A stretch of DNA of 64,000 nucleotides from NCBI GenBank assembly GCA_903883965.1, contig CAISCU010000018.1:1-64000 (forward strand), read 5' to 3'. Within the stretch, counting starts at the first letter, position 1. The number at the start of each line of letters is the position of its first letter. Both the position numbers and the translations under genes were made by a program. The notes under the pieces were generated by a model. The model ran no database searches, was not told the DNA's origin, and was given only the letters and a program-made list of their open reading frames with translations. Below are positions 1 through 64,000 of the stretch, one piece after another. This DNA is from an uncultured Bacteroidota bacterium (lineage in GTDB: Bacteria; Bacteroidota; Bacteroidia; UKL13-3).

Positions 1-2
1 TC

Positions 3-337
3 AAGCTGCAGGGTTTATGGTTTCACCATGATTCCCCTGGCCGCTTTTACAAGCTGCAGGGTTTATGAATTTCATTCATGATTCCCTTGGCTGCTTTGTC
101 AAGCTGCAGGGTTTATGAATTTCATTCATGATTCCCCTGGCTAAAGAAGTGGACCAATCCTGCGCTGCTAGTAAGCGGCAATTGGTGAAAATAAAATGTT
201 CGTGTAATTGGCAAGTTGAAGGGTTTATGGCTTCACTATGATTTCCCTGGCCGCTTTGACAAGCTGCAGGGTTTATGAATTTCATTCATGATTCCCTGGC
301 TAAAGAAGTGGACCAATCCTGCGCTGCTGACTCAGCG
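3..337. repeat. Tandem hairpin repeats, about 48-50 bp, next to ssrA
   Basis: Five related units start at 3, 51, 101, 213 and 261. Each begins AAGCTGCAGGG (213 is degenerate, AAGTTGAAGGG), passes through a small hairpin and ends near CCCTGGC. The outer stem is CAGGG/CCCTG. The inner stem varies: ATGGT-TTC-ACCAT in unit 1 and ATGAAT-TTC-ATTCAT in units 2, 3 and 5, so both arms change together. Units 3 and 5 carry an identical tail (142-169 and 301-328) containing GAAGTGGACCAATCC. The array may continue left of the window. There are no unique spacers and no cas genes, so it is not CRISPR. Its left-to-right order of short blocks matches the ssrA 3' end. No protein function is supported; short reading frames through it look incidental. 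Confidence 0.8.
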
Positions 338-398
338 CCGTTTATTGACTGCGCAAAAAAACAAGCGAGCTTGCTTTTTGTGCTTCATCAATAAACGG
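338..398 (-). terminator. Long inverted repeat downstream of ssrA, probable terminator
   Basis: A perfect 11-bp outer stem, CCGTTTATTGA (338-348) with TCAATAAACGG (388-398), encloses a second imperfect stem formed by GCAAAAAAACAAGC and GCTTGCTTTTTGTGC (about 352-383). It lies 34 bases beyond the ssrA 3' end in the direction of ssrA transcription, where a transcription terminator would be expected. It has no clean terminal T-run on the minus strand, so it could instead be a processing stem for the tmRNA precursor or a cruciform boundary of the neighbouring repeat array. Confidence 0.5.
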
Positions 399-431
399 TG
401 ACAGTCTTGGTCCAACAGCATTGGTCATCTG

Positions 432-795
432 TGGAGCTGCAGGGAGTTGAACCCTGGTCCGGAAGTGGATTGGTCGAGCTTTCTACATGCTTAGTGAAGC
501 ATTGGTTTCAAACGGAGCAGGCTGCTTCTCTTACCAACCCCGTTCTAAGAAACCTGTTTACTTTAACAAGCCGGTTTCCCACCTGCTAAAGACCCTGTTT
601 GTTGACGGTTCTATTGGTTGCACAACAAGACAAATGCAACCGAACCGAAGGCCGGCTTAATCTTCCTGATTAAGCAGCCATAGCGAAGTTAGACTCGCCA
701 ATTAAAGTTTTTGAGATTGAGATTAAAGTGCCAATACATCCAATGCACTGCATGCTTACACGCCGCTGCTCACCCCGTCAATACCGGTCAGCCCC
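432..795 (-). ncRNA. ssrA: Transfer-messenger RNA (tmRNA)
   Basis: tmRNA rescues ribosomes stalled on broken mRNAs and tags the nascent peptide for proteolysis. The minus strand begins GGGGCTGACCGGTATTGACG at 795, the standard tmRNA 5' end. It finishes with ACTAAGCATGTAGAAAGC, a T-arm CAGGG-TTCAACT-CCCTG and CAGCTCCA at 432, whose last stem pairs with the 5' GGGGCTG. CCA is not encoded (CAG follows), so it must be added later. The tag reading frame runs from 699 down to 670: GGC GAG TCT AAC TTC GCT ATG GCT GCT TAA, giving GESNFAMAA. That fits the Bacteroidota GExNxAxAA pattern but ends MAA rather than the usual LAA. The length is 364 nt. Boundaries rest on stem pairing, so an error of a base or two is possible. 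Confidence 0.95.
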
Positions 796-813
796 AAATG
801 TCAAATAACAAAA

Positions 814-832
814 TTGTACCACAAAGGTACAA
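814..832 (-). promoter_or_regulatory. Small hairpin between the biotin carrier gene and ssrA
   Basis: TTGTACC (814-820) and GGTACAA (826-832) form a perfect 7-bp stem around a 5-base loop in the 48-bp gap between two minus-strand genes. It is 12 bp after the stop codon of the upstream gene and 19 bp before the ssrA 5' end. It could be a short terminator for the upstream gene, since T-rich sequence follows on the minus strand, or part of the ssrA promoter. No promoter with the usual Bacteroidota spacing could be placed. Confidence 0.35.
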
Positions 833-843
833 CAATTATTGTC

Positions 844-1341
844 TTAAACGAAGTCTATCAACAAGGCGTTTTTTTCAACGGCTTGTTTGGGCTCAATCCA
901 TATTTTTTTAATGGTGCCAGCAGCAGTTGCCTTGATTAAATTTTCCATTTTCATGGCTTCTAAAACCAACAAAGCATCGCCTTTTTGTACCGTATCGCCT
1001 TCTTTTACTTGAATGCTCAATACCAAACCGGGCATGGGTGCTTTCAATTGATTGGCTTTGGCTGACATGGCTTTGTCCAAGCCTAATTGGCTCAATAGGG
1101 CATCATACTGGTCGCTTACTTTTACCGTTTTTTTGCTGTTGTTTACTTGCAAAATGGTTTGCTTTCCAGTTTCGTCTTTTTCAAGCAATTCTATGGTAAT
1201 AGATTGTTTATCGTACAACAAATGGTATTTGTTGTTGTCAAGCTTTACCATATCTACTTCAGTAAGTTTGCCGTCTATTAAAACAGCACCTTTTTTTTCG
1301 TCAAATTGCAGGCTTTTGCCATTTACTTCAATTGTCAGCAT
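844..1341 (-). CDS. Biotin carboxyl carrier-type protein (acyl-CoA carboxylase biotin subunit)
   Basis: This 165-aa cytosolic protein carries carboxybiotin between the biotin carboxylase and carboxyltransferase parts of an acetyl- or propionyl-CoA-type carboxylase. The C-terminal half is a biotinyl/lipoyl domain (about residues 95-165) with APMPG at 101-105 and the biotinylation motif EAMKME at 128-133, making Lys131 the attachment site. The N-terminal half is a less conserved beta-rich region, as in stand-alone subunits of propionyl/methylcrotonyl-type carboxylases. No carboxylase or transferase partner is adjacent in this window, so the substrate is not determined. It is divergent from the aminopeptidase gene at 1387, with a 45-bp intergenic space. 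ssrA follows on the same strand. Confidence 0.88.
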   Translation of the reverse strand: MLTIEVNGKSLQFDEKKGAVLIDGKLTEVDMVKLDNNKYHLLYDKQSITIELLEKDETGKQTILQVNNSKKTVKVSDQYDALLSQLGLDKAMSAKANQLKAPMPGLVLSIQVKEGDTVQKGDALLVLEAMKMENLIKATAAGTIKKIWIEPKQAVEKNALLIDFV

Positions 1342-1386
1342 TTTGGGTTATTCAATTATTTTGTTTCTTGCAACAGATTTCAACTT

Positions 1387-3960
1387 ATGAAAAATTCAGT
1401 TAAGCCAATTTTTGCTGCTATTGTTTTACTCTCAATGGCATGCAATTTAAACAAAAGATTTGATTCAAACGCAGTTCAAATTGACAGCCACGAACAATTG
1501 AATACCGTGGTGGTAAAACCCCATGCCAATGAGCATTTGGAACCTTATCAACCCATGCCTACTCAGTTGGTTGACCTTATTCATACCCGTTTGGATTTGT
1601 GGTTTGATGAGCCTCAAAATTTTGTAAATGGCTATGCCAATTTATTGCTCAAGCCTTATGCAAGGCCTATTAGCGAAGTTGAATTGGATGCCAAAGGCTT
1701 TACCATTCAACGTGTTGCTGAAAGAATAGGAAAAGATACTGTTAATTTAAATTACCAATACGATTCGCTCAAATTGCTGATTTCGCTCAAGCACCGTTTG
1801 TATGCGCATGATTCCCTTCAGTTGTTAATTGCTTATACCGCAAAACCCAGTGCGCTCAAAAGCAAAGGTGGCCGCGCCATTCGCGACAACAAGGGTTTGT
1901 ATTTTATCAATTCAAAAGGAACAGATCCGCACAAGCCTAAGCAAATTTGGACTCAGGGCGAAACCGAAAACAGTTCGTGTTGGTTCCCTACCATTGACCG
2001 CCCTTCAGAAAAACATACCCATGATTTTTACTTATACATTCCACAACAAGCTACTTCCTTAAGCAATGGTTTGTTGGTAGAAAGCAGGCTATTGCCAAAC
2101 AAAATGAAATTGGACCATTGGAGACAATCTCTGCCACATGCGCCTTACTTAGCCATGTTGGCCATAGGCAATTTTAAAGTTACTAAAGATTCATGGAATG
2201 GCATGGAAGTGAGTTATTATTTGGAACCAGAATTTCATCCACATGCAAAAGTAATTTTTGGTGAAACCCCCAATATGCTTACTTGTTTCTCTGAAAGAAC
2301 TGGTGTTGCATATCCTTGGGAGAAATTTTCTCAGCTTGTTGCACGCGATTTTGTAAGCGGTGCCATGGAAAATACCACTGCAGTTATACACCATGAGGGC
2401 GTTCAGCACACTGCCAAAGAACACCTAGACCATCCGCAAGAAGACATCATTGCTCATGAATTATTTCACCATTGGTTTGGCGATTATGTAACTGCCCGAA
2501 GCTGGGGACAAATTCCACTCAACGAAAGTTTTGCCAATTACGGAGAATACATTTGGAACGAATACAAACATGGCAAAGACCAAGCTGATTATTATTTTGA
2601 AAGGGGCAGAACTGCTTATTTGAATTCAAAATCTAAACACCATACACCTGCCATCAGAACCCATTATAACGAGGCCGACGATATGTTTGATGTATTGAGT
2701 TACCAAAAGGGAGGAAGGGTTTTACACCAATTGCGAAATTACCTAGGCGATACTTTGTTTTTTAAAGGCATTCAATTGTATTTAACCACAAATGCCTTTG
2801 GTATTGCAGATATTCACGATTTGCGCAAAGCCTTTGAAAAAGCTTCTGGTGAAGATTTGAATTGGTATTTTAACCAATGGATGATCGGATTTGGGCATCC
2901 TGATTTGGTAGTAGATTACAACGTCAATTCAAACAAGCAAACAGTTGAGGTAAAAATCAAACAAAGACAAGATGCCTCCATGGGGGTATTTAAAATTCCA
3001 ACCAGTTTAGTGATAGGTGCTGATAGCAATCAGAAAATACGTTTCCCCTTGTTAATAGACAGTGCCGAACAAACTTTTGTGTTTCCATTTAAAGGTAAAA
3101 GTTTGAAATATATCTGTATAGATGAAGAAGGTGTTTTACTAGCAGAAATAGAAGAACACAAAACGCCAATTCAATGGTTCAATCAATTCAATTGGGCAGG
3201 TTCATATGGTACGTTTTTAAGAGCTTATGACCAATTTAAAGATGCAAAAGATTCGGTGATGATGGCTTATTTGCCAATGCTCATCGATAAATATTTGGTG
3301 AACCCGAATTGGGTATATCAGCAATATGGCTTGGCTTTACTTGACAAACAATTGCCTTTGATTCAAGAACGCCAAAGTTTTATCACCTATTTGGCCTTGA
3401 ATCACCCAAGATCAAAATTCCGTTGTGAGGCTTTGCAAGTATTGAGTGCATTGAAACAAACTGCAGTTCCGGTGCTGCAAACTGCTCTCAATGATTCATC
3501 TTATATGGTCAATGCAAGGGCATTGCTTATTTTAAATGATATTCAGCCTGATTTGGGTTTAAAAACAGCTCAATTGATGGAACAAGTGTATAGTGGTGAC
3601 GTGCAAGAAGCGGTTTCTTCAATATATGCCAATGCTGCGTCAGCCGGTAAGCTCAAGTATTTTGCCTTGGTATTGGGTAAATTTAGAAACAAACGCTTTG
3701 TGGTGTTTAACAATTTTGGAAAATACTTAGGAAAGCACCTTATTGAGGAAGGCTATGATGGTTTGCAATTGCTTAAAAATTATGCCATGCAATCAAGCGA
3801 CAAAGACATGCCATATAAGGTTGATAAACTCATGCAACAATTGACCAAGCAATTGAATGAATTTTACAAACAAGGAAAAATTACCGAAAACGGCTATATT
3901 ATGGTAAAAGAATCCATTAAAAATTTGCAAACCTGGTCACAATCAGGGCTTGAAGGTTAG
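1387..3960 (+). CDS. M1 family zinc metallopeptidase (aminopeptidase N-like), lipoprotein
   Basis: The predicted 857-aa protein is a secreted zinc aminopeptidase that removes N-terminal residues from peptides. The ATG at 1387 is preferred over an upstream in-frame start because it opens directly onto a signal peptide with lipobox LSMAC (Cys19), implying a lipid-anchored envelope protein. The catalytic core is complete: GAMEN at 325-329 for substrate recognition, H357-E358-x-x-H361 with E380 as the third zinc ligand (18 residues between), and a following YQKGG segment carrying the usual catalytic tyrosine. The C-terminal 250 residues are helical and repeat-like, as expected for M1 enzymes. The end overlaps the convergent DUF1223 gene by 18 bp. 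Confidence 0.92.
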   Translation: MKNSVKPIFAAIVLLSMACNLNKRFDSNAVQIDSHEQLNTVVVKPHANEHLEPYQPMPTQLVDLIHTRLDLWFDEPQNFVNGYANLLLKPYARPISEVELDAKGFTIQRVAERIGKDTVNLNYQYDSLKLLISLKHRLYAHDSLQLLIAYTAKPSALKSKGGRAIRDNKGLYFINSKGTDPHKPKQIWTQGETENSSCWFPTIDRPSEKHTHDFYLYIPQQATSLSNGLLVESRLLPNKMKLDHWRQSLPHAPYLAMLAIGNFKVTKDSWNGMEVSYYLEPEFHPHAKVIFGETPNMLTCFSERTGVAYPWEKFSQLVARDFVSGAMENTTAVIHHEGVQHTAKEHLDHPQEDIIAHELFHHWFGDYVTARSWGQIPLNESFANYGEYIWNEYKHGKDQADYYFERGRTAYLNSKSKHHTPAIRTHYNEADDMFDVLSYQKGGRVLHQLRNYLGDTLFFKGIQLYLTTNAFGIADIHDLRKAFEKASGEDLNWYFNQWMIGFGHPDLVVDYNVNSNKQTVEVKIKQRQDASMGVFKIPTSLVIGADSNQKIRFPLLIDSAEQTFVFPFKGKSLKYICIDEEGVLLAEIEEHKTPIQWFNQFNWAGSYGTFLRAYDQFKDAKDSVMMAYLPMLIDKYLVNPNWVYQQYGLALLDKQLPLIQERQSFITYLALNHPRSKFRCEALQVLSALKQTAVPVLQTALNDSSYMVNARALLILNDIQPDLGLKTAQLMEQVYSGDVQEAVSSIYANAASAGKLKYFALVLGKFRNKRFVVFNNFGKYLGKHLIEEGYDGLQLLKNYAMQSSDKDMPYKVDKLMQQLTKQLNEFYKQGKITENGYIMVKESIKNLQTWSQSGLEG

Positions 3961-4737
3961 CTGGTCAACTCCTCTAATTTCTAAATTGCCTTTGTGTTGC
4001 GCAAATCCAATGAGGCGGTAATTGTCTAAGTTAATGGTTTGTGGAATATACATTTTCAATTGACCTTTCTCTACTGTAATAGGAATATGTTGTAGTTGTT
4101 TGCACACATTGTGGTGTTGTAATATTTTATCTTTGTTTTCTCCGGCAGTTACACTGTTGTTTATTTCTACTTGAACCAAAGCGGCATAAAATTCCAATGA
4201 ATCTGTTGGTCCCCATAATTTGTAGGCAACAATTAAGCTGTCTTCTCCTGGTATAGCACTTACATCTATTTTGAGAAAATTAGGATTGGGTTTGGCCAAA
4301 TTTTGTGTGATTTGAATACCCACTGATTTTTTATCAGAGCCAGACAAAGCTTTACCTCCATTTACAAAGGCCATTGGTGTAAATAATTTTGCTTCGTTTT
4401 TTTGTTTACAAATGGCAATTTGTCTTTGTGTATATAAACTGTCGCTAAAAGGGTCAATCCAACCCGATCTGTTCCAATAATCAACATGGTAATCAATGAC
4501 ATAAACAGGTGTTTTTGTGCTGTCGCTCAAATGTATGATGTCTTTCATGAATGCATCTGCTAATGGACAAGAACTACAACCTTCCGATGTAAAAAGTTCA
4601 ATTAAAACATTGTTTTGATACATGGGTGTTTGTTTATTGGGCGTAAAAATATCTACGTTTTGCTGCCCCTTTACACCTATCATGTTTCCAATTAAAAGTA
4701 TGCTAAGAATGATTGTTTTGAAACTTGTTATTTTCAT
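3943..4737 (-). CDS. DUF1223 family secreted thioredoxin-fold protein
   Basis: A 264-aa exported protein of the DUF1223 family, which has a thioredoxin-like fold of unknown substrate. I start it at the ATG at 4737, which gives a clean signal peptide; an upstream in-frame ATG at 4815 would add 26 polar residues before it. The family hallmark LFTSEGCSSCPLAD lies at about 48-61, with the CxxC-type pair at C54 and C57. Further family segments follow, including DYWNRSGWIDPF and the TPMAFVNG loop. It is encoded convergently to the M1 aminopeptidase with overlapping tails and divergently from the metallophosphoesterase. A disulfide or redox role is an inference from the fold only. Confidence 0.85.
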   Translation of the reverse strand: MKITSFKTIILSILLIGNMIGVKGQQNVDIFTPNKQTPMYQNNVLIELFTSEGCSSCPLADAFMKDIIHLSDSTKTPVYVIDYHVDYWNRSGWIDPFSDSLYTQRQIAICKQKNEAKLFTPMAFVNGGKALSGSDKKSVGIQITQNLAKPNPNFLKIDVSAIPGEDSLIVAYKLWGPTDSLEFYAALVQVEINNSVTAGENKDKILQHHNVCKQLQHIPITVEKGQLKMYIPQTINLDNYRLIGFAQHKGNLEIRGVDQLTFKP

Positions 4738-4911
4738 GTGTGTGCCATTTCTACCTATCAAATGTAGCAAAAATATACCTATACAAATTTGTATATGCCT
4801 TCTAGTTTTAGACACTTTAACATTTACATGCTCAAAGATTTTCTAAATCAGCTATTTATTTGATGTAAATTAAACCTTTTATCTGAATAGAAATCAATAA
4901 TTAAAAAAACA
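4738..4911. promoter_or_regulatory. Divergent promoter region with a 14-bp palindrome
   Basis: This 174-bp space separates the divergent DUF1223 gene and metallophosphoesterase. It contains the perfect palindrome ATACAAATTTGTAT (4781-4794) and, on the minus strand, TATTTTTG (4775-4768), which matches the Bacteroidota -7 consensus TAnnTTTG, 31 bp before the DUF1223 start. I could not place a correctly spaced -33 TTTG element, so promoter assignment is tentative. Confidence 0.35.
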
Positions 4912-6624
4912 TTGAAAAAGTTCATTTTTATCTTATTTGTTTTGTTGATTGCTCAAAAAATCAATGCTCAACAATTCATTCGGTCGGCTTATTTGAGCAA
5001 GCCTACTTTCAACAGCATTTCTATTCGTATGATGCTTGATACTTCAACAACGGTTTTTGTTGTTTATGGAAAAGACAGCTTTGCATTGACCGATACCAGT
5101 GAACGCGTCATTTCAACTGCCAACCAAATGTTGGCCTTAGAAATGAAGGGATTGGAAGCTGCTTCAACTTATTTTTACAAGTTGGCTTGTTGGGGACCTA
5201 AAGATAACCAAACGCAATACACGCCAGTTTATTCTTTCAAAACAGCAAAACCAGCGGGGCAATCTTTTTCGTTTGTAGTGCAAGCAGACCCACACATGGA
5301 TAACCAAACCGATACGGCCATTTTGTTCAGATCAACCCTCAATCAATTGCAAGACAAACCTGATTTTTTAATTGACTTAGGTGATTTTCTCATGACCGAT
5401 AAATTAAGAAATGCGGCCAAAATTGTTACCCAAGATACCTTGTCATACCGCTGTCATTTGTTGAGTAATTTTTACGAAAAAAGTGCCCATTCGCTTCCTG
5501 TATTTATTGCTTTGGGAAACCATGAAGGTGAATCTGGATGGAACCTAAATGGAAATGAAAACAACATTGCAGTTTGGAATACCAATCTAAGAAATCAGTT
5601 CTTTCCCAATCCTTTTCCCAATACCTTTTATACTGGCGATACCACTTCCTATTCATTTGTTGGAAAAAGAGCCGCATACTATGCATGGCATTGGGGCGAC
5701 GCTTTGTTTGTAGTATTAGATCCGTATTGGCATACATCTACTAAACCCGACTCATTAAATGGGTGGCGTTGGACCTTGGGTAAATTGCAATATGATTGGC
5801 TAACGCGCACATTGGAGTCAAGTAATGCAACTTTTAAATTTGTATTTGCCCACCAATTGATTGGAGGCGACCCAGATGGGAGAGGGGGTGTTGAATTTGC
5901 AGATTTGTACGAATGGGGAGGTAAGAATTTAGACTTAACAGAAGGCTTTGCTACTCACAGGCCAGGTTGGGAAATGCCCATTAAAGAGTTGTTAAAAAAA
6001 TACAAGGTGAATGTGTTTTTTCATGGCCATGACCATTTCTTTGCCAAGCAAGAAAAAGAGTGTTTAATTTACCAAGAAACCCCACAACCTGGGCATCCAA
6101 ATTTTTCAAACGCTGGGCAAGCTCAAGGTTATGGTTATGTTTCGGGTGAAATACTTCCCAATTCAGGGTACTTGAGGGTTCATGTTGATAGCAGTCAAGC
6201 TAAAATTGAATATGTTAGGAATTACAAACCGAGTGACGAAACCAGCAACAGAAAAAACAAAGATGTTTCCAATGTTTATTTCATCAACAAAAGAAATTGT
6301 TACGATTCCGTGAGTACATCCACCCCAGTTATTTGGAATCAACAATATGTAGATGAAATGGTTTATCCCAATCCGTTTTCTACCTCTACTACTATTGAAT
6401 TTAGTTTAACAATTGAACAGCAAGTGAGTTTGGTAATATATAACCTCAAAGGCCAATTGGTTAAAGAATTGTTAACCAAAAATACATTGGCGCCTGGCCG
6501 CTACAGAATAGATTGGGATGGCATTGATGCTGCCAATAGATTTGTGGCAGATGCAAACTATGTGTATCAACTGAAAGGCAGCTGTGGTGTTTTAAAAAGT
6601 GGTCAACTCATTTACAAGAAATAA
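4912..6624 (+). CDS. Secreted calcineurin-like metallophosphoesterase with T9SS tail
   Basis: A 570-aa secreted phosphoesterase starting at a TTG codon, followed immediately by MKKFIFILFVLLIAQ-type signal peptide residues. Domains in order: signal peptide (1-20); a fibronectin/purple-acid-phosphatase-like N domain (about 25-112); a metallophosphoesterase core with DPH (126-128), DLGDF (155-159), GNHE (202-205), a later FAHQ and the terminal metal motif GHDH; then a C-terminal FlgD/T9SS sorting module (about 485-570) opening with YPNPF. All metal ligands appear present. The protein is expected to be exported to the cell surface or medium by T9SS. The natural substrate is unknown. The next gene begins 4 bp after its stop, suggesting one transcript. 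Confidence 0.88.
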   Translation: MKKFIFILFVLLIAQKINAQQFIRSAYLSKPTFNSISIRMMLDTSTTVFVVYGKDSFALTDTSERVISTANQMLALEMKGLEAASTYFYKLACWGPKDNQTQYTPVYSFKTAKPAGQSFSFVVQADPHMDNQTDTAILFRSTLNQLQDKPDFLIDLGDFLMTDKLRNAAKIVTQDTLSYRCHLLSNFYEKSAHSLPVFIALGNHEGESGWNLNGNENNIAVWNTNLRNQFFPNPFPNTFYTGDTTSYSFVGKRAAYYAWHWGDALFVVLDPYWHTSTKPDSLNGWRWTLGKLQYDWLTRTLESSNATFKFVFAHQLIGGDPDGRGGVEFADLYEWGGKNLDLTEGFATHRPGWEMPIKELLKKYKVNVFFHGHDHFFAKQEKECLIYQETPQPGHPNFSNAGQAQGYGYVSGEILPNSGYLRVHVDSSQAKIEYVRNYKPSDETSNRKNKDVSNVYFINKRNCYDSVSTSTPVIWNQQYVDEMVYPNPFSTSTTIEFSLTIEQQVSLVIYNLKGQLVKELLTKNTLAPGRYRIDWDGIDAANRFVADANYVYQLKGSCGVLKSGQLIYKK

Positions 6625-6628
6625 ACCT

Positions 6629-8224
6629 ATGAAATACATTTTTACTTTGATGCTCTTGTGTGGCATACAAGCTTTTTTGTTTGCGCATGCCCATCATTAC
6701 AACAAAATTCACCTCAGAGCTTGGCATTTACAGCACCATTCAAAAACCATTCAGGGTAATTTGTTGATGTTAAAAGCAGGCAAAGTTTATATTGTTGGCA
6801 AACATCAGCAGCAGGTAGTTGTTCCATTCAATCAATTGACAAAGGCCGACCAAGATTTTGTATTGAATAAATATGCGCCGTTAAAAGTCATACAAAAAAA
6901 CAATGCAAAAGCAGTATCCACCCAATCCAAAATGCAAAGCGCAAATAGGGGAATTGCGGTGTTGGTTTTTGTGGTGATTGTACTTTTGCTAGCATTTTTA
7001 CTGATTTACTTGAAAGGCCTGCGAATGGCTATTCCAGTAGCTTTTTTGTTTTTTGCAATTGTTACATTAGGTTTCAAACAGCGATTGACCAGCAGCTCTG
7101 GAACCGCTTTTTTAGAAAGTGTATTTGCGCCATTTTCTAATGTTTTAAGAACCTATTCTGATGATTCTTATTTTTATATAGAATCAAACGGTATTCCTGA
7201 AACCCATGAAATGATGGTGGGTATTTCAAACAAGGGCTGGCAACAACAGGTTCCTATACAGCAGTGTTATACTGGTTCAAATGCTTGGCCTATTCCTTTA
7301 AACCCGGCACTTGCTGTCAACCCTATCCCTGTTGATAGCATTCATTTTACCAGAGGTGCTATTGCCATTGCAGCCAATGGAGTTCCCATTTTTAATGTGC
7401 ATACCAATACAGGAGTTGATTCGTATTTAGATGGTCAGCTGGATAGTTTTGGAGGACACTGTGGACGTGCAGATGATTACCACTACCATATTGCACCTTT
7501 ACATTTGTATCAATATACAGCAGCTACAATGCCCATTGCCATTGCTTTGGATGGATTTTCTATTTACGGAAATACAGAACCCAATGGTAGCAACATGCAG
7601 AGTTTAGATGAAAACCATGGGCATTTTTTTGAAGGTTTGTACCATTATCATGGAACCACTAATGCTCCTTATATGATTGCTAAAATGGTTGGTAAAGTAA
7701 CAGAAGATACTACGCATCAGTTGGTTCCTCAAGCATCAGCAAAACCCGTTAGACCTGCTCTCACTCCACTCAAAGGTGCTTTGATTTTGGCCTGTGTTCC
7801 AAATGCCACAAAAACAGGATATACTTTGGTGTATCAATACAACAACAACTTAGATTCTATTGTTTACCAATGGAACAACACGGGGCAATACAATTTTGAT
7901 TTTTACCATTTGGGTATTGCTACACATCAATTATACAAGGGCAATATGCCTTGCAAAATTGCCAATGGGCTGTTGTCTAATGCCACATTGATGGATGCAA
8001 ACAAGGTGTTTCCAATACCTGTCATCAATCAGTTGTATGTTGAAGTTTCAGAACCGCTTTTGCTGCTGTTGACCGATATGAGCGGCAATCAATTGTTCAA
8101 AGCAAAAACTCAAAACCAACAGTTGTTTTCAATTGCCATGGACCCATACCCTGCTGGAAATTATGTGCTAAAAATGGTCAATGCCAAAGGGCAAATGGCA
8201 CACAGAAAAATCACCAAATTTTAA
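6629..8224 (+). CDS. YHYH domain protein with SHD1-like domain, two TM helices and T9SS tail
   Basis: A 531-aa protein starting at the ATG at 6629, which gives a signal peptide (1-20). Residues about 27-82 resemble the SLA1 homology domain 1 pattern (R-x-W near the start, GKVYIVGK, then VPFNQLTKADQDFV). Two hydrophobic helices follow at about 108-130 and 133-150. The YHYH domain spans about 200-350, with YHYH at 284-287 and again at 338-341. The C terminus (from about 455) is a T9SS-type module with PxPxxNQLYV and YPAGNYVLKM. The function of YHYH domains is not known; the His-rich motif suggests metal binding. Membrane helices in a T9SS cargo are odd. It sits 4 bp after the phosphoesterase and 4 bp before the next gene. 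Confidence 0.8.
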   Translation: MKYIFTLMLLCGIQAFLFAHAHHYNKIHLRAWHLQHHSKTIQGNLLMLKAGKVYIVGKHQQQVVVPFNQLTKADQDFVLNKYAPLKVIQKNNAKAVSTQSKMQSANRGIAVLVFVVIVLLLAFLLIYLKGLRMAIPVAFLFFAIVTLGFKQRLTSSSGTAFLESVFAPFSNVLRTYSDDSYFYIESNGIPETHEMMVGISNKGWQQQVPIQQCYTGSNAWPIPLNPALAVNPIPVDSIHFTRGAIAIAANGVPIFNVHTNTGVDSYLDGQLDSFGGHCGRADDYHYHIAPLHLYQYTAATMPIAIALDGFSIYGNTEPNGSNMQSLDENHGHFFEGLYHYHGTTNAPYMIAKMVGKVTEDTTHQLVPQASAKPVRPALTPLKGALILACVPNATKTGYTLVYQYNNNLDSIVYQWNNTGQYNFDFYHLGIATHQLYKGNMPCKIANGLLSNATLMDANKVFPIPVINQLYVEVSEPLLLLLTDMSGNQLFKAKTQNQQLFSIAMDPYPAGNYVLKMVNAKGQMAHRKITKF

Positions 8225-8228
8225 GGGT

Positions 8229-9410
8229 ATGAAGCAAATTTTGATAGGCTTGTTGAGTGTGCTTTGTTTGCATTTGAAGGCACAACCTTTTTACAAAACC
8301 ATGCTTAAATTGCCTGATACTGGCCAGCAAACAGATTTTACAAATACATTTGGAGAGGATGCAGATATTACATTCAATCCACCTGGTTTTGAAAACCTCA
8401 ACAATGGCATTTTAAGAGATACCATTACAGGTTTGTATTGGCAACAAAACGATGGGGGAGAAATGACCTTTGAACAAGCGCAGGTGTATTGTCAGCAATT
8501 GAATTTGGGTGCATTTACCGATTGGCGTTTGCCCAATGCATTCGAGGCGTTTGCTATACTCAACCAAGGGGCTTTGAACCCCGCTATTGATGTAAAATAC
8601 TTTACCAAAACAGCTGCTGAATATTGGTGGACGGCTACTGTTCAAGTTGGCGACTCCTCTAAAATATGGGTTACCAATGCAGGGGGCGGCATAGGCAATC
8701 ATCCTAAATTAGAAAGTATCAGTGCAGGGGGGACAAAAAAAATACATGTAAGGGCGGTTAGAAATGCCATGCCTGCGCAGCTACTTGCCAATCATTTTAA
8801 TACCCTCAACAATGGCTCAATTTTAGACCAAAATGCTGAATTGATTTGGCAACCCTATAATGGCAAAACCCTTGGTTGGGAGGGTGCTTTGGCTTATGCC
8901 AAACAGGTATCAGATAGTTTAGGTGAAAACTGGCGATTGCCCAATATCAAAGAATTGCAGTCAATTGTTGATTACAATTTGCAACAGCCAGCTCTTAATA
9001 AAACTATTTTCAATGTAAATGCTTCATTGCAGTTTTGGTCATCAACCACTTTGCAAAACCAAGCCACCAAAGCTTGGTTTTTAGACAGCAAATTTGGTAT
9101 TACAACGTATGATCTAAAAACTAACTTACATGCTGTAATGTTAGTGAAATCAAAGCCTGAAACTTCAACGGGTTTAGAAGCTATAAAATTAGGTATTCAA
9201 AGCCCGTGTGCTTATCCCAATCCGTTTACTAATAACATTCAATTGCGTCATGTAAACCCAGCATTACCTTTTAAACTCTACAATTCACAAGGTCAGTTAA
9301 TGCTGGAAGGTGAAAATATTCAAGAACAAGAACTTGGTTCAATGCCACAAGGACTGTATTATTTGATGATGTTTGATACTTCTATTCATCTTTTTAAATT
9401 GAAGAAATAA
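8229..9410 (+). CDS. Secreted Lcl/DUF1566 domain protein with T9SS tail
   Basis: This 393-aa protein starts at the ATG at 8229 and has a signal peptide ending near LKAQ (residues 16-19). Two tandem Lcl C-terminal (DUF1566) domains follow, recognisable by GLYWQQN...DWRLPN in the first and LIWQPYN...NWRLPN in the second, each ending in a WSST or WWTAT segment. These C-type-lectin-like folds are common in surface proteins; the ligand is unknown. The C terminus carries CAYPNPF and a beta-rich tail typical of T9SS type A sorting signals. It is the third gene in a tight run with the phosphoesterase and YHYH genes (4-bp gaps), so the three are probably co-transcribed and co-exported. Confidence 0.85.
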   Translation: MKQILIGLLSVLCLHLKAQPFYKTMLKLPDTGQQTDFTNTFGEDADITFNPPGFENLNNGILRDTITGLYWQQNDGGEMTFEQAQVYCQQLNLGAFTDWRLPNAFEAFAILNQGALNPAIDVKYFTKTAAEYWWTATVQVGDSSKIWVTNAGGGIGNHPKLESISAGGTKKIHVRAVRNAMPAQLLANHFNTLNNGSILDQNAELIWQPYNGKTLGWEGALAYAKQVSDSLGENWRLPNIKELQSIVDYNLQQPALNKTIFNVNASLQFWSSTTLQNQATKAWFLDSKFGITTYDLKTNLHAVMLVKSKPETSTGLEAIKLGIQSPCAYPNPFTNNIQLRHVNPALPFKLYNSQGQLMLEGENIQEQELGSMPQGLYYLMMFDTSIHLFKLKK

Positions 9411-9414
9411 GTAG

Positions 9415-10701
9415 CTATTCCTCTAATTTATTTTGTTCATTGGCTTGTTCAAAAAGCGCCTTCATGGTGGGGTTGTTATGGGTAAGCTTTTTAATGGTTA
9501 AGTCATCGGTTTTTTGTTGGGCCAAACGCAAATTATTTTCAGAAGAAAGCAAAGCCTCTTTTGTTTTTTGCAGTTCTTTAATGGTTTTGTCAATGCCATC
9601 TATTGCCTCAGAAAATTTTCTACTAGCTAAATCATAATTGCGTGCAAAACCTTCTTTGAACTTGTTTATTTTTTCTTCAAAATTTGTGATGTCTATGTTT
9701 TGGTTTTTAACCATTGCCAGTTCTGCTTTGTATTGCATAGAATTCATGGCTGCGTTTCGGAGTAAGGTTATGATAGTAATAAAGCATTGCGGTCTTACCA
9801 CATACATTTTGGGGAATTTATAAGAAACATCTACAATACCAGAATTGTAAAACTCGCTTTCCGATTCCAACATTGAAACCAAAACGGCGTACTCGCATTT
9901 TTTTTCATTGCGGTCTTTGTCTAATTCTTTGAAAAAGTCTTCGTTTTTTTTCTTGGTGGATGTGGCATCTGCTTCGTTTTTCATTTCAAACATGATGGAA
10001 ACAATTTCATTGCCGGTATCGTCAAACTCGCGGTAAATAAAATCGCCTTTGCTGCCTGTTCTGGAGTCATTGTCTTTTTCAAAATACGCTTTCTGAAATG
10101 CGGTTGGCCTTAATTTATTGAACTCTATTTCGCAATGCTGTTCTAAGGTTTCTCCTAACATTTTTGTAGAGAGTTTAGCCTTCATTTCTTTGGTTCTTGC
10201 CAATTCTTCTTTGTGGTGCTGAATAATGGCATCTCTGCTCTGCAATTCAGTCATGTGAATTTGCTTCAAGGCACTTTCTGCATTTTGCTTTTCTAACTCT
10301 TTTGTGTTTAATGCATTTTCGAGTTGTAATTTTTCTTTTTCAATGCTTTGTAACGCTGTTTGAACCGCCAAGGCTTTTTCTGTTTCTATGTTTGTAAGCT
10401 TGGCTTTTAATTGCGCCAATTCTGCATCACGGGCATTGAGTTTTTCTAAATTGCTTTGTTCAACTTGGGCTTTGAGTTCGTTAAATTCACGCTCTTTTTT
10501 TGCAAGGGCTTCCTGATACCTGTTGAGAAAATTGGCTTCTGATAATTTAATGGCATCTGCTTTTTCTCTTTGTGCATGAGCCGCCGCTTTGTTCAGCTCT
10601 TCTGCAAATTCTTTGTCGCGAACTTGTTTTAAAATATTGGCATAACCCGCCTCGTCTATTTTAAAGGCCTTATGGCAATGTGGGCAAATGATTTCGTTCA
10701 T
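9415..10701 (-). CDS. DUF2130 family protein
   Basis: A 428-aa cytosolic protein of the DUF2130 family. The N terminus has a CPHC zinc-ribbon half (C6, C9). Residues about 25-180 form a long charged coiled coil rich in Glu, Lys and Gln. The DUF2130 core (about 185-330) follows, with EIEFNKLRPTAFQKAYFEKD and the segment SKGDFIYREFDDTGNEIVSIMFEMKNE, whose D...E-x-K arrangement resembles a restriction-endonuclease-like nuclease fold. A second coiled coil closes the protein. The family role is not established; a DNA-associated nuclease role is inference. It is convergent with the Lcl gene with only 4 bp between stops, and lies downstream of dinD on the same strand. Confidence 0.85.
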   Translation of the reverse strand: MNEIICPHCHKAFKIDEAGYANILKQVRDKEFAEELNKAAAHAQREKADAIKLSEANFLNRYQEALAKKEREFNELKAQVEQSNLEKLNARDAELAQLKAKLTNIETEKALAVQTALQSIEKEKLQLENALNTKELEKQNAESALKQIHMTELQSRDAIIQHHKEELARTKEMKAKLSTKMLGETLEQHCEIEFNKLRPTAFQKAYFEKDNDSRTGSKGDFIYREFDDTGNEIVSIMFEMKNEADATSTKKKNEDFFKELDKDRNEKKCEYAVLVSMLESESEFYNSGIVDVSYKFPKMYVVRPQCFITIITLLRNAAMNSMQYKAELAMVKNQNIDITNFEEKINKFKEGFARNYDLASRKFSEAIDGIDKTIKELQKTKEALLSSENNLRLAQQKTDDLTIKKLTHNNPTMKALFEQANEQNKLEE

Positions 10702-10800
10702 GGTTGTTTAATTGTATGTAAGCAATTGCTTGCTTATTTTACCTAATTCAAACTTAATGGCTTTTGCTGTTTACACAAAATGAATTGTTTTGGGGGTGGT

Positions 10801-11640
10801 TTATTTCTTCTTCTTTCTCGTTTCCTTCAAAATCTTTTTGCCATCGCTTTTAAATTTGCGTTGTACTTTTTTTACATCTTCTGCTGGTGGCAATTGTTCG
10901 GGTACTATGTTTCTTTTGGTAAGCATTTCTCTCACGGCTTTGCTGTTGTCAATATGTTCTTTTTCTATTGGGTTTTGTCCTTTCAGGTTTTTACTTTGTA
11001 CATTTAGCCCTGTCATTTCAGCGGCTAAGTCTTTTGCTTTAATACTGATGGTGGGAAGAAAATCTGCAATTGGCCTGCCTTCTGGTACCCGCATTTTTTT
11101 CTTTAGCTGCAGTGTAGATAAGCGAAATAAGGCTTGATCTCCTTTTGATCGAATAATTCCAAAACCTCTTTCATTGACACCACGCTCATACAAAATTCCA
11201 GAAAGTTGGTTTTCTGTTTGGCTTAGTTTTTCGCGTGCTTTTACGCGTTCAAATTCCAATAAGCGTTGTTCAACCAATTCAGCTTTACGCGTTTGAACAG
11301 CAAAGTAATTTTGTGCAAATGAAATTTCTTCTTTGCGGCTGTCTCCATTTTGTGCAATTAAGTAACAGGCATACCTTGTTAGTAAGATGTCTTCTATCTC
11401 TTTCTCAGCTCTGGAGCCTATTTGGACCATCTTCCTGACGTCAGGAAAATGGTCGGGAATTTGCTCGCCGGCGTTACTGCATGATTCTTTTGCTTTGTCT
11501 ATTACTTTCTGAAAATTCTCCCACTTGGAATAGCCAAGTAAGTTTTGAAGTTCTCTGGCGCTCCAGCATTCAATTTCTTCGTATTCAGCTGCTGCTAATT
11601 CAAATTGGGTGAATAATTCTTTGATTTGCTCTACTTTCAT
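10801..11640 (-). CDS. dinD: DNA damage-inducible protein D (DinD)
   Basis: The 279-aa product matches DinD: an N-terminal helical part with the CWSARELQNLLGYSKWENF segment, the conserved DHFPDVRKMV stretch at 63-72 followed by QIGSRAEKEIEDILLTRYACYLIAQNGD, and a basic C-terminal tail (KKKK). In Escherichia coli DinD is an SOS-induced protein that binds RecA and disrupts its filaments; whether that holds here is unknown. Codons 63-72 (11454-11425) lie on a near-perfect DNA palindrome, and an exact symmetric version is repeated outside the gene at 11979-12010. No LexA box could be recognised upstream. A long AT-rich gap precedes the gene. Confidence 0.9.
   Translation of the reverse strand: MKVEQIKELFTQFELAAAEYEEIECWSARELQNLLGYSKWENFQKVIDKAKESCSNAGEQIPDHFPDVRKMVQIGSRAEKEIEDILLTRYACYLIAQNGDSRKEEISFAQNYFAVQTRKAELVEQRLLEFERVKAREKLSQTENQLSGILYERGVNERGFGIIRSKGDQALFRLSTLQLKKKMRVPEGRPIADFLPTISIKAKDLAAEMTGLNVQSKNLKGQNPIEKEHIDNSKAVREMLTKRNIVPEQLPPAEDVKKVQRKFKSDGKKILKETRKKKK
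11425..11454. repeat. Near-perfect palindrome inside dinD
   Basis: The plus strand reads GACCATCTTCCTGACG followed by TCAGGAAAATGGTC. Only one symmetric pair fails (C at 11431 with A at 11448). It begins and ends exactly on codon boundaries of dinD codons 63-72, so either strand reads in frame as an almost identical decapeptide (DHFPDVRKMV on the gene strand). It differs by one base from the perfect palindrome at 11980-12009. Confidence 0.9.
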
Positions 11641-12191
11641 GGGTTAATGGTTTTAGTTTAAAACTTTACTAAACTCGTTTTTCTATTCTTTTTAATTTGT
11701 ATTTATTTAGGCAATACATCAGGCGCATACTAGCATCTTTTTTATAGCACAAAGCAATTTACTTTTAATTGAATAATTTGCTTTTGTAAAACAGTTCCAA
11801 TGATTCTCATTCTTTAGAATACAGATATGCCATGGGCATTTCAAGCTTTATGATTAAAAATATAATTGAATTTTTAATTGAATAAATGTCGAGTTATTTC
11901 TAGAAATTAAGGTGTTCCTTATGCGAGTATAAATTGAGGTTTGGTCAATTGATAACTCATATTTATTTGTAATGAATCAGACCATCTTCCTGACGTCAGG
12001 AAGATGGTCTAGAAGTTGATGTATACTGTAACTAAGCGTTTTTATTGAGTTAGTTAGCTGAACAAAATCGCTAGCTTTTAAGCACAAAACTATTTTTGAA
12101 TATTTTACTTAAAGGCTTCAAATACCTTTAGTCAAAAACAATTATCTTCAAAAAAATAACAGAATGAAATGATTAAAAAATAATTGAATTG
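11641..12191. other. 550-bp AT-rich gene-free stretch upstream of dinD
   Basis: No convincing gene, tRNA or known RNA is visible. The stretch holds a 14-base direct repeat TTTTAATTGAATAA (11763-11776 and 11872-11885), an imperfect hairpin around ACAAAGCAA/TTGCTTTTGT (about 11750-11787), and the 32-bp palindrome at 11979-12010. It must include the dinD promoter, but no element with Bacteroidota spacing was identified. Its composition is clearly more AT-rich than the flanking genes, which fits a decayed or inserted segment. Confidence 0.6.
11979..12010. repeat. Perfect 32-bp palindrome, copy of a dinD internal motif
   Basis: The half-site AGACCATCTTCCTGAC is followed by its exact reverse complement, centred on TGACGTCA. 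The inner 30 bp match dinD codons 63-72 with one mismatch. Read on either strand it encodes DHLPDVRKMV and then meets a stop (TAG on plus, TGA on minus). It lies 339 bp upstream of the dinD start. It could be an operator, a remnant of a second dinD-like gene, or a mobile palindrome. Flanking similarity to dinD is weak (GGTCnnGAAnTTG on the right side only). Confidence 0.92.
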
Positions 12192-13118
12192 CTATTGCCC
12201 AAGTAGCCATTGAATTGTTTCTTCACTGTTTAAAATTGACCATGAATGAGGGTTTCTTTTGCCTGATAGTTTTCTGAATCCTTTACCAGAAGTCAATACC
12301 AATTTTGCTTGTTTATTTCCAAATTGTCGGAGTGTATTAATGACCAATGAACAATCTAGGGTATTGAGATCGTAGAGGCTTCTATTGCGTTCCTCCATTT
12401 GCCAAATTATATCGGGTTCAGATGCCAGTAAAATAGGACATGTTTTTAGTTTTTGAATGGCTGCTTGTGTGCTGTCAGTAAATGAATAAGGGGATAAAAT
12501 TTGATAGGCTTTATTGTTTTGCTGAGGAATGCTTTGAAATTCATATTGCAATCTTTTTATAAAATAATCAGCTTCTCGTTTGGCAATTTCTACATGGCTG
12601 TTTCTAATTGCATATTCAAGGCTGTAATACATTCGTTCAAAATCAAGAGGAGGGTCAATGGCAAAAATAGCTTTTGGCTTAGGAAGGCCTGTTAGACTAT
12701 ATGCACTTTCCGCATATTTTATAGCACCTGAACCCCCTAAAGAGAAACCGCCCAAGTAAAATGGTTTGTCTGTTAACTTGTATTGATGTTGAATTTCTAA
12801 TATAAATTCTTTGAGAGTACTTTGCGATAAACTATCAATGAAAAAGCTTTGAGTTCCGTGCTGTAAACTAGCAAATACGGCGAGCAATCCAGCTTTTGTT
12901 GCTGCTATTTGTATATCTGTTTCGTTGGCTGCAATTTCTGGACTCTCCCCAAATGAAGTTAACAACAACAGCAGGCCTTTGGGTTGGGCTGCTGGTTTGA
13001 AAGCAAGGTAATAGTTTGAAGTGCTATCTTGAGTGTTCAAATAAACCAATTCTTTTGTTTGGCCAAATGTACTCAAGCATGTTCCAAGTGATAAAAGCAA
13101 TACAATAAAATTTTTCAT
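12192..13118 (-). CDS. Secreted alpha/beta hydrolase
   Basis: A 308-aa protein with a signal peptide (residues 1-19, ending STFG-Q). The fold is alpha/beta hydrolase: the nucleophile elbow GFSLGGSG places the catalytic serine at 126, and a histidine in NPHSW near the C terminus (about 293) is the likely catalytic base. The acid could be the Asp in IDPPLDFE or a later one. The segment LLLTSFGES after the first strands suggests an esterase-like oxyanion region. The substrate cannot be read from the sequence. It is probably periplasmic or surface exposed. It follows a DUF2975-type gene on the same strand by 28 bp. Confidence 0.8.
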   Translation of the reverse strand: MKNFIVLLLSLGTCLSTFGQTKELVYLNTQDSTSNYYLAFKPAAQPKGLLLLLTSFGESPEIAANETDIQIAATKAGLLAVFASLQHGTQSFFIDSLSQSTLKEFILEIQHQYKLTDKPFYLGGFSLGGSGAIKYAESAYSLTGLPKPKAIFAIDPPLDFERMYYSLEYAIRNSHVEIAKREADYFIKRLQYEFQSIPQQNNKAYQILSPYSFTDSTQAAIQKLKTCPILLASEPDIIWQMEERNRSLYDLNTLDCSLVINTLRQFGNKQAKLVLTSGKGFRKLSGKRNPHSWSILNSEETIQWLLGQ

Positions 13119-13146
13119 TTTAACAGTTTTGGTTTATTCGTTCAAT

Positions 13147-13572
13147 TTATAATTTTTTTAAGATGGCTGTAAGCCCCAAAGTCAATGTAAAAATCAAAAA
13201 GCAAATCATCAAAAATCCAGCGGGGTCATCATCAGAGTGGTGGTTCAGGCCAATATATATGGCTGCAATAGTAATCAGTATTGCGAATAAATAAGCACAA
13301 AAACGAATGTTTTTTATGATAGCAAAGGTTTTGTCATTTTGTTCTTTATGATGTTGACGCAAATCCAACAATACAATCAGGTTGTATAAGCCAACATAAA
13401 ATGGAATGGCAGTTATGTAACCATATAAAATAAATGGGTCTGTATAAATACTGAATAGGTCTAAATTTGTTGCCCTACCTTCTAATAGCGGCAATCGAAT
13501 CAATAGTATTAACATTCCTAAGCCAATTAGCAAGAGCAATCCTTGAATTATTTTTAGGAACATGGTTCTCAT
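13147..13572 (-). CDS. DUF2975-like small membrane protein
   Basis: A 141-aa integral membrane protein with four hydrophobic helices (about 6-26, 48-69, 86-106 and 118-138). The layout and the segments YITAIPFYVGLYN, IKNIRFCAYLF and DDDPAGFLMICF match the DUF2975 family of small four-helix membrane proteins, whose function is unknown. Family members are often paired with a small Cro/C1-type regulator, but none is present here. It precedes the secreted hydrolase gene on the same strand by 28 bp, so the two are probably co-transcribed. Confidence 0.7.
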   Translation of the reverse strand: MRTMFLKIIQGLLLLIGLGMLILLIRLPLLEGRATNLDLFSIYTDPFILYGYITAIPFYVGLYNLIVLLDLRQHHKEQNDKTFAIIKNIRFCAYLFAILITIAAIYIGLNHHSDDDPAGFLMICFLIFTLTLGLTAILKKL

Positions 13573-13708
13573 TGTATGGTTTGAAAAGATTTTTTTTTAA
13601 TTTATTGTAGTAACGAAAAGCAAGTTACTTTATTTTGATTGTTACTATCCAATTTGATCAATTCTTGAAATGGGATAATTTGTCAGCTCAATTCTTTACT
13701 TTTGCACC

Positions 13709-14789
13709 ATGACTCAAGAGCAACTTAAAGAATTGAAGTATAGGGCCGATGCCCTGAGGAGGTATCTTTGACATCGACGACAAGTTACTAGCCATCAAAG
13801 AAGAAGAAGCCAAAAGTTTACAGCCGGGTTTTTGGGATGATCCCAAACAAGCTGAAGCTTTGCTTAAATCAACCAAAATTAAAAAGAACTGGACTGAGGC
13901 TTATGCATCTGCTCAAGCAGCTGTGGAAGACTTACAGGTTTTATATGAATTTTTCCAAATGGGAGAAGGCAATGAAACAGATATAGAGCAACAGTACCAG
14001 CATGCCATGGTATTGGTTGAAGAGTTGGAATTTAAAAATATGCTCAGCAGTGAAGAAGACCAAATGAATTGCATCTTACAAATCAATTCAGGAGCAGGAG
14101 GTACCGAAAGCCAAGACTGGGCAGAAATGCTGATGCGGATGTATATCATGTACGCTGATAAACATGGATTGAAGGCAGCTGTAATAGACGAACAAGCAGG
14201 TGATGGTGCAGGAATTAAATCTTGTTCAATAGAAGTAGAAGGCGCATTTGCATATGGTTATTTAAAAGGCGAAAATGGGGTTCACCGTTTGGTTCGGATT
14301 TCTCCATTTGATTCCAATGCCCGTAGACATACTTCTTTTGCTTCAGTTTATTGTTACCCTATAGTTGATGATAGCATTGAAATTGAAATCAAAGATGCCG
14401 ATATAGAAATTCAAACATCGCGGTCGGGTGGGGCAGGTGGCCAAAATGTGAACAAGGTAGAAACCAAGGTGCAGCTTACCCATAAACCATCAGGTATTGT
14501 CATTGTATGTCAGGTTGAACGTTCACAAAGCGCCAACAAAGAACGGGCCATGAAACTCTTAAAGTCGCAGTTGTACGAAATAGAATTGCGCAAGCAAAAC
14601 GAGGCTAGAGATAAAATTGAAGCAGGAAAGAAAAAAATAGAATGGGGTTCACAAATTCGCAACTATGTTTTTCATCCATATAAATTGGTAAAAGATTTAA
14701 GAACAGGAGTTGAAACCTCCGATGTTCAAGCTGTTATGGACGGCAACTTAGATGATTTTATCAAGGCTTACTTAATGGAATACAACTAA
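13709..14789 (+). CDS. prfB: Peptide chain release factor 2, programmed +1 frameshift
   Basis: RF2 recognises UAA and UGA and triggers peptide release. The gene starts at the ATG at 13709. Frame 1 gives 20 codons ending RRYL and stops at TGA (13769-13771). Expression needs a +1 shift at CTT TGA C (13766-13772), continuing D-I-D-D-K-L-L from GAC at 13770. The stimulatory Shine-Dalgarno AGGAGG (13757-13762) lies 3 bases before CTT. The full product is 359 aa. It carries the RF2 codon-recognition motif SPF (in [12 protein letters not shown]) and the catalytic GGQ in [14 protein letters not shown]. This is the classic autoregulation: low RF2 favours the shift. An intact second frame argues against a sequencing error or pseudogene. 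Confidence 0.96.
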
Positions 14790-14790
14790 A

Positions 14791-15552
14791 TTATTTCCTA
14801 TGAATGATGCTGGCAACGGGTTGTGCAGTTGGCATAATGATCATTTCGTTGATGTTTACATGGGCTGGTCTTGAAATGGCATAATACACTGCATCAGCTA
14901 TATCTTGAGCCATCAGTGGGTCAAAACCTTCATACACTTTTTCTGCTCTTTGTGCATCGCCATGAAACCTTACCAATGAAAATTCTGTATTAACTGCTCC
15001 AGGGTTGATACTGGTTACCCGAATATTGGATTCAGCCAATTCTATGCGCATACCTCTGTTTAATGCATCTACTGCAAACTTACTGGCACAATATACATTG
15101 CCGTTGGCATACACCTCTTTTCCCGCTATGCTGCTAATGTTTACAATATGGCCTTGTTGTTTTTCTATTAGCAGAGGTATCACCAATCTGCTGATGTATA
15201 GCAATCCCTTTACATTGGTGTCAATCATTTGTTCCCAATCGCTTAACTGACCTTCGTGTAATTTGCCCAAACCACTTGCTAAACCAGCATTGTTAATGAG
15301 GTATCTGATGGCTTTCCACTCGGCAGGTAAACCATTGATAGCTTGTTCGCAGGCTTGTTGCTGGCGAATGTCAAAACACAATGTTTGTACTTCAATCCCA
15401 TAGTTCGCAATGAGCTTTTCTTGGGTGTCTTTTAAGCGCTCAGCCCTTCTTCCAGTGAGTATGAGGTCTATTCCTGCAGCTGCAAATTGGGTTGAGATGG
15501 CCTGGCCTATACCAGATGTAGCTCCGGTAATCAATGCAATGTTTTTGGGCAT
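14791..15552 (-). CDS. SDR family oxidoreductase (YdfG-like)
   Basis: A 253-aa NAD(P)-dependent short-chain dehydrogenase/reductase. The Rossmann motif TGATSGIG is at 9-16, NNAG at 87-90, catalytic Ser in NISSIAG near 140, and Y154-x-x-x-K158 in YCASK. The sequence after the active site (GMRIELAESNIRVTSINPGAVNTEFSLVR in outline) and overall length resemble YdfG, the 3-hydroxy acid/malonic semialdehyde reductase. GRR at 34-36 after the second strand favours NADPH. It is convergent with prfB with 1 bp between stops and divergent from the STAS gene with 36 bp between starts. Confidence 0.9.
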   Translation of the reverse strand: MPKNIALITGATSGIGQAISTQFAAAGIDLILTGRRAERLKDTQEKLIANYGIEVQTLCFDIRQQQACEQAINGLPAEWKAIRYLINNAGLASGLGKLHEGQLSDWEQMIDTNVKGLLYISRLVIPLLIEKQQGHIVNISSIAGKEVYANGNVYCASKFAVDALNRGMRIELAESNIRVTSINPGAVNTEFSLVRFHGDAQRAEKVYEGFDPLMAQDIADAVYYAISRPAHVNINEMIIMPTAQPVASIIHRK

Positions 15553-15588
15553 ATTTTTGTATTTTTGGACTCTTGCAAAGCAACAAAG

Positions 15589-15954
15589 ATGAATTTTTCA
15601 CTGGAAAAAACCGAACATTATACCCTGCTCAAAACTGAGCTGACCGATTTAAACAAGGAACAGGCCGAAGAATTGGCAACTATTATTCAGGCGCACATTG
15701 CTGAACATGTTTGCCCGTATTTGATTTTAAATTTAGAAACAGTTGTTAATTGCAATGCTGATTCGGTGAGAACCCTCATATCCATTGGCCAGTATTTAAC
15801 CAAAAACGATGGCATGCTCATTGTAAGCAATCCACATGAAAGTTTCCAACGCTTGTTTGATAAAGCCGAAATTGTTTTTGTTCCGACAGATATGGAAGCC
15901 ATCGATTATGTATACATGGATCAAATTGAAAAACAATTTCTAGCAGAAGAATAA
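15589..15954 (+). CDS. STAS domain protein (anti-anti-sigma factor-like)
   Basis: A 121-aa cytosolic protein consisting of one STAS domain, as in SpoIIAA/RsbV anti-sigma factor antagonists. The start is the ATG at 15589. Typical strands and the central phosphorylation loop are visible: LILNLETVVNCNADSVRTLI, with the serine at the usual phosphoacceptor position, then a DGMLIVSNPHESFQRLFDKAE segment. No anti-sigma kinase or phosphatase is adjacent. In Bacteroidota this small gene commonly precedes rnz, and here rnz follows by 6 bp, suggesting co-transcription. What it regulates is not evident. Confidence 0.8.
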   Translation: MNFSLEKTEHYTLLKTELTDLNKEQAEELATIIQAHIAEHVCPYLILNLETVVNCNADSVRTLISIGQYLTKNDGMLIVSNPHESFQRLFDKAEIVFVPTDMEAIDYVYMDQIEKQFLAEE

Positions 15955-15960
15955 GCAAAA

Positions 15961-16875
15961 ATGTCATTTGAAGTAACCATATTGGGCAATAGTTCGGCAA
16001 CGCCATCAGCCAACAGACACCCCTCTGCGCAATATGTGCAGGTAAGCGACCATCATTTGTTGATTGACTGTGGGGAAGGAACACAAATGCAAATGGAGCA
16101 ATTCCACATTAAAAAATCTAAACTCACTCAAATTTTTATCAGCCATGTGCACGGCGACCATATTTTGGGTTTACCCGGTTTATTACTTTCAATGAATCTT
16201 GCCAAAAGAGAACAACCCATGCACATTTTTGGTCCACCTGAATTGTTTAAAATTTTAGATGTTTTTTTTAAATATTCTGCAGCCGATTTTTGTTACGAAC
16301 TGCATTACCATATCATAGATCCTAAAAAGCATACCCTCATTTTTGAAAACCTATACTACAAGGTTTTTGCTTTTCCATTGTTTCACAGAGTGCCAACCTG
16401 TGGTTTTATCATTGAAGAGCGAGCCAAATTAAAAAAACTCAACGTGGCTGCATGTGAAAGTTTTCAAATTCCGTTTACTTTTTACAACGATATTAAAATT
16501 GGAAAAGACTACCTCTCAGAAGATGGAACTTGGATAAGGAACGAACAATTGACCTACCCGCCTGCTGGCCCAATTCGTTATGCTTATTGTTCAGATACCC
16601 TTTACGACAACAGGGTTGTAGAAGCTGTAAAAGGGGTGGATGTGCTTTACCACGAAGCTACTTTTTTACATGACAAAGTTGACCGCGCTTTATTTACCAT
16701 GCACACCACTGCCAAACAAGCTGGTGAAGTTGCCAAACAAGCAGGAGTAAAAAAATTAATTATTGGCCATTTTTCTTCTCGCTACGAAGACCTGAACCCA
16801 TTGTTAGATGAGGCCAGACAACAATTTACAAATACAGCTATTGCCCAAGAGGGTGAAACATTTAGTTTAGAATAA
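15961..16875 (+). CDS. rnz: Ribonuclease Z
   Basis: A 304-aa metallo-beta-lactamase-fold endonuclease that trims the 3' trailer of tRNA precursors. The zinc motif H62-x-H64-x-D66-H67 is present in SHVHGDHILGLPG, as are the N-terminal GNSSATPSANRHPSAQ loop typical of tRNase Z, the later SDT and HEATF segments and the C-terminal GHFSSRY histidine. The length matches the bacterial short form. It is useful here because tRNA and tmRNA CCA ends may not be encoded. It lies 6 bp after the STAS gene and 1 bp before the methyltransferase gene. Confidence 0.95.
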   Translation: MSFEVTILGNSSATPSANRHPSAQYVQVSDHHLLIDCGEGTQMQMEQFHIKKSKLTQIFISHVHGDHILGLPGLLLSMNLAKREQPMHIFGPPELFKILDVFFKYSAADFCYELHYHIIDPKKHTLIFENLYYKVFAFPLFHRVPTCGFIIEERAKLKKLNVAACESFQIPFTFYNDIKIGKDYLSEDGTWIRNEQLTYPPAGPIRYAYCSDTLYDNRVVEAVKGVDVLYHEATFLHDKVDRALFTMHTTAKQAGEVAKQAGVKKLIIGHFSSRYEDLNPLLDEARQQFTNTAIAQEGETFSLE

Positions 16876-16876
16876 C

Positions 16877-17755
16877 ATGCAAACATTTACACCCATACAT
16901 TGGAAAGAATACGAATTAATTGATTGTGGCAATTTCGAAAAATTAGAACGCTTTGGCGATTCAATTATCAGGAGGCCAGAACCACAAGCATTGTGGGATA
17001 AGAAGTTTCCTGAAGCCAAATGGAAATCACTCACCGATATTACATTCAAGCAAAAAGGTAGCCATAGCGGAGAATGGATCAATCCTAAAAACAAGCCTGC
17101 AAAATGGAGAATGAAATACCCATTGCGTCAACAACCCATGATATTTAACTTGTCGTTGACTGCATTTAAACATGTAGGCATTTTTCCAGAACAAGCGGCT
17201 AACTGGGATTATATCTATACCAATTTAAAGAAAATTAAAAACGAACAACCTCGTTTTTTAAACTTATTTGCCTATACCGGAGGCGCATCTATTGCTGCAA
17301 AAGCAGCTGGAGCAGATGTAACCCATGTTGACAGTGTAAAGCAAGTGATCAGTTGGAGTCGAGACAATATGGAAGCAAGTGGCTTAACCGATATTCGTTG
17401 GGTGGTTGAAGATGCCATGAAGTTTGTGAAGCGCGAATTAAAAAGAGGTAAAACTTACCATGGCATTATTTTAGATCCTCCAGCTTATGGCATAGGAGCC
17501 AATGGAGAGAGGTGGCAATTAGAGCAACAAATCAATGAATTGTTACACGATGTTGCGGCACTTTTACATCCGCAACAACACTTGCTCATACTCAATGTAT
17601 ATTCAATGGGCTTGAGTGCGTTATTAGTAAAAGGATTGGTAGAAGCCAATTTTCCAATGGCCAAAGAATTAGAAAATGGCGAATTGTATTTACAAGCAAC
17701 ATCAGGTGTTCAATTGCCTTTGGGTATTTTATCAAGATACACACATGGACTTTAG
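16877..17755 (+). CDS. Class I SAM-dependent methyltransferase (RlmI/RlmK-like)
   Basis: A 292-aa methyltransferase related to the 23S rRNA cytosine methyltransferases RlmI/RlmK. The SAM-binding site is seen in FLNLFAYTGGASIAAKAAGA, with the acidic VDSVKQ loop after strand 2 and the catalytic DPPAYG motif for amino/cytosine methylation. The N-terminal region with DSIIRRPEPQALWDKK is typical of the Bacteroidota version, which lacks the PUA domain of E. coli RlmI. The target base is inferred only. It starts 1 bp after rnz, and folA overlaps its 3' end by 11 bp. Confidence 0.85.
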   Translation: MQTFTPIHWKEYELIDCGNFEKLERFGDSIIRRPEPQALWDKKFPEAKWKSLTDITFKQKGSHSGEWINPKNKPAKWRMKYPLRQQPMIFNLSLTAFKHVGIFPEQAANWDYIYTNLKKIKNEQPRFLNLFAYTGGASIAAKAAGADVTHVDSVKQVISWSRDNMEASGLTDIRWVVEDAMKFVKRELKRGKTYHGIILDPPAYGIGANGERWQLEQQINELLHDVAALLHPQQHLLILNVYSMGLSALLVKGLVEANFPMAKELENGELYLQATSGVQLPLGILSRYTHGL

Positions 17756-18254
17756 TTCAACAAAAATAGAGTTGGCAATGGTGGTTGCTGCCGATCAAAA
17801 CAATGGCATTGGAAACAACAATGAATTGCTTTGTCATTTACCAGACGACTTAAAATATTTTAAAAAATTAACTACTAGTTGCTCGGTTATAATGGGTCGA
17901 AAAACATATGAATCCATAGGCCGACCTCTTCCCAACAGAAGAAATATTGTATTGAGTAAAAGCAATTTTAAAGCAGATGGTGTTGAAGTATTTTCATCTA
18001 TTGAGGCCGCATTGAGTACCTTGAGTCAATCAGCCAGCTCTAAAGTATTTATTATTGGAGGGGCACAACTTTATACTCAATGTTTACATCTTGTTCAGCT
18101 AGTTTACTTGACCCGAATTCATGCTCAATTTGAGGCAGATGCATGGTTTCCTGAATTGGCTGTAACCGATTGGAAATGCACCCATTCTGAACGGCATGAA
18201 ACCGACGAAAAACACCTCTATCCATTTAGTTTTGAAACCTATCAAAAAATATAA
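17745..18254 (+). CDS. folA: Dihydrofolate reductase
   Basis: A 169-aa enzyme that reduces dihydrofolate to tetrahydrofolate with NADPH. Start at the ATG at 17745, overlapping the methyltransferase by 11 bp; an internal Met at 17778 is possible. Conserved features: VVAADQNNGIGNNNELLCHLPDDLKYFK (catalytic Asp in the PDD segment), the GRKTYESIGRPLPNRRNIVLS NADPH/folate region, and IIGGAQLY. These match type I chromosomal DHFR. Next comes purD 24 bp downstream; both feed one-carbon and purine metabolism. Confidence 0.95.
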   Translation: MDFSSTKIELAMVVAADQNNGIGNNNELLCHLPDDLKYFKKLTTSCSVIMGRKTYESIGRPLPNRRNIVLSKSNFKADGVEVFSSIEAALSTLSQSASSKVFIIGGAQLYTQCLHLVQLVYLTRIHAQFEADAWFPELAVTDWKCTHSERHETDEKHLYPFSFETYQKI

Positions 18255-18278
18255 TCACACAACTTACTATACGCACAC

Positions 18279-19565
18279 ATGAAAATTGCATTGATTGGTT
18301 CAGGAGGAAGAGAGCATGCTTTTGCACATGCCATTTCAAAAAGTAAACTCCTGACTCATTTATATATTTTACCAGGTAACCCAGGAACAGCTCATTTGGG
18401 TACCAATTTGGCTATTGATACCAATAATTTTAATGCAGTTGCTGAATTTTGTTTAAAAGAACAAATTCAATTATTGGTAGTAGGTCCTGAAGAACCATTG
18501 GTTAATGGACTGAGAGATTTTTTTGAAGCAGATGAGCAATTACGCAAGATAGCTTTTGTTGGCCCTGGTAAAAACGGAGCCATCATGGAAGGCAGCAAAG
18601 ACTGGAGCAAATTGTTTATGCACAAATACGCAATTCCTACAGCTGCTTATCAAACTTTTACAGCAGAAAATTTACAAGCAGGATTAAGCTATATCCAATC
18701 ACATGAACTCCCAATTGTTCTTAAAGCAGATGGTTTAGCTGCAGGAAAAGGTGTACTCATTTGTCAAACCCATGAAGAAGCCTTACATGAATTTGAAGCC
18801 ATGCTCATGAACCATAAATTTGGAACAGCAGGTAACAAAGTGGTGATTGAACAATTTTTAGCTGGTATTGAATGTTCTGTATTTGTGTTGAGTGATGGCA
18901 ATTCCTACCAGATTTTACCAGTTGCAAAAGATTACAAGCGCATTGGAGAAGCTGATACAGGATTAAACACAGGAGGTATGGGAGCTTTGTCTCCAGTTCC
19001 TTTTGCCGACCATACATTCATGCAAAAGGTAGAAGAACGTATAGTTATACCAACTATTGAAGGCTTAAAAAAGGAAGGCATTGTTTACAAAGGATTTATT
19101 TTTATTGGCTTGATCAAAGTCAACAATGAACCATATGTCATTGAATACAATTGCCGCATGGGCGATCCTGAAACCGAAGTGGTATTGCCTCGTATTCAAA
19201 CAGACATGATAGACTTGTTAATGGCAACTGCCAACGGAAACCTGCATACAATCAATTTGCAAATTAATCCGATGCATGCAGCTACAGTGATGTTGGTTGC
19301 AAAAGGTTATCCTGAAGCATACGAAAAAGGAACGTTCATTACCGGAACAGATTTGGTGCAACAAAGTACCATTTATCATGCAGGTACCAAACTAAACGAA
19401 CAAGGCCAACTGCTCAGCAATGGTGGCAGAATAATGGCTTTAACCAGTTTGGCGCCAAGTTTACAAGAGGCAATTGCTTTATCTAATACAGCCGCCAATC
19501 AAATACAATTTTCAAACAAATATTTCCGAACCGATATCGGTTACGAATTCAATACCAACCAATAA
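18279..19565 (+). CDS. purD: Phosphoribosylamine-glycine ligase (GARS)
   Basis: A 428-aa ATP-grasp enzyme that joins glycine to phosphoribosylamine, the second step of purine synthesis. The N domain opens with IALIGSGGREHAFAHA. The ATP-grasp region shows KADGLAAGKGVLIC, IEQFLAGIECSVFVL and the GGMGA loop, and the metal-binding YNCRMGDPETEVVLPR motif is intact. The length is standard for monofunctional PurD. It lies in a plus-strand run after folA and 5 bp before a gamma-carbonic anhydrase gene. purM, a later step, is elsewhere in the window at 36226. Confidence 0.97.
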   Translation: MKIALIGSGGREHAFAHAISKSKLLTHLYILPGNPGTAHLGTNLAIDTNNFNAVAEFCLKEQIQLLVVGPEEPLVNGLRDFFEADEQLRKIAFVGPGKNGAIMEGSKDWSKLFMHKYAIPTAAYQTFTAENLQAGLSYIQSHELPIVLKADGLAAGKGVLICQTHEEALHEFEAMLMNHKFGTAGNKVVIEQFLAGIECSVFVLSDGNSYQILPVAKDYKRIGEADTGLNTGGMGALSPVPFADHTFMQKVEERIVIPTIEGLKKEGIVYKGFIFIGLIKVNNEPYVIEYNCRMGDPETEVVLPRIQTDMIDLLMATANGNLHTINLQINPMHAATVMLVAKGYPEAYEKGTFITGTDLVQQSTIYHAGTKLNEQGQLLSNGGRIMALTSLAPSLQEAIALSNTAANQIQFSNKYFRTDIGYEFNTNQ

Positions 19566-19570
19566 TTGGA

Positions 19571-20089
19571 ATGATGCAAAACCTGAAATTAACCATTCAA
19601 AAAGGCAATGATGTTTGGATTGCTGATACAGCAAGATTAATAGGTAATGTGAGTTTGGGTAACAATTGTTCAGTATGGTACAGTGCTGTTATACGTGCAG
19701 ATGCAGACACTATTATTTTGGGTGAAAGAACCAATATTCAGGATGGTGCAATTGTTCATGTAGATCCTGGATTTCCTGTTCTAACAGGACATGATTGTAT
19801 TGTAGGACACGGCGCTATCATTCATGGTGCACAATTAGGTAATCATGTATTAATTGGTATGCATGCAACCGTTTTAAATGGTGCTGTAATAGGAGATTTT
19901 TGTATTGTTGGAGCGCATGCTTTGGTTACAGAGGGCATGCAAGTTCCTGCTTATTCAGTTGTAATGGGTGCGCCTGCCCGTGTGGTTAAAACCATTACTG
20001 CTGAACAAATAGAAAAACTCCATAAAAATGCCCAAGCCTATGTAGATTTAGGGCTACAATATTTAGAAGAATTTGGTCCATCAATTTAA
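19571..20089 (+). CDS. Gamma-carbonic anhydrase family hexapeptide protein
   Basis: A 172-aa left-handed beta-helix protein built from hexapeptide repeats (for example LIGNVSLGNN, VLNGAVIGDF). It belongs to the gamma-carbonic anhydrase family, related to YrdA/PaaY/CaiE. Likely metal histidines are in AIVHVDP and the GHGAIIHG segment. Some members hydrate CO2 while others have no shown activity, so the reaction is inferred. A second ATG follows the first immediately (19571 and 19574). The gene lies 5 bp after purD and 9 bp before the amylase gene. Confidence 0.9.
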   Translation: MMQNLKLTIQKGNDVWIADTARLIGNVSLGNNCSVWYSAVIRADADTIILGERTNIQDGAIVHVDPGFPVLTGHDCIVGHGAIIHGAQLGNHVLIGMHATVLNGAVIGDFCIVGAHALVTEGMQVPAYSVVMGAPARVVKTITAEQIEKLHKNAQAYVDLGLQYLEEFGPSI

Positions 20090-20098
20090 TTCAAACTT

Positions 20099-21952
20099 AT
20101 GAAAATGAAATTCCTGTTCTTAGCTGTTTTGGCTATATTTCAATTCCAATTTTTATTTGCACAATCCCCAACTATTAAGCGTATTGATCCTCCCAATTGG
20201 TGGAACAATCTTCAAAATAAAGAGTTACAATTGTGTGTCTATGGCACAAATACAGTTGCTTTTGACGTGTCTACACAAACGGCCAATGTGGTTATTTCTA
20301 AAATAGAAAAAACAGAAAATCCCAATTTCATATTTGTGTATTTGAATTTAGAGGCATATGCTGGTTCAGAGATTGTATTGGATTTTTCATTCAAAGGAAA
20401 ACATGTTTTTAAAAAATACGAAACACCTAAACTCGAAAAACAATACAGTGCTGTCAATGAAAAAGATGTGATGTATTTGGTGTTCCCTGACCGATTTGCC
20501 AATGGCAACCCTTCCAATGATGTCATAAAAGGATTGAGTGAAAAAACCAAAGATAGGGCCAATTTAGGGGGGCGACATGGTGGCGATTTAGCGGGCATTT
20601 TGCAACACCTCAATTACATTCAAGAAATGGGGAATACAACTTTGTGGCTCAATCCAACATTGATCAATGATGAAGATGCATATAGTTACCATGGTTATGC
20701 ATTAACCGATCATTATTTAACAGACCCACGGTTTGGTACAAATGATGATTATAAAAAAATAGGAGCCGAACTTCACAAGAAAAACATGAAATTAGTGATG
20801 GACTTGGTTCCCAATCATGTTGGTATCAAACATTGGATGGTATTAGACCCCCCTCAGAAAAATTGGCTCAATCAATGGCCTGAATTTACCAGAACCAATT
20901 ACCGTGCAACTACCAAAAATGATCCTTATGCAAGTGACTACGATCGTAAAAAAATGGTTGATGGTTGGTTTGATGGACACATGCCTGATTTGAATCAACG
21001 CAATCCGTTGTTGGCAACTTACCTGATGCAAAGTTATTTATGGTGGATCAATTATGCAGGAATTGATGGATTTAGAATTGATACTTACAGTTACAATGAT
21101 TTTGAATTTATGAATCATTGTTTGGCATACATTAAAAAAGATTATCCTGATTTTTGGACCACTGGAGAAATTTGGGAACAGGGTGGGGTTATGCACTTGG
21201 CAGCTTTCACCGAAAAGAATGCTTTCTCCAAAGCCCCAGCAGGAGCAGAACTTACCAGTGCCATTGATTTTCATTTGTATTGGGCCATGCTAGAAGCCAT
21301 GAACCAAGATCCTAAATGGGATGCAGGTTTGGCAAAAGTATATTATGTTTTGACCCAAGATGGCTTGTACAACAATCCGGCTAAGAATTTAATTTTTTTA
21401 GACAACCATGATATCAATAGAATTTATACAGAATTAAAAGAAGATTACAACAAATGGAAAATGGCCATGGCCATGTTATTTACCATGCGTGGCATTCCTT
21501 GTTTGTATTATGGCACAGAATTGTTGTTTACCAATCCAATTCCAAGAACCAATGATGGCCAAATTAGACAAGATTTTCCTGGAGGTTGGGTAGCTGATAC
21601 GCTCAATAAATTTATTACAAATGGAAGAACAGCTCAAGAGCAAGCAGCTTTTTTATTTACGCAGAAATTGATCCAACTCAGAAAAACACAGGATGTTTTA
21701 ACTACAGGAAAAACCATGCAGTTTACACCTGAAGAAAACCATTATGAATATTTTAGGTACAATGACAATGCTTGTTTTATGATTGTCTTTAACAGAGGAG
21801 CAAAAGAATTAAACTTGACAACTGAGCGTTATGCTGAAAGAATGCAGCATTTTACTTCGGGTTATGACCATTTTCATGATGAAAACATTGCTGATTTAAA
21901 AATACTTCATATACCTGCCAATTCATGCAGAATCATTGAACTCAAACCTTAG
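20099..21952 (+). CDS. GH13 alpha-amylase / cyclomaltodextrinase-like, secreted
   Basis: A 617-aa exported starch- or maltodextrin-hydrolase. The signal peptide spans about 1-21 (ending FA-Q). An N-terminal Ig-like domain of the cyclomaltodextrinase type (about 23-115) precedes the (beta/alpha)8 barrel. Catalytic residues are visible: nucleophile D328 in GFRIDTY, acid/base E357 in TTGEIW, and D438 in LDNHD; region I is DLVPNH at 235-240. A C-terminal beta domain closes the protein. The layout is that of SusA-type neopullulanases, but no SusC/SusD pair is present, so it is not in a classic starch utilisation locus. Periplasmic location is inferred. Confidence 0.92.
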   Translation: MKMKFLFLAVLAIFQFQFLFAQSPTIKRIDPPNWWNNLQNKELQLCVYGTNTVAFDVSTQTANVVISKIEKTENPNFIFVYLNLEAYAGSEIVLDFSFKGKHVFKKYETPKLEKQYSAVNEKDVMYLVFPDRFANGNPSNDVIKGLSEKTKDRANLGGRHGGDLAGILQHLNYIQEMGNTTLWLNPTLINDEDAYSYHGYALTDHYLTDPRFGTNDDYKKIGAELHKKNMKLVMDLVPNHVGIKHWMVLDPPQKNWLNQWPEFTRTNYRATTKNDPYASDYDRKKMVDGWFDGHMPDLNQRNPLLATYLMQSYLWWINYAGIDGFRIDTYSYNDFEFMNHCLAYIKKDYPDFWTTGEIWEQGGVMHLAAFTEKNAFSKAPAGAELTSAIDFHLYWAMLEAMNQDPKWDAGLAKVYYVLTQDGLYNNPAKNLIFLDNHDINRIYTELKEDYNKWKMAMAMLFTMRGIPCLYYGTELLFTNPIPRTNDGQIRQDFPGGWVADTLNKFITNGRTAQEQAAFLFTQKLIQLRKTQDVLTTGKTMQFTPEENHYEYFRYNDNACFMIVFNRGAKELNLTTERYAERMQHFTSGYDHFHDENIADLKILHIPANSCRIIELKP

Positions 21953-22002
21953 GGTAACTTTTAATAGGGTATTCAAGCTTTTTCAACTTATTTCGCAAGC
22001 AT

Positions 22003-23370
22003 ATGAGCACATCAATCTATCAACAATACAAACCCTATTTTAGTAAAATTCTTTCGCTGAGCTATCCAATTGTTATTGGTCAGTTAGGCATTGTATTGAT
22101 GGGTGTAGCTGATGTGGTAATGGTTGGTAAATTAGAACCCATTAACTTGGCAGCCGTTTCATTGGCCAATTCTGTTTATTTTCTATTGGCCATTGTTGGA
22201 ATTGGAACTTTAACAGCAATATCACCCTTGGTTGCAAAAGCAAAAGCAGAAGGGCACAACAATGAGTGTGCATTTCTATTCAGAGATGGCTTAAAAGCAT
22301 CAGCTGTATTGGGATTTATTTTAATGGCAGGGATTTGGATATTAACTACCAACCTAGAATGGTTTAAACAAACAAATGAAGTAACAGCACTTACTAAAAA
22401 TTATTTACACTTACTCAATATTGGTACTTTGCCCATGTTGTTTTTTCTTGCGTTAAAACAATTTAGCGATGGATTAAGCATTACTAAACCGGCAGCTATA
22501 ATTACCATTTTAGCAGTTGCATTAAATGTGTTTATTAACTGGTTGTTAATTTATGGCAATTGGGGTTTCCCAGCTATGGGTTTATTAGGTACAGGTGTTG
22601 CTACGACTGTTTCTAGATTTGCTATGGCTTTTGCCATGCTTTGGTATGTGCTTAAAAATGTACGCTATAAGCATGAAATTAAAATCAAAGATGCCAAAAC
22701 CAATGACAAAGGGTTACAGCAAATTTTTGCCATTGGTTTGCCTTCAGGTTTTCAGTATTTTTTTGAGGTAGGCGCCTTTGCATTTGCTGCCATTATGATT
22801 GGTTGGATAGGCGCAACTGAGTTGGCCGCACATCAGGTTGCCATAAATATTGCCTCTGTTACTTATATGATTGCAACAGGGCTATCTGCTGCAGGTTCAA
22901 TTGCTGTAGGTGATGCGTTGGGTAGAAGAAACAGAAAAGACATTCAGCAATCAGGTTATGCCGCCATGATTTTAGCAGCAGTATTTATGGGTTTTTGTGC
23001 TTTGCTTTTTAGCTTATTTACCCAACAAATTGTTGGCTTTTATATTCAAGACCAAGCTGTTTCAAATATGGCTCAAACCCTCATTATTATAGCTGCATTT
23101 TTTCAATTAAGCGATGGCATTCAATGTGTTGGTTTGGGTGTTTTAAGGGGTATAGGCGACACCAAGGTGCCAACATTAATTGCAATAGTTGCATATTGGG
23201 TAATAGGAATACCAATTGGATACTACCTTGGATTTTACACCTCATTTGGTTTAAATGGCGTATGGATTGCTTTGTCAATTGGCTTAACATTTTCAGCATT
23301 GTTTTTAAGTTTTAGATTCAATAGAAGAAGCCGCCTCATCCAATTACACGAAAGCAATCATGCAGGATAA
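22003..23370 (+). CDS. MATE family efflux transporter
   Basis: A 455-aa inner-membrane protein with about 12 hydrophobic helices in the two six-helix bundles of MATE transporters, which export drugs or metabolites in exchange for Na+ or H+. The N-terminal half has the family pattern SYPIVIGQLGIVLMGVADVVMVGKL, and the second half begins near GLPSGFQYFFEVGAFAFAA. It is most like the NorM branch. Its last 11 bp overlap the start of the next transporter gene, suggesting translational coupling. The substrate is unknown. Confidence 0.92.
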   Translation: MSTSIYQQYKPYFSKILSLSYPIVIGQLGIVLMGVADVVMVGKLEPINLAAVSLANSVYFLLAIVGIGTLTAISPLVAKAKAEGHNNECAFLFRDGLKASAVLGFILMAGIWILTTNLEWFKQTNEVTALTKNYLHLLNIGTLPMLFFLALKQFSDGLSITKPAAIITILAVALNVFINWLLIYGNWGFPAMGLLGTGVATTVSRFAMAFAMLWYVLKNVRYKHEIKIKDAKTNDKGLQQIFAIGLPSGFQYFFEVGAFAFAAIMIGWIGATELAAHQVAINIASVTYMIATGLSAAGSIAVGDALGRRNRKDIQQSGYAAMILAAVFMGFCALLFSLFTQQIVGFYIQDQAVSNMAQTLIIIAAFFQLSDGIQCVGLGVLRGIGDTKVPTLIAIVAYWVIGIPIGYYLGFYTSFGLNGVWIALSIGLTFSALFLSFRFNRRSRLIQLHESNHAG

Positions 23371-24244
23371 ACAAACCCGCATTCAAGTTCATTTAGCCTT
23401 GGTATTGGTTTCATTGATATATGGGGCCACATTTACAATTGCTAAAATGGCCATGCCTCAATACATACAACCATTTGGTTTTATTTTATTAAGGGTTTCT
23501 GTAGCTGCAGTTTGTATTGGTGCATTTCACTTGATAAAAGTAAAAGACAAAAAAGTAGAAAGACAAGATTTGTTTCCATTATTTGTTTCTGCAATTTTTG
23601 GGGTTGCTGCCAATATGCTGTTGTTTTTTAAAGGCCTATCTATTACCACACCAATTAATGGAGCAGTACTCATGCTCAATACCCCCATATTTGTTATTTT
23701 ATTTGCGGCAATATGGCTCAAAGAAAGCTTGAGTATGGCTAAAATAGGAGGCATGCTCATGGCAGCTTTTGGTGCTATTTTACTCATGGGAGGTATGCGT
23801 TTTAATTTTGGAATGCACACCGTTTTAGGCGATGTTTTTGTTATGTTGAATGCAATTATTTATGCATTTTACTTGGTTTATGCCAAACACCTGATGAAAA
23901 AATACCACCCATTAACTGTTACTAAATATGCTTTTGTATTTGGTTTTTTTATGGTATTGCCTTTTGGTTTTTCAGAATTAAAAGCAGTTGATTTTATGCA
24001 ATTACCCTTGCAAATTTGGCTCATATTGTTATTTGTGACCATAGGTTCAACTTTTGTAACTTATGTGTTAAATGCTTATGCCCTTAAACATGCCAGTTCG
24101 GGATTGGTAGGCTCTTATATTTATTTACAACCTGTAATGGCAGCTTTGATAGCAGTTATTTCTGGTCATGATGTATTGACTACAGAAAAAATATTGAGCA
24201 TGCTTGTCATATTTACAGGCTTGTTCATCGCTGCTAGAAAGTAA
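23360..24244 (+). CDS. DMT superfamily transporter (EamA)
   Basis: A 294-aa inner-membrane protein with ten predicted helices arranged as two EamA repeats (about 8-140 and 152-292), typical of drug/metabolite transporters. Landmarks are the first repeat GATFTIAKMAMPQYIQP and the terminal SGLVGSYIYLQPVMAALIAV, which matches the conserved end of the second repeat. It overlaps the MATE gene by 11 bp. The transported compound cannot be deduced. Confidence 0.9.
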   Translation: MQDKQTRIQVHLALVLVSLIYGATFTIAKMAMPQYIQPFGFILLRVSVAAVCIGAFHLIKVKDKKVERQDLFPLFVSAIFGVAANMLLFFKGLSITTPINGAVLMLNTPIFVILFAAIWLKESLSMAKIGGMLMAAFGAILLMGGMRFNFGMHTVLGDVFVMLNAIIYAFYLVYAKHLMKKYHPLTVTKYAFVFGFFMVLPFGFSELKAVDFMQLPLQIWLILLFVTIGSTFVTYVLNAYALKHASSGLVGSYIYLQPVMAALIAVISGHDVLTTEKILSMLVIFTGLFIAARK

Positions 24245-24309
24245 GTTTCTAGTGAATTTTAATTGGCTCATACTTACAATTGCTCTAAAATTATCCGTAA
24301 TTTGTTGCC

Positions 24310-25179
24310 ATGGTAAAATCAATGACAGGCTATGGCCACGCAGAACAAGATTTTGAAAGATTTCAATGCAAAGTTGAGATCAAATCATTGAACAGTAAAT
24401 TCTTTGAATTGAATGTTCGTTTGCCGCGCAGTATTCAAAACAAGGAAATAGAACTGCGCAGAGACTTGCAAAAGAAATTAGAAAGAGGAACTGTTTCTAT
24501 TTTTATACATGTTCAATACAAAAATGCAGAAGACAAAGTTGCTCCACTCAATTTAGATGTGGCAGAATATTATTTGAATACCTTAAATCAGTTGGCACAC
24601 AAATCAGGCAAAACAAGTGAGCAATTGTTTAACAGTATTTTTGAATTTCCGAATATCCTTTCACAAAGAGACGATGATGAAAACGATAACGATTACAAGC
24701 AAATTCAAGAATGTATACATGCTGCTTTTTTATCATTTGATGGATTTAGAAAACAAGAAGGAAAAATGCTCTATGAAGAATTACTTAAAATGGTAGTTAG
24801 AATAGAAGAAAAAATGCACGAGTTAGATAGTTTTGAAATTGAACGCATAGAAATGGTTAAAGAGCGTTTGAACAAAGAAATTGGCAAACTTTCTACTGAA
24901 TTGGTTGACCGAAATCGTTTTGAACAAGAGCTCATTTATTTTTTAGAAAAATTAGACATTAGCGAAGAAAAAGCGCGTTTAAAACAACATTGCAATTATT
25001 TCAGAGAAACCATGCTTGAGTTGAGCAGTGGAAAAAAATTGGGTTTCATTGCTCAAGAAATGGGCCGTGAAATCAATACAATAGGTTCTAAAAGCAACCA
25101 TTCCCAAATGCAACGAAAAGTAGTTGAAATGAAAGATGAACTTGAAAAAATCAAAGAGCAAATCAACAATATTTTATAG
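24310..25179 (+). CDS. YicC family endoribonuclease
   Basis: A 289-aa cytosolic protein of the YicC/YloC family, which includes an endoribonuclease in E. coli. The N-terminal signature MVKSMTGYGHAE and SLNSKFFELNVRLP is clear, and the C-terminal DUF1732 part has KARLKQHCNYFRETML and GKKLGFIAQEMGREINTIGSK. The length is standard. It is followed within 8 bp by a 2-TM protein gene and then gmk and nadD; yicC next to gmk is a widespread conserved pairing. Confidence 0.92.
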   Translation: MVKSMTGYGHAEQDFERFQCKVEIKSLNSKFFELNVRLPRSIQNKEIELRRDLQKKLERGTVSIFIHVQYKNAEDKVAPLNLDVAEYYLNTLNQLAHKSGKTSEQLFNSIFEFPNILSQRDDDENDNDYKQIQECIHAAFLSFDGFRKQEGKMLYEELLKMVVRIEEKMHELDSFEIERIEMVKERLNKEIGKLSTELVDRNRFEQELIYFLEKLDISEEKARLKQHCNYFRETMLELSSGKKLGFIAQEMGREINTIGSKSNHSQMQRKVVEMKDELEKIKEQINNIL

Positions 25180-25187
25180 ACTTATAC

Positions 25188-25538
25188 ATGCGCTTTGAAT
25201 CAGGTAATCAAGAATTGGCTACTAAAAAGAAGTTCGTTTTGCGTATGTTTAAATACATGCTCTTGGCAGGATTATTGGTAATTGGTTCAGCGGCAATTGG
25301 TACTTTAGGATATATGTATTTTGCCAATTTAGATAGTTTAGATAGTTTTCATATGGCCTGTTTAATCTTAACAGGAATGGGGCCAGTAGTTGAAATGAAA
25401 ACTACTGCTGCCAAATTGTTTTCTTCATTTTATGCATTGTACAGTGGAGTGGCATTTTTAAGTATAACAGCGGTATTTTTTGCTCCATTGGTTCACCGCC
25501 TATTGCATGTCTTAAATATTGACGACAAAGAAGATTAA
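25188..25538 (+). CDS. Two-TM K+ channel-like protein with altered selectivity filter
   Basis: A 116-aa membrane protein with hydrophobic helices at about 24-48 and 86-107. Between them lies a pore-like segment, LILTGMGPVVEMKTTAAKLFSSFYALYSG in outline (two parts at about 62-90), which follows the spacing of a 2-TM potassium channel: pore helix, T-x-G-x-G filter, then T-T-x-x-x-K-L-F-x-x-x-Y-A-L. The usual VGYGD is replaced by GMGPV, so potassium selectivity is doubtful. No cytosolic RCK domain is present. It sits between yicC and gmk in a compact plus-strand run. Channel relationship is my inference from pattern; the function is unknown. Confidence 0.6.
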   Translation: MRFESGNQELATKKKFVLRMFKYMLLAGLLVIGSAAIGTLGYMYFANLDSLDSFHMACLILTGMGPVVEMKTTAAKLFSSFYALYSGVAFLSITAVFFAPLVHRLLHVLNIDDKED

Positions 25539-25584
25539 ATGAGGTTTTTATTTCTAATATACTAAGTGTTAATTCGTAACCTCA

Positions 25585-26148
25585 ATGAATAAAGTAATTA
25601 TATTTTGCGCCCCTTCTGGCAGTGGAAAAACAACCATTGTAAAACATTTACTTAAAAATGATCCGCGTTTGCAATTTTCTGTTTCAGCATGTACAAGAGC
25701 CAAAAGAGATGCAGAAGTAGATGGCAAAGATTATTATTTTTTGAGCAAAGAATTATTTGCAGAAAAAGTAAGACACAATGAGTTTTTAGAATATGAAGAA
25801 GTGTATGGAGGTAACTTTTATGGTACACTCAAGTCTGAAATAGAACGAATTTGGGCAAAGGGTAAGGTAGTGTTATTTGATGTTGATGTAGTAGGAGGTT
25901 TAAATATTAAAAAATATTATGGAGACCAAGCCCTAGCTGTTTTTGTGAAACCACCTGATGTAGCAACTTTGGAATTGCGTTTAAGGCACCGTTCTACCGA
26001 AACAGATGAAACATTACGTATACGCGTAGAAAAAGCAGTTGAAGAGCTTAAATTTGAAAGCCAGTTCGAACGTGTTTTGTTGAACGACCATTTAGAGACA
26101 GCTTTAGAAAAAGCCAGTATGTTGGTAAACGACTTTATTAGTAAGTAA
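25585..26148 (+). CDS. gmk: Guanylate kinase
   Basis: A 187-aa enzyme converting GMP to GDP with ATP. The P-loop APSGSGKTT is at 9-17, followed by the GMP-binding stretch SVSACTRAKRDAEVDGKDYYFLS and EYEEVYGGNFYGT. The LID region RLRHRSTETDETLRIRV is present. It lies 2 bp before nadD and downstream of yicC and the channel-like gene, a common nucleotide-metabolism neighbourhood in this phylum. Confidence 0.97.
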   Translation: MNKVIIFCAPSGSGKTTIVKHLLKNDPRLQFSVSACTRAKRDAEVDGKDYYFLSKELFAEKVRHNEFLEYEEVYGGNFYGTLKSEIERIWAKGKVVLFDVDVVGGLNIKKYYGDQALAVFVKPPDVATLELRLRHRSTETDETLRIRVEKAVEELKFESQFERVLLNDHLETALEKASMLVNDFISK

Positions 26149-26150
26149 AC

Positions 26151-26735
26151 ATGAAAATAGGTTTGTTTTTTGGATCATTCAATCCCATTCATACGGGGCA
26201 TTTAATCATTGCCAATTATATGGCTGATTATACCAATTTAGAAGAAGTATGGTTTGTAGTGAGTCCTCAAAATCCATTTAAATCAGAACAAAGCTTATTA
26301 AATGAAGACGACCGTTTGAATTTATTGAAACTAGCAGTCAACGGCGATAACCGGTTTAAAGCTATAGATGTAGAATTTTCTTTGCCAAGGCCTTCTTATA
26401 CTGTTCATACCCTAGATCATTTGAGCAAACAATTTCCAGCACATGAATTTACATTAATTATTGGCGGAGACAATTTGCAGAATTTTCATAAATGGCTCAA
26501 TTACGAGGCTATTTTAGCAAAACACCAGGTATTTGTATATGCCCGAACAGGTATTGTAGAAAAACCATTGCTCTCAAATCATCCTCATATCAAACTCTTT
26601 GAAGTACCTTTACTCAATATCTCATCTAGTTATGTTAGAGAAAGCATACAAGCTGGCAAATCAATTAAATACTTGGTGCCTGAGCCAGTTAGAATTGCAA
26701 TAGAAGAAAATAAATTTTATGGCATCAAAGGGTAA
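26151..26735 (+). CDS. nadD: Nicotinate-nucleotide adenylyltransferase
   Basis: A 194-aa enzyme that adenylates nicotinate mononucleotide in NAD synthesis. The nucleotidyltransferase motif GSFNPIHTGH is at 8-17, and the second motif ISSSYVRES near residue 165 is the family ISSTxIR. Other family segments are FVVSPQNPFK and LIIGGDNLQNFHKW. It starts 2 bp after gmk. Its 3' end overlaps the convergent SRPBCC gene by 19 bp. Confidence 0.96.
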   Translation: MKIGLFFGSFNPIHTGHLIIANYMADYTNLEEVWFVVSPQNPFKSEQSLLNEDDRLNLLKLAVNGDNRFKAIDVEFSLPRPSYTVHTLDHLSKQFPAHEFTLIIGGDNLQNFHKWLNYEAILAKHQVFVYARTGIVEKPLLSNHPHIKLFEVPLLNISSSYVRESIQAGKSIKYLVPEPVRIAIEENKFYGIKG

Positions 26736-27262
26736 TGCGTTTCAATGGCTTTTTTGATGGTTATCAAGCCTTGCTCAAATGATTCTTCAGTAGAAGCAAT
26801 TTTTGAATTGAGCATGTAACGGTAAATTGGGTTCAAGCCCACATCTCCAGAATCTATCCAAATTAATTTGGTTTTGTATCCTAATGGTTCAAATCTAAAT
26901 TTGGCTTGGGTGTATATGGTCCCTTCATTCATCCATAAATCATAAGCCATCTCAGCATTTGGTTTACTATCAGTAATGCAAAGTCTACCAGAACCATATA
27001 ATCCACCTCTGAAATATTGTCTGGCGCCATAACCCACTCTGTTTTTTGAATAGAAAAAAACCAATGAACTGTCTAAGGTTTTGTTCCAAGGGCTCCAATC
27101 GTTCCAATTGTTAATGTTGTTCATATAATCAAAAGATTGTTGCAATGGTCTATTCACAACAGTTGTTTTTTCAATTCGGTATGCATGTGGTAAAAACCAA
27201 GAAACGGCAACAAAAAAGAAAACCACTAGAAAAATACCTAGGAAAATATTGAATAATTTCAT
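26717..27262 (-). CDS. SRPBCC/polyketide cyclase-like protein, membrane anchored
   Basis: A 181-aa protein with one N-terminal hydrophobic helix (about 5-24) followed by a START-like SRPBCC domain. The family pattern is visible in VNRPLQQSFDYMNNINNWNDWSPW and in the late helix ESFEQGLITIKKAIE. Such proteins bind small hydrophobic ligands; none can be named here. It follows sucA on the minus strand by 31 bp and converges on nadD. Confidence 0.8.
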   Translation of the reverse strand: MKLFNIFLGIFLVVFFFVAVSWFLPHAYRIEKTTVVNRPLQQSFDYMNNINNWNDWSPWNKTLDSSLVFFYSKNRVGYGARQYFRGGLYGSGRLCITDSKPNAEMAYDLWMNEGTIYTQAKFRFEPLGYKTKLIWIDSGDVGLNPIYRYMLNSKIASTEESFEQGLITIKKAIETHYPLMP

Positions 27263-27293
27263 CTGATTTTTTTATTGGAATTGAAACGAATAC

Positions 27294-30020
27294 CTATTCA
27301 ATTGTAAATGCTTTTTCAACTATATCTGCTTGTTCTTTTGCATGAACCTTACTAAAACCTGTTGCAGGTGATGCGCTCGACTCTCTTGAAATTCTTTTCA
27401 AAATGCGGTTACTGTCCCATCTCAACAAATACAACCAAGCACCCATGTTTTTAGGTTCTTCTTGCACCCAAACTTTATCGGCTTTGTCATACTTATCATA
27501 GATAGCTTGCAATTGGTTTTCAGGCATAGGATACAACTGTTCTACACGCACAATAGCCACATCTTTTCTCTTTTCTTTTTGTTGTTTGTCTAACAATTCA
27601 TAATAGATTTTTCCACTGCACAATACAACACGTTTTACCTCTTTTGCTTTTACATTGTTATCGTCAATTACTTCTTGGAATTTATTTTCAGTAAAATCTT
27701 CCAATTTGCTCACACAAAGCGGATGTCTGAGTAAACTCTTAGGAGTCATTACAACCAACGGTAGGCGGTAATCTCTGCCTACCAATTGTCTTCTGAGTGC
27801 ATGGAAATAGTTGGCAGGTGTAGTAATGTTACAAACCTGCATATTCCAGTTTGCGCACAATTGCAAAAATCTTTCAGGTCTGGCAGATGAGTGCTCTGGT
27901 CCTTGACCTTCATATCCATGAGGCAATAATAAAGTTAGGCCACTGAATGCTTTCCATTTGGTTTCTGCACTGGCTAAGTATTGGTCTATGATAATTTGTG
28001 CACCATTTGCAAAATCTCCAAATTGTGCTTCCCAAATGGTTAAATCGTTGGGTGTTATCATAGAATAACCGAATTCAAAACCAAGAACGGCGTATTCACT
28101 CAGTAAACTGTTATAAAATTCTACTTTATTTTGAATGCTCAAATCAAGGCTGTCAAAAATATTATGGGGAGCTTCTGAATCTTCTTGTTTGATAATGGCA
28201 TGTCTATGACTAAAAGTACCACGTTCACAATCTTGTCCAGTCATTCTAACAGCATGTCCTTCATTGGCCAAACTTGCATAGGCAAGCAGTTCTCCCATAG
28301 CCCAATCAAACGAATTTGACTCAATCATATTGGCTCTGTCTTTGAACAATTTTTCAATTTTGCTGAATGCTTTAAAGCCAGAAGGAATACTGGTTATTTT
28401 TTTAGCCAGCGATACAAACAAATCCTTTTGAATGCGAGTATCTGGTGAACTTAAAAAATCGGCAGCAACAGCAGGTCTGAATTGTTCCCAATTGCGGCTC
28501 ATAGAGCTTTGCATTTTAGAAGGTGGAGCTTGCTTGGCAGATTCTAGTTTTTCTTGTAACAAACCTCTGAACTCTTTTTCCATCTCCTTTGCCAGTTCTG
28601 CTTCTACGCTTCCAGCATGCAACAACTTTTGGTTGTATATTTCTCTTGGATTGGCATGTGCTGAAATGGCTTTGTACAATACAGGTTGGGTAAAACGAGG
28701 TTCGTCACCTTCATTGTGACCATATTTTCTGTAACCTAACAAATCAATGAATACATCACTGTTAAATTGTTGTCTGTATTCCATTGCCATTTTAATGGTG
28801 TGCACAACAGCCTCTACATCGTCGGCATTCACATGGAAAACTGGGCTCAAAGTTACTTTTGCAACATCTGTACAATAAGTAGAGGTTCTGCCATCGGTAT
28901 AATTGGTGGTGAAACCAATTTGGTTGTTTGCAACAATGTGTATACAGCCTCCTACAGAATAAGCTTTTAATCCAGCCATCTGCAACAATTCATACACCAC
29001 ACCTTGTCCTGAAATAGAAGCATCACCATGAATCAAAATAGGGGCAATTTTGTCTTTGTTACCCTGGTAATTTTTGTCCATGATGGCTCTGGTGATTCCT
29101 TTAACAACAGGGTTTACTGTTTCTAAATGAGATGGGTTAGGAGACAAACTCATTTTAACCAATTTGCCATTTCTGGTTTTCATTTCACCTGAAAAACCCA
29201 AATGGTATTTCACATCACCTTCAAACAACCCATCGTTTTCAGCAACTTTACCTTCAAATTCCTTGAAAATTTCTTCGTAAGTTTTGTTTAAAATATTTGC
29301 CAGTACATTGAGTCGGCCTCTGTGAGCCATTCCTATCACAAATTCTTCTACACCTAAGTCTGCACCATATTGCATAACAGCATCTAATGCAGGAATTAAG
29401 GTTTCTAGTCCTTCTAAACTAAAACGCTTCTGGCCTACAAATTTTGTATGTAAGAAATTCTCAAAAATGGTTGCTTGATTGAGCTTAGACAATAAATGTC
29501 TTTTTTCTTCTAATGAGAGTTGAGGTGTGTTTTTAGTTGATTCAAGTTTGCTTTTGAGCCATTTTAATTTTTCTGGTTCACGTACATACATAAACTCAGC
29601 ACCTATACTTTGGCAATAGGTCAATTGCAAGTGTGCAATAATGTCTTTTAATTTTGCAGGGCCAATGCCAATTTCAACTCCTGCATTGAAAGTTTTGTCT
29701 AAGTCTGTTGTACTCAATCCAAAATTTTCTATACCCAACCCTGGGCTGTAATTTCTTCTTTCTCTAACTGGATTTGTTTTAGTAAACAAATGGCCTCTGC
29801 TTCTGTAACCATGAATCAGGTTCAACACATTAATTTCTTTTAGTGTGTCATCTGAAACTACAGCAGGTTTATTGGCGTTGTATTGGGCATGCCCAAATTC
29901 AAAGCCTTCAAAAAACTTTTTCCATCCAAAATCTACTGAGTCGGCATCTTGTAACCATTGGCGATGCATTGCGTCAATGACAGAGACATCTGCATTGCTG
30001 ATATATGAAAATTTATCCAT
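27294..30020 (-). CDS. sucA: 2-oxoglutarate dehydrogenase E1 component
   Basis: A 908-aa thiamine-diphosphate enzyme decarboxylating 2-oxoglutarate in the TCA cycle. I start at the ATG at 30020 (MDKFSYISNADVSVID), which matches the usual N terminus; an in-frame ATG 13 codons upstream is less likely. The N-terminal E2-binding segment is followed by FLHTKFVGQKRFSLEG, GMAHRGRLN, the ThDP motif GDASISGQGVVYE...NNQIGFTT, and the transketolase-like part with RMTGQDCERGTFSHRHA and LLPHGYEGQGPEHSSARPER. No sucB lies next to it; an E2 gene is found at 53267. Confidence 0.96.
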   Translation of the reverse strand: MDKFSYISNADVSVIDAMHRQWLQDADSVDFGWKKFFEGFEFGHAQYNANKPAVVSDDTLKEINVLNLIHGYRSRGHLFTKTNPVRERRNYSPGLGIENFGLSTTDLDKTFNAGVEIGIGPAKLKDIIAHLQLTYCQSIGAEFMYVREPEKLKWLKSKLESTKNTPQLSLEEKRHLLSKLNQATIFENFLHTKFVGQKRFSLEGLETLIPALDAVMQYGADLGVEEFVIGMAHRGRLNVLANILNKTYEEIFKEFEGKVAENDGLFEGDVKYHLGFSGEMKTRNGKLVKMSLSPNPSHLETVNPVVKGITRAIMDKNYQGNKDKIAPILIHGDASISGQGVVYELLQMAGLKAYSVGGCIHIVANNQIGFTTNYTDGRTSTYCTDVAKVTLSPVFHVNADDVEAVVHTIKMAMEYRQQFNSDVFIDLLGYRKYGHNEGDEPRFTQPVLYKAISAHANPREIYNQKLLHAGSVEAELAKEMEKEFRGLLQEKLESAKQAPPSKMQSSMSRNWEQFRPAVAADFLSSPDTRIQKDLFVSLAKKITSIPSGFKAFSKIEKLFKDRANMIESNSFDWAMGELLAYASLANEGHAVRMTGQDCERGTFSHRHAIIKQEDSEAPHNIFDSLDLSIQNKVEFYNSLLSEYAVLGFEFGYSMITPNDLTIWEAQFGDFANGAQIIIDQYLASAETKWKAFSGLTLLLPHGYEGQGPEHSSARPERFLQLCANWNMQVCNITTPANYFHALRRQLVGRDYRLPLVVMTPKSLLRHPLCVSKLEDFTENKFQEVIDDNNVKAKEVKRVVLCSGKIYYELLDKQQKEKRKDVAIVRVEQLYPMPENQLQAIYDKYDKADKVWVQEEPKNMGAWLYLLRWDSNRILKRISRESSASPATGFSKVHAKEQADIVEKAFTIE

Positions 30021-30106
30021 TTGGCTAAAATTTGCCACGAAGATAGGTTTTTTAGGCAATGCAGCGGTGTATTTGCTGTCTATTTTGACTAAATAATCAG
30101 GAAAAT

Positions 30107-31441
30107 TTATTTGTTAGGCAATAATTGAGATTGCAACAACCAATCATGAATGTCATTGATGACATATTCAGGCATGTTCTTTTTGGTGAAATATTCACTG
30201 TAGGTGCTCTCTCCAGCGCCTTCTTCGAACAAATGATTGAGTAAAGGATAGGTTTTAAAACCTACATTTTTTCTGTTTTTTAAAGAGTTTTTCCAAAGTT
30301 CAAAATTCTCATTTGAAACTTGGTAATCTCTCTGGCCTTGAAGGATGAGCAAAGGCTTTTTCATTTTTTTTGACAATTTTACATGGGGGTAATGATTGAG
30401 CCATACCCAATAGGTAGCCTGCACTTCAAATGGCATGTATTTGTGTTCAGTTAAAGGATTTAACTTTTTACTCATACTGAAATTTGCCCTTCTAATTTGT
30501 AAATCAAACTCTGCTTTTTTTGCAGGAGTTACTTTTGTCAAATAGTGGTATTGATCAATCATCATTTCCTGAACCCTTTTGTGGTTGACCCCTAAAAACA
30601 CACCTCCTTTTACAAAAGGTTTTTCTTTGCAAATGAGTGGAATGAGCATTCCCCCTTGTCCATGACCAATGATATAAATAGAATTGGCATCAATTGATGG
30701 AATCTGAAGCAATGTGTCAATGGCTTTGTATAAATCATCTAAATAATCTTCTCTACATGTAAAAGATTCATAATTGTTGCGCTGAAACATCATTTGTATG
30801 CCATGTGATACCGCTCTTTTGTCCATTCTAAAAGTGGCTATACCTTTGCTAGATAAACCCCAAGCCAAATCTTTGTAGGGCATATTGATATCATAGCTGC
30901 CATCTTTATCTGTAGGGCCAGATTCTCCAATAAAAATGACCAATGGGGTTTTACCTTCTGTTATTGGTAAACACAAACTGGCATTTAATTCATACAAATC
31001 ATTTTTAACTTTAAAATTGGACTCATTGAACAATTCTACATTGACATAACTTGGCGCAACATACATTTTATGCGACTGACTAAACGCAATGCTCATTACT
31101 TGCCAACTGCTGTCAAAACTCAAACTCAATACAAAAGGTAAATAGGCAAAAGTAATTTCTGCACTTGAACTGAAGTAGCCAGCTGCGTTGGTGTTTAAAT
31201 TAACAATTCTGTGTGATTTGTAAGCGCCATAAGTACCAATTAATTCTGCCCAATCTTTCTCTAAAGTAATGGCAGAATAATATGCACTGTACATGGGTGC
31301 TACTTTGTTAGAAATTTTTTGAAACTCTTTTTGATTGAATAGCCCAATAATTTGTTCGGTTTCAAATTTGCATCTGTTGGTAGTCTGTGCCATTGTAATG
31401 GCATGAATACTTAATAAAATAACTAATAACACCGCTCTCAT
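30107..31441 (-). CDS. Secreted alpha/beta hydrolase with N-terminal DUF3887-like domain
   Basis: A 444-aa exported hydrolase with a signal peptide (1-18, ending TMA-Q). Residues about 25-125 form a domain like the NTF2-type DUF3887 module that often precedes bacterial alpha/beta hydrolases. The hydrolase domain has the oxyanion segment IFIGESGPTDKDGS, the nucleophile elbow GHGQGG, and DYQVSNEN and NHLFEEGAGES near the end, supplying the acid and histidine. The substrate is unknown. It lies between sucA and the CpsB-type phosphatase, 4 bp downstream of the latter on the minus strand. Confidence 0.82.
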   Translation of the reverse strand: MRAVLLVILLSIHAITMAQTTNRCKFETEQIIGLFNQKEFQKISNKVAPMYSAYYSAITLEKDWAELIGTYGAYKSHRIVNLNTNAAGYFSSSAEITFAYLPFVLSLSFDSSWQVMSIAFSQSHKMYVAPSYVNVELFNESNFKVKNDLYELNASLCLPITEGKTPLVIFIGESGPTDKDGSYDINMPYKDLAWGLSSKGIATFRMDKRAVSHGIQMMFQRNNYESFTCREDYLDDLYKAIDTLLQIPSIDANSIYIIGHGQGGMLIPLICKEKPFVKGGVFLGVNHKRVQEMMIDQYHYLTKVTPAKKAEFDLQIRRANFSMSKKLNPLTEHKYMPFEVQATYWVWLNHYPHVKLSKKMKKPLLILQGQRDYQVSNENFELWKNSLKNRKNVGFKTYPLLNHLFEEGAGESTYSEYFTKKNMPEYVINDIHDWLLQSQLLPNK

Positions 31442-31445
31442 TGGC

Positions 31446-32198
31446 CTAAAATTGGTTGTTTAAAAGTTCCAACTCGCATACCTTCTTATAATATTTACTA
31501 TTGTATACCTCTGGCAACAATTGTTGGTGACGAATGTGGTGTGTATCTGAACCAACTACATCAATCATTTTTTGATCAATTAAAAATTGAGCAGTTTCCA
31601 TAACTGGTTTAGAGTAGTAGCCAATTAACGACAGTAGATTTACCTGAAATAAAATACCCCTGTTTTTCAATTCTTCGTAGTCAGATTTTTTATAGGCAAA
31701 ATAGGAATAGCGTTCAGGATGCGCCAAAATTGGTTTGTATCCTGCCACTTGCAATTCGAACAATGCCTCTTTAAAAATGGCAGGTTCAGTCATAAATGGC
31801 AATTCAATAAGTACATGTTTTTTTTCAGGGCCAAAACAAAGCAATTCTCCTGCTTCAATTTTTGGTATGAAACCATCATCAATCATGTATTCGGCAGCTA
31901 CTTCAACCTCCAATGTACTACCTGTTTCTTTTAGTTTAGCTTGGATTTGACTTAATATAGGTATCAGGTTGTTTCTGCTGTTTTTATAAAAATCACTCAT
32001 AATATGCGGCGTAGTAATGACTTTCCGAATACCCATTTGTTGAAATCCGTTTAGAATTTCTAAAGATTGTTCAAGTGTTTCTACACCATCATCTACAGCA
32101 GGAATTAAATGCGAATGAAATTCAACTTCAATCGGATTCAAAAACTGTTTAGCAGACTGGCTATTTTTGCTGCCAAATATTTTGTTAAAAATTGACAA
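31446..32198 (-). CDS. CpsB/CapC (YwqE)-type tyrosine-protein phosphatase, PHP fold
   Basis: A 250-aa metal-dependent phosphatase of the PHP superfamily, as in CpsB/YwqE enzymes that dephosphorylate the tyrosine kinase controlling capsule or exopolysaccharide synthesis. Metal ligands: HSH in EFHSHLIPAVDDG, the H of TTPHI, the E of the AAEYM segment, H of LAHPERY, and DTHH near the end. No tyrosine kinase is in the window, but the upstream genes on the same strand make nucleotide sugars, which supports a polysaccharide role. It starts 1 bp after the sugar isomerase gene. Confidence 0.88.
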   Translation of the reverse strand: MSIFNKIFGSKNSQSAKQFLNPIEVEFHSHLIPAVDDGVETLEQSLEILNGFQQMGIRKVITTPHIMSDFYKNSRNNLIPILSQIQAKLKETGSTLEVEVAAEYMIDDGFIPKIEAGELLCFGPEKKHVLIELPFMTEPAIFKEALFELQVAGYKPILAHPERYSYFAYKKSDYEELKNRGILFQVNLLSLIGYYSKPVMETAQFLIDQKMIDVVGSDTHHIRHQQLLPEVYNSKYYKKVCELELLNNQF

Positions 32199-32199
32199 C

Positions 32200-33177
32200 T
32201 TATTGGTTGCTTAAAAAGTCTTTGAGCGAAGCAATATTTGGTACATTCAAAGAATCTACTTTTCTGTAATCTGCTACATACAAACTCAACCAATCCATTC
32301 TGTAAATGGTTTTGTAAACCCCTTCTAGTGAATAATGATCCAATCCCATTTCAATTACTTTGTGGTGTTCAACTTCTAGTAAACTGCCTAAAAATTCAAA
32401 ACGAGCTGATACCCTTTGGTTGGCATTTGAATTTAAAAAGAAGAATACACTGTCAAGTGTGCCGTAATAACTTTCAATTACGTTGTGGTTGTGTTCAGGA
32501 ACAACATGTGTGAAGCACTCCAATTTAGCATTTTCTTGAATTTGCTGAGCAAAACGAGTAGCTACAGCCTCCATTGGACCATCAGAAAGTACCACAAATT
32601 TTGATTTTGTTTTGGCTTGTATCAGTTCAAAAATTTGTTGGGCATCTGATTCGTAAGGTGTAGTATCTTCTAAATCTTTGGCAATGCGAGTCAACGTTTC
32701 TTTATGGTTGCTTCCATTTAATTCAGCGAAAATTTGCACCAAATAAGTCAATGAAAAACCAAGAGCCATCCTAGGTTGAAATCCTGCCTCAATTTGGTAG
32801 GTAGTCAATTGATGACTTAAAGCCAATTCAGCCAGTTTGCCGCCACTTGTTAAAATTAAAATGGTACAGCCTTTGGCAACAACTTCATCAAACATGGTTA
32901 AGGTTTCTTCTGTATTACCAGAATAAGAACCCAGTATAACCAACGTGTTTTTGCCAACATAAGCAGGAACAGAATAGTCTGCTACAACTTCTACTGGCAA
33001 CGGAAATTCATTAGCGAATAAAGTTTTAACCAAACGACCTCCAATTCCACTTCCTCCCAATCCGCCTATCAAAATATTAGAAAATTGAGAAGCTGATAAA
33101 CCATGATTTACATAATGGTTCATTGCAAAATTCATTTGGTAAGAAAATTTTCTGAGTGCTTCGTGTTGTGGATTCAT
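32200..33177 (-). CDS. SIS-domain phosphoglucose/phosphomannose isomerase-like protein
   Basis: A 325-aa protein of the bifunctional phosphoglucose/phosphomannose isomerase family. The N-terminal SIS domain shows GGLGGSGIGG and GSYSGNTEET, the phosphosugar-binding loops. The C-terminal domain has PEHNHNVIE, which holds the conserved catalytic Glu and His. It would interconvert glucose-6-P, fructose-6-P and mannose-6-P, supplying precursors to the neighbouring rfbA. It is 1 bp before the CpsB-type gene and 16 bp after rfbA on the minus strand. Confidence 0.88.
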   Translation of the reverse strand: MNPQHEALRKFSYQMNFAMNHYVNHGLSASQFSNILIGGLGGSGIGGRLVKTLFANEFPLPVEVVADYSVPAYVGKNTLVILGSYSGNTEETLTMFDEVVAKGCTILILTSGGKLAELALSHQLTTYQIEAGFQPRMALGFSLTYLVQIFAELNGSNHKETLTRIAKDLEDTTPYESDAQQIFELIQAKTKSKFVVLSDGPMEAVATRFAQQIQENAKLECFTHVVPEHNHNVIESYYGTLDSVFFFLNSNANQRVSARFEFLGSLLEVEHHKVIEMGLDHYSLEGVYKTIYRMDWLSLYVADYRKVDSLNVPNIASLKDFLSNQ

Positions 33178-33193
33178 AGCTCTTTGTAAATGT

Positions 33194-34054
33194 TTATTTA
33201 ATTATGCTCATTAAGTATTTTCCATAGCCGCTTTTGAGCGTTTTTGCGGCTTCTCTTTCTAGACCGGCTTTATCTAAGAAGCCCATGCGGTATGCAACTT
33301 CTTCTATACATCCTATTTTTAATCCTTGTCTTTCTTCAACTACCTGAACAAATTGTCCGGCTTGCATCAATGATTCAAATGTTCCTGTATCTAACCAAGC
33401 TGTGCCTCTTTGTAAAACACCAACTTTCAGTTTTCCTTTTTCTAAATATACGCGGTTAATGTCAGTTATTTCTAATTCACCTCTTGGAGATGGTTGTATG
33501 TTTTCAGCAATTTGAACCACTTCGTTGTCGTAAAAATACAAACCTGGAACTGCATAGTTTGATTTTGGTTGATTGGGTTTTTCTTCAATGCTAATGGCGT
33601 TCATTTCTTTGTCAAATTCAACTACACCATAACGTTCAGGATCGCTTACATGATATGCAAAAACCACACCACCATCAGGGTTGTTATTAGCTTGTAACAA
33701 CGCACTTAAGCCAGCGCTGAAAAATATATTGTCTCCTAAAACAAGTGCTACTTTGTCGTTGCCAATAAATTCTTTTCCTATAATGAATGCTTGTGCAAGC
33801 CCATCTGGTGAAGGCTGAACAGCATACTGAAAATTACAGCCTATTTGACTTCCATCTCCCAATAATTTTCTGAACCCTTCTGCATCATGTGGAGTGGTGA
33901 TGATTAATATATCTTTAATCCCTGCCAACATCAAAGTTGAAAGCGGGTAGTAAATCATGGGTTTGTCGTAAACAGGCATGAGTTGTTTACTCACTGCTAT
34001 GGTTAAAGGGTGTAACCTCGTTCCACTTCCACCTGCTAGTATAATTCCTTTCAT
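33194..34054 (-). CDS. rfbA: Glucose-1-phosphate thymidylyltransferase
   Basis: A 286-aa nucleotidyltransferase making dTDP-glucose, the first step to dTDP-rhamnose and related sugars. The signature [11 protein letters not shown] is at 7-17. It also has [31 protein letters not shown] with the metal Asp, and GTAWLDTGT. The product enters rfbB, encoded 18 bp upstream on the same strand. rfbC and rfbD are not in the window, so the end sugar is unresolved. Confidence 0.96.
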
Positions 34055-34072
34055 GTGCGCGCTGTTTTAGTT

Positions 34073-35131
34073 TTACCTATTGCCGTATAAATTGTCGTAA
34101 TAATTTGCGTAATCGCCACTGGTTACTTCATCCATCCACTGCTGGTTGGTTAAATACCAATCTATGGTTTTTTCAATACCTTCTTCAAATTGTAAACTGG
34201 GTTCCCAACCCAATTCACGCATGATTTTATGGGCATCAATTGCATATCTTAAATCGTGTCCGGCACGGTCAGTTACATAGGTAATCAATTGTTCAGAAGT
34301 TCCTGGAGTTCTGCCTAATTTAACATCCATGGTTTTACAAACCACTTTAATTAAATCTATATTGGTCCATTCATTAAATCCTCCAATGTTGTATGTTTCT
34401 CCGTTTTTACCTTTGTGGTAAACCATGTCAATTGCACGCGCGTGGTCTACTACATACAACCAATCTCTCACATTTTCTCCTTTACCATAAACTGGTAATG
34501 GCTTGTTATTTCTGATATTGTTAATGAACAATGGAATCAGTTTTTCAGGAAATTGATTGGGCCCGTAATTGTTAGAGCAATTGCTAATGACAACAGGAAT
34601 TTTATAAGTATTGTGATAAGCTCTAACAAAATGATCTGAGCTGGCTTTGCTTGCAGAATAAGGACTTTGAGGGTCATAAGGTGTTGTTTCTAAGAAAAAA
34701 CCACCATCATGTAAACTGCCATACACTTCATCTGTAGAAACATGGTAAAACAGTTTGTTGTTAAAATCGGCTTTCCAGGCATTTTTTGCTGCATTCAATA
34801 AGTTTACAGTGCCAACTACATTGGTCATCACAAAATCCATTGGGTTACTAATACTTCTGTCGACATGACTTTCGGCTGCCAAATGAATAACCCCATCAAA
34901 CTGGTGTTTTTGAAACAATGATTCAATGGCTACAGCATCAACCAAATCAGCCTTAATAAAAGTATAATTGGGTGCCTGTTCAATATCTGTCAGGTTTTTT
35001 AAATTGCCAGCATAGGTCAATTTATCTAAATTGAAAATATGGTATTCAGGGTATTTTTGTACAAATAACCTCACAACGTGAGAGCCAATAAATCCTGCAC
35101 CTCCAGTTATTAAAATAGACTTCTTTGTCAT
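34073..35131 (-). CDS. rfbB: dTDP-glucose 4,6-dehydratase
   Basis: A 352-aa extended SDR enzyme that converts dTDP-glucose to the 4-keto-6-deoxy sugar. The NAD-binding motif GGAGFIGSH is near residues 9-17, HLAAESHVDRS is present, the catalytic STDEVYG holds the Thr-Asp-Glu triad, and YSASK provides the Tyr and Lys. CSNNYGPNQFPEKLIPLFI is characteristic of RmlB. It lies between galE and rfbA with gaps of 8 and 18 bp, clearly one operon. Confidence 0.96.
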   Translation of the reverse strand: MTKKSILITGGAGFIGSHVVRLFVQKYPEYHIFNLDKLTYAGNLKNLTDIEQAPNYTFIKADLVDAVAIESLFQKHQFDGVIHLAAESHVDRSISNPMDFVMTNVVGTVNLLNAAKNAWKADFNNKLFYHVSTDEVYGSLHDGGFFLETTPYDPQSPYSASKASSDHFVRAYHNTYKIPVVISNCSNNYGPNQFPEKLIPLFINNIRNNKPLPVYGKGENVRDWLYVVDHARAIDMVYHKGKNGETYNIGGFNEWTNIDLIKVVCKTMDVKLGRTPGTSEQLITYVTDRAGHDLRYAIDAHKIMRELGWEPSLQFEEGIEKTIDWYLTNQQWMDEVTSGDYANYYDNLYGNR

Positions 35132-35139
35132 TCTTATTT

Positions 35140-36174
35140 TTATTTATTTTCCTTTGCTGCCAAAGCTTGTTCCCAAGCCCAAGCAGTTTGCATACAATTT
35201 TCTAACGTTCTTTCAGTTTTCCAACCTAGTGCTGTATTTGCTTTGTTACAAGCAGCATAAACTTGCACCACATCTCCTGTTCTTCTGGGCCCAAAAACCA
35301 TGTTTAGTTTTTGTTGACTAACCTTCTCAAAAGCGGCAACCACTTCTAAGACTGAACTTCCTTTTCCTGTTCCTAAATTAAAGACATCAAAACTTTGTTT
35401 GTTTTTGCCCGCCAATTGATATTCTAGTGCTTTTAGATGAGCTTTAGCCAAATCAACCACATGTATATAATCTCTAATACAGGTACCATCAGCTGTTGGA
35501 TAATCAGTGCCAAAAACAGTCAATTGTTTTCTCTTTCCAATGGCTGTTTGGGTAATAAAAGGAACCAAATTATTGGGTACACCAATTGGTAATTCTCCAA
35601 TTAGAGCCGAATCATGAGCTCCAACAGGGTTAAAGTATCTCAGCGAAATAACGTTGAGTCCTGTTGCCTGGCTTTGGTCTTTTAGTAACTCTTCACAAAT
35701 TTGTTTGGTATTCCCGTAGGGTGAAGTTGCCTGTTGCACAGGTGCAGTTTCATCTACAGGAGGATTGGCTTCACCATAAACAGTACAACTCGAAGAAAAT
35801 ACAATGTTGTTGATTTGATTTGCAGCCATTGCTTCTAGCAAATTGACTGTTCCTCCAATATTGTTTTCATAGTATTTCATAGGAAATTGAACACTTTCAC
35901 CAACTGCTTTGTAGGCTGCAAAATGAATGACAGCTGCAATGTCTTTGTGTGTGTTTACAAACTCATTAAGTGATTTTTTATCGCGGATGTCGATTTTTTC
36001 TATGTGGGTAGCAATACCTGTAATGGCTGTAATTTGATCAGCTACCCGACTCGATGAATTTTCAAAATTATCGATTCCTATAACCTGATATCCGGCCTGC
36101 TGCAATTCCACCATGGTATGAGAACCAATGAAACCAGCAGCTCCAGTAACTAATATGTTAGGTGTTTTGTTCAA
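35140..36174 (-). CDS. galE: UDP-glucose 4-epimerase
   Basis: A 344-aa extended SDR enzyme interconverting UDP-glucose and UDP-galactose. Motifs: GAAGFIGSHT at about 10-19, HFAAYKAVGES, the catalytic FSSSCTVYG and YGNTK, then SLRYFNPVGAHDS typical of GalE. The length is standard. It lies upstream of rfbB on the minus strand (8-bp gap) and 51 bp from the purM stop side, forming the head of a nucleotide-sugar operon. Confidence 0.94.
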   Translation of the reverse strand: MNKTPNILVTGAAGFIGSHTMVELQQAGYQVIGIDNFENSSSRVADQITAITGIATHIEKIDIRDKKSLNEFVNTHKDIAAVIHFAAYKAVGESVQFPMKYYENNIGGTVNLLEAMAANQINNIVFSSSCTVYGEANPPVDETAPVQQATSPYGNTKQICEELLKDQSQATGLNVISLRYFNPVGAHDSALIGELPIGVPNNLVPFITQTAIGKRKQLTVFGTDYPTADGTCIRDYIHVVDLAKAHLKALEYQLAGKNKQSFDVFNLGTGKGSSVLEVVAAFEKVSQQKLNMVFGPRRTGDVVQVYAACNKANTALGWKTERTLENCMQTAWAWEQALAAKENK

Positions 36175-36225
36175 ATTATTTGTAAATATATGGATTCATC
36201 CCTCAAATTACTATGCCTTCAATGC

Positions 36226-37392
36226 TCAGTGGTATTCAAAATGACCATGCTTGCTTTGGATAGTTACTTTTTTGGTAGATGCTGCTTCAACTCTACCAAT
36301 TATTTGAGCAGGTATTCCTGCAGCTTCCGCAATTTGAATCAATGAAGCAGCTCTGTTTTCTGGAACATAAAACTCCAATAAATTACCCATATTAAATACT
36401 TGGTACATTTCTTTCCAATCACTGCCAGATTGATTTTGAATCATTTCAAACAATGGTGGGGTATCGAACAAATGGTCTTTTACAATGTGTAAGTTGTTTA
36501 CATAGTGTAAAACTTTGGTTTGTCCACCACCAGAACAATGCACCATTCCATGAATGTCTTCTCCAAGCGTTTCAAGTATAGTTGGCAACAAAGGGCTAAA
36601 ACTTCGGGTAGGGGAGAGCAACATTTTTCCAACATTCAATGGGTGTGTTGGTAGTTGCTCGGTTAGTTTTAGTTTGCCGGTATAAACCAAATCGGCTGGA
36701 ACCAATGGATCATAACTTTCTACCGAATTTTTATATTGTTCAGAGAGTGTGTCGTGTCTGGCCATGGTGAGGCCATTACTGCCCATTCCGGCATTGTATT
36801 CTTTTTCCCAATTGGCTTGTCCAAATGAAGCAAATCCAACAATTACATCGCCAGGTTCAATGCGGTGGTTTGAAATGATGCTTGATTTTTTTGCTCTTGC
36901 ACATACTGTAGAGTCTACTATAATGGTTCTTACCAAATCGCCTACATCAGCGGTTTCTCCTCCTGTGCTGTGAATTTGAATGCCATAGTTAGCCAATTCT
37001 GCAATGAATTCTTCAGAACCTTCAATAATAGCTTGTATAACTGCTCCTGGGATTAAATTTTTATTTCTTCCAATGGTAGATGAAAGGGTAATGTTTGTGT
37101 AAACACCGGCACACAACAAATCATTGAGATTCATTACAATGGCATCTTGGGCAATTCCTTTCCAAACGCTGAGGTCTCCGGTTTCTTTCCAATACAAATA
37201 CGCCAAACTTGATTTTGTTCCAGCTCCATCTGCATGCATGATATTGCAGTAGTTTTCATCTGCACCCAAATAATCAGGAACTATCTTACAAAATGCTTGA
37301 GGAAACAAGCCTTTATCTATGTTTTTGATGGCTTTATGAACATCTTCTTTTTGAGACGATACGCCTCTTTTCATGTATTTATCAGTGGTCAT
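36226..37392 (-). CDS. purM: Phosphoribosylformylglycinamidine cyclo-ligase (AIR synthetase)
   Basis: A 388-aa ATP-dependent enzyme forming aminoimidazole ribotide in purine synthesis. The N terminus DKYMKRGVSSQKEDVHKAI and the metal/ATP-binding MHADGAGTKSSLAYLYW, MNLNDLLCAG and STGGETADVGDLVR stretches match the longer Bacteroidota form of PurM. The C-terminal domain has HGMVHCSGGGQTKVLHYV and a late MGNLLEF. The gene stands upstream of galE on the same strand with a 51-bp gap. Confidence 0.93.
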   Translation of the reverse strand: MTTDKYMKRGVSSQKEDVHKAIKNIDKGLFPQAFCKIVPDYLGADENYCNIMHADGAGTKSSLAYLYWKETGDLSVWKGIAQDAIVMNLNDLLCAGVYTNITLSSTIGRNKNLIPGAVIQAIIEGSEEFIAELANYGIQIHSTGGETADVGDLVRTIIVDSTVCARAKKSSIISNHRIEPGDVIVGFASFGQANWEKEYNAGMGSNGLTMARHDTLSEQYKNSVESYDPLVPADLVYTGKLKLTEQLPTHPLNVGKMLLSPTRSFSPLLPTILETLGEDIHGMVHCSGGGQTKVLHYVNNLHIVKDHLFDTPPLFEMIQNQSGSDWKEMYQVFNMGNLLEFYVPENRAASLIQIAEAAGIPAQIIGRVEAASTKKVTIQSKHGHFEYH

Positions 37393-37421
37393 TTTCAGAA
37401 ATAATGCTGCAAATTTACAGA

Positions 37422-39350
37422 TTATCTGACTTTTATTTTTGAATCTGTTTTTAAAAACTTGATAGTTGTTCTTCTATTGGCTTGGTGTTCTGCTTCTGAG
37501 CAATCAACGCCATCTTTACAGTCATTTACCAAGAACTGTTCTCCATAGCCCATAGGAACAAGCCTAGAACTGTCAATTCCTTTGTTTACCAAGTAACTCA
37601 CACAACTATTGGCTCGTTTTTTTGACAGTTCTAAATTATAAGGGGCTTCTGCTCTGCTATCTGTATGTGAGGCCAATTCAATCACCAATCCTGGATTAAG
37701 TTTGAGCACAGCAGCCAAGGAATCTAAAATGGATTCAGCATCTTTTCTAATTTGCCATTGGTCTAAATCATAATAAATACCTTGGACAGTTAGTTCAGCT
37801 TCTTTGGCCGGAATGCGGTCAAGCCATACCATTAATTGAATTATGGTGTCATTTTGTGCGGTTACTGCTTGTAGAGCAATACCTGAATTTAGATAGCTAT
37901 TTTTTGAAATACTGAACGCATAATTTTTATTAAACAACAAGCTTGCACTAAACTGCCCATTTTCGTCTGATTTAATTTGAATCAAGTTCTTTGTTTCTTG
38001 TTCGGCAATGCCAATCAAAGCGGCAGGTATTGGCTTTTCTGTTTCTCGGTCTAAAATAGTTCCATTTACAATTAACTGAAATGGTTTGGCGTAAATGGCA
38101 TACAAATCATCGTCTCCATTTCCACCTTGCCTGTTTGAACTAAAATAACCCAATGCGCCAGTGCTATCCCCAGACCAATGAAGTCCTAAATCATCTGCCC
38201 CAGAATTGATTGGCGATCCCATGTTTTTTAAGGTATTTGGACTATCTGTACTGCATTTGAAAATGTCCAAACCTCCCATGCCAATATGCCCTTTTGATGC
38301 AACATAGAAATTGCCCTTTTGGTCAAAACTTGGAAACAATTCATCTTCATTTGTATTGATTGATGCGCCTAAATTTTCTGGTTCACTCCATTCATTTTTA
38401 GTGTAATTGTATTTGGTTTTCCAGATGTCTTTTTTTCCCATTCCACCAGGTCTATCACTTGAATAATACAAGTATGAAAAATGCGTATCCCAAAAGGGGT
38501 GTCCACAACTAAAACTATCGTTGTTAAAGGGTAATACTTGAGGTTTGTTGTATTTGTTTTCAGAGAAATAACTCACCCATATTTTACAATTTGGCCCTTT
38601 GCCATCAAAGCCATTACATTGCGTAAAATAGATGTTCTGGAAACTATCCATGCACAGTGCACCTTCATTAAAGTCAGTGTTTAATACTTTTTCGTTGACC
38701 ACTTGTAAAGGTTTGCCATTGCTGAATTGACTGCTAAATACATCGGCATATTTTTGTCCGGTCCATTCAAAAATACCACTGCCTTGTGCCTCTTTTCTAG
38801 AGGAACTAAAATACAATTTTTGCTCATGAAAATAGGGGCCATAATCACTGTATGGAGTGTTAATTGAGCTTAAATTTTTCACCAAAAACCGTTCAGGATT
38901 GGCTTTCCATTCTGCAGCTTTTTTGCAGCCCTCAATAGCCGCTAAAGCCAATTTATTATCAGGTATTTCAAATAAATAATCGTTGAATACCCGAATGGCA
39001 TCCTCATAGCGTTCAAAGTTTTTTAACAATTGCGCGTAGTTGAACAAAATTTGAGGGTCAGGGTATTTGCTATTGATTAAATTTTCATACCATTTCATAG
39101 CCTGCCCAAAATTGTTACTAAAACGGTAACTCTCTGCTATTTTAAATAAGGTTAGTTCTTTGCTTGATACGTCCTTTATTCTAGGATATACTTTTTGATA
39201 CAGCTGTGCTGCTGTATTGTATTTCTTGGCCTGGAAACATTGGTCTGCTTTTTCAAGTTCTATCACATAAGCAGGTTGTACTTTTTCTTGTCCGTATGTG
39301 AAATACGAAAACAACAAAACAAACAAGAGAAAAACCAGTTTATGCTTCAT
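37422..39350 (-). CDS. PorE-like TPR / PD40 propeller / CarboxypepD_reg / OmpA protein
   Basis: A 642-aa envelope protein. I start at the ATG at 39350, giving a signal peptide (MKHKLVFLLF..., ending YGQ at about 20); an upstream ATG at 39365 is possible. Order of domains: TPR-like helices (about 25-140), a PD40/WD40-like propeller with YFSSSR, YYSSDRPGGMGKKDIW and YFSSNRQGGNGDDDLY, a carboxypeptidase-regulatory beta domain (VNGTILDRETEKPIPAAL), and a C-terminal OmpA peptidoglycan-binding domain with ELASHTDSRA and NLELSKKRANS. This is the order described for PorE of the T9SS. It is paralogous to the gene just upstream. No lipobox, unlike its neighbour. Confidence 0.85.
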   Translation of the reverse strand: MKHKLVFLLFVLLFSYFTYGQEKVQPAYVIELEKADQCFQAKKYNTAAQLYQKVYPRIKDVSSKELTLFKIAESYRFSNNFGQAMKWYENLINSKYPDPQILFNYAQLLKNFERYEDAIRVFNDYLFEIPDNKLALAAIEGCKKAAEWKANPERFLVKNLSSINTPYSDYGPYFHEQKLYFSSSRKEAQGSGIFEWTGQKYADVFSSQFSNGKPLQVVNEKVLNTDFNEGALCMDSFQNIYFTQCNGFDGKGPNCKIWVSYFSENKYNKPQVLPFNNDSFSCGHPFWDTHFSYLYYSSDRPGGMGKKDIWKTKYNYTKNEWSEPENLGASINTNEDELFPSFDQKGNFYVASKGHIGMGGLDIFKCSTDSPNTLKNMGSPINSGADDLGLHWSGDSTGALGYFSSNRQGGNGDDDLYAIYAKPFQLIVNGTILDRETEKPIPAALIGIAEQETKNLIQIKSDENGQFSASLLFNKNYAFSISKNSYLNSGIALQAVTAQNDTIIQLMVWLDRIPAKEAELTVQGIYYDLDQWQIRKDAESILDSLAAVLKLNPGLVIELASHTDSRAEAPYNLELSKKRANSCVSYLVNKGIDSSRLVPMGYGEQFLVNDCKDGVDCSEAEHQANRRTTIKFLKTDSKIKVR

Positions 39351-39365
39351 ATGGTTTGATATCAT

Positions 39366-39429
39366 AAAAAAACTGTTTCAAAAATAGACCTGCAATTTGG
39401 TTTACAGGTTGATTCTATTTCTGAAACAG
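39366..39429 (-). terminator. Two-stem rho-independent terminator
   Basis: On the minus strand CTGTTTCAGAAATAGA pairs with TCTATTTTTGAAACAG around an inner AACCTGTAAACC...GCAGGT hairpin, followed directly by seven T residues (39372-39366). It lies after the stop of the upstream PorE-like gene (39451) and just before the start of its paralogue, so the two are probably separate transcripts. Confidence 0.75.
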
Positions 39430-39450
39430 CTTTACTTTTAATTTTATTTG

Positions 39451-41526
39451 CTACCGTTTGGGTGCAGTAGGGTATTGCCTGTAACCAGGTTGTCCAGGTT
39501 TAATTCCTTGACCAGGTTTGGTTGGCGCAGGTACATTTTTAGGTGCTGGATTGTAGTTTAAATCCAAGAATTTTACAGTTGTTCTTCTGTTAAGCTGGTG
39601 CTCTTCTTCAGTACATTTTCTGGCTTGTGCCGATTCATCATTGCCTTCACATGCACAATGGTTGACCAACGTGTTTTCTCCGTAACCTCTAGAAACCAGT
39701 CTCAATGAATCAATACCTCTCGAAATTAAATAAGCCACTGCACTGTCTGCACGTCTTTGAGATAAATTAATATTATAAGCACTATCCGCTCGGCAATCGG
39801 TATGTGAACCTAACTCAATACGCAAGTTTGGATATTTGTTTAAAGTGTAGATGAGGGTGTCTAAAATTACTCTAGAAACTGGTCTCAAGTCTGCTTTGTC
39901 TAAATCGTAATAAATACCTTCCAATTTAATCATTGAGTCGAAGTTGAATGGAATTAACTCAAAATCTTGAACCAAATCAGAAGAGACTTCTAAGCCTTTG
40001 GTTGTTTGATAGGCTTGTTTGCTGTCATAAAAATATTGTTTTGCCGCAAACAATTCGTAATCAGTTTTGGTTTTGAGTCTCAATTTGTATGATCCTGTTT
40101 CATCTGTTTTCAATACAAATTTACCTGTATCGTTACTGCTGGTAATTGTTACTACAGCATTTTTCAGTATTTCTTTTGTTTTTTGGTTTCTAACAACACC
40201 GCTCAAGTTAAATACCAATGGATTCATGTAGAACCTGTAAATGTCGTCTTGGCCCCTTCCTCCATCTCTGTTTGATGAGAAATAACCACTTTCTTTGTCC
40301 TTGTCAACAATAATTGAGAAATCGTCAGCCCCAGAGTTTACAGGTGACTTCATGTTTATAGGTTCACTCCAATCAGTACCTTCACCTTTTGTATAGTAAA
40401 TGTCTAATCCCCCCAATCCGGTATGTCCATTTGAAGAGAAATACAAAGTGCCATCTTCATGAATAAAAGGGAACATTTCATCTTCGTCAGTATTTACTGT
40501 AGCTCCTAAATTTACAGGATCTCCCCAGCTGCGGCTCCTTTTGCTGTATGTGGTCATCCAAATGTCTTTACCTCCTTGTCCGCCGGGCATATCTGAACTG
40601 AAATACATAATTTGGCCATCTTTTGATAGAGTTGGCTGTCCACAATTAAAAGAATCAGTACTGAAAGGAATCAATGCGGGTTCAGACCACTCAGTTCCTG
40701 AAATATTAGAGGTGTATAATTGGCATTTTTTGCCTTTGCCATTGTTTGAATAGTTACATCTGGTTAATACCATCATGGTTGAACGGGCGTCAAAACACAT
40801 GGCTCCTTCGTTTATTTTTCCATTCAATACTTTTTTATCTGCCAAAACCGGCATTTGGTAGGTAATATTGTTAGGGTTCTTTTTGTCTTTTTTGTAGGTT
40901 ACAGTGTAAATATCTGTGTGGGCGTTTCCTGTCCATCCGTATACATTGTTACTGACTCCTTTTTCTCTATCAGAAGTAAAATACAATTGATCCTTTTTAA
41001 AATAAACAGCTCCAAAATCTTGCCAACGGGTATTCAAACCTTTTACATTTTCTACGATATAGCGGGTTTTCTCATTTTTCCATTTCAAAGCATTTTCACA
41101 ACCTTTGATCTGTTTTTCAACATCTACAGGTTCTGAAGGGCTCATTTTTTGGTAGTTTTTGAATTCTATGATGGCTTTTTCAAAATCTTGATTTTTCTTT
41201 TTTGCTTGTGCCAATTTCAATTGCGCATCTGAGTTTTTAGGGTCTAACTTAATGGCTTTTAAGTACCAGCTTTCCGCATTTTTATTGTCATTCATTAAGC
41301 GGTAACATTCTGCCGCTTTATAAGAAGCTTCAATTCTGTCATCTTTTTTCTTGCTGCTAGAATAAACTTTTCTGTAATTATCTCCGGCAACAAAGTATTC
41401 TTTTTTCTCGTAAGCTTCTCTAGCGGCAGACAATGACCCTTTTTTAGAACATGAGCTGACTAAAAAAAGTGCACTTGTCAAGCCAATGAACAAGGCCAAT
41501 AGGATATAACTTTTTCTCATTTGCAT
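39451..41526 (-). CDS. PorE-like lipoprotein: TPR / PD40 propeller / CarboxypepD_reg / OmpA
   Basis: A 691-aa outer-membrane or periplasmic lipoprotein: the signal peptide ends in a lipobox LVSSC (Cys26). An alternative start at Met3 would not change this. Domains in order: TPR-like helices (about 30-150), a PD40 propeller with YFTSDREKG, YFSSDMPGGQGGKDIWMTTY and YFSSNRDGGRGQDDIYRF, a CarboxypepD_reg domain (LSGVVRNQKTKEILKNA), and an OmpA domain with ELGSHTDCRADSAYN and NLSQRRADSAV. The tail is Pro-rich. PorE of Porphyromonas is a lipoprotein with this domain order and links the T9SS ring to peptidoglycan; that role is inferred here. Confidence 0.87.
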   Translation of the reverse strand: MQMRKSYILLALFIGLTSALFLVSSCSKKGSLSAAREAYEKKEYFVAGDNYRKVYSSSKKKDDRIEASYKAAECYRLMNDNKNAESWYLKAIKLDPKNSDAQLKLAQAKKKNQDFEKAIIEFKNYQKMSPSEPVDVEKQIKGCENALKWKNEKTRYIVENVKGLNTRWQDFGAVYFKKDQLYFTSDREKGVSNNVYGWTGNAHTDIYTVTYKKDKKNPNNITYQMPVLADKKVLNGKINEGAMCFDARSTMMVLTRCNYSNNGKGKKCQLYTSNISGTEWSEPALIPFSTDSFNCGQPTLSKDGQIMYFSSDMPGGQGGKDIWMTTYSKRSRSWGDPVNLGATVNTDEDEMFPFIHEDGTLYFSSNGHTGLGGLDIYYTKGEGTDWSEPINMKSPVNSGADDFSIIVDKDKESGYFSSNRDGGRGQDDIYRFYMNPLVFNLSGVVRNQKTKEILKNAVVTITSSNDTGKFVLKTDETGSYKLRLKTKTDYELFAAKQYFYDSKQAYQTTKGLEVSSDLVQDFELIPFNFDSMIKLEGIYYDLDKADLRPVSRVILDTLIYTLNKYPNLRIELGSHTDCRADSAYNINLSQRRADSAVAYLISRGIDSLRLVSRGYGENTLVNHCACEGNDESAQARKCTEEEHQLNRRTTVKFLDLNYNPAPKNVPAPTKPGQGIKPGQPGYRQYPTAPKR

Positions 41527-41622
41527 TTGGTTTCTGAATACGCGTTTACTTGCAATTTTATTAAAAAAAACAAAGTAAAAAAGCCTTTTCTTTAATTTTA
41601 TTGAATTGGAGTTAAAAATAAC

Positions 41623-41653
41623 AAAAAAATCGGGCTTTAGGCCCGATTTTTTT
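41623..41653. terminator. Bidirectional intrinsic terminator after glutamine synthetase
   Basis: AAAAAATCGGGC, loop TTTAG and GCCCGATTTTTTTT form a GC-rich stem flanked by A and T runs. On the minus strand it directly follows, and slightly overlaps, the stop of the glutamine synthetase gene (41653-41655). It separates that gene from the PorE-like gene whose start is at 41526. Confidence 0.88.
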
Positions 41654-43836
41654 TATTTGATGAATAACATTTCTCTGTATTTAGGAAGTTTCCATAGTTC
41701 ATCGTCTACCACAAACTCAAGTGCATCACTGTTGTTTCTGAGTGGCTCAAATAAAGGCTTAATTTTTTTACAGAAAGCCAACGCCCTTTTGTGGGTATCT
41801 TCAATGTGATGAGCTTTGTCTAATTCTGTCTTTATTTCTTCTATTTTTTGGTGAATGGTACTTAGATGACCTGAAATTTGTTTCAATAAATTCAGTTGCA
41901 TGGCATAGTCATTTCTGGTTAAACCAGCAGCTTTCATGGCTTGGATGTTTTCTGCCAAGTTTTTTTGGTAAGAAATTCCAGAAGGTATGACATGTGAACT
42001 GGCTAATTGAACCAATACTTTGGCCTCGATGTCAATTTTCTTTACATACAATTCTTGCATGATTTCGTAACGGGCTTCTAGTTCTCTTTCGTTAAATATA
42101 CCGTTGCGAACAAACAAATCTTTAGATGCTTTGCTAATGTATGCATTCAGCGCCTCAGGAGTATTTTTAATGTTTTTTAAGCCTCTTTTGGCAGCTTCTT
42201 TTACCCAATCTTCACCATAGCCATTTCCTTCAAACAAAATCTTTTTACTGCTGTTGTAATAACCTTTTAATATTTCTAAAATGGCATCCTCTTTCTTTAT
42301 ACCTTTTTTGATCAACGCATCGGTTTCTTGTTTGAATTTTTGTAATTGATCAGCCATAACAGTATTTAGTACAATCATTGCATTTGCTGAATTGGCGCTA
42401 GAGCCAACCGCTCTGTATTCAAATTTATTACCTGTAAATGCAAATGGCGAAGTTCTGTTACGGTCTGTATTGTCTACCATTATTTCAGGGATATTGATTA
42501 CCTGAATGGCCTTAGCTTTTGAAGCATTGTTAGTTTTTTTATTGGCAAACAAGGTTTCCATAACATGGGTTAACTGTGAACCAATAAAAATAGACATAAT
42601 TGCAGGAGGAGCTTCATTGGCGCCTAAGCGGTGCTCATTTCCTGCACTGGCAATAGATGCTCTCAATAAATCGGCATGGTCATGAACTGCTTTGATCACA
42701 TTTACAAAGAAGCTTAAAAACTGCAAATTGGTTTCTGGGTTTTTGGTTGGTGACAACAAATTAATACCCGTATTGGTTATTAAACTCCAGTTATTATGTT
42801 TTCCCGATCCGTTTACACCTGCAAATGGTTTTTCATGAAACAAAACTTTGAAACCGTGTTTGGCTGAAACTTTGTCCATTACATCCATTAACAATTGGTT
42901 GTGGTCAATGGCTAAATTTACTTCTTCAAAATTGGGGGCACACTCGTATTGTGAAGGGGCTACCTCATTGTGTCTGGTTTTCAAAGGAATACCTAGTTTA
43001 TAGGCCTCATTTTCAAAGTCAACCATAAAATCAAACACACGAGGGGGAATAGATCCAAAATAGTGGTCTTCTAATTGTTGGCCTTTTTCAGGCGAATGTC
43101 CAAGAACGGTTCTGCCAGCAAGCATAATGTCTGGTCTGGCAAACCACATGGCTTCGTCAATTAAAAAGTATTCTTGTTCAATACCCAATGACGCACTGGC
43201 ATTGGTTACATTTTTGTCAAAATAAGCAGCGCAAATAGCTACTACAGATTTTTCTACGGCATGCAAAGCCTTTAAAAGTGGCGCTTTGTAATCTAATGCT
43301 TCACCGGTATATGAAACAAATATGGTTGGAATACACAATGTTTTTCCACCATTGTTTTCCATAATAAATGCTGGAGACGATGGGTCCCAAGCAGTATATC
43401 CCCTTGCTTCAAAAGTATTTCTGATACCTCCGTTTGGAAAACTGGATGCGTCTGGCTCTTGTTGAACCAAAGCACTGCCTGTAAATTTTTCTATAGACCT
43501 ACCGTCGCCCAATGGTTCAAAAAAAGAATCGTGTTTTTCGGCAGTTGCACCTGTTAATGGTTGAAACCAGTGTGTGTAATGTGTTACACCCAAAGTCATC
43601 GCCCAGTTTTTCATGCCTGAAGCAACTTGGTTGGCAATGGCTCTGTCAATTTTTTGCCCCTTATTAATGGCGTCAGTTACTGCTTCATAAGCTTCTTTTG
43701 ACAAAAAAGCCTGCATAGCAGTATCAGTAAAAACGTTTTTTGCAAAAAAATCAGATACTTTTTCAGATGGTTTTTGAATAGCGACTGTTCCTCTACTTTG
43801 AACAATTTCGAGAGCTTTCGAGCGAAGTGTAAGCAT
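41653..43836 (-). CDS. glnN: Glutamine synthetase type III
   Basis: A 727-aa enzyme forming glutamine from glutamate, ammonia and ATP. Type III enzymes are about this long and typical of Bacteroidota. I start at the ATG at 43836 (MLTLRSKALEIVQSRG), as in homologues; an ATG at 43860 adds 8 residues. Conserved features are ASLGIEQEYFLID (metal-binding Glu), PLKTRHNEVAPSQYE, NGSGKHNNWSL with the catalytic His, EHRLGANEAPPAIMS, and the NRTSPFAFTGNKFEYRA stretch near the substrate site. It has its own terminator and appears monocistronic. Confidence 0.94.
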   Translation of the reverse strand: MLTLRSKALEIVQSRGTVAIQKPSEKVSDFFAKNVFTDTAMQAFLSKEAYEAVTDAINKGQKIDRAIANQVASGMKNWAMTLGVTHYTHWFQPLTGATAEKHDSFFEPLGDGRSIEKFTGSALVQQEPDASSFPNGGIRNTFEARGYTAWDPSSPAFIMENNGGKTLCIPTIFVSYTGEALDYKAPLLKALHAVEKSVVAICAAYFDKNVTNASASLGIEQEYFLIDEAMWFARPDIMLAGRTVLGHSPEKGQQLEDHYFGSIPPRVFDFMVDFENEAYKLGIPLKTRHNEVAPSQYECAPNFEEVNLAIDHNQLLMDVMDKVSAKHGFKVLFHEKPFAGVNGSGKHNNWSLITNTGINLLSPTKNPETNLQFLSFFVNVIKAVHDHADLLRASIASAGNEHRLGANEAPPAIMSIFIGSQLTHVMETLFANKKTNNASKAKAIQVINIPEIMVDNTDRNRTSPFAFTGNKFEYRAVGSSANSANAMIVLNTVMADQLQKFKQETDALIKKGIKKEDAILEILKGYYNSSKKILFEGNGYGEDWVKEAAKRGLKNIKNTPEALNAYISKASKDLFVRNGIFNERELEARYEIMQELYVKKIDIEAKVLVQLASSHVIPSGISYQKNLAENIQAMKAAGLTRNDYAMQLNLLKQISGHLSTIHQKIEEIKTELDKAHHIEDTHKRALAFCKKIKPLFEPLRNNSDALEFVVDDELWKLPKYREMLFIK

Positions 43837-43902
43837 GCAATAAGATTTTATTGCCTTCAAATATACAACCAGTTTAAGCGCACCTCCAAAAAATAAATTA
43901 AC

Positions 43903-43945
43903 AATTAACCCTCAATTGGTAGAAATATTCAATTGAGGGTTAATT
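43903..43945. terminator. Perfect 16-bp stem hairpin, probable terminator
   Basis: AATTAACCCTCAATTG (43903-43918) and its exact reverse complement (43930-43945) enclose an 11-base loop. It lies 31 bp past the stop of the T9SS cargo gene (minus strand) and upstream of glutamine synthetase. On the minus strand only a short T-containing tract follows, so termination is inferred from position. Confidence 0.6.
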
Positions 43946-43976
43946 TATCAAATCAAGTGATAGTTAAGTGCTTGAA

Positions 43977-46010
43977 TTATTCTTTTACAAACTTCAAAGA
44001 CACTAAGTTTTTATTTTGATCAGTGGTTTGTAAGAAGTAAAACCCAGGATTTAGGTTTTGGATATCAATTGAAGCATTGGCCAAATCATTGATATTACCT
44101 GAAAGAACAATTTGTCCAATTTCGTTTCTTACTTCATAAGCAATAGTATTTACTACTTGGTTAATAGCAGCAATGTTCAAAGTGTTTTTAGCGGGATTCG
44201 GAAAAACAATTAAGTTGTTTTGAATGCTATTGATATCTAAACCTGTAGCACTGTTTTTGAAGTAGATAAATAACCTGTTATCTCCAGTAGTAGCGGCATT
44301 GTTAGCATCTATTGTAAAGGTATACTTGGCTCCATTGTTTAGCAAAGTGCTATTTCGGTTGAGGTTGTCAAATAAATAAACTTCTTGGTTGTTTTGAATG
44401 GTGTTTGCAGCCACTTCAATGGTAATTTCTTTCTGACCAGCAGCCAAACGCAATCCAAGAGGAATATTTGTGTTTACATCAAGGGGTCTGAAATCGGTCG
44501 CTAATTTTTGGCCATCATTGGCAATGCTGTAAAAATCAAATTCGTCGTTATTGAGTTTGATGGCATCGAATGCATCTTCAAAACTGGCTTGGTTGTTAAT
44601 ATTAAAAGCCAAATTGATATTGTCTATAACTTGGTTGTTGGCAGATGCAAATAATTGCAAACCGTTTTGAATGTATTGTTCGTGTTTGAAAGTAGTTGCA
44701 GAAGCAGTACTAGCTTTGCTGGCTTCAGTAAAAGTAATGGCAGGCGAAGAGGCAGCGTTTGCTTTAACAAAAACAGCTGAATAGGCAGGAATCACATAAG
44801 GCGTGCCAGAGGTTATTAATTGGCTTACATAAGCACCTGTTTGAGGGTTTCTGGTATAAACTGTTTTATTGATATTGGCTTGAGAAGCAGAGCTAAAAAT
44901 AACTGCGCTAATGTCTACAGGAGAAGGGTATGGGTTTCCAATTAAATTGAAACCTTGACCAGTTCCAACACCAGCAGCTGATAAGTTTGTAACAACATCA
45001 CCTTGATTCACATTACCGCTCATTTGAAGGGTTACACCTGATGGTGTATAAGAACCTGAGTTGATTCCTTCACCTTTGGCTCCTCTGAACAATACTCTTA
45101 TACCTTGACCAATTCCCCAGGTATTGTTAGTTCCAGATCCATCAGCAGCAGTAAATGCAGCCCAACCTCCGTTTACAGAATTGTTATCTGCATTGCTGGT
45201 ATTGAACCAAAATGCACTTGGGTTGTTTGTTGCTGTTGTAGTAAATCCTGTTCCAATTGTTTTAGCTACATTGTTAGTTACACCATCTGTATTTCCAGTA
45301 ATGTCAATGGTGTTTGTTAGCAATGTCAATGCTTGGTTGCTATTGAAAGGGTGGCTAATATGGCGGTATTTTCTTTTACCAGAAGGTACATATTGTTCAA
45401 TGTTTACATTGCCTGTAATTGTTCCAGCGCTGTTTGCAATTCTAGCTGTAGCAGTGGCATCACTTTTAAGAGTGAGTTTGCTGTTGGTAGTTAGCGTCCC
45501 TGCAGTAACTGTTGCTGCTTGTTTAACCAAAAGTGTTCCTTTGTCTAGGCTAATGCCGTTTGCACTTTTATTGACACTTACGTTGGCAACTGTTTGGTTG
45601 CCGTTCAAGTTAATGCTCTGTGCATTTGATCCACTAAAACCAAGAGTTGCATTGCTCAATGCAATGGTTCCACTATCAGTTAGGTTGCCAGCCAATGTCA
45701 ATTGGCCAGTTCCCATTGTGATGGTTCCATAATTGGTCAGATTTTCGCCAATGTATAAATTCTCAGCATTTGAAATATAAATTTCAGACCCACTGTTTAC
45801 TTTCATTTGTGCGAATAAAATGTTTGAATTACCTAATAAGGTCAATCCAAAAAATAACAGAAACTTGCTGCTGTAATTAGAATTTCTTACAGGAATTAAG
45901 TTTAGTTTGTAGTTACTACTTAATTGAAATGGCATTTGCTTCATCAAATGAAAACCTGCCTGAAGCAAAAGCTTGGAGATCTGGTTTAAATTTAAATTCA
46001 TCTTTTTCAT
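43977..46010 (-). CDS. Secreted T9SS type A sorting domain protein, repetitive beta-rich
   Basis: A 677-aa surface or secreted protein of unknown function. The hydrophobic export segment (SSKFLLFFGLTLLGNSNILFAQ in outline) lies unusually far in, at about 47-67; Met23 or Met26 may be the real start. Residues about 70-190 are low-complexity beta repeats rich in Gly, Thr and Asn (NLYIGENLTNYGTITMGTG), adhesin-like. A large middle beta region with a YRHISHPFNSNQA motif follows, common to Bacteroidota T9SS proteins. The tail (from about 600) has VFPNPAKNTLNI, EIGQIVLSG and NPGFYFLQT, a typical T9SS type A sorting domain. It is downstream of a hairpin terminator and apparently alone. Confidence 0.82.
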   Translation of the reverse strand: MKKMNLNLNQISKLLLQAGFHLMKQMPFQLSSNYKLNLIPVRNSNYSSKFLLFFGLTLLGNSNILFAQMKVNSGSEIYISNAENLYIGENLTNYGTITMGTGQLTLAGNLTDSGTIALSNATLGFSGSNAQSINLNGNQTVANVSVNKSANGISLDKGTLLVKQAATVTAGTLTTNSKLTLKSDATATARIANSAGTITGNVNIEQYVPSGKRKYRHISHPFNSNQALTLLTNTIDITGNTDGVTNNVAKTIGTGFTTTATNNPSAFWFNTSNADNNSVNGGWAAFTAADGSGTNNTWGIGQGIRVLFRGAKGEGINSGSYTPSGVTLQMSGNVNQGDVVTNLSAAGVGTGQGFNLIGNPYPSPVDISAVIFSSASQANINKTVYTRNPQTGAYVSQLITSGTPYVIPAYSAVFVKANAASSPAITFTEASKASTASATTFKHEQYIQNGLQLFASANNQVIDNINLAFNINNQASFEDAFDAIKLNNDEFDFYSIANDGQKLATDFRPLDVNTNIPLGLRLAAGQKEITIEVAANTIQNNQEVYLFDNLNRNSTLLNNGAKYTFTIDANNAATTGDNRLFIYFKNSATGLDINSIQNNLIVFPNPAKNTLNIAAINQVVNTIAYEVRNEIGQIVLSGNINDLANASIDIQNLNPGFYFLQTTDQNKNLVSLKFVKE

Positions 46011-46197
46011 GGTTAACTGGTTAAGTTGTGCAGCAGGGTTAAATTGCTGGTTGCTATATACTTTATAAGAATAGTGCCAAACAAATTATTGTGCTTTAAT
46101 ATTCAGATAATCAGCAGAATATATTTTTATAATTTTACTTGCCTAATCGTTGGTTTGTTTCAATTTGGGAAACAATTTCAATTTGATATATTGATTT

Positions 46198-47016
46198 CTA
46201 AAACTTGATAATATAGTTCAACGCCAAAAAGGGTTGCATTACATTGTGCGCATTTCCGCCACCGTTATTTTGAATTGAGATGCCAGTAGTTGCAGTAGCA
46301 GTAGGCCATCCATTGGTGTTTGCGCTGGCATCTCCCGGAGGAGCCTGACCTGCATTATTTGACATATTGCCATCGTCTCTTCCATTATACGTTCCGTGAC
46401 TATGACCTGGGTCTGTTACCCCATGTGAGTGTGAGGGCATTTCTGCAATGGATAAAGTATGGTTTTCTTCACCACCAGAACTGGCAATGGTTCTATTTGT
46501 TAAACCTGAACCTTGTCCAACACCAACGATGGTTCTGCCACGTAAATCAGGTAAATTAAATGTAGTTGATCCATTTCCAGTTCCATATAAGGTGCCAATG
46601 GCTGCAAATAAATTGGCATAAACAGTTCTACTAACAGCAGCACCATCGCACAACAAATAGCCCAAGGGAGCTGTATTACCAGCAAAAGTTTGTACAGAAC
46701 CAGAAGGTATGATGGTGCTAGCAGACATAGATACCCAGATTGTACCATCATAATAGTAATAACCCGGACTCACATTGTATGGGGATGAACCTGCTGTTGC
46801 AGTATTGTATACAATTAAACCAGTAGCAGGGCTGGTAATGGGGTTTCCAGAATTAGTGGCTGTTAATGCAACTCTTGGTGCTAAAAAGCCTTTATCGCTG
46901 GCGCTGATTTCAAGTTTGGCTGAGCTATTGGGTGTATTTGTACCAATACCAATTTGGGCATAGTTGAACTTTGCGATTAAAATACAAAACAAGAATAAAA
47001 TAAAAGGTAATTTCAT
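46198..47016 (-). CDS. Secreted protein with phage tail-collar-type domain
   Basis: A 272-aa protein with a signal peptide (about 1-20) followed by IGIGTNTPNSSAKLEISASD, a motif seen in tail-fibre-like surface proteins of Bacteroidota. Residues about 95-155 match the phage tail collar domain: GYLLCDGAAVSR, GTGNGSTTFNLPDLRGR and VGVGQGSG. A His-rich stretch SHSHGVTDPGHSHG follows, and the end MQPFLALNYIIKF is also collar-like. The signal peptide, and the absence of other phage genes, point to a cellular surface protein, not a prophage. It lies 11 bp after a related gene; the two share the N-terminal module. Confidence 0.8.
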   Translation of the reverse strand: MKLPFILFLFCILIAKFNYAQIGIGTNTPNSSAKLEISASDKGFLAPRVALTATNSGNPITSPATGLIVYNTATAGSSPYNVSPGYYYYDGTIWVSMSASTIIPSGSVQTFAGNTAPLGYLLCDGAAVSRTVYANLFAAIGTLYGTGNGSTTFNLPDLRGRTIVGVGQGSGLTNRTIASSGGEENHTLSIAEMPSHSHGVTDPGHSHGTYNGRDDGNMSNNAGQAPPGDASANTNGWPTATATTGISIQNNGGGNAHNVMQPFLALNYIIKF

Positions 47017-47027
47017 GGTTTTTGTGG

Positions 47028-47855
47028 TTATTTATATTCAGTAACTGTCATGGTACAGTAGTCATTTGTAAAAACTAAGCTGTTACTGCCAATTTGCACT
47101 GCATAAGTATGTGTGCCTGTTTCATTGGGAACTATTGCTACCAGTTCAGAAACATTGGTATGTACATATGTATTGTTGAAGAAAAATGGACTGTTATCTA
47201 TAATAATTCCGTCTCTGAGCAAACTAAATGTTACGTTACCAGGATTGCTAGCATAAGCAGTTAAATCGGCTCTAATTTTAACAGTACCTCCACTAGCAGT
47301 ATAATTTGCACTCCACTGAGCAACAGTTGCTGGTCCTGTATAAGCCCCAGCAGCAACAGAATTTAATAGAATTGTTTCATTGTAAAAAAAACTTGATGCC
47401 TGCCAATTGGCATTGCCATTTGCATCACTGGTTAAGATTTTATTGGCAGCTTGGTTTCCATCTGTGTATTTGAAACTGCCATTGACATCTAATTTGGCGG
47501 CAGGTGAAGTTGTTCCAATTCCAACATTCCCTGAGCTATAACTGATATTGTTATTGGTGTTATTCCATTGAGCTGAATCTAATTTGAACCATTTGTTGCC
47601 TGAATAGAGATACATGCCTGCTGTTTCATCTTCTTGGTAAACGATTAAACCATTTGCTGGAGAAGCAATGGCGTTTCTCTGTAATTGGGTCATTCTGGGA
47701 GGTAAGAATCCCTTGTTTGTAGAACTGATTTCAAGTTTTGAAGAGGCATGTGGTGCATTCGTTCCTACTCCAATTTGGGCCTTACATTCCATTAAAAGAG
47801 AAAGCACAATGGTGCAGCTACAAAAAAATAACAGTTGTCTCAAATTGAATTTCAT
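47028..47855 (-). CDS. Secreted tail-fibre-like protein of unknown function
   Basis: A 275-aa exported protein (signal peptide about 1-26, with Cys residues but no clear lipobox). The N-terminal module IGVGTNAPHASSKLEISS, NKGFLPPRM and ANGLIVYQ is paralogous to the one in the next gene. A second motif YSSGNVGIGTTSPAAKLDVNG is a common trimeric-fibre-like repeat. The C-terminal 120 residues are beta-rich (a C1q/jelly-roll-like fold is possible) and unrelated to the collar domain of the neighbour. Function unknown; adhesion is a guess. It is upstream of the collar gene with an 11-bp gap, so the pair is likely one operon. Confidence 0.75.
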   Translation of the reverse strand: MKFNLRQLLFFCSCTIVLSLLMECKAQIGVGTNAPHASSKLEISSTNKGFLPPRMTQLQRNAIASPANGLIVYQEDETAGMYLYSGNKWFKLDSAQWNNTNNNISYSSGNVGIGTTSPAAKLDVNGSFKYTDGNQAANKILTSDANGNANWQASSFFYNETILLNSVAAGAYTGPATVAQWSANYTASGGTVKIRADLTAYASNPGNVTFSLLRDGIIIDNSPFFFNNTYVHTNVSELVAIVPNETGTHTYAVQIGSNSLVFTNDYCTMTVTEYK

Positions 47856-48123
47856 GGTAAAATGCTTCCAATAGAATTGTGCCTAAATTCAAAATGATGT
47901 GTAATTATAAGGAAATCAGTTATAAATGATTTTATTTTTTGGAATTGGATTGGCATTGCAGTTTCAAAATGGGAATTCTGTGCAAAAAAGACAGTGTAAA
48001 AAATTCTATTTGATCAATTTATAAATCATTTAATGGCTCTGTTATAAAAGTATTTCACTAAAGATGAATTGAATAGAATTTTAGTGAGGAATCTCAATAA
48101 TTTCGAATTATTTTTACCCTTTC

Positions 48124-50049
48124 ATGATTGCACAAAGTAAAATAGAAGAAATTATTCAGGCAGCTCCAATTGAACAAGTAATTGGAGACATTGTTAGGCT
48201 CAAAAGAGCAGGAGCAAACATGCAAGGATTGTGCCCTTTTCATCAAGAAAAAACACCTTCTTTTTCTGTTTCAATTAGCAAAGGAATTTTTAAGTGTTTT
48301 GGCTGTGGCAAAGCTGGGAATGTAGTTAATTTCTTAATGGAATATGAGGGCTTGGGATACATAGAAGCTTTGAAACAATTGGCCGAACGGTTCAGTGTAG
48401 AATGGCCCCAATTTGAGCAAGTCAATCAAGAACAAGAGTCCCAACTCAAAAATGAAAAAGAGAGTCTTCAAATTTTAAACAATTGGGCGGGTACTTTTTT
48501 TGAAAAAAACATTTGGGAACTAGAAGAAGGTAAGCTCATTGGGCTCTCTTATTTTGAAGAAAGAGGATTTAGAGAAGACATTATCAAGAAATTTAAGTTG
48601 GGTTATGCCCCCGACCAATGGACTGCTTTTTATGACGAGGCATTGTCCAATCAATACAACGAACAAGTTTTAATCAGTTCGGGATTGGTTAAAAAATCAG
48701 ATCAAGGTAAAGTTTATGATGCATACAGAGGAAGAGTCATTTTCCCTATATTGGGTGCTACTGGAAAACTCATTGCCTTTGCGGGAAGACAACTTAAAAA
48801 AGATGAGAAGTCTCCCAAATATGTAAACTCCCCTGAAACGATTTTATACCACAAGAGCAATGAATTGTATGGTTTATTTTACGCCAAAAATGCAATTCGA
48901 AAGGACGACTTTGTATACCTGGTAGAAGGCTACACCGATGTCATTAGTTTGCACCAGTCTGGGGTAGAGAATGTAGTGGCCAGTTCAGGAACTTCCTTAA
49001 CAGAGCAGCAAATCAAACTCATCAAAAGACATACAGAAAATGTAGTGGTTTTATATGATGGGGATGCTGCTGGAATCAAAGCCAGCTTAAGGGGTATTGA
49101 TATGCTGTTGGAGCAAGGGTTAAATGTAAGGGTAGTGCTATTCCCTGATGGTGAAGACCCAGATTCTTATGCTCAAAAAATGGGTTCAGAAGCCTTCTCG
49201 GCTTATTTAAAAAATGAGGTAAAAGATTTTATTCTTTTTAAAATTCATTTGTTGCTCAAAGAAAGTGCTGGTGATCCATTGAAAAAAGCACAAGTAACCA
49301 AAGACATTGTCAATAGCATCAGTAAAATTCCTGATTCTATTAAAAGAATGGCATTTGTGAAAGAAGCAGCCTCATTGCTTCAAATGAATGAACAACTGCT
49401 GATTACTGAGCTCAATAAAACCAGAAAAGATTTTTTAACTTCCAAAGAAAAAGAATGGGTTAAAGAAGAACCATTGCCGGTTATTGTTGAACAAATCCAA
49501 GGTTTGGTTCAAGAAAAAGGCTCATTGGCTCAAGAACAACACCTCATAAAATTGTTGATTCAAAATGCCCATATTGAACTGGTAGATACCCAATCTTTTG
49601 TAAAGGTATTTTTTGATATGGTTGCCAATGCACAGATTGGATTTGAAAATGAAACCATGCTGTTGTTGGTTGAAGAAATTCACCAGTTTTATTTGTCAAA
49701 TACTCCTATAACAGTTGAATTGTTTACCATGCATGCAAACCCCATCATATCTGGTTTTGCCGCAAATGTGTTAACAGAAAGGTATCAAATCAGCAACGCC
49801 TGGGAAGACCGATTTGATATCATTCCGGATTCAGAAGACAAAGTGGTCAAAAGAGACATAGAGTCTGCATTGTTGTACTTGCAACTGCACAACAATAGAA
49901 AATTAATGACCGAAACGCTGGAGTCTATTAAAAAAGCAATTGAAATGAATAACGAAGAAGAAATCCGCTTGAATATGGAAATTTACCAAGCACTGAAACA
50001 GAGAGAGTCACAGCTGAGTTCAGACAAAGGTTTGGTGGTATTTGAATAA
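48124..50049 (+). CDS. dnaG: DNA primase
   Basis: A 641-aa primase that lays RNA primers for replication. The CHC2 zinc finger is complete at C37, H40, C58 and C61 (CPFHQEKTPSFSVS...KCFGCGKAGN). The catalytic TOPRIM core shows AFAGRQL, LVEGYTDVISLHQSG with the conserved Glu, and VLYDGDAAGIKAS with the Asp-x-Asp. The C-terminal helicase-interaction part is divergent, as usual. The stop codon overlaps the next start (TAATG at 50047-50051), so translation is probably coupled. Confidence 0.96.
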   Translation: MIAQSKIEEIIQAAPIEQVIGDIVRLKRAGANMQGLCPFHQEKTPSFSVSISKGIFKCFGCGKAGNVVNFLMEYEGLGYIEALKQLAERFSVEWPQFEQVNQEQESQLKNEKESLQILNNWAGTFFEKNIWELEEGKLIGLSYFEERGFREDIIKKFKLGYAPDQWTAFYDEALSNQYNEQVLISSGLVKKSDQGKVYDAYRGRVIFPILGATGKLIAFAGRQLKKDEKSPKYVNSPETILYHKSNELYGLFYAKNAIRKDDFVYLVEGYTDVISLHQSGVENVVASSGTSLTEQQIKLIKRHTENVVVLYDGDAAGIKASLRGIDMLLEQGLNVRVVLFPDGEDPDSYAQKMGSEAFSAYLKNEVKDFILFKIHLLLKESAGDPLKKAQVTKDIVNSISKIPDSIKRMAFVKEAASLLQMNEQLLITELNKTRKDFLTSKEKEWVKEEPLPVIVEQIQGLVQEKGSLAQEQHLIKLLIQNAHIELVDTQSFVKVFFDMVANAQIGFENETMLLLVEEIHQFYLSNTPITVELFTMHANPIISGFAANVLTERYQISNAWEDRFDIIPDSEDKVVKRDIESALLYLQLHNNRKLMTETLESIKKAIEMNNEEEIRLNMEIYQALKQRESQLSSDKGLVVFE

Positions 50050-51272
50050 TGTCAATTACTGAAATGCAAAAAGAAATAAAAATTGGGGTCATCAGAGAAG
50101 GCAAATTTCCATATGACAAAAGAACTCCATTAACGCCTCATCAATGCAAACAGGTTATGGCTTTTTATCCAAATGTAGAAGTCATTGTTCAGCCCTCGTT
50201 ACACAGGTGTTTTACAGACAAAGCGTATACTGATTTAGGAGTTCAAATTGCGGAAGACCTCAGTGATTGCTCTATTTTGTTGGGAGTAAAAGAAGTTCCT
50301 GTTTCAGAATTAATAGCTGAAAAAACCTATTTGTTTTTTTCGCATACCATCAAAAAACAAGCCTACAATAAAACATTACTCAGAACCATTTTAAATCAGA
50401 AAATTCAACTCATAGATTACGAAACCTTGGTTTGGGAGGCGGGTAACCGCATCATTGGTTTTGGTAGATTTGCAGGATTGGTGGGTACCCATTATGCCCT
50501 CATGATGTGGGGGTTAAAACACCATTTGTTTCAGTTAAAACCTGCTCATGCATGTGCTGACTTGAAAGCTGTTTTGGCACAATATGAGGCTGTTCAATTG
50601 CCGGCCGTTAAAATTGTTTTATGTGGCGATGGAAGGGTTGCTCACGGTGCTATCGATTTTTTGAGAGCGCTTGGCATCAAACAAGTGAGTGCTCAAGATT
50701 TTTTAAACAATACCTATTCAGTGCCTGTATTTGTTCAACTCAGGAGCGAAGATTACTATGCGCACAAGTTGGGCCGGTTCTGGGATAAATCAGATTTTTA
50801 CAAACATCCAGAAGATTATATCAGTACATTTAAACCATTTACCAATGTGGCTGATATCTTTATCAATGCCATTTTTTGGAAAGCACAGATCCCAGCATTT
50901 TATACATTAGAAGAAATCAAACAGCCTGATTTTAAAATTCGGGTCATTTCTGACATTACATGTGACATACCAGGTCCGCTGCCAACAACAATTAAAAGTA
51001 CCACTATAGAAAATCCTTATTTTGGTATACATCCCTTGTCAGCAAAAGAACAACCACCTTTTTTAAGCAATACAATTGATGTGCAAGCTGTATCAAATTT
51101 GCCATGTGAATTGCCTATAGATGCCTCTATAGAATTTGGTGAGCAACTCATCAGACATGTATTGCCAGAATTATTAGAAGCAGATCAGTCAGCCATCATT
51201 GAAAGGGCTTGCATTGCCAAAGACGGACAGCTTACAGCTCATTTTTCATACTTACAAGATTTTGTAGATTAA
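50049..51272 (+). CDS. Alanine dehydrogenase/saccharopine dehydrogenase-like NAD(P) oxidoreductase
   Basis: A 407-aa enzyme with the alanine dehydrogenase/PNT N-terminal domain (KIGVIREGKFPYDKRTPLTP, substrate-binding Arg and Lys). Further features are the family SHTIKKQAYN and GFGRFAGLVG segments, and a Rossmann part with VLCGDGRVAHGAID. The C-terminal DITCDIPGPLPTT segment is like that of the saccharopine dehydrogenase (lysine-forming) branch. The exact substrate is not determined; lysine or alanine metabolism are possibilities. It overlaps dnaG by one base and precedes the ABC transporter gene by 17 bp. Confidence 0.8.
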   Translation: MSITEMQKEIKIGVIREGKFPYDKRTPLTPHQCKQVMAFYPNVEVIVQPSLHRCFTDKAYTDLGVQIAEDLSDCSILLGVKEVPVSELIAEKTYLFFSHTIKKQAYNKTLLRTILNQKIQLIDYETLVWEAGNRIIGFGRFAGLVGTHYALMMWGLKHHLFQLKPAHACADLKAVLAQYEAVQLPAVKIVLCGDGRVAHGAIDFLRALGIKQVSAQDFLNNTYSVPVFVQLRSEDYYAHKLGRFWDKSDFYKHPEDYISTFKPFTNVADIFINAIFWKAQIPAFYTLEEIKQPDFKIRVISDITCDIPGPLPTTIKSTTIENPYFGIHPLSAKEQPPFLSNTIDVQAVSNLPCELPIDASIEFGEQLIRHVLPELLEADQSAIIERACIAKDGQLTAHFSYLQDFVD

Positions 51273-51289
51273 AGCATATCATATATAGC

Positions 51290-53173
51290 ATGGCCAAACG
51301 AAATTACAATAGCAACGGACAAGCAAAACCAGAACTAGAAAAAGTACCTTTAACAAAAGAAAGGTTCAAAGAAGCACTTGCACTGTTTAGTTATATCAGA
51401 CCCTATCGGTTCAAGTTTTTGATTAGCATGTTGTTCATTGGGTTGTCTGCAATGAGCACAATGGTTTTCCCATTTTTACTGGGTAAAATGATAGATGCTG
51501 CAGGAGCTGAAACAACTCAAATGAAACAGTCAATGTCTATGTCAGGCAGCTTTGTATCAGACAAACTCAATCAGTTTGAATGGAGCTTAAATACAATTAT
51601 TGTGTTGCTATTTGTGCAATTGAGTGTTCAAATGTTGTTTTCGTTTATGAGAATTTACCTTTTAACAGATGTAGGTGAACGCTCATTGGCAGCTATCAGA
51701 AAAGATTTGTATAAAAATCTGATTTCACAACCCATGCAGTTTTTTAGTGAGCACCGAGTAGGGGAGTTGAGTAGCAGATTGAGTGCCGACTTGTCTCAAA
51801 TTCAAGATGCCATTTCTTTTACATTGGCCGAATTTTTAAGAGGTATTTTTACCCTGGTAATAGGGTTAATCAGTATTTTTTGTATTTCCAACGAATTGGC
51901 ATTTGTAATGCTTTCTATAGTTCCTTTGGTTGCGGTTATAGCTGTTGTATTTGGAATGCGCATTAGAAAAATGTCTAGAAAAGCACAAGATCAACTGGCA
52001 GACAGTGGTACAATTGTTCAAGAAACATTGCAGGGTATTTCAGTAGTGAAGGCTTTTTCAGCAGAGTTGTATGAGCTAAATAGGTATAGTAAAAATATTA
52101 AATCGGTTGTAGACATTGCAATTAAAAATGGTCGTTACAGAGGTGCTTTTGTCAGTTTAATGATATTCTCTGTATTTGGTGCCATCGCTTTTGTCATGTG
52201 GTATGGGTCAACCATGATTCAAAGTGGTAAAATTACCGCTGGAGACCTTACTATGTTTGTGATTTTTTCTGCGTTTGTTGGAGGAACCTTTGCTGGTTTT
52301 GCAGATATGTTTTCTACCCTTCAAAAAACCATTGGCGCCACCCAAAGGGTAAGAGAATTACTCAAGAATACCCCAGAGAATTTGCAATTTGAAACTGCTG
52401 TTGCTGCCAATCATTACCAAGGAAGCATTCGTTTTGATCAGCTTTCATTTAGTTATCCATCTAGGCCAGAAGTTCAGGTGCTGAATGCATTTTCTTTGCA
52501 GGTTCAGTCAGGTACTCAAGTGGCCATTGTTGGTCCAAGTGGTGCCGGAAAAAGTACAATTGCAGCCATGTTACTCCGATTTTACGAACCCAATGCTGGA
52601 GCCATATACTTAGACAACAAATCAAGCCAAACCATTCCGTTGTCTGAGTGGAGAAGTCAAATGGCCTACGTGCCTCAAGATGTTATTTTGTTTGGAGGCA
52701 GTATTTTAGAAAACATTGCTTATGGCATAGAAAACATAGACGAAGCTGCTGTGATAGCTGCGGCCCAAAAAGCAAATGCCCATGATTTTATTTCAAAATT
52801 CCCAGAAGGTTACCAAACACTAGTAGGTGAGAGAGGCATCAAACTTTCTGGCGGTCAGAGACAAAGAGTTGCTATTGCCAGAGCCATTCTAAAAAATCCA
52901 CGAATTTTAATCTTAGATGAAGCAACCAGTTCGCTTGACAGCGAAAGCGAGCAATTGGTGCAAGAAGCATTAGATAACCTCATGCAGCACAGAACCTCAT
53001 TTGTCATTGCACACCGTTTGTCAACCATTAAAAAAGCCCAACAAATTGTGGTCATAGATAAGGGAACAGTTATAGAAACGGGTACCCACGAGCAACTCAT
53101 GAACAATGGAAACGGATTGTACAAAAGATTGGTAGAATTGCAGTTTGAAAATGTAAGTAAGTTTTCTAAATAA
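51290..53173 (+). CDS. ABC exporter, fused permease and ATPase
   Basis: A 627-aa inner-membrane half transporter starting at the ATG at 51290 (MAKRNYNSNG). The six-helix ABC membrane domain spans about 40-345. The ATPase domain has Walker A GPSGAGKST, Q-loop YVPQDV, signature LSGGQRQRVAIARA, Walker B ILILDEATSSLDSE and H-loop IAHRLST. It is closest to MsbA/TAP-type homodimeric exporters of lipids or peptides; the cargo is not known. It lies downstream of dnaG and the dehydrogenase gene. Confidence 0.93.
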   Translation: MAKRNYNSNGQAKPELEKVPLTKERFKEALALFSYIRPYRFKFLISMLFIGLSAMSTMVFPFLLGKMIDAAGAETTQMKQSMSMSGSFVSDKLNQFEWSLNTIIVLLFVQLSVQMLFSFMRIYLLTDVGERSLAAIRKDLYKNLISQPMQFFSEHRVGELSSRLSADLSQIQDAISFTLAEFLRGIFTLVIGLISIFCISNELAFVMLSIVPLVAVIAVVFGMRIRKMSRKAQDQLADSGTIVQETLQGISVVKAFSAELYELNRYSKNIKSVVDIAIKNGRYRGAFVSLMIFSVFGAIAFVMWYGSTMIQSGKITAGDLTMFVIFSAFVGGTFAGFADMFSTLQKTIGATQRVRELLKNTPENLQFETAVAANHYQGSIRFDQLSFSYPSRPEVQVLNAFSLQVQSGTQVAIVGPSGAGKSTIAAMLLRFYEPNAGAIYLDNKSSQTIPLSEWRSQMAYVPQDVILFGGSILENIAYGIENIDEAAVIAAAQKANAHDFISKFPEGYQTLVGERGIKLSGGQRQRVAIARAILKNPRILILDEATSSLDSESEQLVQEALDNLMQHRTSFVIAHRLSTIKKAQQIVVIDKGTVIETGTHEQLMNNGNGLYKRLVELQFENVSKFSK

Positions 53174-53266
53174 TTGGTTGTTAGTGTTTCAGTTGAAATA
53201 TTTTTTCAATCGGTATTTTCCGATAAATTTGTAAAAAGTCTTAAAAGGCTATAAATCATAAAACGC

Positions 53267-54562
53267 ATGTCTGAATTTCAATTGGTAATGCCTAAAATGG
53301 GCGAAAGTATTGCAGAAGCTACAATTATTCGTTGGACCAAAAATGAAGGTGATTCCATTGCATTGGATGAAACTGTTTTGGAAATTGCTACTGATAAAGT
53401 AGATTCTGAGGTACCTTCACCAAAGGCCGGAACATTGGTAAAAAGATTGTTCAATGAAGGAGATGTGGTTCCTGTAAATGCCCCAATTGCAATCATTCAA
53501 TTGGTAGGCACAGCAGCTGCACCAAAAGTATCAGCACCAGTTCCTCAAGTATTGGCTGCTCCTGTTAAAGAAATCATGAGTCAGGTGGAAGCAGCAAAAG
53601 CAGTGCTATCTAGCAATGCCGGTGCGAGGTTTTATTCTCCTTTGGTACTCAATATTGCAAAAGCCGAAAATATCAGCATGCAAGAACTTGAAACCATTCA
53701 AGGTTCTGGTAGTGAAGGTAGAGTTACCAAAAGAGACATCATGAGTTTCATTGAAAACAGGGCCAATCAAGTTGCACCAGCAGCAGTTTCAGCACCAGTT
53801 CAATCGGCCCCGGTTCCAGTATCAAAACCTGCACCATCTATTAGTCTCAATGGAGGCGATGAAATTATAGAAATGGACAGAATGCGTAAGCTTATTGCCG
53901 ATCATATGGTTATGAGTAAGCAAACAAGTCCACATGTTACATCATTTGTTGAAGCTGATGTAACCAATATGGTATTGTGGAGAGACAAAGCCAAAAAAGT
54001 ATACGAAAAGCGCGAAGCTGAAAAAATAACATTCACACCCATGTTCATTGAGTGTGTGGTTAAAGCCATCAAAGATTACCCAATGATCAATGTATCAGTG
54101 GATGGTCAAAATATCATCAAAAGAAAAGCCATCAATATAGGAATGGCTGCGGCATTGCCTTCTGGAAATTTAATTGTTCCTGTCATTAAAAATGCAGACA
54201 TGATGAATTTAGTAGGCTTAACCAAATCTGTGAATGATTTGGCAAACCGTGCCAGAGGAAACAAGTTGTCTCCAGACGAAATTAGCGGTGGTACATTTAC
54301 AGTTACCAATGTTGGTGGATTTGGAAATGTAATGGGAACGCCTATCATTAACCAGCCTCAGGTTGCTATTTTGGCAACAGGTTCAATCAAGAAAAAACCA
54401 GCGGTTTTAGAAACACCAATGGGCGATGTCATTGCCATTAGGCACATGATGTTCTTGTCTCTGAGTTACGATCACAGAGTGGTGGATGGTTCTTTGGGAG
54501 GCAGTTTCTTAAGAAGAATTGCAGATTACATGGAGGCATGGGAGCCTAACCGCGAAATCTAA
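53267..54562 (+). CDS. 2-oxo acid dehydrogenase E2 (dihydrolipoyl acyltransferase)
   Basis: A 431-aa core subunit of a 2-oxo acid dehydrogenase complex. The lipoyl domain (1-80) has EIATDKVDSEV with the lipoylated Lys. An Ala/Pro-rich linker follows. A peripheral subunit-binding domain (about 125-160) has YSPLVLNIAKAENI and GRVTKRDIM. After a second linker the catalytic acyltransferase domain ends with the active-site SYDHRVVDG. It could serve branched-chain, pyruvate or 2-oxoglutarate dehydrogenase; the sequence alone does not decide. sucA is 23 kb away. It is convergent with the prenyl synthase gene. Confidence 0.92.
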   Translation: MSEFQLVMPKMGESIAEATIIRWTKNEGDSIALDETVLEIATDKVDSEVPSPKAGTLVKRLFNEGDVVPVNAPIAIIQLVGTAAAPKVSAPVPQVLAAPVKEIMSQVEAAKAVLSSNAGARFYSPLVLNIAKAENISMQELETIQGSGSEGRVTKRDIMSFIENRANQVAPAAVSAPVQSAPVPVSKPAPSISLNGGDEIIEMDRMRKLIADHMVMSKQTSPHVTSFVEADVTNMVLWRDKAKKVYEKREAEKITFTPMFIECVVKAIKDYPMINVSVDGQNIIKRKAINIGMAAALPSGNLIVPVIKNADMMNLVGLTKSVNDLANRARGNKLSPDEISGGTFTVTNVGGFGNVMGTPIINQPQVAILATGSIKKKPAVLETPMGDVIAIRHMMFLSLSYDHRVVDGSLGGSFLRRIADYMEAWEPNREI

Positions 54563-54582
54563 TCAGCGAGTTCAATCGCTGA
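54563..54582. terminator. Short hairpin between convergent genes
   Basis: TCAGCGA (54563-54569) and TCGCTGA (54576-54582) form a 7-bp stem with a 6-base loop filling the 20-bp gap between the E2 stop and the prenyl synthase stop. It lacks T tracts, so it is at best a weak bidirectional terminator. Confidence 0.5.
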
Positions 54583-55551
54583 CTATGCAATCCTCTCCAT
54601 TAATCCCAATGCTGTTTCTCTAAGTACTTCAAGCATTTCAGGTTTTACAGTTAAACTATTTAGGTGCAGCATTGCTTTGTCTAAATACTGCTGTTTTTGA
54701 TGCTCAGCAAAGGCCTTTATTTGGTATTTTTTGTAGAGTTTTAATGTTTCCTGGATTTTAATCTCCATGTTCTGTTCTGAACTCAAAGTTTCAATTAAAG
54801 TGCGGTCATCTTTGTGTACAGACGATAGCAATTCTATATACAGCAATGTTTTTTTGTTGGCAGCAATGTCTCCACCTACTTGTTTGCCAGTATTGGAATC
54901 ATTGCCAAAACAGTCTAATAAATCGTCTTGAATCTGAAAGGCAATGCCAATATTTTTGCCAAATTCATACAAATGGTTGGCATCAGCAATACTGGCATCG
55001 GCTGCCAATGCGCCTATTTTCAAACTCGCACCAATTAATACTGCTGTTTTTAAAGTAATCATTTCAATGTAATCATCAAGGCAAACCTGAGCTTGAGTTT
55101 CAAAGTTCATATCAAGCTGTTGCCCTTCACAAACCTCTCTGGCTGTTGCCAAAAAAACAGTCAACATTTCATTGATCTGTTTAGATGGTGATTCCCTGAT
55201 AAAATCAACCGCCTTGATCATCATTAAATCACCCACCAATATGGCTACAGGCATATTCCATTTTTGATAAACAGTTACTTTTCCTCTTCTCAATGGGGCA
55301 TTGTCCATAATATCGTCATGCACCAAAGTGAAATTATGAAACACTTCAATTGCTAGGGCGGCAGGCAATGCATTTTCAGTTTTGCTATCAAAAAGTTCAT
55401 AACCCATTAAGCATAAAATTGGGCGCAGTCTTTTGCCGCCCAATTGCATCATGTATTCAATAGGCTCGTACAGTTCTTTCGGTTTTTCACCATATTTAGT
55501 TTGTGCTAAATGGTTTAAAAATAAACTCAAATGTTCTTGGTATGTTTTCAA
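54583..55551 (-). CDS. Polyprenyl diphosphate synthase (IspA/IspB-like)
   Basis: A 322-aa trans-prenyltransferase that extends allylic diphosphates with isopentenyl diphosphate. I place the start at the TTG at 55551 (MKTYQEHLSLF), 4 bp after the stop of the upstream hydrolase gene, because an in-frame ATG further upstream would overlap that gene by about 47 bp or more and add non-family residues. First Asp-rich motif LVHDDIMD at 77-83 with LRRGK after it, second motif FQIQDDLLDCFG, and GGKRLRP at 38-44. The product chain length (geranyl to octaprenyl) cannot be assigned. Confidence 0.88.
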   Translation of the reverse strand: MKTYQEHLSLFLNHLAQTKYGEKPKELYEPIEYMMQLGGKRLRPILCLMGYELFDSKTENALPAALAIEVFHNFTLVHDDIMDNAPLRRGKVTVYQKWNMPVAILVGDLMMIKAVDFIRESPSKQINEMLTVFLATAREVCEGQQLDMNFETQAQVCLDDYIEMITLKTAVLIGASLKIGALAADASIADANHLYEFGKNIGIAFQIQDDLLDCFGNDSNTGKQVGGDIAANKKTLLYIELLSSVHKDDRTLIETLSSEQNMEIKIQETLKLYKKYQIKAFAEHQKQQYLDKAMLHLNSLTVKPEMLEVLRETALGLMERIA

Positions 55552-55555
55552 AATT

Positions 55556-56530
55556 TTATGCTTGTTGAACCTGGTTGATAAAAGAGATGACACGTTCTTC
55601 ATGCCAATAATAACCATTTGGGAATGCACTTGCAAAACCTACATGGCCACCAAACTGACACTGTTCAAAAGTAAACAATGGATGTTGTTTTGCCAATTTT
55701 TCGGGGAAGCACTTTTCTGATAAGAATGGATCATTCAATGCATTCAATAACAAAGTAGGAATTTGGATATTGGCAATAAATTGCAAGGCGTTGCATTTGC
55801 TATAATAATCATCAGCACTGTCAAAACCATTTATTTTAGCTGTAAATCGGTTGTCCCATTCCCAAAAATTATTTATTTTTTCTATGCCTTTGGTATCTAT
55901 TATATGAGGGAACTGCCTAGATTTTTGAATCATTTTTTCGTTCAAACTTTTTAAGAATTGCCGCATGTACAATTGGTTTGTAAATTTTGACAATTGCTTA
56001 GAACTACCTGCCAAATCAATGGGTACAGAAACACAGCAGGCTGCAAATAATTGATTGGGCAATGGGTATTTGTTTTCTCCCAAATATTTGAGTAAGGCAT
56101 TTCCTCCCAAGCTAAATCCCAATGCAAATAGCTGACAGTTTTGATAGGTGTTTGCAAAATGAGCAATGACAGAGTGAATATCATCTGTTGCACCACTGTG
56201 GTAGGAGACAATTCGGTTGTTCATTGTGCCACTACAACTCCTAAAATTAACAGCTATGCAACGCATTCCCATTTGGTGAAAGCGTTTGCAAAATCCTTTG
56301 ATATATTGAGAATTTGAACTGCCTTCTAGCCCATGAAAAAGTACAATAACTGGAGCCTGTTCGTTGTTTTGGTCTAGGATGTCTAAATCTAAAAAATCGC
56401 CATCGGGTAAATTGAATCTTTCTCTTCTGTAGGGCAATTCAATTTTTCTGAACAATGCAGGTAAAATGGTTTCCCAATGGCCATTTTTCGAAAACAAATT
56501 GCCTTTAAATTTTCCCTGAATAAATGGCAT
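55556..56530 (-). CDS. YheT family alpha/beta hydrolase
   Basis: A 324-aa cytosolic alpha/beta hydrolase of the YheT/ABHD family. Landmarks: FHGLEGSSNSQY oxyanion region, NFRSCSG, the nucleophile elbow GFSLGGNALLKY, ALNDPF and GGHVGF with the catalytic His. The physiological substrate is unknown; relatives are esterases or lipases. Its start overlaps the rnr stop by one base (TAATG), and the prenyl synthase gene begins 4 bp after its end, forming the operon rnr, yheT-like, prenyl synthase. Confidence 0.9.
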   Translation of the reverse strand: MPFIQGKFKGNLFSKNGHWETILPALFRKIELPYRRERFNLPDGDFLDLDILDQNNEQAPVIVLFHGLEGSSNSQYIKGFCKRFHQMGMRCIAVNFRSCSGTMNNRIVSYHSGATDDIHSVIAHFANTYQNCQLFALGFSLGGNALLKYLGENKYPLPNQLFAACCVSVPIDLAGSSKQLSKFTNQLYMRQFLKSLNEKMIQKSRQFPHIIDTKGIEKINNFWEWDNRFTAKINGFDSADDYYSKCNALQFIANIQIPTLLLNALNDPFLSEKCFPEKLAKQHPLFTFEQCQFGGHVGFASAFPNGYYWHEERVISFINQVQQA

Positions 56531-58743
56531 TATCTTTTCCTTTTTGGGTGTTTTCTTCCTGATTTTCGGTCTTGTTTTCTATTGGAACGAGGGTCTAATT
56601 TTTTTCTAAAATTAGCAGTAACAGTGCTTGCGGTCCAGGCCAAATCTATTTGGCGTTTAAAGATATCAGCTGCAACTACCATCACTTCTATTTCATCTCC
56701 CAATTGCAGTTTTTGTTTGCCATTTCTGCTGGTAATCCACTTGTTGTTTTCGTCGTAATCAAAATAATCTTCACCGAGGTTTTGGATCTTAATCAATCCT
56801 TCGGCCCTAAATTGGCTAATTTCTACATAAACACCCCATTCGGTTACTCCCGAAATAATGCCTTTAAAAGTATCCCCAATAAAATCACTGATGTATTCAA
56901 CTTGTTTGTACCTGACACTGGCTCTCTCTGCATCAGCAGCTTTCACTTCCATAGCTGATGATTGTTTGCACAGTTCTTCAATTTCTTTCTCTATGCCAGG
57001 TTTGTCGTTGTGTAAATAGCCAAATAACAAACGATGGGCCAATAAATCAGGATACCTTCTAATGGGAGATGTGAAATGGGTATAATGGTCAAACGCCAAT
57101 CCGTAATGCATGGTTTTTTTACCAGTATAGTAGGCTTTACTCATGGTTCTGATTGCCTGACTTTGAACCAAATTTTGTTCTGGTTTACCTTCTACTTGTT
57201 CTAATAAATCATTGAAACTCTTTGCTATTGCTTTTACATTTGAGGTTTGAATATGGTAGCCAAACCTTGAAGCAAATAAATTAAATTGGCCCAATTTGTC
57301 TTGGTTTGGTTCTTCGTGAACCCTATAAACAAATGGGTATGCGTGTTCTTTGCTTTTTTTATTGGCAATTAATTCAGCTACTTTTCTGTTTGCCAATAAC
57401 ATAAATTCTTCAATTAATTTATGGGCATCTTTTCTAATTTTAACAAACAGATCTATTGGTTTGTTGTTTTCATCTAACCTGAATTTTACTTCTTGGGTTT
57501 CAAAACTGATGGCTCCTTTTTTGAAACGTTTTTCTTTGAGCTGAATGGCTAATTGATTCAGTATTTCAAGTTCTGCAAATAAGTCTCCAGATTTGGTTTC
57601 TATGCGCTCTTGAGCTTCTTCGTAGGTGAATCTTCTCTTAGAATGTATAATTGATTTGCCAAACCAGGTATCTAAAACTTCTGCATCATGGTTCATCTTT
57701 ACGGCTACACTGAAACACAATTTATCTTCATTGGGTCTCAATGAGCAAAGTTCATTTGAAAGCTTTTCTGGAAGCATAGGAATGGTTCTGTCTACTAAGT
57801 AAACAGAGGTGCCTCTTTTAATTGCTTCTTGGTCTAAGGCGCTTCCCTTCTGCACGTAATGAGAAACATCGGCAATGTGTATGCCTATCTCAAATGTGCC
57901 ATCACTCAATTGTTCAAATGACAAAGCATCATCAAAATCTTTTGCATCAGCAGGGTCAATTGTAAAAGTGAGGACATCTCTAAAATCTCTTCTCAATTTA
58001 ATTTCGGCCGAACTGGTTTTGGTATTCAATTGGGCAGCTTCTAGCTCTACTTCCTCTGGAAATTTTGAGGCAAAACCAAATTCAGCCACTATGGCATTCA
58101 TTTCAGTTTCATGAACGCCTGGTTTACCAAGTACAGCAATAATTTCACCAGTTGGATGGATATCCTCAGGCTCCCAATGTGTAATTTTGGCGATTGCTTT
58201 TTCTCCGTTTTGTGCGCCCCCAAATTTTTCTTTAGGAATAAAAATATCCAATTTCATTTTACGGTCTTCTGCTACTAAAAAACCATAGCCTGCATGAATG
58301 CTTAAAACACCTACAAATTGATTTTTATCTCTTTTGGTTATTTCTACAATTTCTCCAATTCTTTTGGCACCTTTTTTATGTGCAGCCAATGATACTTTTA
58401 CTATGTCTCCATGCAATGCGGTATGAGTATAGTCTGCTGGTACATAAATGTCCTCTGTGCCATCCTCAGGAATTACATAGGCAGCCTTGTTTTGAGTCAT
58501 GTCTACTCTGCCAGTAATAAACTGAGGAATGAATTTTAAAATATACCTTCCTGTATCTATTTCTTCTAAATATTGTTCCGAGCACAATTGTTTAATAGCA
58601 GCTAGTATGAGGTTTCTACTTTCCCCATCGTTGTAGTCCATTCTGGCTGCAACTTGTTTGTAATTGAGTACTTTTCGGCCAGCGTCGGCAAATACAAACT
58701 GAACCTTTTCTTTATAAAATTGAATGTCTTTCTTTTTTCTCAT
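56530..58743 (-). CDS. rnr: Ribonuclease R
   Basis: A 737-aa 3'-5' exoribonuclease that degrades structured RNA and takes part in tmRNA-linked decay. The N-terminal helix-turn-helix (about 15-60) and cold-shock domains precede the RNB domain with TIDPADAKDFDDALSFEQL holding the catalytic Asps. Then come HIADVSHYVQKGSALDQEA, HYGLAFDHYTHFTSPIRRYPDLLAHR and the S1 domain. A strongly basic tail (RKSGRKHPKRKR) is typical. The first gene of a minus-strand operon. Confidence 0.95.
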   Translation of the reverse strand: MRKKKDIQFYKEKVQFVFADAGRKVLNYKQVAARMDYNDGESRNLILAAIKQLCSEQYLEEIDTGRYILKFIPQFITGRVDMTQNKAAYVIPEDGTEDIYVPADYTHTALHGDIVKVSLAAHKKGAKRIGEIVEITKRDKNQFVGVLSIHAGYGFLVAEDRKMKLDIFIPKEKFGGAQNGEKAIAKITHWEPEDIHPTGEIIAVLGKPGVHETEMNAIVAEFGFASKFPEEVELEAAQLNTKTSSAEIKLRRDFRDVLTFTIDPADAKDFDDALSFEQLSDGTFEIGIHIADVSHYVQKGSALDQEAIKRGTSVYLVDRTIPMLPEKLSNELCSLRPNEDKLCFSVAVKMNHDAEVLDTWFGKSIIHSKRRFTYEEAQERIETKSGDLFAELEILNQLAIQLKEKRFKKGAISFETQEVKFRLDENNKPIDLFVKIRKDAHKLIEEFMLLANRKVAELIANKKSKEHAYPFVYRVHEEPNQDKLGQFNLFASRFGYHIQTSNVKAIAKSFNDLLEQVEGKPEQNLVQSQAIRTMSKAYYTGKKTMHYGLAFDHYTHFTSPIRRYPDLLAHRLLFGYLHNDKPGIEKEIEELCKQSSAMEVKAADAERASVRYKQVEYISDFIGDTFKGIISGVTEWGVYVEISQFRAEGLIKIQNLGEDYFDYDENNKWITSRNGKQKLQLGDEIEVMVVAADIFKRQIDLAWTASTVTANFRKKLDPRSNRKQDRKSGRKHPKRKR

Positions 58744-58886
58744 GATGCATGATTTTGTATGAATCGGTTTGAGCGTAATAGATCAATCCATTGATTCAAT
58801 TAGGCTGATAAAGTTAGAACCCAACTTTTGAGCAGCTATTCAAATGTAAGGTTTATTGGCTATATTGTTTCAAACTGAATCATCAA

Positions 58887-59996
58887 ATGATGTATATACG
58901 CCTATTATTATTTACTCGTCAACACCTTTTTTTATTTCATTTTTTTGGGGTCTTGTTAATGCTCTTAGTTAAAAACACAAGTATGGCACAAACGCTCATT
59001 CCTTTGAATTTGCCAGACACAATAGCTATTACAAAAAATTTGAAATTGAATGCAGTATCATTCAGGGGGCTTTATGTACTCAATAAAAATACATTTTGGT
59101 GTTCGGGTAGTAAAGGGGTTGTTGGTATGAGCAATGATAGAGGTTCGCACATTGCTTACAAACAATTAGAAAAGTATGCCCAATCAGATTTTAGAGACCT
59201 ACATGTTTTCAATAAAAAAACAATTTTACTGAGCAGTGCTGGTTTTCCGGCAAGAATCATCAAATCAACCGATGCGGGCAAATCATGGAAGGAAGTATTT
59301 AGTAGCAACGATTCAGCTGTGTTTATAGATGGGATAGATTTTTGTGGTAAAAAAGGGCTGATGTTGAGTGACCCAATTCAGGGTAAATTCATGGTTTATG
59401 TGACAGCAAATAAAGGCAATACTTGGCATTTATTAGACACGGCTCAGGCACCTAAAATTCCTCTAGGAGAATCGGCTTTTGCAGCAAGTGGCTCAAGTAT
59501 TCAATGGATAGACAACAACAGTTTTGCATTTGTAAGTGGAGGTGTTCAATCCAATTTGTATTGCTACCATTTTAGAACAAAAGAATGGCGCGTGTTCCAT
59601 TTGCCCATTATACAGGGTTCTTCGGTGCAAGGGGCTTTTTCGTTTTGTAAAATTAAAAAACAGGGTGTTGCTTATTTGGCCATTGTAGGAGGAGATTTTA
59701 CCAACGACTCATTGTCTCAATTGAACACAGGTTTTTGTTTGGTTCAAATGAAACCTTTGTTGGTAAAGCAAGTGGTAAATCAGCTTCCCTATCAGTCTAG
59801 TGTGATTGATCTCAGCCCCAATAGGTTGTTGACAACCGGAAGCAATGGAACTGCAACAATCTATACCAAAAACAAGGCTATCAGTTTAGGTAAATTAATG
59901 AAGCCAGGATTCCATGTTGCAGCCAAATCTAAAGATGGTAAATTAGTTGTTTTGGCAGGATCCAAAGGGCGCCTATCCCTTTTAATAAATAATTAG
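58887..59996 (+). CDS. YCF48/BNR-repeat secreted protein
   Basis: A 369-aa protein with an N-terminal hydrophobic export segment (about 10-28, then SMAQ at about 32-35) followed by a beta-propeller-like body. BNR/Asp-box style motifs occur as STDAGKSWKEV and TANKGNTWHLL, and SFRGLYVLNKNTFWCSGSKG is the first blade, as in YCF48-related proteins. In photosynthetic organisms YCF48 aids photosystem II assembly; in Bacteroidota the related domains are of unknown function. Its end overlaps the convergent GT9 gene by 4 bp. Confidence 0.78.
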   Translation: MMYIRLLLFTRQHLFLFHFFGVLLMLLVKNTSMAQTLIPLNLPDTIAITKNLKLNAVSFRGLYVLNKNTFWCSGSKGVVGMSNDRGSHIAYKQLEKYAQSDFRDLHVFNKKTILLSSAGFPARIIKSTDAGKSWKEVFSSNDSAVFIDGIDFCGKKGLMLSDPIQGKFMVYVTANKGNTWHLLDTAQAPKIPLGESAFAASGSSIQWIDNNSFAFVSGGVQSNLYCYHFRTKEWRVFHLPIIQGSSVQGAFSFCKIKKQGVAYLAIVGGDFTNDSLSQLNTGFCLVQMKPLLVKQVVNQLPYQSSVIDLSPNRLLTTGSNGTATIYTKNKAISLGKLMKPGFHVAAKSKDGKLVVLAGSKGRLSLLINN

Positions 59997-61063
59997 AAAT
60001 GCCTTTGTGCTGCTGCTGCAATTTTTTCGGCAGGCAAATTTTCCATACAGCTGGTCCCATCAATACATGAACCTCTGTAAAAACACTTACACGCTTTGTC
60101 TGGTGAAACAATTTCTCCTTTTCCAAACAAGTCAAACTCATATGGATTAAAAATATTGTTCATTAAAATGATTTTCTTTCCAAGTGCCAATGTAATGTGC
60201 ATGCCCATTGTAACTTGTGTAACCACAAGGTGGCAATGATTCACCAAATTGATGAATTCATACAAAGAAAAATAACCCAAATAATGTGCACCAGATTGCT
60301 CCTGAATTTGTTTGTTTCTTGCATCTTCAGCCTCTCCACCTAATAATAAAATATGGGCATCGGGGTGTTGCTTTTTTAGAATTGCTACCAGTTCAACCCA
60401 TTTTTCAATGGTCCATAAACGGGTAGTCCATCTGCCACCACAACCTGTATTCAAGCCAATGATTTTTTTGTCATGAGGTAAATTCCACTGGTAGCCTTTT
60501 TCTTGATGGGTATCCATTAAATATGGCTCTCCCTCGTGTTTTAAACCACAGATTTCAAAAATTTCTTGTAAATAAGATTTGGTATTGGCTTTAGAAACGT
60601 CGTCGAACATGCCAGTGGCAAATTTGTGGACAGCTAATTCGTTTGCTGGTTGAATTTCATTGTCTTTTAAAATGTATCCAAATTTCTCTTTGGCCTCAAT
60701 TGTTTTGAGCAGTGCACCCGCTTCTTTTTCTTTATCTAAATTAATTGCAATGTCCCAGCTGGCATGTTGAACGTACAAAATTGAATTGTGGTCCCATTTC
60801 ATTACCTCGTCAATTTTTGAGCTAGGTAAAATGTCTGGAGTCCAAGTTAACCAAGTAATTTTACAATTAGGATATAGTTTCTTGAAGCGCACAATTAAAG
60901 GCGTTGTTCTAATGACATCGCCAATCGCACCCAATTTAATGATGAGTATTCTTTTGGAAATTTTGGTATAGGCAGGACAATTTTCGCAGTGGTACCCATT
61001 TTCTTTATGAGGTTTGCATGGAATATGTCCTTTATAGTTGATGCAATCGCTGTTAAATATCAT
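59993..61063 (-). CDS. GT9 family glycosyltransferase with N- and C-terminal Cys clusters
   Basis: A 356-aa glycosyltransferase of family 9 (ADP-heptose:LPS heptosyltransferase-like). I choose the ATG at 61063; a start at 61093 would add ten residues. The GT-B fold shows ILIIKLGAIGDVIRTTPL near 39-56, and GLNTGCGGRWTTRLW, LLLGGEAED and VVTQVTMGMHITLALGK in the C half, the expected donor site. Before the fold is a Cys cluster (C7, C16, C26, C29), and near the end CKCFYRGSCIDGTSC supplies four more. These could bind zinc or an iron-sulfur cluster. A role in LPS or capsule is inferred. Confidence 0.85.
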   Translation of the reverse strand: MIFNSDCINYKGHIPCKPHKENGYHCENCPAYTKISKRILIIKLGAIGDVIRTTPLIVRFKKLYPNCKITWLTWTPDILPSSKIDEVMKWDHNSILYVQHASWDIAINLDKEKEAGALLKTIEAKEKFGYILKDNEIQPANELAVHKFATGMFDDVSKANTKSYLQEIFEICGLKHEGEPYLMDTHQEKGYQWNLPHDKKIIGLNTGCGGRWTTRLWTIEKWVELVAILKKQHPDAHILLLGGEAEDARNKQIQEQSGAHYLGYFSLYEFINLVNHCHLVVTQVTMGMHITLALGKKIILMNNIFNPYEFDLFGKGEIVSPDKACKCFYRGSCIDGTSCMENLPAEKIAAAAQRHF

Positions 61064-61220
61064 AGCAAGAAATTCTTTCGGCAAGATATACAATTTGATT
61101 CAGCTTCAATAAACAGTTTATAAAATTCTATGTAAATACAAATAACATACAAATTGGCAGTCAGTGTTTTTTGGCAATGTATTTGTATATTTAAACTCAA
61201 TTATTCAAAAATTTTAAAAC

Positions 61221-61811
61221 ATGAAAAAAGGAACAATTGTCTTATTATCGGTTGTAGGATTGGTGTTGATGTTATTTGTAGGGGCTTGTAGCTCATACAA
61301 TTCAATGGTAAACAAACAAGAAAATACAGAAAGGGCATGGGCCACCGTTCAGAGTGCTTACCAAAGAAGATTAGATCTGATACCCAATTTAGTTGCAACT
61401 GTAAAAGGGGCTGCCAACTTTGAACAACAAACACTTACAGCCGTTATTGAGGCCAGGTCAAAAGCCAGTCAAATAACTGTAGATCCGTCAAAATTATCAC
61501 CAGAGTCTTTACAGAAGTTTCAAGCCTCTCAAGGCCAATTGAGCCAAGCTTTAGGCCGATTGATGGTTGTTGCTGAACAATATCCTCAATTAAGAGCTAC
61601 CCAAAATTTTTCTGAATTACAAAGCCAAATAGAAGGTACAGAAAACAGAATAAAAGTAGAAAGAGACCAATTCAACAATGCTGTTAAAGAATACAATGCC
61701 TATATCAGGAAATTTCCTCAGGTAATGTTTGCAGGCCTATTTGGGTTTGACAAAAAAGGCTATTTCGAGGCAGATGCAGAAGCTGCCAAGGCTCCTGAAG
61801 TAAAGTTTTAA
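61221..61811 (+). CDS. lemA: LemA family protein
   Basis: A 196-aa membrane-associated protein of unknown biochemical role. The N-terminal hydrophobic segment ends GACSSYN, so Cys23 may be lipidated. The LemA core is clear: YNSMVNKQENTERAWATVQSAYQRRLDLIPNLV in outline, FQASQGQLSQALGRL, the LRATQNFSELQSQIEGTENRI stretch and FNNAVKEYNAYIRKFP near the end. It is followed by a terminator hairpin and then two TPM-domain genes, the usual Bacteroidota arrangement. Confidence 0.93.
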   Translation: MKKGTIVLLSVVGLVLMLFVGACSSYNSMVNKQENTERAWATVQSAYQRRLDLIPNLVATVKGAANFEQQTLTAVIEARSKASQITVDPSKLSPESLQKFQASQGQLSQALGRLMVVAEQYPQLRATQNFSELQSQIEGTENRIKVERDQFNNAVKEYNAYIRKFPQVMFAGLFGFDKKGYFEADAEAAKAPEVKF

Positions 61812-61828
61812 TCACCTATTAATTTTTC

Positions 61829-61854
61829 AAAAGCCGGTTATTCCGGCTTTTTTT
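61829..61854 (+). terminator. Intrinsic terminator or attenuator after lemA
   Basis: AAAAGCCGGTTATTCCGGCTTTTTTT is a textbook hairpin with a T-run, 18 bp after the lemA stop. It ends 12 bp before the first TPM gene, so it may only attenuate transcription into that gene. Confidence 0.88.
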
Positions 61855-61865
61855 GAGCTATACAA

Positions 61866-62309
61866 ATGAATTTTAATCAAAAAGATACAGAAAAATTGGT
61901 CCAAGCCATTCAGGTTGCTGAAAAAGATACATCTGGAGAAATCAGGGTGCACATTGACCAAAACCTACCATTAGGTTCAAGTGCAATTGACCGGGCTAAA
62001 ATTGTTTTTGAACAGCTCCACATGCACAAAACTGAACAACGAAACGGCGTTTTAATTTACATGGCCATCAAATCAAAGCAATTTGCTATAATTGGTGATT
62101 CAGGTATTCATGCGGTTGTGGGCAACGAATTTTGGGATAGTATTAGCGCGCAACTAACTACGCATTTTAAAAAAGGCAACTTTGTTTCCGGTATTGAATT
62201 GGCCATTTTAGAGACGGGTAAAAAATTAAAACAATTTTTCCCTTATCAATCCAATGATGTCAACGAATTGAGCAATGAAATATCAATGGGGGAGGGTTTT
62301 CATGAATAA
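61866..62309 (+). CDS. TPM domain protein (short form)
   Basis: A 147-aa protein consisting of a TPM (YgcG/Psb32-type) domain: DTSGEIRVHIDQNLP, RNGVLIYMAIKSKQFAIIGDSGIHAVVG and GIELAILETGKKLKQFFP. No signal peptide or membrane helix is seen, unlike the next gene. The gene after it starts within its last 8 bp. TPM domains are reported as phosphatase-like or chaperone-like in plastids; bacterial function is unknown. The pairing with lemA is conserved in this phylum. Confidence 0.88.
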   Translation: MNFNQKDTEKLVQAIQVAEKDTSGEIRVHIDQNLPLGSSAIDRAKIVFEQLHMHKTEQRNGVLIYMAIKSKQFAIIGDSGIHAVVGNEFWDSISAQLTTHFKKGNFVSGIELAILETGKKLKQFFPYQSNDVNELSNEISMGEGFHE

Positions 62310-63033
62310 ATTTTTAAGTACCCTGTTTATTTGTTGTCTTGCCCTCTTTGCTTCATCAAAGGAAATTCCACATTCGCCAGAGCCTGCAAGGCTTATCAAT
62401 GATTTTGCCAAAGTAATAGGTCCGGCAGATGCCAATCAACTAGAAAGTAAATTAAAAACCTATTTTGATTCTACTTCAACACAAATTGTAGTTGTTATAG
62501 AAAATACCTTGGAGGGTGATGATATATTTGATTACTGCCAACGTTTGGCTCAATCTTGGGGTATTGGTAACAAGGACAAAAACAATGGCGTGCTTTTATA
62601 TATAGCAATTGATGATAGGAAAATAAGAATTCATACAGGTTATGGCATGGAGGCTACCATTACAGATGCTTTGTCAAAACGAATCATCAATGAAATAATA
62701 AAGCCATATTTTAAACAAGCATTGTATGCTGAAGGAATTGATGCCGCAACAACTGCCATTATGCAAGCTGCCGCTGGCGAATTTATAAATGACCTCCCCA
62801 AACACAAAAAAAATGAGTTGAGCTTGTTTCAATTGTTATTGATTTTAGGCGTTTTGTTATTGTTTTTCATATTTAGAAACAAAGGTGGAGGTAGAAATGG
62901 TGGGTTCAGACGAGGTTTTGGAACACCCTATTACGGAAGTTTTGGAAGTGGCGGGTTTAGTGGAGGAGATTCTGGTTTTGGAGGCTTTGGAGGTGGAAGT
63001 TTTGGCGGTGGAGGATCAAGCGGTTCTTGGTAA
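62302..63033 (+). CDS. TPM domain protein with Gly-rich tail (YgcG-like)
   Basis: A 243-aa envelope protein starting at the ATG at 62302, overlapping the previous gene by 8 bp. The signal peptide spans about 1-19. The TPM domain has ARLINDFAKVIG, QIVVVIENTLEGDDIFDYCQ and GVLLYIAIDDRKIRIHTGYGMEATI. A transmembrane helix (LLLILGVLLLFFIF) and a Gly/Phe/Ser tail (GGFSGGDSGFGGFGGGSFGG) complete the YgcG layout. Probably inner-membrane anchored with the TPM domain outside. Confidence 0.9.
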   Translation: MNKFLSTLFICCLALFASSKEIPHSPEPARLINDFAKVIGPADANQLESKLKTYFDSTSTQIVVVIENTLEGDDIFDYCQRLAQSWGIGNKDKNNGVLLYIAIDDRKIRIHTGYGMEATITDALSKRIINEIIKPYFKQALYAEGIDAATTAIMQAAAGEFINDLPKHKKNELSLFQLLLILGVLLLFFIFRNKGGGRNGGFRRGFGTPYYGSFGSGGFSGGDSGFGGFGGGSFGGGGSSGSW

Positions 63034-63121
63034 GCTAAAACAGTTATTCGCTGATTTTCATTATTATTAATTTAATTTGTAAAAATTAAAAGTATTCATC
63101 AACTTGTATAAAATTTAACCC

Positions 63122-63835
63122 ATGAAGAAAATTACAACCTTATTTTTACTTTTACTCAACCTGACACTGCTGTCATCAAAAGAGTTAAAAGAAAAATCTC
63201 AAGAGTCAGAATCCAAAAAGAAGTTTTCATTTGATTTAAAGTCGATGAATTCAGCAGTAGGCTTACATCTTGGAACTGCAGGAATTGGACTCAATTACAA
63301 AACAGAACTGATTGATAGAGTATTTTTAAGAGTTGGTGCAAGTTACCTTCCTGCTACCTACAAAATGCCAATCACGGTTAGTGGATTGTCTACAACAGCC
63401 GATTTATCAGCTAATTTTGCAAATGTTCACTTATTAGGTGAGTACCAAGTTTTTGAACATATAGGTCTCAGATTGGTTGGTGGATTTGCCTATTTTGTGA
63501 AGGGTGATTTAAAAGCCACATTGTTACCAAAGTCGGCATATACCATTGAAAATGTAACTTATACACCTGCAGATATTGGTCAGTTACAGTTGAACATTGA
63601 TTGGAAAGGTTTGGCTCCTTATGTAGGTCTTGGATTTGGAATGCCAATTCCAGAAAGCAAATTCAACTTAAATATGGATTTGGGTATGTTTTATCTCAGT
63701 CAGCCATCAACAACTGTAATTGGTACAGCGCGTTTACAAGACAATGCTGCAATGGCAACACAAATCAATAAAAATACAGTTGATTACAGGTATTACCCTG
63801 TTTTTCAATTGAGTTTCAACTATAAAATTAACTAA
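63122..63835 (+). CDS. Predicted outer-membrane beta-barrel protein
   Basis: A 237-aa protein with a signal peptide (about 1-19) and a body of alternating hydrophobic strands with aromatic girdle residues: VFLRVGASYLPATYK, HIGLRLVGGFAYFVKG, LAPYVGLGFGMPI, and a C-terminal strand VFQLSFNYKIN. This looks like an OmpA/OmpW-type small barrel. I recognise no closer family. The next gene, a lipoprotein, begins 5 bp after it. Confidence 0.75.
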   Translation: MKKITTLFLLLLNLTLLSSKELKEKSQESESKKKFSFDLKSMNSAVGLHLGTAGIGLNYKTELIDRVFLRVGASYLPATYKMPITVSGLSTTADLSANFANVHLLGEYQVFEHIGLRLVGGFAYFVKGDLKATLLPKSAYTIENVTYTPADIGQLQLNIDWKGLAPYVGLGFGMPIPESKFNLNMDLGMFYLSQPSTTVIGTARLQDNAAMATQINKNTVDYRYYPVFQLSFNYKIN

Positions 63836-63840
63836 ACCCC

Positions 63841-64000
63841 ATGAAAAAAATTAGCATATTTCTGTCAATCATAATTGTGGCTTTTACCATTATTTCAGCT
63901 TGTAAAAGAGGTATCACTGATGATGTTCGTGTAAATGTAAACACAGCACAATACAGCAATTCAATTTTACTCCGTTTTGTAAATGCCAATGAAGCTTCGG
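63841..64000 (+). CDS. Lipoprotein, 3' end beyond the window
   Basis: A partial gene beginning at the ATG at 63841. The first 21 residues are a signal peptide with lipobox IISAC (Cys21), followed by KRGITDDVRVNVNTAQ and LLRFVNANEAS. The visible 53 residues give no function. It follows the beta-barrel gene by 5 bp, so the two are probably co-transcribed. Confidence 0.75.
   Translation, partial: MKKISIFLSIIIVAFTIISACKRGITDDVRVNVNTAQYSNSILLRFVNANEAS

Follow-up and report, generated by a model that had tools for sequence, protein, structure and literature searches.

Gene-less tandem repeats beside the ssrA gene of an uncultured Bacteroidota bacterium: probable pseudo-copies of the ssrA 3' end related to small tRNA and tmRNA 3'-end mobile elements

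Positions 1-329 of the window, i.e. the whole 64,000-nucleotide stretch of DNA that was analyzed from an uncultured bacterium of a freshwater Bacteroidota lineage, form a tandem array of five hairpin units (starts at 3, 51, 101, 213 and 261) together with two longer tails. The units repeat the blocks of the ssrA (tmRNA) 3' end with order and orientation as in ssrA and with the T-loop exchanged for a hairpin. They are read, with moderate confidence, as gene-less tandem pseudo-copies of the ssrA 3' end, most likely diverged and non-autonomous, and related to small mobile elements found at tRNA and tmRNA 3' ends across Bacteroidota. The origin from the ssrA 3' end that was put forward in the original prediction is supported by the same order and orientation of blocks, by a location only beside ssrA, and by further ssrA genes and tRNA genes that show a like architecture. 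The features of the locus are as follows:

3-41, minus strand: pseudo-T-arm unit 1, short form (repeat family); the array runs past the contig end onto contig C55
51-91, minus strand: pseudo-T-arm unit 2, short form (repeat family)
101-141, minus strand: pseudo-T-arm unit 3, the unit originally described, with long tail (alignment to the ssrA 3' end, 6 of 5,000 shuffles)
135-169, minus strand: tail copy 1 with ssrA block TCCACTTC, a 35-nt perfect repeat of 294-328 that aligns with ssrA TCCACTTC
213-251, minus strand: pseudo-T-arm unit 4, short form, diverged (repeat family)
261-300, minus strand: pseudo-T-arm unit 5, closest to ssrA, with long tail (repeat family)
294-328, minus strand: tail copy 2 with ssrA block TCCACTTC, a 35-nt perfect repeat of 135-169
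262-430, minus strand: 169-bp ssrA-proximal unit, a terminator hairpin within a long palindrome followed by a T-arm-like ssrA 3'-end copy
336-403, no strand: long hairpin with T-run, inverted repeat 338-361/375-398, fold z -4.9
431-795, minus strand: ssrA (tmRNA), by ARAGORN and Rfam RF00023, tag GESNFAMAA
431-459, minus strand: T-arm and 3' end of ssrA, part of that gene

The window units span 50-169 bp and are without genes. The 169-bp unit folds strongly (MFE -66.7, z -5.6) and its plan is common to two relatives of the same genus, G001 and G003; the hairpin at 336-403 within it is likely the ssrA terminator and could stop transcription both ways.

The sequence blocks on which the likeness was first noticed are present base for base: AGCTGCAGGG lies at 435-444 in ssrA and 102-111 in the repeat unit, CCCTGG at 452-457 and 135-140, and GAAGTGGA at 462-469 and 146-153. 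Alignment to the ssrA 3' end confirms that the unit at 101 carries the ssrA blocks in unchanged order with a hairpin replacing the T-loop. That unit is real but does not stand alone, being one of five hairpin units, two of which have the GAAGTGGA tail. Read in the ssrA sense the long unit is TCCACTTCTTTAGCCAGGG[GAATCATGAATGAAATTCATAAA]CCCTGCAGCTTG, its ssrA counterpart being TCCACTTCCGGACCAGGG[TTCAACT]CCCTGCAGCTCC. The octamers reported as exact reverse complements, GATTGGTC at 468-475 in ssrA and GACCAATC at 152-159 in the repeat, are found in the window, but the relation is not conserved in the G003 array, which has GACCAAGC although GATTGGTC persists in the ssrA of that genome; where the ssrA of G003 has GGAGGTGGA, the repeat has AGAAGTGGA. 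More likely, the octamer has its partner in a stem with CTTGGTCC at 406-413.

The likeness was measured by gap-tolerant local alignment against dinucleotide shuffles. Against the final 60 nt of ssrA, 6 of 5,000 shuffles reach the score of the long unit when the orientation is direct; when it is reversed, 632 of 5,000 do, which is not significant. Ranked by similarity to the long unit, the closest among 147 ssrA 3' ends are those from the family of the window; the ends of its own genus take ranks 4-6 (G002, G001 and G000, score 14.6) and 16 (G003, 12.6), against a median score of 6.8.

The array adjoins ssrA in three of the four members of the genus (G000, G001 and G003), was not detected beside ssrA in the fourth (G002), and is seen solely next to ssrA. 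An exact pattern scan of the contigs of the genome collection matched contigs of G001 and G003, a reservoir and a pond MAG, along with single matches in unrelated MAGs that are taken as chance (about 0.5 expected); the same scan of viral contigs gave no match. A DNA-similarity search found the repeat family nowhere else in the genome, nor in phages or plasmids, and an Rfam search of the array returned nothing above chance. The suggested look for further ssrA neighbors among repeats elsewhere came out in favor of the original prediction, the copies in G001 and G003 both adjoining ssrA; neither a wide occurrence of the repeats away from ssrA nor relatives whose ssrA lacks the blocks was encountered.

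The window begins at a contig end, and the array goes on in contig C55 at positions 1-332. Since the start of contig C18 and contig C55 both end within the array and have a 32-base overlap, TCAAGCTGCAGGGTTTATGGTTTCACCATGAT, in common, the assembly probably broke and collapsed inside the array. Beyond the array on C55, where an island or integrase had been suspected to the left of the window, conserved DUF47 and PitA-like genes (the latter presumably PitA, to go by its sequence) are found and no island. The pond relative G003 has a HipA gene and a small helix-turn-helix-like ORF between its ssrA array and DUF47 (L028:10197-11860). In the sequence examined from G000 and G003, the interval from ssrA to the next genes is free of GIY-YIG genes.

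Sister genera have elements of the same build. Adjoining ssrA in G006, G008, G012 and G067 is a gene-less, strongly palindromic element of the 150-170 bp class with a terminator, which closes with a displaced ssrA 3'-end copy beginning at the T-loop; these measure 157-167 bp, a size range matching that of the 169-bp ssrA-proximal unit, which follows the same plan of a terminator within a long palindrome and then a pseudo-T-arm. Two such elements stand in tandem in G067. One full and three shortened copies lie ~35 kb past ssrA in G020, and a member of this element family at tRNA-Ala of the same genome ends in the 3' end of tRNA-Ala. A reading of G020 and G062 as empty sites was dropped, a serine-recombinase island separating their ssrA from the gene-less elements; at both loci (L108 and L105) a large serine recombinase gene is directly 3' of ssrA, as in the ssrA islands of Dehalococcoides. 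Other repeats and palindromes at ssrA include a nearly perfect 45-base palindrome that makes up the first 45 bases after the gene in G041 (L100), and a tandem repeat including the ssrA terminator, next to ssrA at a contig end, in G013 (L078).

The wider class to which the array is compared was found in a survey of Bacteroidota draft genomes and MAGs. A displaced ssrA 3' end (score at least 20, distance at most 700 nt) occurs in direct orientation at 14 of 140 ssrA loci and inverted at none, loci with good Rfam scores having been taken first outside the family of the window; the window and G001 have the two weakest scores among the 14. Two displaced copies stand in tandem 122 bp apart in G170. 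The displaced copy of another family retains both T-arm halves with two mini-hairpins between them, and across five sequences of this insert 13 of 13 pairs are kept in every row, three of them compensatory, with a covariation score reached by 1 of 500 shuffles. A covariance model (R1) of the pseudo-T-arm, its loop containing two mini-hairpins, was built from five related sequences of a single family, all of them ssrA ends, and run over 393 Bacteroidota genomes. Many of the weaker R1 matches are the T-arm of ssrA itself, and the counts that follow rest on 21 of the top-scoring loci not used for training. In 17 of these 21 a tRNA or tmRNA gene on the same strand precedes the match by 17-433 nt; in 16 the match agrees with the 3' end of its own target at no fewer than 13 of 17 positions, and in 9 a GIY-YIG ORF separates target gene and displaced copy; Pfam PF01541 was found in the three such ORFs tested. 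From TTC to the target 3' arm the insert measures 23 nt (22 plus the G of the loop) in 15 of 17 loci. Of 16 positions in the 3' arm, 15.0 agree with the arm's own target and 8.8 with other isotypes; of 8 in the left arm, 6.9 and 4.7 do, respectively. The matches to tRNA targets are independent of the model because it was trained on ssrA ends only. R1 units stand in tandem in several genomes, and gene-less canonical copies occur too.

The canonical element leaves its target gene intact. Next comes a GIY-YIG ORF of ~80 aa or, in its place, no more than a short spacer or a terminator, and the far end is a second, displaced T-arm and 3' end of the target with two mini-hairpins interrupting the T-loop. 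The class was undescribed in the open-licence papers on GIY-YIG with tRNA or tmRNA that a limited literature search covered. Small GIY-YIG ORFs are present just 3' of tRNA or tmRNA genes in many Bacteroidota (L261-L280), with the tRNA 3' end recurring past the ORF; at L273 the ATG of the ORF comes directly after the 3' end of tRNA-Ser. The family of the window itself has tandem GIY-YIG genes behind tRNA-Val (G070, L316) and tRNA-Met (G073, L319), where the anticodon region of the displaced tRNA copies, not the T-loop, appears altered, with another hairpin in its place. Most of the top-scoring GIY-YIG genes of this family have no tRNA in the locus, and G044 and G045 have a GIY-YIG gene downstream of ssrA, yet no displaced ssrA end was found there.

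Like the canonical elements, the window array is directly 3' of its target gene, ssrA, in shared orientation, target-derived arms, TCCACTTC..CCAGGG and CCCTGCAGCT, flank its hairpin, and its units have multiplied in tandem. However, where the canonical insert has two 11-nt mini-hairpins of 4 bp each between TTC and GA, the window unit has a single 6-bp hairpin in a loop of 22-23 nt; where at least 13 of 17 positions of the canonical displaced 3' end agree with its target, the window shows about 10 contiguous matches and a score of 20/36; and the GIY-YIG ORF of the autonomous form is missing beside the array in G000 and G003. R1 matches the array weakly with filters off, unit 3 at 98-142 on the minus strand with 8.4 bits (E 0.06 in 1 kb) and unit 5 at 258-301 on the minus strand with 4.2 bits (E 0.88 in 1 kb). 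No canonical pseudo-T-arm was found in the loci examined from the family of the window. The array has neither a twin hairpin nor an exact displaced end nor a nuclease gene, and its R1 match is weak. It is therefore not filed as a member of the canonical class but described as working like that class and possibly descending from it, a descent that we infer in preference to a parallel origin.

The proposed mechanism begins with the nuclease, which would cut the unoccupied target in or near the tRNA loop. Repair from the occupied copy would then install the element, the target-derived ends serving as homology arms, and the hairpin may protect the element by spoiling the cut site within its own copy. 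Recombination among the repeated ends could multiply or shorten the unit.

The strongest competing explanation, although an unlikely one, is that the repeats are scars of islands; i.e. tyrosine or serine integrases inserted at the ssrA T-loop, the islands were lost, and the displaced 3' ends that stayed behind decayed and duplicated. In the family of the window ssrA is a hot spot for islands, as the original prediction had assumed: G046 and G060 have tyrosine integrases directly 3' of the gene, and G020 has the large serine recombinase directly next to it. The tandem ssrA islands of Dehalococcoides have 20-bp ssrA 3'-end copies at their boundaries and are inserted mid T-loop (PMC3146451). However, the right ends of islands in G063 and G017 are without the left T-arm half, and no mobile integrase is evident in the genome of the window, where the only two tyrosine recombinase matches have open frames of 308 and 302 aa and, judged by size, are housekeeping XerC/XerD-like. 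Of the two origins first proposed, decayed att-site duplications fit less well than a structured element grown out of the tmRNA T-arm, because the T-loop insert in unrelated families is a conserved, covarying structure and not the product of decay.

That the array is a plain minisatellite, with hairpin-rich repeats arising by replication slippage near the ssrA terminator and a likeness to ssrA that is partly or wholly fortuitous, is improbable. Simple tandem arrays that do not clearly resemble ssrA do adjoin it in G049 and G053 (L091 and L089, a 137-bp repeat after ssrA, the two genomes differing by one unit), and the short unit by itself is only modestly like ssrA (93 of 5,000 shuffles). Against this, the long unit agrees with ssrA in order and orientation and on both sides of the loop, its agreement is best with ssrA of its own family, and the layout recurs independently. 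A regulatory RNA locus, whose transcripts would pair with tmRNA or mimic its T-arm, is very improbable and was set aside with its support confined to complementarity: plus-strand units are complementary to tmRNA across AGCTGCAGGG and one G003 hairpin (ATGGATCTTATTCAT) is fully paired only on the plus strand, via a G-T pair, but the promoter-like signal in the array is not above shuffles, there is no Rfam family, and the complementarity is lost where the G003 ssrA has changed. Integron attC sites, CRISPR and REP were set aside on anatomy alone.

The pseudo-copy reading can be extended, tentatively and with less confidence than is placed in the reading itself, to an apparently undescribed, phylum-wide set of minimal mobile elements that have one GIY-YIG gene or none, lie behind a tRNA or tmRNA gene, and are closed by a 3'-end copy tagged for self-protection with two covarying mini-hairpins; the window array would be a diverged gene-less branch. 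Integrase-driven islands classically insert at such 3' ends. If true, the extended reading would add a separate route by which DNA colonizes them through the same loop, nuclease-only and sometimes gene-less, and would account for tandem arrays and for breaks in assemblies next to tRNA and tmRNA genes.

Among known systems, free-standing GIY-YIG homing endonucleases, e.g. those of T4-like phages, are small proteins whose genes adjoin the presumed target. The canonical elements likewise place a small GIY-YIG protein beside a presumed target, its cutting being putative, but unlike the homing endonucleases they add a target-matched, hairpin-bearing tRNA copy at the far end and have gene-less tandem derivatives. 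The ssrA-specific islands of Dehalococcoides are of kilobase size with cargo and a serine recombinase (PMC3146451). The window resembles these in its tandem units downstream of ssrA that are bounded by direct ssrA 3'-end copies; it differs in that the units are 50-170 bp and gene-less, with no recombinase gene or cargo between the repeats, and in that the copy, which is inexact only, keeps both T-arm halves around a hairpin. Islander islands in tRNA and tmRNA genes are integrase-driven (PMC4383910); the canonical elements share with them the intact target gene followed by a displaced 3'-end fragment, but carry a GIY-YIG ORF alone or nothing, and their fragment is broken at the T-loop. Finally, the elements are short, palindromic, gene-less and possibly moved in trans, as are MITEs and REP elements, from which they are distinguished by confinement to tRNA and tmRNA 3' ends and by target-matched ends, the window type occurring at one locus only.
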